Shown here: piece after piece, positions 1 through 35,493 of the stretch
How the letters are laid out: each line of letters opens with the position of its first letter
Numbering within the stretch: position 1 is the stretch's first letter
From: an uncultured Erysipelotrichaceae bacterium
Lineage (GTDB): Bacteria; Bacillota_I; Bacilli_A; RFN20; CAG-826
Length of the DNA: 35,493 nucleotides
Reading direction: 5' to 3'
Assembly (NCBI GenBank): GCA_902803375.1
Contig: CADCPN010000004.1
Coordinates: 1 to 35,493, forward strand
Program-made: the position numbers and the translations under genes
The notes under the pieces: model-generated
Told to the model about the DNA's origin: nothing
Database searches by the model: none
Seen by the model: only the letters and a program-made list of their open reading frames with translations

Positions 1-57
1 CGCATCCATTCTAAGGCAACGGGGGCCTATGTCGGACTAAACGCGGGTCGCGCCTAA
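1..57 (+). CDS. Possible C-terminal tail of an upstream gene (partial)
   Basis: Frame 1 is open from the window edge to a TAA at 55-57 and encodes 18 residues ending YVGLNAGRA. The codons (GCC, GGC, CGC, CTA) resemble those of the neighbouring genes, so this may be the end of a rightward gene that begins outside the window. The piece is too short to assign a family, and an 18-codon open frame can occur by chance. Confidence 0.3.
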   Translation, partial: RIHSKATGAYVGLNAGRA

Positions 58-321
58 AAACTTGCATTTAGTTTGTCAGCTGGCGGACTTAGGATAAGAT
101 TTTCTGAAAAAGCGTTTTTTCTTTACCAAATTGTTAAAAAGGTAATACAATAGGAATTCCGCGCCCCTAAACGACGTTAAAGGTGCGCTAACGCTGCAGA
201 AAAAACCCCTTCGTAGCGTTTTGTAAAAACCCGTGCCAACATCGTGCATTTTATAGCCAATCGGGTGAAAAATGTGTTTGGAAATCATCTTTTTGTTTGT
301 GTGATTCCCTTGCGTCCGCGG
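58..321. other. Intergenic region upstream of the SWIM gene
   Basis: There is no convincing gene here. It is more AT-rich than the flanking genes and holds short inverted repeats: GAAAAA/TTTTTC around 109-124, and CGTTA/TAACG around 174-193. Neither is followed by a clear T-run after a GC stem, so I do not call a terminator. A 70-codon leftward open frame (76-288) has no ribosome binding site and no recognisable protein character. Confidence 0.4.
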
Positions 322-334
322 TATGATAGAAGCG
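322..334 (+). promoter_or_regulatory. -10 element and leaderless start of the SWIM gene
   Basis: TATGAT at 322-327 is followed by 7 nt and then the ATG at 335. Transcription would start about 7 nt after the hexamer, that is, at the start codon itself. No Shine-Dalgarno precedes either the ATG at 323 (which lies inside the hexamer) or the ATG at 335. The best -35 candidate (TTGTGT, 297-302) sits at a long 19-bp spacing, so the promoter is only a prediction. Confidence 0.45.
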
Positions 335-1813
335 ATGTCTAATTACCTTGATAACCTCGAATTATTTGACGAAGAAAGCGTTGCCCAAGGCAAGGCTATT
401 TTCGCTAATGGCGGCGTCAAGATTCTTAGCGCCGCCGACGGCACCGTAGAGGCGGATGTCGAGTCCTCTCCGACGGCCCACGTTGTTTTGAAATTTACTC
501 CTCTAGGCGAGATGATGACCTGCAAATGCAGCTGCGGCTCTTTCTTCTGCCCCCATATGGCGGCCGTCATCCATTGCCTGGATTCAAAGACCACGACTTC
601 TCCGAAAGAAGAAGTGGCCACCGCCAAAGTCGAAGACGATAGCAAACTTAAGGATTTGCTTTCCTCCCTTCGCGATTTCCTCAACAAACGCAACTTTGCC
701 AAGACCAGCCAGACCAACGATGAGTTCATCGCCTATCTCTGGCCGCTCACCGACGAGAACAAAGCGACCGCGATGAAGCAATATTTCACCGCCGTCGGCG
801 ACGTTTTCTATTACGACGCGGATATCTCCCGCCTTCTCCCTTATGTCAGCGATGCCGCCAGCAAGTCCAAGCTCTCCGAGGATGCCCTTGCCACCGCCTA
901 TCAGGAGGCCTTAGAGGAAGGAGGGGCCAACTACGCCAAATACGCGACCGCCCTCTTCATTCACGATCCTTCCCATAGCTTCGCCTATCAGAAGGGCTTG
1001 GCCGCCGCCGCGGAGAAGATCGGCTTCTATAAGCCCCTTCCCGATTCGCTCATCTATTCCGGCAATAGCGATATCCTCCTCCTCCCCGAACTAGCCAAGG
1101 TCTGCATGGACCACGTGCCCTTCGCCTTCCCTTATGGCTTCTTGGTGGAGCAATTAGAGAAGTTCGCCCAAAGGAAGGATGCGGTCAGGGCCGTTGGCTA
1201 TCTCCGCTTACTCCTCAAGCAGGAACCCTATTGGGTCGCTCCGGAATACCTTGCCCGTTTCTTCGCCGAGAGCGAAGTCAAAGACGAGGCCAAGGAAATC
1301 TTTAAATCCGCTCTCTCCGAAGGAAGGGACATCTCTTCCTACGTCAATTTCCGCCTCTTCCTTAGCGATGAGGAATTCAAGGCAAAGCGCAAAGAGATCT
1401 TCGCCCTCATCCATGACCGTCCCTATTACGAGGGATGCGTCTTCTATGAAGGAGAAGAACTCGCTGGTGAGGAATATGGAAAGCTCAACCTTTCTAACCT
1501 CACCCTCGCCGAGATCTATAGAGGCCTGCCTAGGGCCAAAAAGGAAATCCTTGGAAAGATCAACGAGCTTGTCGAAGGCAGAATCGATACGGCGTTAAAG
1601 CTCACTAATCCTAGCGATGACAACGGCGTCATCTACCTCATCAAGGATCTCACTGCCTTAAGGAGCAAGATCCTTGCAACCTTAAGCGAAGACCCGCGCA
1701 TGGAGGCGTGGGCAGGCAAAGAGCTTTCCGTCAGGGCCTTGCTTCTTTTGGCCGCCAAAGCCCTTGGGTATCTCGATACCTATGACGTGCGTGAATATAA
1801 GGAGGGGAATTAA
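335..1813 (+). CDS. SWIM zinc-finger protein (YwqB-like)
   Basis: Protein of 492 residues if translation starts at ATG 335; ATG 323 is in frame but overlaps the predicted -10 box. Residues 63-74 form a SWIM zinc-binding motif, with C63/C65/C67 followed by C72-P-H74 (CxC...CxH). The rest is helical, with no other motif I recognise. In Bacillus subtilis a SWIM protein (YwqB) is encoded beside an SNF2 ATPase (YwqA), and here too the SNF2 gene follows only 3 nt after this stop. SWIM domains bind DNA or proteins, so an accessory role to the ATPase is the likely function; this is inferred from context. The two genes are probably co-transcribed. Confidence 0.85.
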   Translation: MSNYLDNLELFDEESVAQGKAIFANGGVKILSAADGTVEADVESSPTAHVVLKFTPLGEMMTCKCSCGSFFCPHMAAVIHCLDSKTTTSPKEEVATAKVEDDSKLKDLLSSLRDFLNKRNFAKTSQTNDEFIAYLWPLTDENKATAMKQYFTAVGDVFYYDADISRLLPYVSDAASKSKLSEDALATAYQEALEEGGANYAKYATALFIHDPSHSFAYQKGLAAAAEKIGFYKPLPDSLIYSGNSDILLLPELAKVCMDHVPFAFPYGFLVEQLEKFAQRKDAVRAVGYLRLLLKQEPYWVAPEYLARFFAESEVKDEAKEIFKSALSEGRDISSYVNFRLFLSDEEFKAKRKEIFALIHDRPYYEGCVFYEGEELAGEEYGKLNLSNLTLAEIYRGLPRAKKEILGKINELVEGRIDTALKLTNPSDDNGVIYLIKDLTALRSKILATLSEDPRMEAWAGKELSVRALLLLAAKALGYLDTYDVREYKEGN

Positions 1814-1816
1814 GCC

Positions 1817-4800
1817 ATGTTTTTCTCTCGTTCCGCTCCTGAGATGATCCGCACGATTGAGGATTATCATAACCGTCCCCGCACCGAGGCCGCCCTCCAG
1901 GCAATCAAAGCCGGCAAGTGCTCGATTTTCTATTCCTTCAACCCCTCGACTGGCAACATCACCTATGAAGCCGTCAATAACGAGGAGCCAAGCCATTACG
2001 CAAGATTCCTTCTCTCCCCGAAAGGCGAGATCTTAGAAGAAGGGCCAGGCAATGAGGAATCCACCCTCTATTTGGTCCATGCCCTTGAGCTTTATATCTA
2101 TGAGTTTGAAAAGGCTCTGGGCGAGAAAGACCCAGCCCGCGTCAATTCGATCTACGAAAAAGACCTCTCTGACATGGAGGCCTTGCTTTCCCTTACCCCG
2201 CGTCAGCTTGAAAGAAGAGCAAACATCCGCAAGGAATTCGCGGATATCTTCCTCGATTCCCCAACCTCTTCCAATGATGCCAACTACGATAAGAAGGTCG
2301 CCTTCCACGTCGAATGGAGCTTCACGACCAGCGCCTCCTATTATGGCGAGCAGAACTTCGCCGTCAGGCTCACCCTTTTCGATGGCAATGAAAGGCTAGG
2401 CATCGTTAGATCCAACAGCGCCTTCCTTAAGTGCTACGAAGAAGGCGGCGCCTATGCTTTGCGCAACACCCTTCGCATCCTAGCCGATAGGGAGGACTTC
2501 GATAGGGTCTCCGCCGACGCTTTGCAGTTCTTCATCTCCAAGACTTCCTTCAATGGGCAAAGCAACTTCCTCACCGAGCATCAGCTATTAGAGCTTCTGT
2601 CCATGCTCCACGATGAGCATATCTACCTCGATGAGATGGGCTATACGGTCGGTTCCAAGACGGAGGTCGCCGGCTTCCGCATCACCCCGAAAGAGACGAT
2701 TTCGATCTATCCGAAGCCTGACTCCCAATCCATCGTCTATTATTCCTCCACTTATCTTGCCATGTTCTCTAGGCGCGATACTTCCTGCCATATCTTCCAC
2801 TTCCCGACCAGGGTCGCCGCGAAGATCTATTCCTTTGTCTTCACCCATACCGACAAAGACGTCGAACTCGTCAAAGACCTCGTGAAGAAGCATGTGGATC
2901 CCTCTCTTGCCTTGCGGGCAGAAGACGGCGTTGAGGCCGAAGAGGATCCGCTTCGCATCGAACTCTACGTCGACCTTTCCGATAAGGGCCACCTCATCTT
3001 CCGCACCGTCTGCAAGGTCAACGGCGATGAGCAGAGTATGGAATCCCTGCGCGAGAACCTCTATTACAGAAACAAGCTTAACGAATATACCTCCCGCCTA
3101 AGCGCCCTCGGCGGCGTCGTCAACGGCAACGTCAAGGAGCAGGAGAGCATCGTCGCTTTCCTGACGAGTGACCTCACCAATCTTAAGGCGACCTGCTACG
3201 TCTACCTAAGCGATGCCCTCAAGGCCATTTCGGTCAAGAAGGACACCCGCATCCAGGTCGACCTTTCGCAGAACCAGAACTTCCTCTCCCTCGCCATCTC
3301 CTCCCCGGACTTCGACTCGGATACCCTTGCGGAGATGCTCTCTTCCTATAAGAAAAAGAAGAAGTTCATCCTCCTTGGCAACACTATGGTCCTCCTCGAT
3401 ACCAAAGAGATCGAAGAAGCCGCCTCCTTGCAGGAGGAGGCCGGGCTTAAGGATGCGTTAAATTGCGACACCCTCCCCTTCTACGACGCTTTCTTGCTCG
3501 CCAATAAGAAAAGCAGCCTCAACCTCACCTTCTCCGACTTCGTCAAGAAGGCCATTGAGTCCATCTCCAATTTCGAATCCACCCGCCTCCGCCTCTCCGA
3601 GAAGCTCGCCAGCAGCCTTCGTTCCTACCAGGTCGCCGCGGTTAAGTGGATGCATACCCTTTCTTCCTATGGCCTCTCTGGCATCCTCGCCGATGACATG
3701 GGCTTAGGCAAGACATTGGAATCCATCGCCTTCCTTTCCTCCTATTCCTCCAAGGCCCCTTGCCTTGTCCTCTCGCCGAAGTCGGTCACCTATAACTGGG
3801 CGAATGAGGTCAGCAAGTGGAACCCTGACGCCAAAGTCACCGTCTTAAGCGGCGGCAAAGCCGAGAGAAAGGCCCTTATCTCCAAGATCAAGAAGGATAA
3901 GAGCAAAGGCATCTACGTCATTTCCTATGACTCTCTGCGCAATGACATCGAGCTATTCGAGGATATCGAATTCGGCGTCATCCTCGCCGATGAGGCCCAG
4001 TTCATCAAAAACGCGCTCTCCAAGAAAGCCAAGGCCGTTAAATCCCTTAACGCTGCCTGCCGCTTCGCGCTTACCGGCACCCCGATCGAGAACTCGCTTA
4101 GCGACCTCTGGTCCATCTTCGACTTCCTGATGCCAGGGTACCTTGGCTCCTTCGAGACCTTCAAGAAGAACTACATCAACCTCGACTCCACCTACTCCCG
4201 GGAAGACCTTCTCAAGAAGATCACCCCGTTCCTGCTTCGCCGCTCCAAAAGCAGCGTCCTCAAAGACCTGCCATCTAAAAGCGTCGAGACCATCACCCTC
4301 GCGATGGAAGATAAGCAGGCCGCCTTCTATGAGGCCAACCTCCTGCAGGCGAAGAAGCAGATGGAGGAAAAGAAGGATGCTTTCTCCATCTTCCCGCTGC
4401 TTACGAAGCTGCGCGAAATCGCGGTCGACCCCTCTTCCTTCTACGATGGATTCGAAGAGCCCTCCGCCAAATTCGATTACGTCACCTCCCTCTGCCAGGA
4501 AGTCAATAACTCCGACCATAAGGTCGTCTTGTTCTCTTCCTTCACCAAGGTCCTTGCCCACTTAGGGGAGATCTTGGATGAGCAAGGCATCGCCTATAGC
4601 GTCATCGAGGGCGACACGCCCGCGCAGAAGCGCGTAGAACTTGCCTCTAGCTTCAACGACACCGATGAGGTCCGCGTCATGCTCGTCTCCTTGAAAGCGG
4701 GCGGCACTGGCCTTAACCTCGTCGGCGCCGACATCGTCGTCCACCTCGATCCTTGGTGGAACGCCGCCGCCGAAGAGCAGGCCACCGACCGCGCCTACCG

Positions 4801-4975
4801 CCTAGGCCAGACCCGCCCCGTCACCGTCTATAAGCTTATCTGCCATAACTCCATCGAGGAGAAGGTCCTCAACCTTCAGGAGAGTAAGAAGGACTTAAGC
4901 GCAAGCCTAGTCAAAGAAGGCGACGCCCTCATCAAAAAGCTTTCCGCAGACGACATTTCTTATCTCCTTAGCTAA
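1817..4975 (+). CDS. SNF2-family ATPase/helicase (YwqA-like)
   Basis: Protein of 1052 residues. The C-terminal 450 residues carry an SNF2 motor: motif I DDMGLGKT (626-633), Walker B DEAQ (725-728), the GTPIENS segment around 755, and the C-lobe GGTGLNL...DPWWN with motif VI DRAYRLGQ near 990-1000. The N-terminal 570 residues have no motif I can name; such regions in bacterial SNF2 proteins often carry SWI2/SNF2-associated or SWIM-like domains. SNF2 motors use ATP to translocate on duplex DNA and displace or remodel bound proteins; the bacterial homologues are little studied. GGAGGGG at 1801-1807 is the ribosome binding site for ATG 1817. It lies between the SWIM gene and addB, which suggests a role in DNA repair or replication-fork clearance. 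Confidence 0.93.
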   Translation: MFFSRSAPEMIRTIEDYHNRPRTEAALQAIKAGKCSIFYSFNPSTGNITYEAVNNEEPSHYARFLLSPKGEILEEGPGNEESTLYLVHALELYIYEFEKALGEKDPARVNSIYEKDLSDMEALLSLTPRQLERRANIRKEFADIFLDSPTSSNDANYDKKVAFHVEWSFTTSASYYGEQNFAVRLTLFDGNERLGIVRSNSAFLKCYEEGGAYALRNTLRILADREDFDRVSADALQFFISKTSFNGQSNFLTEHQLLELLSMLHDEHIYLDEMGYTVGSKTEVAGFRITPKETISIYPKPDSQSIVYYSSTYLAMFSRRDTSCHIFHFPTRVAAKIYSFVFTHTDKDVELVKDLVKKHVDPSLALRAEDGVEAEEDPLRIELYVDLSDKGHLIFRTVCKVNGDEQSMESLRENLYYRNKLNEYTSRLSALGGVVNGNVKEQESIVAFLTSDLTNLKATCYVYLSDALKAISVKKDTRIQVDLSQNQNFLSLAISSPDFDSDTLAEMLSSYKKKKKFILLGNTMVLLDTKEIEEAASLQEEAGLKDALNCDTLPFYDAFLLANKKSSLNLTFSDFVKKAIESISNFESTRLRLSEKLASSLRSYQVAAVKWMHTLSSYGLSGILADDMGLGKTLESIAFLSSYSSKAPCLVLSPKSVTYNWANEVSKWNPDAKVTVLSGGKAERKALISKIKKDKSKGIYVISYDSLRNDIELFEDIEFGVILADEAQFIKNALSKKAKAVKSLNAACRFALTGTPIENSLSDLWSIFDFLMPGYLGSFETFKKNYINLDSTYSREDLLKKITPFLLRRSKSSVLKDLPSKSVETITLAMEDKQAAFYEANLLQAKKQMEEKKDAFSIFPLLTKLREIAVDPSSFYDGFEEPSAKFDYVTSLCQEVNNSDHKVVLFSSFTKVLAHLGEILDEQGIAYSVIEGDTPAQKRVELASSFNDTDEVRVMLVSLKAGGTGLNLVGADIVVHLDPWWNAAAEEQATDRAYRLGQTRPVTVYKLICHNSIEEKVLNLQESKKDLSASLVKEGDALIKKLSADDISYLLS

Positions 4976-4997
4976 GATATTCCTTTAGAATATCGAT
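4976..4997 (+). promoter_or_regulatory. Palindrome overlapping a -10 box at the addB start
   Basis: GATATTC (4976-4982), loop CTTTA, GAATATC (4988-4994) is a perfect 7-bp inverted repeat immediately after the SNF2 stop codon. TAGAAT (4986-4991), a 5/6 match to a -10 hexamer, lies inside it and is followed by 6 nt and the addB ATG. No Shine-Dalgarno is present. It could be a leaderless promoter under an operator, or an RNA hairpin in the polycistronic message. No good -35 is visible. Confidence 0.4.
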
Positions 4998-7397
4998 ATG
5001 ATTAGAAACCCCCTCTACGAAAATGCGGTTATCATCGCCGATAGAAGCTCCCAAAAGAAGTTCCTAGACTATAGGAACGCTTTTCCGGATGCTTCTTTTT
5101 CTTTGCTCACCAAAGAGGAGGCGGAAGGGCTTTTCCTTTATCAATACGATGACCGCGCGGTCATTGAGCTATTGAAGCAAGGCTATGGGCTCTCTCTTAG
5201 CGTAGACATGCTTAAGGCCATGTCTTACTTCCAAAAAGGGAAGAGCTACCGCTCGAAGAAGCTTAACGCCCTGCTCCCTATCTTTAATTCGCTTCTAGAT
5301 TCCCATCTCCTATTTAAGACCGCTTTCCCAGAGAGGTCTTTCTTAGGCAAAAGCATCATCATCGTTAACCTCGCTAAGCCCGATAGGCTGCTTGCCTTAT
5401 TGACCTCCATCGGGGTGAAGAAAGAAGACATCCATATCGAGGGCAAAGCTTTCGATCCGACTCACCTTCCCTGCTTGCTGGAGTTTGATGATATCCATCA
5501 GGAAGTCGGCTACGTCTGCAACCGCATCGCAAACCTTCTTGATTCTGGGACTAGCCCCGAGGACATCTACCTCGCCGATTATTCCCAATCCTACCGTTAC
5601 GATTTTGAGATCTTCTGCGGCGACTATGGCTTCTCCATCGATTTCCCATCCGAGAAGAACCTCATTGACCTATATTTAGGCAGGGAATTCCTAAAAACGT
5701 ATGCCGAATCCCCTGACTTGGCGAAGACCTTATCCTCTCTTCAAGCAAGGTTCCCCGATGAGAGGAACTTCGCCTCCCTTGCCGTCTTGGTGGAACGCTA
5801 TGAGATCCCGGGCTGGGATAAGGCAAGGCAAATCGAGTTATATACGAAATTGCTATCGCAAACGAAGGAGAGGAAGAACAAGCTCTCCAACGCGGTGAAG
5901 ATCCTTGATGAAGACTTCCCCGTTTTGGGAAGCCACGTCTTCTACCTCGACTTTAACCTCGCCACTTCCCCAAGGGTCTATAAGGATAATGACTACCTTT
6001 TCGACTCCGAGAAGGAAGAGATTGGCATGCCTACCTCCCTCGCAAAGAACGAAGAGGCGAAGGAGCAGCTTAAGGCTTTCTTGACTTCCGAAGAGCTTGA
6101 GTGCCTCTCCTTTAAGGCAAGGCAGCAAAATGAAGCCTTCCATCCCTCTCCCCTTATTGGGGATTTAGGCTTAAAGACCATCCAGAATAAGGAGGAGCAT
6201 TACCAATACTCCCGCCTCTATAGCGATTTCCTCGCCACGCATCTAGCCGATAGGCAACGGAAGTACCGCGCCAAAGATGAGCGCTTGGATTTCCTTTCCC
6301 ATAACCTTACCCGCGACGTCTATACCTATAACCCGCAGTTTTGCTATTACGGCGGCTTAGATCCCGATAGGGAAAGGAAATATTCCTATTCCTCCGTCGA
6401 TACCTATTACAAATGCCCCTTCCATTATTACCTGAACTGCGTTCTCCACATCAATGACCGCGAAATTAGCTGGCGAAGCAAGGTCGGCGATCTTTTCCAT
6501 GACGTCTTCTCCCATATGCATGAGGAGGGCTTTGACCCTGATATCGCCTTTAATCGTGCAAAGGAGAAGATGAGCCAAGACCCGAAGTATGGCCCCTTCT
6601 CCGCAAGGGAAGAGGTGCTTTTGATCCGCCTAAAGGAAGAATGCAAGAAAGTCGTTTTGTTCATGAAGGAAAAGGAAAACCTCATGTACCACGCTTCCTT
6701 CTCCGCGGAATTTGACGTCGCCATAGAGCTTCGTGACCACGTTTGCCTAGGTGGGCGCATCGATAAGGCCATCCAAGTCGGCCCAAAGGAAAACCCCTGC
6801 CAATACGTGGTCTTCGTAGATTATAAGACGGGCTCTACCACCTTCGATGAGTCCCTTCTTGAGCATGGCCTATCCCTGCAGCTGCCCCTTTATTCCTTAT
6901 TGGCGAGCCAAGATCCGAGGTATTCTGACTCAGAGATCCTCGGCCTCTTCATTCAGCCCGCCATCCCCGACAAAGTCGTGCCAAGCAAGAACAATACCTA
7001 TGAGAAGGAGTTCCTCACCAACGTAAAGATGAATGGCGTCTACCTTCGCGACAAGGATGCCCTTAGCTACCTAGATTCCGGACTAGACTACGAGAATAAG
7101 GATACCCGTTCCTCCTCTTTCATCGCTGGGCTTACCCTCACCAAAGATGGAGACTTCTCCAAGAAAAGCGACCGCGCCAAGAGCAGGCAGAAGCTAGCGG
7201 AGTATGGGCAGATCGCCAAGGAGAAGGTCCTCTCCGCCGATAAGGCAATCACTTCAGGCCTATTCCCGATTGAGCCGAAATTGGCCAAAGGCAAAGTCGA
7301 TTCCTGCGTATATTGCGAATATGGCGATATCTGCTACGTCAGGGATTATTTCAGAAAAGCGATACGCGTCAGCAAGAAAAAGAAAGGAGGCAACTAA
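4998..7397 (+). CDS. addB: AddB/RexB subunit of the AddAB helicase-nuclease
   Basis: Protein of 799 residues, the second subunit of AddAB, the Firmicutes counterpart of RecBCD that resects double-strand breaks and prepares ends for RecA. The C-terminal nuclease is intact: D608-Y-K610 of the PD-(D/E)xK core followed by the QLPLY motif. Four cysteines fit the AddB iron-sulphur staple: C473, C770, C773 and C779, with the C-x2-C-x5-C spacing known for B. subtilis AddB. The N-terminus has no Walker A, so the helicase-like half is inactive or much reduced, and the protein is shorter than B. subtilis AddB (about 1,150). RexB of streptococci likewise lacks a working ATPase. addA follows immediately. 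The start has no Shine-Dalgarno. Confidence 0.9.
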   Translation: MIRNPLYENAVIIADRSSQKKFLDYRNAFPDASFSLLTKEEAEGLFLYQYDDRAVIELLKQGYGLSLSVDMLKAMSYFQKGKSYRSKKLNALLPIFNSLLDSHLLFKTAFPERSFLGKSIIIVNLAKPDRLLALLTSIGVKKEDIHIEGKAFDPTHLPCLLEFDDIHQEVGYVCNRIANLLDSGTSPEDIYLADYSQSYRYDFEIFCGDYGFSIDFPSEKNLIDLYLGREFLKTYAESPDLAKTLSSLQARFPDERNFASLAVLVERYEIPGWDKARQIELYTKLLSQTKERKNKLSNAVKILDEDFPVLGSHVFYLDFNLATSPRVYKDNDYLFDSEKEEIGMPTSLAKNEEAKEQLKAFLTSEELECLSFKARQQNEAFHPSPLIGDLGLKTIQNKEEHYQYSRLYSDFLATHLADRQRKYRAKDERLDFLSHNLTRDVYTYNPQFCYYGGLDPDRERKYSYSSVDTYYKCPFHYYLNCVLHINDREISWRSKVGDLFHDVFSHMHEEGFDPDIAFNRAKEKMSQDPKYGPFSAREEVLLIRLKEECKKVVLFMKEKENLMYHASFSAEFDVAIELRDHVCLGGRIDKAIQVGPKENPCQYVVFVDYKTGSTTFDESLLEHGLSLQLPLYSLLASQDPRYSDSEILGLFIQPAIPDKVVPSKNNTYEKEFLTNVKMNGVYLRDKDALSYLDSGLDYENKDTRSSSFIAGLTLTKDGDFSKKSDRAKSRQKLAEYGQIAKEKVLSADKAITSGLFPIEPKLAKGKVDSCVYCEYGDICYVRDYFRKAIRVSKKKKGGN

Positions 7398-7398
7398 G

Positions 7399-10300
7399 AT
7401 GGGCGCCCCAAGATTTACTCCGAAGCAAAGAGAAGCCATCGATTTCAAAGCGGGCAATTGCCTCGTCGCCGCCGGTGCCGGCAGCGGCAAGACCGCCGTT
7501 TTGACCGAGCGCATCTATTGGCTGGTTGTACCTCCGCTCGATGAAGGGTTCTCTTCCCGTTACCGCGCCACCCATAATGGCGCCTGCTGGGGGCCGGATG
7601 ATACGGAAACCGAACCCATCTTCCAAAGCTGGGATAAGGCTCCCGCCAAGCTTTCGCAGTTGCTCGTTCTAACCTTCACCAACAAAGCCGCCTATGAGAT
7701 GAAGGATAGGGTCAGGCAGAAGATCGCATCCCACAAAGAGACCCGCGACCGTCTTCTCTCCGAAGTGGAGCAATCCTCCATCACGACTTTCGACGCCTAT
7801 TCGTTGGACCTCGTGAAGACCTACCATTACGAAGTCGGCGTCGATGAGGTTCCCGCCATCGTCGACCAGACTCTTCTCAACGTCGAGAAGAAGCGCCTGC
7901 TCGATGAGATCTTCGAATCCCGTTATCAGGCGGCTATTTCTGGCGAGGACCCCGACTTCGAGCGCTTTATCTATGAACTTGCCTTGACCGATGATAAAGA
8001 CCTGAAGCGATTCATCCTCGATATCGATGCCCTGGGTGACTTAAAAATCGATAAGGAGGCCTTCCTTTCTTCCTATATCGCGGAAGCCTATAGCGAGTCT
8101 TATGTGGAACTTCGCCTTCAGCAATACCTTGGCGCTGCCAAAGGCTATATCGAGTCTTATAAAGCCGGGCTTTCCCTTATCGAAAACGGCGATATCGTCC
8201 GCATCGATTCCGATTACCTTGACCCCGCTTTGGACTGCATCGATTGGGATGCTTTCTATCACTATTTCCAAAATCACCCTTCCTTCCCCCGCATCGCCAA
8301 AGACTCCTCGATAGAGGATAAATCGCTAAGAGAAAAGCTAAAGAAGAAGAACTGGGAGAAGCTAAAGGAGATGCTCGTTGGCGATGCCGCTACTTTGAAA
8401 AGTGACTACCTCGCCACCAAAGATAACGTCTCCCTCGCCATCGATATCGCCAAAGAGCTCGACAAGAGGCTCAATGCCTTTAAGCGCGACCATGCTTCCT
8501 TTGGCTTTGCCGATATCGCCTCCCTTGCGAGGAAGATCGTCAACAAGAAGGAAATCGGCGATTATCTGAAGAAGAAGTTCAAATTCATCATGGTCGATGA
8601 GTATCAGGATACCAGCGACCTGCAGGAGGCTTTGATCTCCGCGATCTCCAATAACAACGTCTTCTGCGTTGGCGACATCAAGCAGTCGATCTACCGCTTC
8701 CGCAACGCTAACCCCAAAATCTTCTCCGACAAAAACGATTCTTATGGCGAAGGAATCGGCGGAACCCTCATCACCCTCCCTCATAACTTCCGTTCTAGAA
8801 GGCAAGTCATCGAGTCCATCAACGCGATGTTCGCTAAGATCATGTCCAAGAACGTCGGCGGCGTGAATTATTCTGCTGGCCAATCCCTTGAGTTTGGCAA
8901 CCATTCCTTTGATGAGACTGAAAACGAGGAGAACTACGGCCTCTCCATCTTCTCCTTCACCAAAGACGGCGCGATCCTTGATAACCAGCAGGAAGCAGAG
9001 ATCATCGCCAAGGATATCCGCTACAAGGTGGAGCATGGCTATAGGGTCAAAGGAAAAGAGGGCTGGCGTCCCTGCGCCTATAGCGATTTTGCAATCCTCA
9101 TGTCGAAGAAGCGCCCCTTCATCATGTATCAGAAGGTCTTCAACGACTATCAGATTCCCCTTTCCGTCTCTGACTCCACTAGCGAAGTCGATCCCGATGT
9201 CATCATCGTGCTCCGCAACCTCTGCCGGCTCACCCTCCTTCTTTCTAGTGGAGAAATTCCCGATGGGACGGCGAAGCACCTCTACGCCTCTTTGGCGAGG
9301 AGCTTCTTGTTTGAAATCCCAGAAGAAAGAGTCGCATCCGCCATACTTAAGGGCGACTATTGCGAGGAAGGGTTCTTCTCCTTGCTAAGGAAAGAGTCCT
9401 ATCGCTTGGCGAAAATGCCGTTGCTAGATATCTGCTACTACTTCATCACCACTTTCAACTTGCCCTCTAAGCTCACCGTTTTAGGCGACATCCAAGAGAA
9501 CCTAGAACGCGTCGAAGCCTTCTTGGATATGGCGAGAAGCTTCTCCGGATTTGGCTGGGGGCTAGAGGAGTTCGTCGCCTATTTCGATGACATGAAGGAA
9601 TATGAAGAAGACATCGACATCGAGGCTAACGCCTTAGAGAAGAACGCGGTCAAATGCATGTCCATCCACGCCTCTAAAGGCCTTCAGTTCAAAGTCGTCT
9701 ACTTCCCGCTTATGCAGGCCGAATTCAAAAAGACCGACATGGGCGCCACCTATTTCTCAGCCAAAGAGGGCACGGGCATCCTTTTGCCTAACGTCCATGC
9801 TTCTTCTAGCCCCCGTACCTTCATCTCATCCCTATATGGCAAGGGCAATGCCGAGGAAGAGGTCTCTGAGCGCATGAGGCTTTGGTACGTCGCCTTGACC
9901 CGCGCCGAGGAGAAGATGATCGTGCTGATGCCAAAACCGGAAGAAGAGGAAGAAGAGGACCCGGAGAATCCGCCCGCAGACAAGCGCCCACCCTCCATTG
10001 AAGGCAGCAACAGCTTCTATCACTTCATGCAATTTGCCGAGCCTTCTTGCCCGATTATCGATCTTGACGCGACCGACCATGAGCCAATTCGCGGCTCTAC
10101 TAAGGAAGAATATGAGCAAGAGAAGCAGATTCTTGAAGAAAATAGATGCGAGAAGGAAGAACAAGGGGCTGGCAAGGTGATGGAAGAGGAGCCAAAGGCG
10201 GCAGAGGCTCCCGTTAACCCCTATCCGCTGCAATTCCGCCACGTCAATTGCCCCGGCATCATTGAGCCTAGCGTCCGCGCCTCCAAAGAGATAATGACGC

Positions 10301-10698
10301 CGGTTGATTTAGGCGCCCTTGCCTATGGCAATCGCCTTCACCGCTTGATGGAGCTAATCGATTTCAAAACCAAGGATACCTCCTTCATCCATTCTCCATA
10401 CGAAAGAGAGATCGTCGATAAGGTCCTCTCCCTCGACTTATTTAAAGGCAGCGAGAACGCCAAGCAGTTCTCGGAGTATCAATTCAGCGCGGATGGCTCT
10501 ATTTACGTCATCGACCTCTATTTGCTTTATGATGACCACATCGACCTCGTCGATTACAAATCCTCGAATATCGATGATCCTAATTACGAATCCCAGCTCT
10601 CCGTCTATGAAGCCTTCTTAAACAAGGCATATCCAGGCAAAAAGATTAATAAATACCTACTTTCCCTAAAACAAGGGGTGGCAAAAAGAGTATCCTAA
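7399..10698 (+). CDS. addA: AddA helicase-nuclease subunit
   Basis: Protein of 1099 residues; ATG 7399 is chosen because AAAGGAGG (7383-7390) lies 8 nt upstream, although the frame is open further left. It is a UvrD/Rep-type superfamily 1 helicase with a fused nuclease. Walker A GAGSGKT is at 26-32, Walker B DEYQDTS at 400-406, an FRSRR motif IV follows, SIHASKGLQFK is motif V and VALTRAE is motif VI. The C-terminal PD-(D/E)xK nuclease shows D1039 and D1052-Y-K1054. AddA supplies the 3'-5' motor and cuts one strand during end resection. The length is near B. subtilis AddA (1232). An acidic stretch (EEEEEDPE) around 855-865 is probably a linker. The start is 1 nt after the addB stop, so the pair is translationally coupled. 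Confidence 0.96.
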   Translation: MGAPRFTPKQREAIDFKAGNCLVAAGAGSGKTAVLTERIYWLVVPPLDEGFSSRYRATHNGACWGPDDTETEPIFQSWDKAPAKLSQLLVLTFTNKAAYEMKDRVRQKIASHKETRDRLLSEVEQSSITTFDAYSLDLVKTYHYEVGVDEVPAIVDQTLLNVEKKRLLDEIFESRYQAAISGEDPDFERFIYELALTDDKDLKRFILDIDALGDLKIDKEAFLSSYIAEAYSESYVELRLQQYLGAAKGYIESYKAGLSLIENGDIVRIDSDYLDPALDCIDWDAFYHYFQNHPSFPRIAKDSSIEDKSLREKLKKKNWEKLKEMLVGDAATLKSDYLATKDNVSLAIDIAKELDKRLNAFKRDHASFGFADIASLARKIVNKKEIGDYLKKKFKFIMVDEYQDTSDLQEALISAISNNNVFCVGDIKQSIYRFRNANPKIFSDKNDSYGEGIGGTLITLPHNFRSRRQVIESINAMFAKIMSKNVGGVNYSAGQSLEFGNHSFDETENEENYGLSIFSFTKDGAILDNQQEAEIIAKDIRYKVEHGYRVKGKEGWRPCAYSDFAILMSKKRPFIMYQKVFNDYQIPLSVSDSTSEVDPDVIIVLRNLCRLTLLLSSGEIPDGTAKHLYASLARSFLFEIPEERVASAILKGDYCEEGFFSLLRKESYRLAKMPLLDICYYFITTFNLPSKLTVLGDIQENLERVEAFLDMARSFSGFGWGLEEFVAYFDDMKEYEEDIDIEANALEKNAVKCMSIHASKGLQFKVVYFPLMQAEFKKTDMGATYFSAKEGTGILLPNVHASSSPRTFISSLYGKGNAEEEVSERMRLWYVALTRAEEKMIVLMPKPEEEEEEDPENPPADKRPPSIEGSNSFYHFMQFAEPSCPIIDLDATDHEPIRGSTKEEYEQEKQILEENRCEKEEQGAGKVMEEEPKAAEAPVNPYPLQFRHVNCPGIIEPSVRASKEIMTPVDLGALAYGNRLHRLMELIDFKTKDTSFIHSPYEREIVDKVLSLDLFKGSENAKQFSEYQFSADGSIYVIDLYLLYDDHIDLVDYKSSNIDDPNYESQLSVYEAFLNKAYPGKKINKYLLSLKQGVAKRVS

Positions 10699-10702
10699 GG
10701 AT

Positions 10703-11821
10703 ATGGAAGACAACGAGAAAGAAGAAAGACGGCGTTACGTGGAATTGCTCTCGGCCCTAGGCGTGCCAAGTGAGCTGAACTACGACTTCATCTACGATGT
10801 CTTCGCCACGGTAAAAAACGGCATGGGGGACGTGAAGAGCCAGAATCCTGCCCTTGCCAATATCGGCCTCAATGTCGCTGACTTGTCCCTTTATATCGCC
10901 AACGAGCATTGGTTCTACCTCTCCACCCATCCTGAGCTTGCCGCCAATAATGCCTATCGCGATGATGAAAAATACGTGAGCTACCTCGCTTCCGTCAGCT
11001 TGGATAAATATTACACCAACGAGAGGCTTGCTTTCCGCATGGGCAGCGTCGCCTCTAGGTTCCATCCTTCCCTAAGCACCTTAGACTTATATCTAAACTT
11101 CATCCTTGGCATGCTTAGCCGCTATAAGCAAGGCGACCCGGAACGCACCCTTATCGTCGATATCATGAATAAGGGCTTCCAGGTCTCCAAATGCGTCACC
11201 TCTTTGCTTGAAGGCGGCTATGAAACCGAAGCATTCTCCACCTGGCGCACCCTCCACGAGAACGAGTGCATCCTCAACGTCATCGTCAAATACGGCGAGC
11301 CCGTCATAGAGAAGTACCTCCGCCATATGACCTATGGCGTTGCCTTCCGCGGCGGCATCCCCTCCAAAGAGGAGACCGATGCCATCTTCGTCGAGATCAA
11401 AGATCGGATGAAAGCCATCGGACTAAAGAGCAAGGACATGAAGCGCTTCATCGAGTATGGATGGCTGCTTGGCGTGCCTAACGTCATGGCCATCGAGGGC
11501 TTCAAATTCAACTTCCGCGATGGCGTTGAACGCGTCGCGGGACTCTCTACCTATTCCAAGGTCTATGAGATGTCTAGCGAGGTTGCCCATAGCTCCCCGC
11601 TTCTTATCTACTCCAGGAAGAACTATTTCTTCTCCGTGACCCTTCTCTCCCTCTATGAATCCTTCTTCCGCTTGGAAAAGATATTCTCCACCCTTTATAT
11701 GTCGACCGTCTCCGAGGAGGAGAAGGCGCGTTATGTGAGTATGCGAAACCTATATTATGGTGAGCTGCTTGCTTGCTTTGAAGCAGAGAAGAACCGCTTC
11801 GCATTGCTACATAAAAAGTAA
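10703..11821 (+). CDS. DUF5677-like protein
   Basis: Protein of 372 residues, mainly helical, without signal peptide or membrane segment. The central part (about 177-210, EAFSTWRTLHENECILNVIV) and the later YSKVYEMSSEVAHSSP segment (about 285-300) match the pattern I associate with DUF5677 proteins: a helix with AxxxxRxLxE, then a conserved S-x3-H. The function of that family is not established, although members turn up near DNA-modification and defence genes. It begins 4 nt after addA and is the last gene before a strong terminator, so it is probably co-transcribed with the repair genes. The upstream context, TATCC-TAA-GGATA at 10691-10703, is a short palindrome whose AAGG lies too close to the ATG to be an ideal ribosome binding site. 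Confidence 0.7.
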   Translation: MEDNEKEERRRYVELLSALGVPSELNYDFIYDVFATVKNGMGDVKSQNPALANIGLNVADLSLYIANEHWFYLSTHPELAANNAYRDDEKYVSYLASVSLDKYYTNERLAFRMGSVASRFHPSLSTLDLYLNFILGMLSRYKQGDPERTLIVDIMNKGFQVSKCVTSLLEGGYETEAFSTWRTLHENECILNVIVKYGEPVIEKYLRHMTYGVAFRGGIPSKEETDAIFVEIKDRMKAIGLKSKDMKRFIEYGWLLGVPNVMAIEGFKFNFRDGVERVAGLSTYSKVYEMSSEVAHSSPLLIYSRKNYFFSVTLLSLYESFFRLEKIFSTLYMSTVSEEEKARYVSMRNLYYGELLACFEAEKNRFALLHKK

Positions 11822-11825
11822 AGGA

Positions 11826-11859
11826 AATCGTATCCGTGGCAGACGTGGATACGATTTTT
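11826..11859 (+). terminator. Intrinsic terminator of the repair cluster
   Basis: A perfect 10-bp stem AATCGTATCC (11826-11835) pairs with GGATACGATT (11847-11856) around an 11-nt loop, followed by TTTTT. It starts 4 nt after the stop at 11821. The leftward remnant ending at 11864 stops 4 nt from the other side, so the hairpin probably once served both genes. Confidence 0.88.
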
Positions 11860-11863
11860 GCTA

Positions 11864-12182
11864 TTACGCAAAGATGATGGCTCCGTTGATGCTGATGGAA
11901 TCTTTGCCAACGCGCTTTCTTTCATGGAGGTTCGCAAAAGCCTTGGAGAGCATCTGCCAGAAACTATCGGCCCCATTAGCCTTGCCATAATATTCGCCGA
12001 TATCGATGGTGGCGTAACATTTAGGGCGACGAGAATAGAAACAGTACAGTTCCAACGCCCATGCCTATCAAAAATTCGGCAAAACGCAGCAATTTATAAA
12101 AGAATTTTTTAGAAAGATGGGCGTGCATCTCGACGATGAAAATGAAGACGGAAGTGAGGGTAAAAGCAGGCGAGGGCAGAAA
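11864..12182 (-). pseudogene. Decayed leftward gene, frameshifted, unidentified
   Basis: Two leftward frames together look like the C-terminal part of one protein. The first (12182 down to a TAA at 12021-12023) encodes a hydrophobic stretch, VFIFIVE, then FYKLLRFAEFLIGMGVGTVL, which resembles a membrane segment. The second (about 12070 down to the stop at 11864) continues in another frame as PKCYATIDIGEYYGKANGADS and ends SINGAIIFA, with codon choice like the genuine genes. A frameshift between 12025 and 12060 would join them. A further in-frame TAG lies at 12183-12185 and no start codon with a ribosome binding site is found. The terminator at 11826 fits this gene's 3' end. I do not recognise the family. 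Confidence 0.42.
11958..11975. repeat. Imperfect short direct repeat, copy 1
   Basis: CAGAAACTATCGGCCCCA occurs here, and the same string lacking one G occurs at 12177-12193 in the same orientation. Both lie in the decayed leftward gene. They may mark a partial duplication connected with its decay. Confidence 0.45.
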
Positions 12183-12193
12183 CTATCGCCCCA
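12177..12193. repeat. Imperfect short direct repeat, copy 2
   Basis: CAGAAACTATCGCCCCA is the second copy, 17 nt, differing from the copy at 11958-11975 by a one-base deletion. On the leftward strand this copy contains the in-frame TAG that ends the upstream frame of the remnant. Confidence 0.45.
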
Positions 12194-12530
12194 GAGGTTC
12201 ATTATTTTGGAAAAGCCGTCCTCGTTTATGAACGATATTCAGAACACCAATATGATAATTACCTTGAGAATGGAACTGAGCGCATGAAAAGGCAAATAGG
12301 CGGCTAACCATTGATGGGGAAAACGTTTTTTAGCATTTTGGCTTTGGGAAAAAACCATAGTGGAAGAAGGCAAAAGAAAAGCGAAATTCTGCCTCAGGAG
12401 CTTTGCAAAGGCGTTCATTTTGCAGGAAACCTTTTTACTCTGTTTTTCATTGACGGCCTTCCTAGCAAACAATGCATAGTTTTCTTAATGGAAGCGCTAA
12501 ACAAACTCTTTTAAAGCGTGAAAGAAGTGC
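12186..12530. other. Non-coding or decayed region
   Basis: I find no gene here. Open frames on both strands (rightward about 12031-12288, leftward 12239-12472) have no ribosome binding site, no recognised domain and AT-richer codons than the real genes. The stretch is A-rich around 12340-12400. It is probably the continuation of the decayed locus. Confidence 0.4.
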
Positions 12531-12539
12531 TAATATGAT
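12511..12539 (+). promoter_or_regulatory. Candidate promoter of the DUF4097 lipoprotein
   Basis: TATGAT at 12534-12539 is a 5/6 match to a -10 box; TTAAAG at 12511-12516 is a weak -35 at 17-bp spacing. The predicted start would give a short leader carrying GGGAGG (12547-12552). Confidence 0.45.
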
Positions 12540-12561
12540 GGAAACAGGGAGGTTCCACACC

Positions 12562-13314
12562 ATGAAGTGCAAAGGAATTGCTGCGTGGCTTGCCATCAGC
12601 TGCCTCGCCGGATGCGGCGTCAACTGGAATGCGGCCATTGATTCCACCTACACCTATCGAGATTCCGACCGTTATTCACCCATGCCGGAAAGTGGTCTCA
12701 GTTTCCTAAACATCGCCACCATCAACCTCTCTTGGATCTCGGGCAACATCCGCCTTGTGGAGGCAGATCAAGGCGCTACGGTCACCGAAACTTCGACAGA
12801 CATGCCCATGTACTATATGGTTGATGGCAATGTGCTTAATTTGCATTTTGTGAAATCGGGCACGAGCCACAAGAAATATGAAACCCTGAATAAGGATGTC
12901 AGGATTGCTGTGCCGAAGACCTTAAAGGCTCTTAACATCAATACCGTCGCCGGCAGCATCGAGGCCGCGAAACTGAATGTTGGAACCTTTGACATCGATA
13001 GCGTCTCCGCCAACGTCGTGATGGGAAATGTCACCGCGAATTACATCGATTTTGATACGGTCTCTGGAGAGTGTAGCCTCAACACCCTTACTAGCGTCAC
13101 CGGCGTTTTTAACGCCGATCTAGATACGGTCTCCGGCGATTTCTCGGTAGGGCTATTGCAAGAGAATGGCTACTCCGTCTCGTTCAATACCGTCTCAGGC
13201 AAGTTCAGCAGCGAATACGATAATGCCTTAAGCTATGGCGAGATGAAGGCAAGAGTAAGCTTTGATTCGGTCTCTGGCAACTTCACCATTAAAAAGCGCA
13301 ATTTGGATTACTGA
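12562..13314 (+). CDS. DUF4097 beta-repeat lipoprotein
   Basis: Protein of 250 residues. ATG 12562 is chosen because GGGAGG lies 9 nt upstream and because it opens a lipoprotein signal peptide; the lipobox is L-A-G-C18, so the mature protein would be lipid-anchored at residue 18. The body (about 110-245) has the repeating pattern of DUF4097/DUF2807-type right-handed beta-helix proteins: INTVAGSIE, FDTVSGECS, LDTVSGDFS, FNTVSGKFS and FDSVSGNFT, each about 20-30 residues apart. Such domains are found in cell-surface and envelope-stress proteins; no enzymatic function is known. It is a single-gene unit with its own promoter and terminator. Confidence 0.85.
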   Translation: MKCKGIAAWLAISCLAGCGVNWNAAIDSTYTYRDSDRYSPMPESGLSFLNIATINLSWISGNIRLVEADQGATVTETSTDMPMYYMVDGNVLNLHFVKSGTSHKKYETLNKDVRIAVPKTLKALNINTVAGSIEAAKLNVGTFDIDSVSANVVMGNVTANYIDFDTVSGECSLNTLTSVTGVFNADLDTVSGDFSVGLLQENGYSVSFNTVSGKFSSEYDNALSYGEMKARVSFDSVSGNFTIKKRNLDY

Positions 13315-13327
13315 TAGCTGCAAAGGT

Positions 13328-13357
13328 GGGAAAACGGATGCCGTTTCCCTCTTTTTT
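13328..13357 (+). terminator. Terminator of the DUF4097 gene
   Basis: GGGAAAACGG (13328-13337), loop ATG, CCGTTTCCC (13341-13349) form a 9-bp stem with one bulged A, followed by a T-rich tail with TTTTTT. It lies 14 nt after the stop codon. Confidence 0.8.
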
Positions 13358-13366
13358 GCAAAAGAA

Positions 13367-13409
13367 AACGGCCGACCCCTTCAGCGGGGCAACGGCCGTT
13401 ACTCTTTTT
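13367..13409 (-). terminator. Bidirectional terminator between convergent genes
   Basis: AACGGCCG (13367-13374) pairs with CGGCCGTT (13393-13400); ACCCC/GGGG pairs inside. Rightward the tail is ACTCTTTTT, leftward it is TTCTTTT. It therefore ends the leftward uridine kinase gene and backs up the rightward terminator at 13328. Confidence 0.85.
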
Positions 13410-13442
13410 GCGACGACTTTTAGAAGCAAAGCGCCGGATTCC

Positions 13443-15095
13443 TCATACGTCGGCGTAGCAGGAACCGCCAATGAATTCCCTCATCAAGGAATTGCTCGGG
13501 ACCCACTTATCGTCCATATCGAGGAAGTACTTTAGCATCCTCATCAAGCGCAACGCAGTCGGATAATACGGAGAGTCCTTGTCGATCTTCGCAAGCAAGG
13601 GCATCGCATACTTCTTCATTACCGGAAGCTCATAGCTGAGCATGGAGTTGTAGACGTAATCGCTCCCTTCTTGATTGTCGTAGATCCACTTGAACTCGCC
13701 TTTCCTAACGCTCGGCCACATCCCAATCGTTTCCTCGGCAGAAGATCCGCGGAACTTGAAGTCGCGGACGATCCTGCGGATGAGGCGAAGATCGGTAAGA
13801 GAAAGAGGATTGTGGTCGTCGAGGTTAATCTGAGCCTGCGGCGAGATAAAGATTTTAAATTTCTTGGACTTCGGAATATCCAAAGTCATGCGGTCATTGA
13901 GGGCGTGGATGCCTTCAATGATGACTGGCTCGTTCTTTCCTAGCTTTAAGGTTCTGCCAGGGACGGCGTGGCCAAGCGTGAAGTCGAAACGGGGAAGCGT
14001 AACCTCTTCGCCAGAGATCAACTGATACATGTCTTTGTTAAACTTCTCGATATCGAGGGCTTCGATGGACTCATAGTCGGGCTTGCCATCCTCACCAAGA
14101 GGAGTGGATCCCTTCGGAAGGTAGTAGTCGTCCATGGAGATGCGGACCGGGTTGATGCCGCGGCTCATAAGCTCGATGCGGAGACGGTTGGCGAAGGTGG
14201 TCTTGCCGGAAGAAGAAGGGCCGGCGATGCAGATGAGGGAGATATCATCGATATCGTCCTGGATCATCTGGCCAAGCTCGCAGAGCATGCGGTTATGGCG
14301 CGCTTCGCAGAGGTTGATGAACTCGATGTCGCCTTTGTTGACGATGCAGTTATTGATGCCGGCGACCTGGTCGCTGCCGACGATCTTCGCCCAGTCATGG
14401 GATTCGCGGAGGGCGCGGGAGAAAGTCGGGGCGTCTTCGAATTCAGGGATCTCGCCGTTGCATTCGGCGCGCGGGTACTGCAGCAAGAAGCCTGGCGCAT
14501 ATAGGCGAAGCTTGTACTTGCGGATGTAGCCGGTGCTTGGGACCATGTGGTGGTACATGTAATCGATGTAGCCATCGCATTCATAGAGGTGGACGGTCTT
14601 CTCAGGACGGTAGTCGAGGATGGCGAGCTTATCGTCATAGCCTCTCTCCTTGAAGATGTTCGCGGCCTCTTCGTTAGAGACGATAAGGCGCTTTAACGGG
14701 TAGTCGGCGTTAACGATGGCTTCGATCTCATGGTTGATGCGAAGCAGCATCGCGGTGCTCGCGACGACGTTGGAATTAAGGATGTGAATGGAGACGCAGC
14801 GGGAAACGTTATAGGCGAAGCGAATCTTCATGTCCGGATAGCAGCGGTGGAAGGCCATCGCGACGATGTAACGCAAAGAAGCTTCATATGGCTTGATGGC
14901 TTCGGGATCCTTAACGGTGAGGAACTCGACGTTGGCATCATAATAAAGTTCGTAGTTCAATTCTCTGACGCGGTTGTTGACCTTGGCGGCGATAATGGAT
15001 TTATCGGCGTTAGAATCGCCAAGGATCTCTAGAAGGGAAACCTTACGCTCGTATTCTTTGGTCTCCCCGTTGTTTAGGGTAACTTTGAAGTTCAT
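13443..15095 (-). CDS. TGS-domain uridine kinase-like nucleoside kinase
   Basis: Protein of 550 residues. Residues 1-65 form a TGS (ubiquitin-like) domain of the threonyl-tRNA synthetase type, and 70-240 resemble the second additional/HxxxH-like domain of that enzyme. Residues 287-500 are a P-loop kinase of the uridine kinase/phosphoribulokinase family: Walker A GPSSSGKTT (292-300), then RISMDDYY (318-325) and IIEGIHALND, typical of the Udk group. The architecture is that of the Udk-related nucleoside kinases widespread in Firmicutes, expected to phosphorylate uridine and/or cytidine; the exact substrate is uncertain. ATG 15095 is used because AAGGAGG lies 8 nt upstream; another ATG 4 nt before it is out of frame. 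The gene has its own promoter with a cre-like operator. Confidence 0.9.
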   Translation of the reverse strand: MNFKVTLNNGETKEYERKVSLLEILGDSNADKSIIAAKVNNRVRELNYELYYDANVEFLTVKDPEAIKPYEASLRYIVAMAFHRCYPDMKIRFAYNVSRCVSIHILNSNVVASTAMLLRINHEIEAIVNADYPLKRLIVSNEEAANIFKERGYDDKLAILDYRPEKTVHLYECDGYIDYMYHHMVPSTGYIRKYKLRLYAPGFLLQYPRAECNGEIPEFEDAPTFSRALRESHDWAKIVGSDQVAGINNCIVNKGDIEFINLCEARHNRMLCELGQMIQDDIDDISLICIAGPSSSGKTTFANRLRIELMSRGINPVRISMDDYYLPKGSTPLGEDGKPDYESIEALDIEKFNKDMYQLISGEEVTLPRFDFTLGHAVPGRTLKLGKNEPVIIEGIHALNDRMTLDIPKSKKFKIFISPQAQINLDDHNPLSLTDLRLIRRIVRDFKFRGSSAEETIGMWPSVRKGEFKWIYDNQEGSDYVYNSMLSYELPVMKKYAMPLLAKIDKDSPYYPTALRLMRMLKYFLDMDDKWVPSNSLMREFIGGSCYADV

Positions 15096-15151
15096 TCATG
15101 TTTCCTCCTTTCTTTGATGGCGGCGCCTGTTTGATTTTGCTCAAATCGGCG

Positions 15152-15174
15152 GCTGGCCTAAGAGAATGGCCAGC
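15152..15174 (-). promoter_or_regulatory. 5'-leader hairpin of the uridine kinase mRNA
   Basis: GCTGGCC (15152-15158) and GGCCAGC (15168-15174) form a perfect 7-bp stem with a 9-nt loop. From the promoter at 15180-15208 the transcript should begin near 15173, so the hairpin would lie at the very 5' end, where such stems commonly protect mRNA. A weaker GATTT/AAATC stem follows at 15132-15146. Confidence 0.5.
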
Positions 15175-15179
15175 GGGTA

Positions 15180-15208
15180 ATAATAGTTTGTAACCGCTTA
15201 CAAATCAA
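15180..15208 (-). promoter_or_regulatory. Promoter with cre-type operator in its spacer
   Basis: Read leftward: TTGATT (-35, 15208-15203), exactly 17 bp, TATTAT (-10, 15185-15180). The spacer contains the perfect palindrome TTTGTAACCGCTTACAAA (15187-15204, which runs into the -35). Its core TGTAACCGCTTACA fits the CcpA/LacI-family cre consensus TGWAANCGNTNWCA at every defined position on both strands. A repressor bound here would block RNA polymerase. The divergent cyclic-di-GMP gene lies about 200 nt to the right and could be affected as well. Confidence 0.75.
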
Positions 15209-15404
15209 GCGCCAATTGATGAATCGATGCAAGTACCGATTTCCTTCCATGTCAGTATTTCGATGCAGAAACCATCATTATATTCATCGAACCAAACCTT
15301 TGTGAATATCTTTGCTACACTTTTTCCGTTTCTCATGGAAAAATATATGCAACATTTCAAATGTACCTACAAACCCACAGGGCATGGACATCGAGGGTTC
15401 GCTT

Positions 15405-18400
15405 ATGAAAGAAGAGAAGTACGAAGTCATCGGCAGGGCAGACCTGGCGCTTTTGGAGTCCTCGCCTTTCGCCATCGCCGCCTATACCTTTAAAGATGGG
15501 TGCATCATCACTCTTCTTGTCTCCGATGGCCTTCTTGCCCTTCAGGCCCCCGGCATGAGCAGAGAAGAGCTCATCTTCCAATTTAACCACGACATGTACC
15601 GCAACGTACTGGCGGAGGACACCCCACTCATCACCGCCAAGGCCAGGGGCTTCGCCCTCAACGGCGGCAAATATGATGCGATCTACCATGAAGCCCTATA
15701 TGGCAAGGACTCCTATGCGGTCATCCACGCCTATGGCTATCACCTAATGCTGGAAGATGGCACCCGCATCGCCCTCGTTCAATACGACGATGTCACCGGC
15801 GCCGTCGATAATGGCGTGAAGAGCCAGCAGAGCTTTGCCTCCTCCATTAAGAACATGCTTGATGCCTCTGAGGTTGGCTCCCTCATCGTCGCCGTCGATA
15901 CCCATGAGGTCCTTTTCGCTAACCGCGCCTTCAAGAAGATGCTCGGCATCACCCGCAATATCGACTCGGCCATGCCGATTGAGGAATTCTTGCATCCTGA
16001 AATAAAGAACTACGAATTCCCCTTCGAATACTATCTAAGCAACAACGGCGGTCTCCTCGTAGGCGCAGACTCCTCCAAGGAAGCTTTCATCCGCATCTAT
16101 AAATCCTCTTTTGAGGAACGCGAGGTCTACGTCATCAACGCCTCTTCCTATGATGAGAGGTTCTATGATGCCCTTACCCGCCTCCCCAACTATTCCTATT
16201 TCAAAACCCGCAGCGTCGAGATGGATGCGAAATACCGCGCTAACGGCACCCCCTGCATCGTCTATTTCGGACTTGAGGGATTAAGCGTCTATAACAACAA
16301 CTTCGGCTTCTCCGCCGGCGATAAGCTCATGAAGGATGTCGCCGATTCCCTTCGCGAGCTTTTCCCCCACGATCTTCTCTGCCGCCTATCGCAGGCCCGC
16401 TTCTTGGTGATGTGCGACCTTCTCACCGCGGAAGAGCGCGCCCTCAAGGCCATTGAGCATCTTGCCTGCGTTAAGCTTGGCGGCAGCCTCCATTCCTATG
16501 CTGGCCTATATAAGGTCGAAGAGGAGATGAAGAACATCTCCATCGCCGCCGATAGGGCCAAGCTTGCCTATTACCGCGCCAAAGAGGCCAATACCCCGAC
16601 TTTCTTCTATATCCCCGAGCTCTCCAAATCCTATGAGCTCACCGATTTCTTAGCCGCTAACCTAGATAAGTCTTTGGCTAGAGGCGATATCAAGGTCTTC
16701 TACCAGCCCATCGTCCATACCCTCTTTGGAACCCTGACTTCCTTTGAGGCCCTCACCAGATGGTATGACGCAGATGAAGGAGTCATCTCCCCAAGCGTTT
16801 TCGTCCCCGCCCTTGAACGTACCCGCCTCATCCACCGCCTCGATATCTATGTCGTCAATAAAGTGGCCGAGGATATCCGCGCAAGGCTTGATGCCGGCCT
16901 CCCCGTCGTCCCAGTCTCCTTTAACCTTTCCCGCGCCGATTTTCAGAACTGCGATATCTTCGATGAGGTTGAGAAAGCGCTCCAACTCCATAACGTCCCG
17001 CGCGATTTGGTCCGCGTCGAGATCACCGAATCCCTTCTTGCGGGCGAGGACTCCCTCCGCTTGTCGGTCAAGCGCTTCCGCGATGCCGGATATCAGGTCT
17101 GGATGGATGATTTCGGCTCAGGCTATAGTTCCCTAAACATTCTTAAGGACTGCGAATTCGATGAATTGAAGCTGGACATGGCCTTCCTTTCTAGCCTTAA
17201 CCAGAAAGCGAAAAAAATTGTCTGCGCCACCGTGAAGATGGCAAAAGACATCGGCGTCTCGATCATCGCGGAAGGCGTAGAGACGCAAGAGCAGCTAGAC
17301 TTCCTCCGCTCAATCGGCGTTGAGAAGATCCAGGGCTTCTATTTCGGCCGCCCCCTTCCCTTGGAGCAAGCCCTTGCTAACTTAGAGAAAAACGACATCC
17401 GCTTCGAGACGCCAAAAGAAGCAAGCTATTTCGATAAGGTCGGCGAGGCCAATCTCCTCTCGGAGAAAGCCGTTGCTTTGGCGGAGGTATCCGAGCGCGG
17501 CATCTCTTGCCTTGCCTATAACGACCGCTTCGGCGAAGGGCTCAAAGCCTTAGGCAGAAGAAAGCCGATGTTCAACGTGCCGGTCATCGACGACGAATAT
17601 GAGCTCTATGGCAAGATCGAGAAAGCCTGCAGACGCGCTTCCTTCAACAAGGCAGCCTCGCATATGAACTTCACCGAGAATGGCATACTGTGCCTTCTGG
17701 AAGCGGAAGAAGTGGCCGCCGTCCCTTCTCGCGCCGCCTATCGCTTCACCCTCACCAATGTCTCTGGCAGCTTCTCGGAAAGGGAGCTTATGGGCGTAGA
17801 CCGTACCCTTAACGCGATGTATTCGCTCTATCAGCTTATCGCCAAGGTCAACGTCTCCGACCGCACCTTCCAGACGGTCTATTCCGAACTTGAGCTTTCC
17901 TATAAGGATTCTGAGGTCCTAAAGCCCTTCTTCATGGAAACCATCGACTCCATGGTTCACCCAGACGATATGGCTAGATGGAAAGAGTTCTCCAACCTTG
18001 CCAATTGGCCAAGCCTCACCGGCAGCAACAGCCACCGCAGCGATAAGACCTATTTCCGCTTCCTTGGCAAAGATTCCAAATACCAATGGATGGCTCTATT
18101 GCTTATCCGCAACGGCGATGACGATGATTACATTCTTTCCGCTTACCGCGTCGAAGACCCCGAAAACATCGATTACCTAAGCTCCCGCTTTGCCTCCAGC
18201 AAGCGTTACTCCATGGCCGAATCTGACGCCCTTACAGGCCTTCTTAACCGCTTCGGCTTAGACCGCTACGCCAAAGAGTACTTCAGGGAGGATCAAAATG
18301 ACCCCGCCGTCATCTTGACCATCGACCTAGATAACCTCAAGTTCATCAATGACCTCTGCGGCCACGCCATCGGTGACTCCGCCATCAAGACGCTGACCGA

Positions 18401-19118
18401 GAACCTCCATGCCTACTTTGGCGATAATTCCCTTATCTGCCGCACTGGCGGAGATGAATTCCTGGTCTTGCTGAAAAACCGCGACCTAGAGATGGCTTTG
18501 CCTTTGATCAATGCCTTCGTCAAAGCGAAGAAGACCTACTATTACCAAGGCATGGCCCATAACTTCACCGCCTCCATCGGCATCGCCACCTATCCTGATC
18601 AATCCCGCGACTTCAATCAGCTTCTTGCCTATGCCGATGCGGCCGCCTACTACGTGAAGATGCATGAGAAAGGCCAAGCCAAGGTCTATGAACCCTCGAT
18701 GGGGCGGATGAGCCGCAGCCAGCTTGCCTTCAATCTCCAAGACATCGCCGCCGGCATGCCTGGCGCCATCCTTGTCTATAAGGCCACAGGCGAGGAGGAG
18801 ATCCTCTTCGCCAACAATGAGCTCGTGAAGATGATGGACTGCGATGACCTTGAGGATTTCCTCGACTTCACCTCCCATTCCTTCAGGAACTTCGTCTATC
18901 ATGGTGATATCGATAGGGTCGAGAAGGACATCTGGCGGCAGATCCATCGCGAGAAGGGCGAGATGCTCGACTATCTCGATTACCGCATCAAGACCAAGGC
19001 TGGCAAGATCAAATACATCAAGGACGCTGGGCGTCTGGTGAACTCTCCTTTCTATGGTGAGATTTTCTATGTCTATCTCTATGAGCACGAGAAAAGCGAG
19101 ACTATAGCGGAGCGATAA
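15405..19118 (+). CDS. Cyclic-di-GMP enzyme: degenerate GGDEF, EAL, GGDEF, PAS
   Basis: Protein of 1237 residues from ATG 15405 (GAGGG 7 nt upstream); in-frame starts at 15384 and 15312 are possible. The order is: PAS-like sensor region (about 130-235); a degenerate GGDEF domain (250-395) in which SQARF (329-333) replaces the signature; an EAL phosphodiesterase (about 425-665) with E448-A-L450, DDFGSGYSSL at 568-577 and EGVET, all consistent with an active enzyme; a middle region with a PAS-like fold (700-935); a GGDEF cyclase with intact GGDEF (1015-1019); and a C-terminal PAS (about 1115-1225). No membrane segment is evident. No RxxD inhibitory site is seen before GGDEF. The two activities make and hydrolyse cyclic-di-GMP, probably switched by the PAS domains. 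It is a single-gene unit. Confidence 0.93.
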   Translation: MKEEKYEVIGRADLALLESSPFAIAAYTFKDGCIITLLVSDGLLALQAPGMSREELIFQFNHDMYRNVLAEDTPLITAKARGFALNGGKYDAIYHEALYGKDSYAVIHAYGYHLMLEDGTRIALVQYDDVTGAVDNGVKSQQSFASSIKNMLDASEVGSLIVAVDTHEVLFANRAFKKMLGITRNIDSAMPIEEFLHPEIKNYEFPFEYYLSNNGGLLVGADSSKEAFIRIYKSSFEEREVYVINASSYDERFYDALTRLPNYSYFKTRSVEMDAKYRANGTPCIVYFGLEGLSVYNNNFGFSAGDKLMKDVADSLRELFPHDLLCRLSQARFLVMCDLLTAEERALKAIEHLACVKLGGSLHSYAGLYKVEEEMKNISIAADRAKLAYYRAKEANTPTFFYIPELSKSYELTDFLAANLDKSLARGDIKVFYQPIVHTLFGTLTSFEALTRWYDADEGVISPSVFVPALERTRLIHRLDIYVVNKVAEDIRARLDAGLPVVPVSFNLSRADFQNCDIFDEVEKALQLHNVPRDLVRVEITESLLAGEDSLRLSVKRFRDAGYQVWMDDFGSGYSSLNILKDCEFDELKLDMAFLSSLNQKAKKIVCATVKMAKDIGVSIIAEGVETQEQLDFLRSIGVEKIQGFYFGRPLPLEQALANLEKNDIRFETPKEASYFDKVGEANLLSEKAVALAEVSERGISCLAYNDRFGEGLKALGRRKPMFNVPVIDDEYELYGKIEKACRRASFNKAASHMNFTENGILCLLEAEEVAAVPSRAAYRFTLTNVSGSFSERELMGVDRTLNAMYSLYQLIAKVNVSDRTFQTVYSELELSYKDSEVLKPFFMETIDSMVHPDDMARWKEFSNLANWPSLTGSNSHRSDKTYFRFLGKDSKYQWMALLLIRNGDDDDYILSAYRVEDPENIDYLSSRFASSKRYSMAESDALTGLLNRFGLDRYAKEYFREDQNDPAVILTIDLDNLKFINDLCGHAIGDSAIKTLTENLHAYFGDNSLICRTGGDEFLVLLKNRDLEMALPLINAFVKAKKTYYYQGMAHNFTASIGIATYPDQSRDFNQLLAYADAAAYYVKMHEKGQAKVYEPSMGRMSRSQLAFNLQDIAAGMPGAILVYKATGEEEILFANNELVKMMDCDDLEDFLDFTSHSFRNFVYHGDIDRVEKDIWRQIHREKGEMLDYLDYRIKTKAGKIKYIKDAGRLVNSPFYGEIFYVYLYEHEKSETIAER

Positions 19119-19176
19119 ACGTGCTGAATTCGATAGCCGAATCCTCACCTTTTCTATCACGGAAGGACTCCTGCGG

Positions 19177-19194
19177 TTTCCTAACTTTAGGAAA
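19177..19194. other. Hairpin between the cyclic-di-GMP gene and the PFK gene
   Basis: TTTCCTA (19177-19183), loop ACTT, TAGGAAA (19188-19194) is a perfect 7-bp inverted repeat. It has no T-run after it, so it is not a standard terminator; an operator or RNA leader element upstream of the PFK gene is possible. Confidence 0.4.
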
Positions 19195-19240
19195 GCGCGT
19201 CGATAAGCCCGATAATAAAGGGCGGAAAAGAGGATGAATT

Positions 19241-20434
19241 ATGAAGGGAAACATGGTCTACCTGCAGTCTGGCGGCCCCACCGCCGTCATTAACACGAGC
19301 CTTTTGGGCGCGATTATGGAAGCAAGGCTCCATACTGACGAGATCACGGGGATCTATGGCTCCCGCCATGGCATCGAGGGATTGCTTAACGATGACCTCA
19401 TCGATTTAAACGCCGAGGAGCAGGGGCAACTCGATCTCCTCACCCAGACCCCCGGCGCGATCTTGGGCACCTCCCGCACTCGTTTGCCTTCTAACATCAA
19501 CGACCCCGAATATGAGACCGTCCTCTCTACGCTGAAGCGCCATAACATCACCTATGTCTTCGTCAATGGGGGCAACGACTCGATGGACACCTGCAGCAAG
19601 CTCTCTCTCCTTTGCAAGGATAGGAGCTTGGATATCCGCGTCCTCGGCATCCCCAAGACCATTGATAATGATCTTGCCATCACCGATTTTTCCCTAGGAT
19701 TCCCAAGCGCCGCCAAAGCGGTCATCAACGAGGTACAATCCCTCTATATCGATGCCGCCAGCTTTGGCAAAGGAAAGGTCTATATTGCTGAGATCATGGG
19801 CAGGCAGGCGGGATGGCTCGCCGCCAGCTCCTCCCTTATCCCCTCCCCCTACACCCCGGACCTCATTTTGCTGCCAGAGGCTAAGCTAGATGTGGAGCAG
19901 ATTATGGCGAAGATCAAGGATACCTATGAGAAAAAGCACGTTTGCATGGTCGTCGTCAGCGAAGGCGTCATCTTCGACCGCGACTTGAGCGCTACCCACG
20001 TCGACGCGTTTGGCCATCCTGAGCTAGAAGGCGTCTCCCGCCATCTCCTATATAGGCTAAAGAAGCTAGGCTACCCCTGCCGCGACATCGTTTTCTCCAT
20101 CCCCCACCGCTGCGAACCGAGCTACCTGTCTAAGTTCGACCTAGACATGGCCTCGAAAGCGGGGCGCTTTGCCGTAGTTGAGGCAATAAAAGGCGAATCG
20201 GGCAAGATGGTCGCCATCAAAAGGGAAGAGAACCATTTCTCCTATTTCCTCGCTGATGTTAGCAAGATCGCCAACGTCGATAAGAACTTCCCCGCCTCAT
20301 GGATCAATCCTGACTATTCCGTCTGCGGAGAGTATAAAGATTACCTAAAGCCCCTCATCGAAGGGGAGCCAACGTTGCGTTATCAAGGCGGAATCCTCTT
20401 GCATACAACTCTGAAAAATAAGAGAGTTAAATAA
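19241..20434 (+). CDS. Pyrophosphate-dependent 6-phosphofructokinase
   Basis: Protein of 397 residues of the PfkA superfamily. Two positions separate PPi- from ATP-using enzymes, and both have the PPi form: GGNDS (110-114, Asp where ATP enzymes have Gly) and PKTIDND (138-144, Lys where ATP enzymes have Gly). MGR (186-188) is the fructose-6-phosphate-binding motif, and YIAEIMGRQAGWLA is typical. It interconverts fructose-6-phosphate and fructose-1,6-bisphosphate using PPi, reversibly, in the cytoplasm, and would save ATP in glycolysis. The length fits the roughly 400-residue PPi-PFK group. A GAGGA sequence about 8 nt before ATG 19241 serves as ribosome binding site. Biochemical proof of the phosphoryl donor is absent. 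Confidence 0.92.
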   Translation: MKGNMVYLQSGGPTAVINTSLLGAIMEARLHTDEITGIYGSRHGIEGLLNDDLIDLNAEEQGQLDLLTQTPGAILGTSRTRLPSNINDPEYETVLSTLKRHNITYVFVNGGNDSMDTCSKLSLLCKDRSLDIRVLGIPKTIDNDLAITDFSLGFPSAAKAVINEVQSLYIDAASFGKGKVYIAEIMGRQAGWLAASSSLIPSPYTPDLILLPEAKLDVEQIMAKIKDTYEKKHVCMVVVSEGVIFDRDLSATHVDAFGHPELEGVSRHLLYRLKKLGYPCRDIVFSIPHRCEPSYLSKFDLDMASKAGRFAVVEAIKGESGKMVAIKREENHFSYFLADVSKIANVDKNFPASWINPDYSVCGEYKDYLKPLIEGEPTLRYQGGILLHTTLKNKRVK

Positions 20435-20503
20435 GAAAATAACAACTTACCGAAAGACGTAGATTCCTACAGAAGTAATTAATACTGCTGTATAGATTTG
20501 TGC

Positions 20504-20554
20504 ACCTAAGTATGGTTATTTAGGTTTGCAAAGGAGTTGTGTAAGTCTTATGAT
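20504..20554 (+). promoter_or_regulatory. Promoter of the ATP synthase operon with adjacent inverted repeat
   Basis: TTGCAA (20526-20531), exactly 17 bp, TATGAT (20549-20554) give a good sigma-A-type promoter. Immediately upstream, ACCTAA (20504-20509) and TTAGGT (20520-20525) form an inverted repeat with a 10-nt loop that abuts the -35; it could be an operator. The TATGAT includes the ATG at 20550, so that codon is not the translation start. Confidence 0.65.
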
Positions 20555-20594
20555 AGTCGCGTTTGCCTATTACATATGTAATAAGGGCAGCGAC

Positions 20595-21077
20595 GTGAAA
20601 AGAAACTCTATGAGCAAATTGTCTACTTGGTATATCTCCGCAAGCGAAACGAAGAGAAACGTCTTCGTACTTTGCTGCGTCGCCATCGTTGGCTTTGCAT
20701 CTTTATGCCTCTTCTTCCTCCTTGGCAACCCTGGCCTTCCCCTAGGTTGGCTATTGGGAAGCCTTGTCGGCATGCTCTGCTATTTATCCAACGTCTTCGG
20801 CGCGAAGAACCTCACAGGTGATGCCGCCAATCCCAAAGGGAAAGGGGTTGCCATCACCGTCGGACTATTCTTCCTCCGTTTTGCCTTGATAATCGGCGCC
20901 CTCGTCCTCTCGGCGATGTGCACCTTCAAATGGAAGAACTCCATGCTCTCCATCTGGAGTGTTGGGGCCGGATATTTCCCCATGGTTATCGTGCTCGCCA
21001 TCGGAGCCATCGCCTCCGATCGGCGTTATAAGAAACTAGAGGAAGAAGCAAAAGAGAATCAGGAGGAAGGCAAATAA
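20595..21077 (+). CDS. AtpI-like membrane protein of the ATP synthase operon
   Basis: Protein of 160 residues from GTG 20595 (AAGGG 7 nt upstream); ATG 20610 is an alternative start, and earlier in-frame starts overlap the promoter. Four hydrophobic segments (about 18-40, 44-62, 85-110, 118-140) and a charged, coiled C-terminus match the topology of AtpI, the small protein often encoded first in atp operons, thought to help c-ring assembly or Mg2+ handling. GWLLGSLVGMLCYLSN is similar in style to AtpI. Similarity is weak, so the family is assigned mainly from size, topology and position. Its stop overlaps the atpB start by 1 nt. Confidence 0.7.
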   Translation: MKRNSMSKLSTWYISASETKRNVFVLCCVAIVGFASLCLFFLLGNPGLPLGWLLGSLVGMLCYLSNVFGAKNLTGDAANPKGKGVAITVGLFFLRFALIIGALVLSAMCTFKWKNSMLSIWSVGAGYFPMVIVLAIGAIASDRRYKKLEEEAKENQEEGK

Positions 21078-21886
21078 TGGATTTCCTTACCTTTGACGGC
21101 GCCCTCGACAAAGTCGTCGACGCCTTCAAAAACGGCTGGTCCACCTTTGAGCTTACCGGACCCGTCATCGTTTCCTTGCTCATCATGGGGATCGTGGCGC
21201 TGCTGTCCATTTATGTCGGCATCCGCGCATCCTTCCAGGACCCGCTAAAAAGGCCGAAGGGCCTTCTTAACCTCGCCGAGATGTTCGTTTCCTGGGTCGA
21301 TAACTGGGTCGTTGAGAACATGGGCGTGAAGCCAGGCACCAATTGGGGCGGCTACTTCACTGCGCTATTCTCGTATCTGTTCCTCTCCTTCATCTGGAGC
21401 ATCACCGGCATGAGAAGCGTCATCGACTACCTTCTCGTCCCCTTCACCCTTTCCTGCATCATGTTCATGATCATTCAGATCGTGGCCTTGAAGCATCAGA
21501 AATTCGCCTATTTCCACCGTTACATCGAGCCAGTCTTCTTCTGGCTTCCGATCAACCTCATCACGATGTGGGCGCCGATCATCTCGACCTCGCTTCGTAT
21601 GTTTGGCAACGCCCTCGCCGGCTCTGTCATCCTCGCCCTCATCGACTGGGCGCTGCAGAGCCTCTCGGCCCAGCTCTTCGCCTTCATGGGAGAGTGGGGC
21701 CGCATCTGGTTGAGCCCGATCCCCCTTGCGATCCTCAACCTTTACTTCGGCTTATTCTCCGGGTTCGTGCAGACCCTCGTATTCGCCTCGCTTAACGCGG
21801 TTTGGATCGGAGCGGAAATCCCCTCCGAGGAACCGATGGGCGTGACGGAGCAGGTCATTCGTCCCGAAGCCAATAAGGCCCAATAA
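21077..21886 (+). CDS. atpB: F-type ATP synthase subunit a
   Basis: Protein of 269 residues with five or six membrane segments. The SLRMFGNALAG segment holds the essential arginine (R174, equivalent to E. coli aArg210) that faces the c-ring. GMRSVIDYLLVPF (111-123) is a typical subunit-a motif. It forms the ion half-channels in the membrane-embedded Fo part. The start overlaps the upstream stop (TAATG), and AGGAGG lies 10 nt ahead. Subunit a contributes to ion selectivity together with subunit c. Confidence 0.97.
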   Translation: MDFLTFDGALDKVVDAFKNGWSTFELTGPVIVSLLIMGIVALLSIYVGIRASFQDPLKRPKGLLNLAEMFVSWVDNWVVENMGVKPGTNWGGYFTALFSYLFLSFIWSITGMRSVIDYLLVPFTLSCIMFMIIQIVALKHQKFAYFHRYIEPVFFWLPINLITMWAPIISTSLRMFGNALAGSVILALIDWALQSLSAQLFAFMGEWGRIWLSPIPLAILNLYFGLFSGFVQTLVFASLNAVWIGAEIPSEEPMGVTEQVIRPEANKAQ

Positions 21887-21918
21887 AAACCATATAAAGA
21901 GAACTTAGGAGGTTAATT

Positions 21919-22194
21919 ATGGGATTCTTCAATATGTTGGCGACCATCATGCCGGTCTTCGCCGATGCCAGCCAGACTGGCCTAATCGCAATCGGCGCTG
22001 CCATTGCCGTTTGCTGCGGCACTTTCTCCGCTGTCGGCGAAGCTCTTGTCTGCTGCCACGCCATCGACGGCATGGTCCGCAACCCGGAACAGGCTGGCAA
22101 ACTTCGCTCCACGATGATTCTTGCCGTCGCTCTTTGCGAATCGACCGCAATCTACGCATTCGTCACCGCCATCCTTATCTTGTTCACCCTTTAA
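21919..22194 (+). CDS. atpE: F-type ATP synthase subunit c, two-carboxylate type
   Basis: Protein of 91 residues forming the membrane rotor; two helices joined by the RNPE loop (54-57). The second helix has E74-S75-T76, the arrangement found in Na+-binding c subunits. Aligned by hand to the Ilyobacter tartaricus c subunit, the first-helix Na+ ligand Gln32 is E41 here, giving a two-carboxylate site as described for Fusobacterium nucleatum. The usual GxGxGxG packing motif of helix 1 is eroded (GAAIAVCCGTFSAVG) and there are two CC pairs, so ring size may be unusual. AGGAGG lies 8 nt before the ATG, the strongest ribosome binding site of the operon, consistent with the high copy number of c. Confidence 0.96.
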   Translation: MGFFNMLATIMPVFADASQTGLIAIGAAIAVCCGTFSAVGEALVCCHAIDGMVRNPEQAGKLRSTMILAVALCESTAIYAFVTAILILFTL

Positions 22195-22214
22195 TCTGAA
22201 AGACAGCAACCACT

Positions 22215-22790
22215 ATGCTCGATACGATTCTATTCACAACTAGAATCCTTGCAGCGAGCGGAGAGGACGCCATCAGTAAGGATGATCTCATCTCGAAGAT
22301 CTTCCCGACCCATCCTTGGGACCTCGTCGTCCAGCTCATCGCTTTCCTTTTGCTAATCGCCATCGTCACCTTCCTCGGCTACAAACCGGTGAAGAAGCTT
22401 CTTAAGAAGCGCGCCGACTACGTGCAAGGACAGATCGCGGAAGCGCAGGAGAAGAACAAGGCCGCCGAATTGGCCGCCTCCAAAAAGGAAGAGACCATCG
22501 CTGAAGGTCGCCTAGAAGCCGAGCGCATCGTCAATAACGCCAAAAAGACCGCCGAGGAGTCCGCCAAATCCATCCGCGCGGAAGCCGAGGCCGATGCCGA
22601 GGCTAGACGCGCCAGGGCCGACAAGGAGATCGAAGAGGCCAAAGAGGCATCGCTAGAAGAGGTCAAAGCCTCGATCGTCGATGTCGCCCTCAGCGCCTCC
22701 AGCGCTTTGCTAGGGCGCGAAGTCGACTCCGAAGACAATCGAAAGCTCGTCTCCTCTTTTGTCGACAACTTGAAGGAAGAAGGTAAGTAA
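22215..22790 (+). CDS. atpF: F-type ATP synthase subunit b
   Basis: Protein of 191 residues: an N-terminal extension, one membrane helix (about 36-55, VVQLIAFLLLIAIVTFLGY) and a long charged coiled coil rich in alanine, glutamate and lysine, ending in a hydrophobic SSALLGREVDSEDNRKLVSSF tail that contacts delta. It is the peripheral stalk (stator). No clear Shine-Dalgarno precedes ATG 22215, so it may depend on translation from atpE, 20 nt upstream. Confidence 0.94.
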   Translation: MLDTILFTTRILAASGEDAISKDDLISKIFPTHPWDLVVQLIAFLLLIAIVTFLGYKPVKKLLKKRADYVQGQIAEAQEKNKAAELAASKKEETIAEGRLEAERIVNNAKKTAEESAKSIRAEAEADAEARRARADKEIEEAKEASLEEVKASIVDVALSASSALLGREVDSEDNRKLVSSFVDNLKEEGK

Positions 22791-22792
22791 TC

Positions 22793-23335
22793 ATGGATGA
22801 GGTCACCTCTAACTATGCTTCCGCGCTCTTCTCCCTTTCGCAGGCGTCGCTGCATCGCAAATATCTAGAAGCCCTTGAAGGGTTCAATAAGCTCCTTGTG
22901 GAAGAGCCTACTTTCTATGCGGTCCTACGTTCCTATAACGTCAGCAAAAAGGAGAAGGAAGAGCTCATCGACCAAGCAAGCAGAGGCTATGGCCTACCCG
23001 CCCTTACCAACTTCATCAAAGTCGTGTCTTCCCATCACCGCATCTCCTCCTTCGAGAAGATCGTGAAGGCTTACGCAAGCCTCCTAAATGAGGAAGAAGG
23101 GGTCAAGGAAGGCGTTGCCTATTCCGCGGAGAAGCTATCGAAAGAGCAGCTCTCCAGCATTGAGGAGGCTTTGGAAAAGAAGCTCTCATGCAAGGTAAAA
23201 CTGACTAACCGCGTCGAAGAGACCCTCCTTGGGGGCGTCAAGGTCGCCATCGACGGCAAAGTCTATGATGGCAGTTTGCGCAACAAGCTGCTTGAACTAC
23301 AGAAAACACTGAAACGTGGAGGTAAATCGCTATGA
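22793..23335 (+). CDS. atpH: F-type ATP synthase subunit delta
   Basis: Protein of 180 residues. The N-terminal six-helix part (1-105) and the C-terminal [31 protein letters not shown] segment, with the G-G-(V/I) and D-x-S-(L/I) pattern, are typical of OSCP/delta. It joins the b stalk to the top of F1. GAAGG in GAAGGTAAGTAATC precedes the ATG, 2 nt after the atpF stop. Its stop overlaps the atpA start by 4 nt (ATGA). Confidence 0.95.
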
Positions 23336-24843
23336 AGATCGATTCCAGCGAAATCACTTCCCTTCTAAAGGCCCAGATCAAGGGCTATGAAGGAAAGCTA
23401 GAGACCGACGATGTCGGCACCGTCATCTCCGTCGGAGACGGCATCGCCCTTTGCTATGGCCTCGATAAGGCGATGCTAGGCGAATTGCTGCTCTTCCCCC
23501 ATGACGTTTATGGCATGGTCATGAACCTCGACGCCGAGGATGTCGGCGCCGTACTTCTTGGCGATGATAGGGAGATCATGGAAGGCGACACCGTCAAACG
23601 CACCCATAAGGTCGTTGAGGTTCCCGTCGGAGACGGACTCCTTGGCCGCGTCGTCAATGCCTTGGGCCAGCCCATCGATAATTCCAATCCCATCCCCTAT
23701 ACCAAGACCCGCCCGATCGAGCGCATCGCCCCGGGCGTCATGACCCGTAAGAGCGTCGATACCCCGCTTGAGACCGGCATTAAGGCCATCGATGCCATGA
23801 TTCCTATCGGACGCGGCCAGCGTGAGCTCATCATCGGCGACCGCCAGACCGGCAAGACCGCCATCGCCCTCGACACCATCATCAACCAGAAGGGCAAGAA
23901 CGTGAAATGCGTCTACGTCGCCATCGGCCAGAAGAACTCTTCCGTCGCTAGTCTGGTCGAGAAGCTAAAGACCCTTGGCTGCATGGATTACTGCACCGTG
24001 GTCGCCGCCACCGCTTCCGAGTCCGCCCCGCTTCAATACATCGCTCCCTTCGCCGGCATGGCGATGGCGGAGGAGTGGATGGAGCAGGGACAGGATGTCC
24101 TCATCGTCTTCGATGACCTCTCCAAGCACGCCGTCGCCTACCGCACCCTCTCCCTCCTTTTGAAGAGAGCCCCGGGTCGCGAAGCCTATCCTGGCGATAT
24201 TTTCTATCTCCATTCCCGCCTTCTTGAGCGCGCTTGCCGCTTGGCCCCGGAATATGGAGGAGGCTCCATCACCGCCCTCCCGATCATCGAGACCCAGGCC
24301 GGTGACATCTCCGCCTACATCCCGACCAACGTCATCTCCATCACCGATGGCCAAATCTTCTTGGTCGTCGATTACTTCAATGAGGGCCAGCGCCCTGCTA
24401 TCGATTCTGGCTTCTCCGTCTCCCGCGTCGGCGGCGCCGCCCAGACCAAAGCGATGAAATCCGTCGCCAAATCCCTAAAAATTGAGCTCGCCTCCTATCG
24501 CGAAATGCTAAGCTTCTCGCAGTTTGGCAGCGACCTAGACCCCGCCACCAAGAAGATCCTTTCTCACGGCGCCGTCTTAATGGAGACCCTCAAGCAGAAG
24601 CAATATAGCCCCTATCCGCTTTGGAAGCAGGTCCTTGAGCTCTATGCCGTCAAGAACAGGTATCTCGACGACCTAGAGAAGAAGGAAGTTCTCCCCTTCC
24701 TGGCTGGATTAGACGAATACTTCGCCGCCAACTATAAGGAAGCCATCGATACCCTAATGGAGAAGAAGGCCTTCGACGATGCGCTGACCGCCACCTTCGA
24801 AAAGGGCGTTTCCGAATACAAAAATAGCAGAAAGAAGCAGTAA
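23332..24843 (+). CDS. atpA: F-type ATP synthase subunit alpha
   Basis: Protein of 503 residues, the usual length. The P-loop GDRQTGKT (169-176) binds non-catalytic nucleotide, and the beta-barrel, nucleotide-binding and helical domains are in the standard order. The arginine finger lies within the [10 protein letters not shown] signature. It alternates with beta in the F1 hexamer. GGAGG precedes the ATG, which overlaps atpH by 4 nt. Confidence 0.98.
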
Positions 24844-24845
24844 GC

Positions 24846-27567
<2,722 letters not shown>

Positions 27568-27570
27568 CGT

Positions 27571-28791
27571 ATGAATTTTATCTTCGTATCTCCGAACTTC
27601 CCCGTCCGTTACTTCAAATGGGCGGAAGCTCTGAAAGATCATGGCGTCAACGTGTTGGGAATCGGCGATTCCCCATACTTCGATGTCCATCCTAGGCTTA
27701 AGGCGGCTTTGACGGAATATTTCTTCGTCGCCGATATGTCCAATTTCGAGGATATGAAGAAGGCCGTCGCCTATTTCCAGTCCAAATACGGCAAGATCGA
27801 TTTCATCGAATCCGACAATGAGTGGTGGCTGGATATGGATGCGAAGCTGCGCAAGGAGTTCAACATCGACACCGGCTTCTTCCCAGAGCAGATGGAGGCC
27901 ATCAAGGCCAAGTCCGCGATGAAGAAGTACTTCGAATCCGCCGGGTGCAAGACGATGCGCTATGTCCTCGTCAAGGGACCAGAAGACCTAGATAAGGCCA
28001 AAGAGCTCGCCTCCAGGGTCGGCTATCCTCTCTTCACCAAGCCTAACGTCGGCGTCGGCGCGGCCGATTCCTTCCCTTTGAAGGATGAAGCTGCCCTAGA
28101 AGAGTTCCTCTCCCGAAAGCTTCCCGTCACCTATATCATCGAAGAGTACGTCGAAGGATACATCGTCTCCTTCGATGGCGTCTGCAACCTTGAATCCGAC
28201 GTCGTCTTCTGCACGACCGACCATTTCCCTAAGCCGGTTGCCCAGGTGGTCAATGGCCTTGAGGATGAAGGATATTACAATGTCCCGTTCAGCCTGCCGA
28301 TGAACGACATCGATTCCTTCGCCTTCGAGCAGGTTGGCAGAAAGGTCGTCAAGGCCTTCGGCATCAAGAAGAGGTTCTTCCATATCGAGTTCTTCGTCCT
28401 CTCTAAGGATAAGGAAGGACTTGGGAAGAAGGGCGAATTCGTCGGGCTGGAATGCAATATGCGTCCGGCTGGCGGCTACACCCCTGACCTCATCAACTAC
28501 GCCAATAGCCTCTCTTGCTATGAGCTTTACGCGGATATCATCTGCTACAACGAGAACCGCCAGAAGCTCGATGGAGAGAAGTTCTATGCCTGGAGCTCCT
28601 CTAGGCGCCTCAATCTCCGCTACGCCCATAGCGAAGATGAGATCTTAGAGAAGTATAAAGACGCCATGTGCATGCATGGCCGCTACCCCGCCCATATGGC
28701 TGACGCCATGGGCGACCTCTACTATTATGCCCGTTTCAAAACCTACGAAGAAGGCGTTGCCTTCGACGAGTACGTCCGCGAAAAGAAGTAG
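27571..28791 (+). CDS. ATP-grasp carboxylate-amine ligase-like protein
   Basis: Protein of 406 residues with an ATP-grasp fold. An N-terminal pre-ATP-grasp domain (MNFIFVSPNFPVRYFKWAEAL, residues 1-110) is followed by the ATP-binding lobes: KSAMKKYFESAG (112-123), YPLFTKPNVGVGAADS (about 150-165, the lysine and flexible loop), YIIEEYVEGYIVSFDGV, and the metal-binding FHIEFFV...GLECNMRPAGGYTPDL segment. Such enzymes join a carboxylate to an amine or thiol through an acyl-phosphate. The substrate cannot be told from the sequence. It lies 3 nt after atpC without its own promoter and before the terminator at 28807, so it is the last gene of the ATP synthase operon. Confidence 0.85.
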   Translation: MNFIFVSPNFPVRYFKWAEALKDHGVNVLGIGDSPYFDVHPRLKAALTEYFFVADMSNFEDMKKAVAYFQSKYGKIDFIESDNEWWLDMDAKLRKEFNIDTGFFPEQMEAIKAKSAMKKYFESAGCKTMRYVLVKGPEDLDKAKELASRVGYPLFTKPNVGVGAADSFPLKDEAALEEFLSRKLPVTYIIEEYVEGYIVSFDGVCNLESDVVFCTTDHFPKPVAQVVNGLEDEGYYNVPFSLPMNDIDSFAFEQVGRKVVKAFGIKKRFFHIEFFVLSKDKEGLGKKGEFVGLECNMRPAGGYTPDLINYANSLSCYELYADIICYNENRQKLDGEKFYAWSSSRRLNLRYAHSEDEILEKYKDAMCMHGRYPAHMADAMGDLYYYARFKTYEEGVAFDEYVREKK

Positions 28792-28806
28792 GGAAACAGT
28801 AAGGAT

Positions 28807-28837
28807 AACGCGCGCTGAACCGACGCGCGTTTTCTTT
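28807..28837 (+). terminator. Terminator of the ATP synthase operon
   Basis: AACGCGCG (28807-28814) pairs perfectly with CGCGCGTT (28824-28831) around a 9-nt loop, with a TTTTCTTT tail. It begins 15 nt after the ATP-grasp stop. Confidence 0.9.
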
Positions 28838-28874
28838 ATGAGCAATGTAAGGGAGCCTAGAATGAAGTTTTAGC

Positions 28875-28884
28875 GGGGGGGGGG
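28875..28884. repeat. G10 homopolymer
   Basis: Ten consecutive G lie between the convergent ends of the ATP-grasp gene and the leftward lipoprotein gene. Tracts of this length slip during replication, but this one is not in a gene or a promoter. Confidence 0.75.
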
Positions 28885-28935
28885 AGCTTAATTCTCTCGT
28901 TATATTGTCCAGCGGAATAGCTAGGCGCTAAAGCG

Positions 28936-29793
28936 TTATATCTTTGCTATTGCGGATAAAGGCCTTTCCTCTTCGTAATAGGCGGTTAAGAAAGCATTCG
29001 CTTCCTCCCCAGTGGCAAAAGACACCTCTCCCTCGCCTTCTATAACGTATTTGACCCCGTCTTCGCAAGCGGAAGCTTTCTCTTCCTCAGAAAGACTGCT
29101 CGCGTCTAGGATGGCGATTTTGCTTTTGCTTCTGATCGCGACTTGATAAAGGGAAGAGGGGATCGCGGAGGTGGAGGCGTTGCCATAGATGATGCCCGGT
29201 GCCTTCTTTTCGGCGACGAAGCGATTGAAGCTCTCTAGGCTATGGAAGCGGTAAACCTCTGCGCGGTTAACCTTTTCCTGGAGGTAGCTTAGGACTTTGT
29301 AAGGGGAATCCATATGGCCGTTATAGGCGAATCTAGTGGATTCTCTAGAGGTCAATATATAGGAAATCGGGAAGGCGACGGATTCGGAAAAATAGGTTGG
29401 ATAATCGATTTGGACGCGATTACGGACGGCCCTGATGTTAGTTAGGTCGGAGAGGCTATCGGTATAGATGAGCTTAATATCGTAACGGCTTTCTTTTATT
29501 GCCTTAACAAAGTTAGGCTCCAATCGGAGGCAGTGGCTGCAGTCTCCCGCGGCGAAAAGCACAAGCGAGTCCTCGCCCGCCTTAAGCGAATTGACAAGCT
29601 CGTTGCCAGAGACTTGATGAGCAACGTCTAGATAATGGGAAGCGGAAGAAGAATAAAGGATATCGCCATTTTGGAAGATGGTCGGAAGCGATTCGTCATA
29701 GGCTTTCCCCGAATCGAAAACCGGCTCTTCATTAGAAGAGGAGCAAGAGGCGGCTAGAAGGATCAAGAAGAGGATAGGCAAGGACTTTTTCAT
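28936..29793 (-). CDS. Thioredoxin-like lipoprotein
   Basis: Protein of 285 residues. ATG 29793 is chosen because it opens a lipoprotein signal (MKKSLPILFLILLAASC); the lipobox is L-A-A-S-C17 by my reading, followed by a Ser-rich linker. An upstream in-frame ATG at 29820 would spoil the signal. Residues about 75-170 form a thioredoxin-like fold: VLFAAGDCSHCLRLEP has the CxxC pair C85/C88, and YPTYF supplies a later proline region. The C-terminal 110 residues look like a second, degenerate thioredoxin-like unit. It probably acts outside the membrane in disulphide handling or as a sensor. No Shine-Dalgarno is present; a TATAAT lies 7 nt upstream. Confidence 0.78.
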   Translation of the reverse strand: MKKSLPILFLILLAASCSSSNEEPVFDSGKAYDESLPTIFQNGDILYSSSASHYLDVAHQVSGNELVNSLKAGEDSLVLFAAGDCSHCLRLEPNFVKAIKESRYDIKLIYTDSLSDLTNIRAVRNRVQIDYPTYFSESVAFPISYILTSRESTRFAYNGHMDSPYKVLSYLQEKVNRAEVYRFHSLESFNRFVAEKKAPGIIYGNASTSAIPSSLYQVAIRSKSKIAILDASSLSEEEKASACEDGVKYVIEGEGEVSFATGEEANAFLTAYYEEERPLSAIAKI

Positions 29794-29806
29794 CGCTGGA
29801 ATTATA
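29794..29806 (-). promoter_or_regulatory. -10 element and leaderless start of the lipoprotein gene
   Basis: Read leftward, a consensus TATAAT (29806-29801) is followed by 7 nt (TCCAGCG) and the ATG at 29793. No Shine-Dalgarno is present, so the mRNA may start at the initiation codon. A good -35 is not evident. Confidence 0.5.
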
Positions 29807-29845
29807 TAGGAACTAGGCAAAAGGAGATAACGATAGACTTTTTCA

Positions 29846-29885
29846 GCAAGAAAACGCTTCCTTTAGGAGCGTGGCGTCTTCTTGC
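29846..29885. promoter_or_regulatory. Long inverted repeat in the divergent promoter region
   Basis: GCAAGAA (29846-29852) and TTCTTGC (29879-29885) flank an inner stem, ACGCTTCC / GGAGCGT with one bulged base around TTTA. It lies between the divergent lipoprotein and pyrophosphatase genes and runs into the TTGCAA -35 of the latter. It may be a shared operator or a leader structure. Confidence 0.5.
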
Positions 29886-29909
29886 AAAAGGATAAAAAGA
29901 CGATAATAT
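29882..29909 (+). promoter_or_regulatory. Candidate promoter of the pyrophosphatase gene
   Basis: TTGCAA (29882-29887), 16 bp, TAATAT (29904-29909). The same -35 hexamer is used at the ATP synthase operon. A strong AAAGGAGG follows before the ATG at 29937. Confidence 0.5.
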
Positions 29910-29936
29910 AGCAAGTTACCAAAAAGGAGGACAAAC

Positions 29937-30476
29937 ATGAATATTCTTCATGCCGTCGATAAAGCTCGCGTTACCCCTGAGCATTTCCTCTCCTGCGTTG
30001 AGATCCCCGCCGGATCTAGCGCCAAATATGAGCTGGACGTCAACTCTGGCGCCCTAATCCTCGACCGCATTCTCTACACCGCCACCCACTACCCGCAGAA
30101 CTATGGCTTCATCCCGAGAACCTGGGGTCTAGATGAGGACCCGATGGACGTTCTCGTCATCGCCTCTTCCCCAATCGTTCCGATGGCTTTGGTCCGCTGC
30201 TATCCAATCGGCATCCTTGAGATGACCGATTCTGGCGAAGTCGACCAGAAGGTCCTTGCAATCTGCGAGAATGACCCGGTCTATAATAGCTTCAAGGACA
30301 TCAAGGATCTCCCCCAGCACATCTTGGATGAGATCAAGCACTTCTTCACCGTCTACAAACAGCTTGAGCACGGCAAGGAAACCGTCATCGAAGGCATCCA
30401 TGGCGCCAAGATGGCGAAGGAGGCGATTGCTGAGGCCAGAGCTCGTTACGATGCCAAATTCCCGGACAAAAAATAA
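29937..30476 (+). CDS. ppa: Inorganic pyrophosphatase, family I
   Basis: Protein of 179 residues, the usual length for bacterial family I enzymes. It has YPQNYGFIP (about 53-61) and the DEDPMDVL signature (66-73), which holds the metal-binding aspartates. It hydrolyses PPi to two phosphates in the cytoplasm with Mg2+. Its 3' end overlaps the next gene by 26 nt. Together with a PPi-using phosphofructokinase in the same window, it would draw on the same PPi pool. Confidence 0.96.
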   Translation: MNILHAVDKARVTPEHFLSCVEIPAGSSAKYELDVNSGALILDRILYTATHYPQNYGFIPRTWGLDEDPMDVLVIASSPIVPMALVRCYPIGILEMTDSGEVDQKVLAICENDPVYNSFKDIKDLPQHILDEIKHFFTVYKQLEHGKETVIEGIHGAKMAKEAIAEARARYDAKFPDKK

Positions 30477-32289
30477 CAAACCTCAAAGCAAGAAAGCCAT
30501 CAAGATCACGCTTTTCGCGGTCTATGGCCTTTTATGTTGCCTGATTTTAGGGGAGTCCTTCGTCCCTGGCGACGCCAGCTTTAGGCAATCCTGGTCTTTG
30601 AGCAGCTTCTTCGCATCCTTCATTAACGACGTCTCCCCGAGCAAGGAAGCAATCGAATATAAGCCAACCGCCATCAGCGCGAAGACAAGCCACCCCATCC
30701 TAAAAGAGGATCAGGCGGTCGCCGGCACGACCAAGATGTTTTCCTACTCCCTTTCTTACGAAGAAGGGGCTAATGGCATCTATGCCAGCAGCGTCTCCGT
30801 CTCCTGCCTAAAATCCCCAAGCCCCAATTGCTATACCTCAAGCCTTTCCTCTACCGATAAAGGCGGTGTCTTCCGCGTCATCCCCTTAGAGAAAGGCGAA
30901 TATGCCTTTAGCCTCAAAGATGCCTCTGGCCATGAGGATGTCGTCTCCTTCCTCGCGGAAGAGAGGCTTTCCCCTTCCTCCCTATCTTTTGAAGAAGGCG
31001 ATATCGAAGCGGAGCTAGGCAAGGCAATCCCGAGCAATTACCGCTTCGCCATCGCTGGCATTGAAGGAAGCGAAAACGAATCCGCCGACCATTACCTTCA
31101 GCGCTTCTTCTCTAGCCAATCTCTTGGCCTCTCTTCTAGCGACCCGTCTATCTTCGAGGTCAATTCCTTCGGCGACATCTTGCCAAAAGGGGTAGGCACC
31201 GCCCAACTCTTATTCAAGGGAGAAAAAGTAAAAGAAGTGCACGTTTCCCCTTCTTTGGCCTCAGCTCCCAAAGTTGCTTCCATCACCTTAAAGGCTGATA
31301 ACGAAATGGGCTTATCTCCGCTGGACTTTGATTTCCAAAAGCAAGGCTATGGCGTCAATCTCACCCCGCATTATTTTGACGCGGAGCGCAAGGAAATCAC
31401 CTTTGCTAAAGGCGAAGAGCCATTAATAGATTATTCGACCTCCGATTACCTTAAAGGCATCGTCTCTAACGCTCACCTAGAGGATAAGCTCGGCGATCCC
31501 TCTATTGCCGCCCCCGTGAAAGAAGGCCACGTCTATGGCTACCGCAATCCTGGCAAGGTCACTATCAATGCCTCTTTGGCCATCAACCCGGAAATCAAGG
31601 TATCCATAGAACTATTTTCCTCAACGAAGGAAGTAAGCGAAGTCAACTTCGTTGCCAAAGCAGGAGGGAGTGAACTAAAGGAAAACGATGTTAATGACAT
31701 CTCCGCCGGCACCTCCATCACCTTCGCCTCCTCTTCTTTCTATCCTGAGAACGCGAATAACAAAAGCATCCATATCGAGGTATCTGACCCTAACGTGCTG
31801 AAGATACTCAATAACGATACGACCTATCCATCCATCAACGTGGCAAAAGAAGGAGACGCCTCCTTTAGCGTTTCTAGCCTTTCCCTAGGAGAGAGGAGCA
31901 AGAAGACCTATCAGGTGCACGCCTTGCCTCTTCCCCGCATCGCAGAGCAGGACATGGGCGACTTCCATATGATCGTGAGGAAAGGCATCGGCCATTTCTC
32001 CCTGTTCGCGGCTACCTCCTTATTTGGGTTCCTCGCCTTCTATTTTGGCAGCTTTGAAGAGAAGAGGTTCCACCTTCTTATCGCCTCGGGGGTCTCTTTG
32101 CTTTGCGGCGTTGCCTTAGCCCTGATTAGCGAGCTGATTCAGCTTCTCCCCGCCTTAAAGCGCGGTTCTTCATTCATCGATGTCGGCATCGATTCGGCTG
32201 GCTATCTAGCCATGACCTTATTGATGCTAGGCATCTTCTACGTAATCGCGTTATTTAAGCGGAGAAAAACAAAAGGAAAAGAGGAATAG
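30451..32289 (+). CDS. VanZ-like membrane protein with large extracytoplasmic insert
   Basis: Protein of 612 residues from ATG 30451; the frame is open further left but only inside ppa. A first membrane helix (about 17-35, ITLFAVYGLLCCLILGESF) is followed by about 470 mainly beta residues and then three more helices (about 515-605). The C-terminal part SELIQLLPALKRGSSFIDVGIDSAGY (562-587) is the VanZ signature. Within the insert, SSDPSIFEVNSFGDILPKG (about 230-248) resembles an Ig-like BIG2 domain, and at least one more beta domain follows. VanZ gives low-level teicoplanin resistance in Enterococcus, but the role of most homologues is unknown. No clear ribosome binding site; translation is probably coupled to ppa. 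Confidence 0.78.
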   Translation: MPNSRTKNNKPQSKKAIKITLFAVYGLLCCLILGESFVPGDASFRQSWSLSSFFASFINDVSPSKEAIEYKPTAISAKTSHPILKEDQAVAGTTKMFSYSLSYEEGANGIYASSVSVSCLKSPSPNCYTSSLSSTDKGGVFRVIPLEKGEYAFSLKDASGHEDVVSFLAEERLSPSSLSFEEGDIEAELGKAIPSNYRFAIAGIEGSENESADHYLQRFFSSQSLGLSSSDPSIFEVNSFGDILPKGVGTAQLLFKGEKVKEVHVSPSLASAPKVASITLKADNEMGLSPLDFDFQKQGYGVNLTPHYFDAERKEITFAKGEEPLIDYSTSDYLKGIVSNAHLEDKLGDPSIAAPVKEGHVYGYRNPGKVTINASLAINPEIKVSIELFSSTKEVSEVNFVAKAGGSELKENDVNDISAGTSITFASSSFYPENANNKSIHIEVSDPNVLKILNNDTTYPSINVAKEGDASFSVSSLSLGERSKKTYQVHALPLPRIAEQDMGDFHMIVRKGIGHFSLFAATSLFGFLAFYFGSFEEKRFHLLIASGVSLLCGVALALISELIQLLPALKRGSSFIDVGIDSAGYLAMTLLMLGIFYVIALFKRRKTKGKEE

Positions 32290-32307
32290 CCTCAGCGGCT
32301 TTCCTCT
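32275..32307 (-). terminator. Terminator spanning both convergent stop codons
   Basis: AGAGGAA (32280-32286), a bulged T, AGCC (288-291) pair with GGCT (297-300) and TTCCTCT (301-307) around TCAGC: 11 bp in all. Read leftward, it is followed by TTTCCTTTTGTTTTT. It therefore ends the choline kinase/NFACT operon while lying within the last codons of the VanZ-like gene. Confidence 0.8.
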
Positions 32308-33170
32308 CTGATCAGCTTGCTTATGCGGCTCATCTTTTCTTTCGCGATGTCTAAGAAGACCTCTTCCATGGTCTCTTTATACCTGGCTTTGGCCCAGTAA
32401 TACCAAAGCATGTCCTGGTAGGCCATGACGGTGAAGACCTCATCCATATTCCTTTCGGTGCAGTTTTCTGGGCCATAATAGTTGGTGATGAGCCTTTGGC
32501 AGGTGGCCTTATCGATATTGTTCTCCTCCAAGAAGGAGGCGAGGTCGAAGATGTCGCCATTGACGCCTGCGAATTCATAGTCGAGGAAATAGCATCTGCG
32601 CCTTCCTTCGCCAAGGATGATGTTTCCGGCGTGGAGATCATTATGGCAAAGGACTTGCTTATCGTTATTGAGGATATCCTCAGCTTTTAGGCGGATGCGC
32701 TGCTCAATATCGGAACGCAGCTTCTCTCCCGATAGCCTTTTATAGGCATCAAAGCGTTCGTGGAACTCGAATTTTGGGAAGTTGCCTTTATAGCTATGAA
32801 GCGTCTTGATGGTCGAAAGCACATCCACGTATCCGCGGAATCGCTTTCTGGAATCGCTGTCATGGAGATCGCGGATGCTGGGAAGGAATTCCTCAATTTT
32901 ATCGCCTTGATGGTCTTCATAGGCATAAAGAAGCGGGCCAACGTTTTTCTTCTCGGCGAGGTTAACCATGAAGGAGAGGACCTTTATTTCGTTATTTGGG
33001 GTATTCCATTTGGCATCGGTGCGGTCAAGTCTTTTGAGGCGAAGGACGTAGTTCCAATTGATCAAGAAGATGTCGTTGGCGGTGCCTTTGCCAAGCTCCT
33101 TGATAGCGATGACCTTGGTCTTGGAGACGTTTTCAAACATCTCGATGGCTTGGGAAAGGGCGTCTTTCAT
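32292..33170 (-). CDS. Choline/ethanolamine kinase-like protein (LicA-type)
   Basis: Protein of 292 residues with the aminoglycoside phosphotransferase/choline kinase fold. CHNDLHAGNIILG (about 190-202) is the Brenner-type catalytic loop with H-x-D-x-x-x-x-N, and FLDYEFAGVNGDIFDLA (about 209-225) carries the metal-binding aspartate, in the form seen in choline kinases. Substrates might be choline, ethanolamine or a sugar; LicA supplies phosphocholine for surface decoration. No other lic genes are in the window. It overlaps the NFACT gene by 4 nt (ATGA) and ends 2 nt from the convergent VanZ-like gene. Confidence 0.85.
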   Translation of the reverse strand: MKDALSQAIEMFENVSKTKVIAIKELGKGTANDIFLINWNYVLRLKRLDRTDAKWNTPNNEIKVLSFMVNLAEKKNVGPLLYAYEDHQGDKIEEFLPSIRDLHDSDSRKRFRGYVDVLSTIKTLHSYKGNFPKFEFHERFDAYKRLSGEKLRSDIEQRIRLKAEDILNNDKQVLCHNDLHAGNIILGEGRRRCYFLDYEFAGVNGDIFDLASFLEENNIDKATCQRLITNYYGPENCTERNMDEVFTVMAYQDMLWYYWAKARYKETMEEVFLDIAKEKMSRISKLIREESR

Positions 33171-34564
33171 AGGCTTACCTTCCTCGCGCTAGCATAAGCA
33201 TCCCTAACCTGAGGGCTGATGGAGCGGATGAGGGCGCTACGGTATTCTTTGACGATGGCTTGTCCTGGGACATTGCCGCGGCGGACATTCACGTGGGGCG
33301 TGTACATGACTTCGCCCATCTCAAGGTTGGAGGCAAGAAGGGCGAGTTCGCAGCCTTTTTCGATTTCTTCCTCGCTAGGATTATCTTTCTTGATGATGAG
33401 GTGCGCGCCATGGTTATCCTTCACGTGGATCCAGATATGGGTTTTGGCGGTATCGAGAAGGAAGCTTAGGCAATCGTTCTGCCTGGCGTTTTTGCCGAAG
33501 AGGTAGGTGACCTCATCGATGGTGACGCTATAAGGGAGGATCGCAGAATCGCTAAGGGGCGTGGATTTGCCGTCTTTGATCTTATCTAGGCCATATTGCT
33601 TGCTATAGGCCTCTAGTGAATCTTCGCTAGCGAGGCTAAGGATCTTCTCGACCTGCGTGTATTCTTCCAATTCCTTCTTGGCTTTCTCAAGGTTGGACTG
33701 GCCTAGCTTCACCGTGGCCTTTGCTTTCTTGGCGCGCTTAAAGAAGGCCTCTGCGTTATCGGAGGCGCTGCGCCGTTTATCCAGCTCTACCGGCGTGCCG
33801 TAATAATCCATGACGCCGGTAGAGACATCGATATTATCGAGGTTCATGAAGATGAAGTTGCCATATTCGCCATCGTTAAGGTGCTCGTTGGCTTTCTCGA
33901 TATCCATCTCTATGGATTTGATCTTCCTATTCGCTGCTTTCTTCTTGCTGGAGAGGTAGACGAATAGAGAATGGTATTTGCTTTTCTTTCTCCTTTGTTC
34001 CAAAAAGGCCTCTTTCTTGATGCAGGAAGCGGTATAGGAATCGTAATCGAAGGGATTGGCTTCCCCTCCCACGAAGTTATTGCCTAAAGGAGCCTCGTAG
34101 GTGACGCCGCGGAAGATGGGGCGTGGGGATTCGATGGTATTGGTCCTAAGGGCGGCGATGACCTTCTTATCCTTATCAAGAAGGATCAGGTTTGCCTTGG
34201 TGGGGATTAGCTCCGCGATAAGGGTAAGCTTCTCTTCTTGATAGACGTCATTGATGGAAGTGACGGAAAAGGCCAAGACGCGGTCGTTATTCAAGACGGC
34301 GATATCATCGATAACGGCGTTGCTTAATTGCTTCCTCATGATCATCGACATGTTGGTCGAGAAGGAGGTGACTTGGAAGGAAGAAGGGGAAATATAGACT
34401 AATGGGTCGGCCGAATTGAGGCTGAAGACAAGTCTTCCGCCGCGGCTATTGGCCATGACGAAAGTGGAGTCATCGTATTGGATGATCTTGGAGAGGTGGC
34501 TCCCCTTAAGCTTCTGTGAAAGCAGGAGCGAAAGCTGATGTAGTTGGTCGACTTTTAAACTCAT
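33167..34564 (-). CDS. rqcH: NFACT-family ribosome quality-control protein (RqcH/FbpA-like)
   Basis: Protein of 465 residues. NFACT-N (about 1-205) contains N-D94-R95, the D-R pair required by RqcH to act on tRNA; a coiled-coil stretch (about 215-335) contains KKAKATVKLGQSNLEKAKKELEEY; the NFACT-R domain (about 345-445) has THIWIHVKDNHGAHLIIKK and ends VNVRRGNVPGQAIV. RqcH binds split 50S subunits with stalled peptidyl-tRNA and directs alanine tailing. It is shorter than B. subtilis RqcH (570), mostly in the middle region; the related FbpA adhesin name is used for the same family. Predicted leaderless start, with no Shine-Dalgarno. Confidence 0.92.
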   Translation of the reverse strand: MSLKVDQLHQLSLLLSQKLKGSHLSKIIQYDDSTFVMANSRGGRLVFSLNSADPLVYISPSSFQVTSFSTNMSMIMRKQLSNAVIDDIAVLNNDRVLAFSVTSINDVYQEEKLTLIAELIPTKANLILLDKDKKVIAALRTNTIESPRPIFRGVTYEAPLGNNFVGGEANPFDYDSYTASCIKKEAFLEQRRKKSKYHSLFVYLSSKKKAANRKIKSIEMDIEKANEHLNDGEYGNFIFMNLDNIDVSTGVMDYYGTPVELDKRRSASDNAEAFFKRAKKAKATVKLGQSNLEKAKKELEEYTQVEKILSLASEDSLEAYSKQYGLDKIKDGKSTPLSDSAILPYSVTIDEVTYLFGKNARQNDCLSFLLDTAKTHIWIHVKDNHGAHLIIKKDNPSEEEIEKGCELALLASNLEMGEVMYTPHVNVRRGNVPGQAIVKEYRSALIRSISPQVRDAYASARKVSL

Positions 34565-34597
34565 GGCGTGATTATAGCATCCGCCTAGTAAACTAGG
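34565..34597 (-). promoter_or_regulatory. Extended -10 promoter with palindromic operator, NFACT gene
   Basis: Read leftward, TGC-TATAAT is an extended -10 (hexamer 34576-34571) and is followed by 6 nt and ATG 34564, so a leaderless message is expected. Just upstream, CCTAGTAAACTAGG (34584-34597) is a perfect 6-2-6 palindrome covering the -35 side of the promoter, where a repressor could bind. There is no strong -35 hexamer, as expected for an extended -10 promoter. Confidence 0.6.
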
Positions 34598-34705
34598 TTG
34601 CCCCTTGCTCAGCGAATTTTCCTGATACGTTTATCGATGTTTGTTATTGCTTTGCGACACAACCCTTGACGAAAAACTTACCATAGGCAAACTATTTAAG
34701 GTTTT

Positions 34706-34726
34706 GGCGACGATTTCGCCCTTTTT
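34706..34726 (+). terminator. Terminator-like hairpin upstream of gmk
   Basis: GGCGA (34706-34710), loop CGATT, TCGCC (34716-34720), then CTTTTT. The stem is short (5 bp) but GC-rich, with a T-run. It lies 61 nt before gmk with no upstream rightward gene, so it may be an attenuator in the gmk leader. A TTGACG at 34666-34671 could be the -35 of a promoter ahead of it, but I find no well-spaced -10. Confidence 0.45.
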
Positions 34727-34787
34727 GCCATAAAAAAAGCGTTTACATCGTTTCCGTAGGTTGCAACCCGGTGTTTTGGAGACTACA

Positions 34788-35381
34788 ATGCGAACAACAC
34801 TTATGAAAAAGGGTTTGCTAATCATTCTTTCTGGCCCATCCGGCGTAGGAAAGGGCACTGTCAGGCTTAAGCTGATGACTCGCCCTGAGCTTAACCTTTT
34901 CTATTCCGTCTCCATGACCACCCGCAAGATTCGTCCTGGCGAGAAAGAAGGAAGAGAGTATTACTACGTCTCCCGACAGGAGTTTTTGAAGCAAGTCGAA
35001 GAGGGAAACCTCCTTGAATGGAATGAATTCGTCGGCAATTTCTATGGCACCCCGCTTGATAAGGTCAACCAGAAGAGAGAGGAAGGATATAACGTCCTCC
35101 TTGAAATCGACGTCAATGGCGCCATGAAGGTCATGGAGAAATGCCCCGATGCCGTTTCCATCTTCCTCAAAGCCCCTTCCTTCGAAGCTTTAGAAAAAAG
35201 AATCAGAGGCAGATCCACTGAGACCGAGGAAGTCATCAGGGAAAGGCTTGGCAAAGCCAAATCCGAGTATGGCCTCGCCTATAAATACAAGTATTCCGTC
35301 GTCAACGACTCCGTCGAAAGAGCCGCTGATGAGATCGCCTCGATCATAAAGAAGGAATCCAAGCAAGCTAACCTCATTTAG
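34788..35381 (+). CDS. gmk: Guanylate kinase
   Basis: Protein of 197 residues from ATG 34788 (GGAG 6 nt upstream); ATG 34803 is an alternative. P-loop SGPSGVGKGT (15-24), the GMP-binding SVSMTTRKIRPGEKEGREYYYVS segment and EWNEFVGNFYGTP are all conserved. It makes GDP from GMP with ATP in the cytoplasm and is essential. It is divergent from the NFACT gene, and a terminator overlaps its stop codon. Confidence 0.97.
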   Translation: MRTTLMKKGLLIILSGPSGVGKGTVRLKLMTRPELNLFYSVSMTTRKIRPGEKEGREYYYVSRQEFLKQVEEGNLLEWNEFVGNFYGTPLDKVNQKREEGYNVLLEIDVNGAMKVMEKCPDAVSIFLKAPSFEALEKRIRGRSTETEEVIRERLGKAKSEYGLAYKYKYSVVNDSVERAADEIASIIKKESKQANLI

Positions 35382-35410
35382 AGAAGCTGTCATGGCCTCT
35401 CTTTTTTTTT
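35380..35410 (+). terminator. Terminator of gmk
   Basis: AGAGA-A-GC (35380-35387) pairs with GC-C-TCTCT around 35394-35402, leaving one mismatch, and is followed by a long T-run (35402-35410). The stem includes the last base pair of the gmk stop codon. Confidence 0.8.
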
Positions 35411-35440
35411 GACTAGGAAATTGTATTTAACCTCCCCCAT

Positions 35441-35465
35441 AAGAAAACCGGCCTCCCTGGGCCGG
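35441..35465 (-). terminator. Leftward terminator at the right edge
   Basis: CCGGCC (35448-35453), loop TCCCTG, GGCCGG (35460-35465); read leftward it is followed by TTTTCTT. It suggests that a leftward gene enters from beyond the window. A leftward frame from the edge stops at 35479 (TAA) after four codons, which would fit its last residues, but this is too short to call a gene. Confidence 0.65.
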
Positions 35466-35493
35466 CTTGGGACTGCTCTTACTCCGGTTTGTA

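What the first reader, a model, noticed from the sequence alone, without database searches (positions are those of the whole stretch)
21919..22194. ATP synthase c subunit with a two-carboxylate, probably Na+-binding site
Hand alignment places E41 where Ilyobacter has the Na+ ligand Gln32, and E74-S75-T76 at the ion-binding carboxylate. A two-carboxylate c-ring that binds Na+ has been described for Fusobacterium nucleatum. The helix-1 glycine pattern is eroded and two CC pairs are present, so the ring size may also be unusual.
Basis: partly seen in the sequence, partly recalled or inferred. Interest (0 to 1): 0.58.

Follow-up and report, generated by a model that had tools for sequence, protein, structure and literature searches.

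The report
Two-carboxylate sodium-type ATP synthase ring
This uncultured bacterium's ATP-making rotor carries all the amino acids that hold a sodium ion in the Fusobacterium rotor, and its genome also encodes two sodium-type pumps, so it probably runs on sodium; most of this is a known kind of machine, with an unusual packing surface that may change the rotor's size.

Summary
ORF 21919-22194 is atpE (subunit c) in a complete F-type operon. Its best match among solved structures is the Na+-binding, two-carboxylate c11 ring of Fusobacterium nucleatum, aligned without gaps: E41=E32, L72=V63, E74=E65, S75=S66, T76=T67, Y79=Y70. Every side-chain ligand of that site is present. The same genome has an Rnf cluster and an oxaloacetate decarboxylase cluster of the Na+-pump type. 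Na+ coupling is the best reading, but no ion was measured, and a ring with a very similar site (Burkholderia pseudomallei N-type c17) is H+-specific. E41 is family-wide (E in 93, D in 2 of 95 distinct rows), whereas most of the class has Gln. The helix-1 glycine motif is eroded (2 of 5 glycines, F at the Gly27 place); this is strong across the family but occurs more mildly elsewhere, so ring size is open. CC45-46 is common in close kin; CC32-33 was seen only here. New point: close relatives carry a third acid next to the key Glu (D64-E65); the window has Cys there, apparently a derived loss. Mostly a new member of a known kind.

The parts
21919..22194 (+). atpE, F-type ATP synthase subunit c, 91 aa
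21907..21912 (+). AGGAGG, ribosome-binding-site-like, 6 bases before the ATG
   Evidence: read
22039..22041 (+). codon of E41, place of Fn Glu32 / It Gln32
   Evidence: ungapped alignment
22018..22044 (+). helix-1 packing motif G34-x-F36-x-A38-x-G40-x-A42 (Fn G25-G27-G29-G31-G33), 2 of 5 glycines kept
22135..22155 (+). C73 (Fn A64; Asp in most close kin), E74 (Fn E65), S75 (S66), T76 (T67), Y79 (Y70)
22012..22017 (+). codons of C32-C33, a pair seen only in the window protein among the rows
22051..22056 (+). codons of C45-C46, common in the genus and in g24
21077..21886 (+). atpB, subunit a; R174 (codon 21596-21598) aligns with the stator arginine of chloroplast subunit a
20610..21077 (+). atpI-like gene (ATP-synt_I 25.6 bits, cut-off 25.1; scanned from 20613)
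22215..22790 (+). atpF, subunit b
22793..23335 (+). atpH, subunit delta
23332..24843 (+). atpA, subunit alpha (TIGR00962 over cut-off)
24846..25730 (+). atpG, subunit gamma
25745..27154 (+). atpD, subunit beta (TIGR01039 over cut-off)
27151..27567 (+). atpC, subunit epsilon

Best explanation
The gene encodes the rotor subunit of an ordinary F1Fo-ATP synthase whose ring binds Na+ at a Fusobacterium-type two-carboxylate site. Shown by sequence: a hairpin c subunit; E41 on helix 1 and E74, S75, T76, Y79 on helix 2 in register with the F. nucleatum ligands; the stator Arg in subunit a; Rnf and oxaloacetate decarboxylase genes in the same genome. Inferred: between neighbouring subunits Na+ is held by E74, E41, S75, the backbone oxygen of L72 and a water on T76, with Y79 hydrogen-bonded to E74. 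E41 stays protonated, so only Na+ is moved. R174 of subunit a opens the site. The decarboxylase and Rnf pump Na+ out, and its return turns the ring to make ATP, or the ring runs backwards as a Na+ pump during fermentation. The eroded glycine motif suggests a ring that need not be c11.
For: Best PDB match is the F. nucleatum ring, ungapped, all side-chain ligands kept (ligand list PMC3692424 sections 7 and 14; PMC2359735 passages). Modelled hairpin (mean pLDDT 80, pTM 0.54) aligns residues 11-91 with 3zk1 2-82, the same offset of 9. One PF00137 match in the whole held genome, so this is its only detected c or K ring. Rnf C, D, G, E, A and a short B in one cluster. Decarboxylase alpha (NF008985 750 bits, cut-off 718), biotin carrier and beta subunit (TIGR01109 466 bits, cut-off 190.6) in one cluster. 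E41 and Y79 held across the family. Rnf plus a Na+-F1Fo as a two-limb chain is shown in Thermotoga maritima (PMC7414866, abstract).
Against: The two-carboxylate motif does not fix the ion: S. pneumoniae and M. tuberculosis rings are named as H+ users with it (PMC3692424 section 14), and B. pseudomallei c17 (Glu30, Glu61, Thr62, Met63, Tyr66) is H+-specific. Within the genus the Thr67 place is Cys in 7 of 13 rows read, so the water ligand is not guarded. Rnf is present in 11 of 15 and the decarboxylase in 5 of 15 genus genomes; G065 and G081 (95% and 94% complete) have neither but share the site type. Rnf can be Na+-independent (PMC4715464, abstract). A PF00999 exchanger is in all 15 genus genomes, so Na+ and H+ gradients may be interchangeable.
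Confidence: 0.74

Rival explanations
1. The ring is H+-coupled. E41 is a permanently protonated hydrogen-bond donor, as in the B. pseudomallei N-type ring, and the Na+ ligand set is an inheritance that no longer decides the ion at the organism's Na+/H+ ratio.
For: A ring with nearly the same set is H+-specific; S. pneumoniae and M. tuberculosis rings are listed as H+ users with two carboxylates; Cys at the Thr67 place in 7 of 13 genus rows.
Against: The window keeps Thr at 76 where B. pseudomallei has Met; S75, T76 and Y79 all match the Na+ rings; the genome carries a TIGR01109 beta subunit of Na+ decarboxylases.
Confidence: 0.2
2. The ring takes both ions (Na+ and H+) under cell conditions, as reported for Methanosarcina acetivorans.
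For: A two-carboxylate example that couples to both is described in PMC3692424 section 14; position 73 is Cys here instead of the Ala of the two Na+ rings shown and could shift the pKa.
Against: Nothing here points to it directly; the ligand set equals that of F. nucleatum, which moves Na+ only.
Confidence: 0.06

Closest known systems
Fusobacterium nucleatum c11 ring (3zk1/3zk2), two-carboxylate Na+ site
   Same: Glu at 32 and 65, Ser66, Thr67, Tyr70, ungapped alignment; best PDB match
   Different: Val63 to Leu, Ala64 to Cys, glycine motif GxGxGxGxG to GxFxAxGxA, five cysteines; no measurement of ion or size
Ilyobacter tartaricus c11 ring (1yce)
   Same: Glu65, Ser66, Thr67, Tyr70; ungapped
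   Different: Gln32 there, Glu41 here; eroded glycines here
Burkholderia pseudomallei N-type c17 ring
   Same: second Glu on helix 1, Thr next to the key Glu, Tyr; broken glycine motif AxGxAxAxG (PMC5376962 passages)
   Different: Met at the Thr67 place, H+-specific, N-type operon; the window operon is F-type
Thermotoga maritima Rnf plus Na+-F1Fo chain
   Same: Rnf genes and a predicted Na+ ATP synthase in one genome (PMC7414866, abstract)
   Different: here prediction only; a decarboxylase pump is added

Membership tests
F-type ATP synthase subunit c | curated profile match and place in an atp operon | tested here: met
   PF00137 59.7/24 bits, TIGR01260 48.1/43.95 bits; I-a-c-b-delta-alpha-gamma-beta-epsilon order
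Two-carboxylate Na+ c ring (F. nucleatum type) | Glu on helix 1 at the Gln32 place plus the key Glu on helix 2 | tested here: met
   E41 and E74, ungapped alignment to 3zk1
Two-carboxylate Na+ c ring (F. nucleatum type) | Ser/Thr66, Thr67, Tyr70 | tested here: met
   S75, T76, Y79
Two-carboxylate Na+ c ring (F. nucleatum type) | Na+ binding and Na+ transport | not testable with these tools
   needs DCCD/NCD-4 competition and transport assays
Two-carboxylate Na+ c ring (F. nucleatum type) | c11 ring with intact helix-1 glycine motif | tested here: inconclusive
   motif: 2 of 5 glycines, so not intact; subunit number not testable here, and c11 is not known to be a requirement
N-type (alternate) ATPase | NCBIfam alternate-F1Fo models over their cut-offs | tested here: not met
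   TIGR03322 29.9/130.85, TIGR03306 47.3/302.1, TIGR03305 583/752, TIGR03324 595.3/750.5
Na+-translocating carboxybiotin decarboxylase (elsewhere in the genome) | beta-subunit, alpha-subunit and biotin-carrier profiles in one cluster | tested here: met
   TIGR01109 466/190.6, NF008985 750/718; biotin carrier 91.8 bits but under its cut-off of 159
Rnf complex (elsewhere in the genome) | rnf C, D, G, E, A, B genes in one cluster | tested here: met
   C 305/246, E 224/213, B 71.3/68.7 over cut-off; D 174/207, G 40/102, A 210/229 below it, with Rnf models as their best matches

The most novel reading that the evidence does not exclude
The order around this organism uses a Na+ ring with three acids per subunit (E32 on helix 1, D64-E65 on helix 2) built on a largely lost glycine packing motif, hence with a subunit number other than 11. 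The window protein is a derived form in which Cys has replaced the third acid. If so, it would break the so far unbroken link between Na+-coupled F-type rings and c11, and show a new kind of ion site.
Probability: 0.2. Interest if true: 0.6.

Novelty: new member of a known kind. Interest (0 to 1): 0.36.

Why it matters
Two-carboxylate Na+ rotors are known in structure from Fusobacterium. Here the same site is held across a whole family of bacteria whose class mostly has Gln at that place; named close relatives are uncultured Erysipelotrichaceae and Bacilli genomes. Schulz et al. (PMC3692424, section 14) note that all Na+-coupled F-type rings characterised were c11 with a glycine-rich helix 1, and leave open whether that is a rule. 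A ring with the full Na+ ligand set but 2 of 5 glycines makes that question testable by one purification and a subunit count. The extra Asp in close kin, missing in the window, gives a natural comparison for how a third acid affects ion choice.

Tried and rejected
Membrane pyrophosphatase as Na+ source: 0 of 15 genus genomes. NhaC-type antiporter PF03553: 0 of 15. A second rotary ATPase in this genome: only one PF00137 match, in a genome 88.5% complete. The CC pairs as a disulfide or ring-size signal: CC45-46 is common in the genus and in g24; I found nothing to tie either pair to ring size. 'Glycine erosion unique to the family': my first class comparison (47 rows, mostly high-scoring Pfam matches) showed Gly in 46 at the Gly27 place; to test the bias I fetched 20 lower-ranked class rows and found Gly in 10, Ala in 4, Met/Leu/Phe in 6, so I dropped the word unique. 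Literature on a three-carboxylate F-type ring or on this lineage's ATP synthase: the listed results held nothing on it (12 of 24, 10 of 577 and 10 of 17 papers listed; titles and abstract starts only). D73 outside the order: a pattern search over 392 genomes hit 16, all in families f1 and f2, but that draw listed only the window's own class. A fold of the whole ring was not possible; the monomer model has pTM 0.54 from 7 rows and says nothing about ring size.

Rows dropped: of 141 places listed I read 110 (30 given as loci, 80 fetched). Of 50 class loci read, L145 is of the window's family and L144 and L147 are longer, misaligned frames (V-type-like); these three were left out of the 47. The tree is a quick LG+G4 search with some long branches joined; only its well-supported 25-row clade is used.

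Full report
What is there. The stretch 21919-22194 (+) is an intact gene for 91 residues preceded by AGGAGG. It lies in a complete F-type operon, atpI-like, a, c, b, delta, alpha, gamma, beta, epsilon, 20610-27567. Alpha and beta pass the curated F-type cut-offs and miss those of the alternate (N-type) models. The whole held genome (1.67 Mb, 64 contigs, 88.5% complete) has just this one PF00137 match.

The site. phmmer against PDB sequences ranks the F. nucleatum Na+ ring first (E=2.9e-11) and the I. tartaricus Na+ ring second (2e-10), both without gaps. With offset 9 the window's E41, L72, C73, E74, S75, T76, Y79 fall on Fn E32, V63, A64, E65, S66, T67, Y70. In F. nucleatum, Na+ is held by Glu65, Glu32, Ser66, the Val63 carbonyl and a water on Thr67; Glu32 carries a fixed proton, and Tyr70 and Ser66 donate hydrogen bonds to Glu65 (PMC3692424, section 7). 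All side chains of that list are kept; the Val63 ligand is a backbone atom, so Leu should be harmless (inference). An AlphaFold2 monomer (mean pLDDT 80, pTM 0.54, 7 rows) gives a hairpin of helices 19-54 and 56-90. Its structural alignment to 3zk1 runs 11-91 against 2-82 (Z 9.1, rmsd 5.9 over 81), the same register, though many H+ rings score as high or higher. So the fold does not separate ions.

How general. In 146 genomes of the same family, 132 have a subunit c match, at 141 places; I read 110 of these. Over 95 distinct rows, position 41 is E in 93 and D in 2; 74 is E in 95; 79 is Y in 95; 75 is T in 69 and S in 26; 76 is T in 68, C in 19, V in 5, I in 2, A in 1. The full set (Q/E, E, S/T, S/T, Y) is complete in 66 of 95. 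In 47 rows from the rest of the class, position 41 is Q in 37 and E in 10, and in 20 further, lower-ranked rows Q in 18 and E in 2. So the second carboxylate is a stable family trait, shared with the sister family f2 (4 of 4 rows) and scattered elsewhere in the class.

Na+ pumps. Both are in this genome. On contig 53 lies a cluster with RnfC, D, G, E, A and a short B (113 aa). On contig 3 lies a cluster with oxaloacetate decarboxylase alpha, a small protein without a match, a biotin carrier and the beta subunit of Na+-translocating decarboxylases. That the beta subunits of this family are Na+ pumps is from general knowledge and the model's name. In the genus, Rnf is found in 11 of 15 and the beta subunit in 5 of 15 genomes, and two good genomes (G065, G081) have neither though their c subunits have the same site. 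So the pumps support Na+ use here but do not track the site in every relative. A PF00999 exchanger is in 15 of 15.

Limits of the Na+ reading. Two carboxylates do not prove Na+. PMC3692424 section 14 lists S. pneumoniae and M. tuberculosis as H+ users. The B. pseudomallei N-type ring has Glu30, Glu61, Thr62, Met63 and Tyr66 and is H+-specific (PMC5376962, passages). The window differs from it by Thr at the Met63 place, and Thr67 is described as apparently binding Na+ through a water (PMC2359735, passages). In 7 of 13 genus rows this residue is Cys. I put Na+ coupling at about three in four.

Glycine motif and ring size. The window keeps 2 of 5 motif glycines, with Phe at the Gly27 place. In the family 85 of 95 distinct rows keep 3 or fewer, and 71 of 95 have neither Gly, Ala nor Ser at the Gly27 place; all of 45 distinct class rows keep 4 or 5. 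That class set leaned to high Pfam scores. In 20 lower-ranked class rows 7 keep 3, 8 keep 4 and 5 keep 5, and 6 have Met, Leu or Phe at that place. Erosion is thus strong in the family, not unique to it. Changes of these glycines to alanine can raise the subunit number, and AxGxAxAxG goes with c17 (PMC5376962, passage). Which number the present ring has cannot be told from sequence.

A third acid in the relatives. At position 73 (Fn Ala64), beside the key Glu, 31 of 110 rows have Asp (27 of 95 distinct rows), and 3 of 4 f2 rows do too. A pattern search for A-x-D-E-[ST]-x-[AG]-I-Y (degenerate DNA) over 392 genomes, all listed ones of the window's own class, hit 16, all in f1 or f2. On a quick tree of subunit a the window sits inside a supported clade of 25 rows in which 23 have Asp; the two exceptions (window, L026) both have Cys. 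So Cys73 looks like a derived loss of a third acid. From recalled E. coli cross-linking data and a helical wheel, this residue should face helix 1 rather than the lipid, but I did not measure this on coordinates.

Verdict. The system is a new member of a known kind (F. nucleatum-type two-carboxylate Na+ ring) with two features that may make it a variant: an eroded packing motif and, in its kin, a third acid.

Noticed in passing
L113 1992-2273 and L114 295-507 (genome G085), likewise other genomes of genus g26: Genus g26 genomes carry two F-type a/c gene pairs. One c has T-E-T-T-Y, the other [IV]-E-[ST]-[VI]-Y without the Thr67 place, as if one ring were Na+-type and the other H+-type.
   Followed up: partly
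L131 3371-3712: RnfB is only 113 aa and matches just the N-terminal part of the RnfB models (71.3 bits, cut-off 68.7); the ferredoxin-like part is missing or elsewhere.
   Followed up: no
window 21919-21966: Subunit c of this genus mostly has an extra N-terminal stretch (predicted short helix 4-16 in the window protein) that the g24 rows lack; it ends like a signal-peptide site but has no positive charge.
   Followed up: partly
L132 7379-8992: A gene that reads like ATP-dependent PEP carboxykinase follows the oxaloacetate decarboxylase cluster, suggesting a shared oxaloacetate node; named by eye, not tested.
   Followed up: no
window 19241-20434 and 29937-30476: A phosphofructokinase-like gene (possibly PPi-dependent) and a soluble inorganic pyrophosphatase-like gene flank the atp operon; named by eye, not tested.
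   Followed up: no
L075 and L076 (genus g33): The second carboxylate is Asp instead of Glu, seen only in this genus among the rows read.
   Followed up: no
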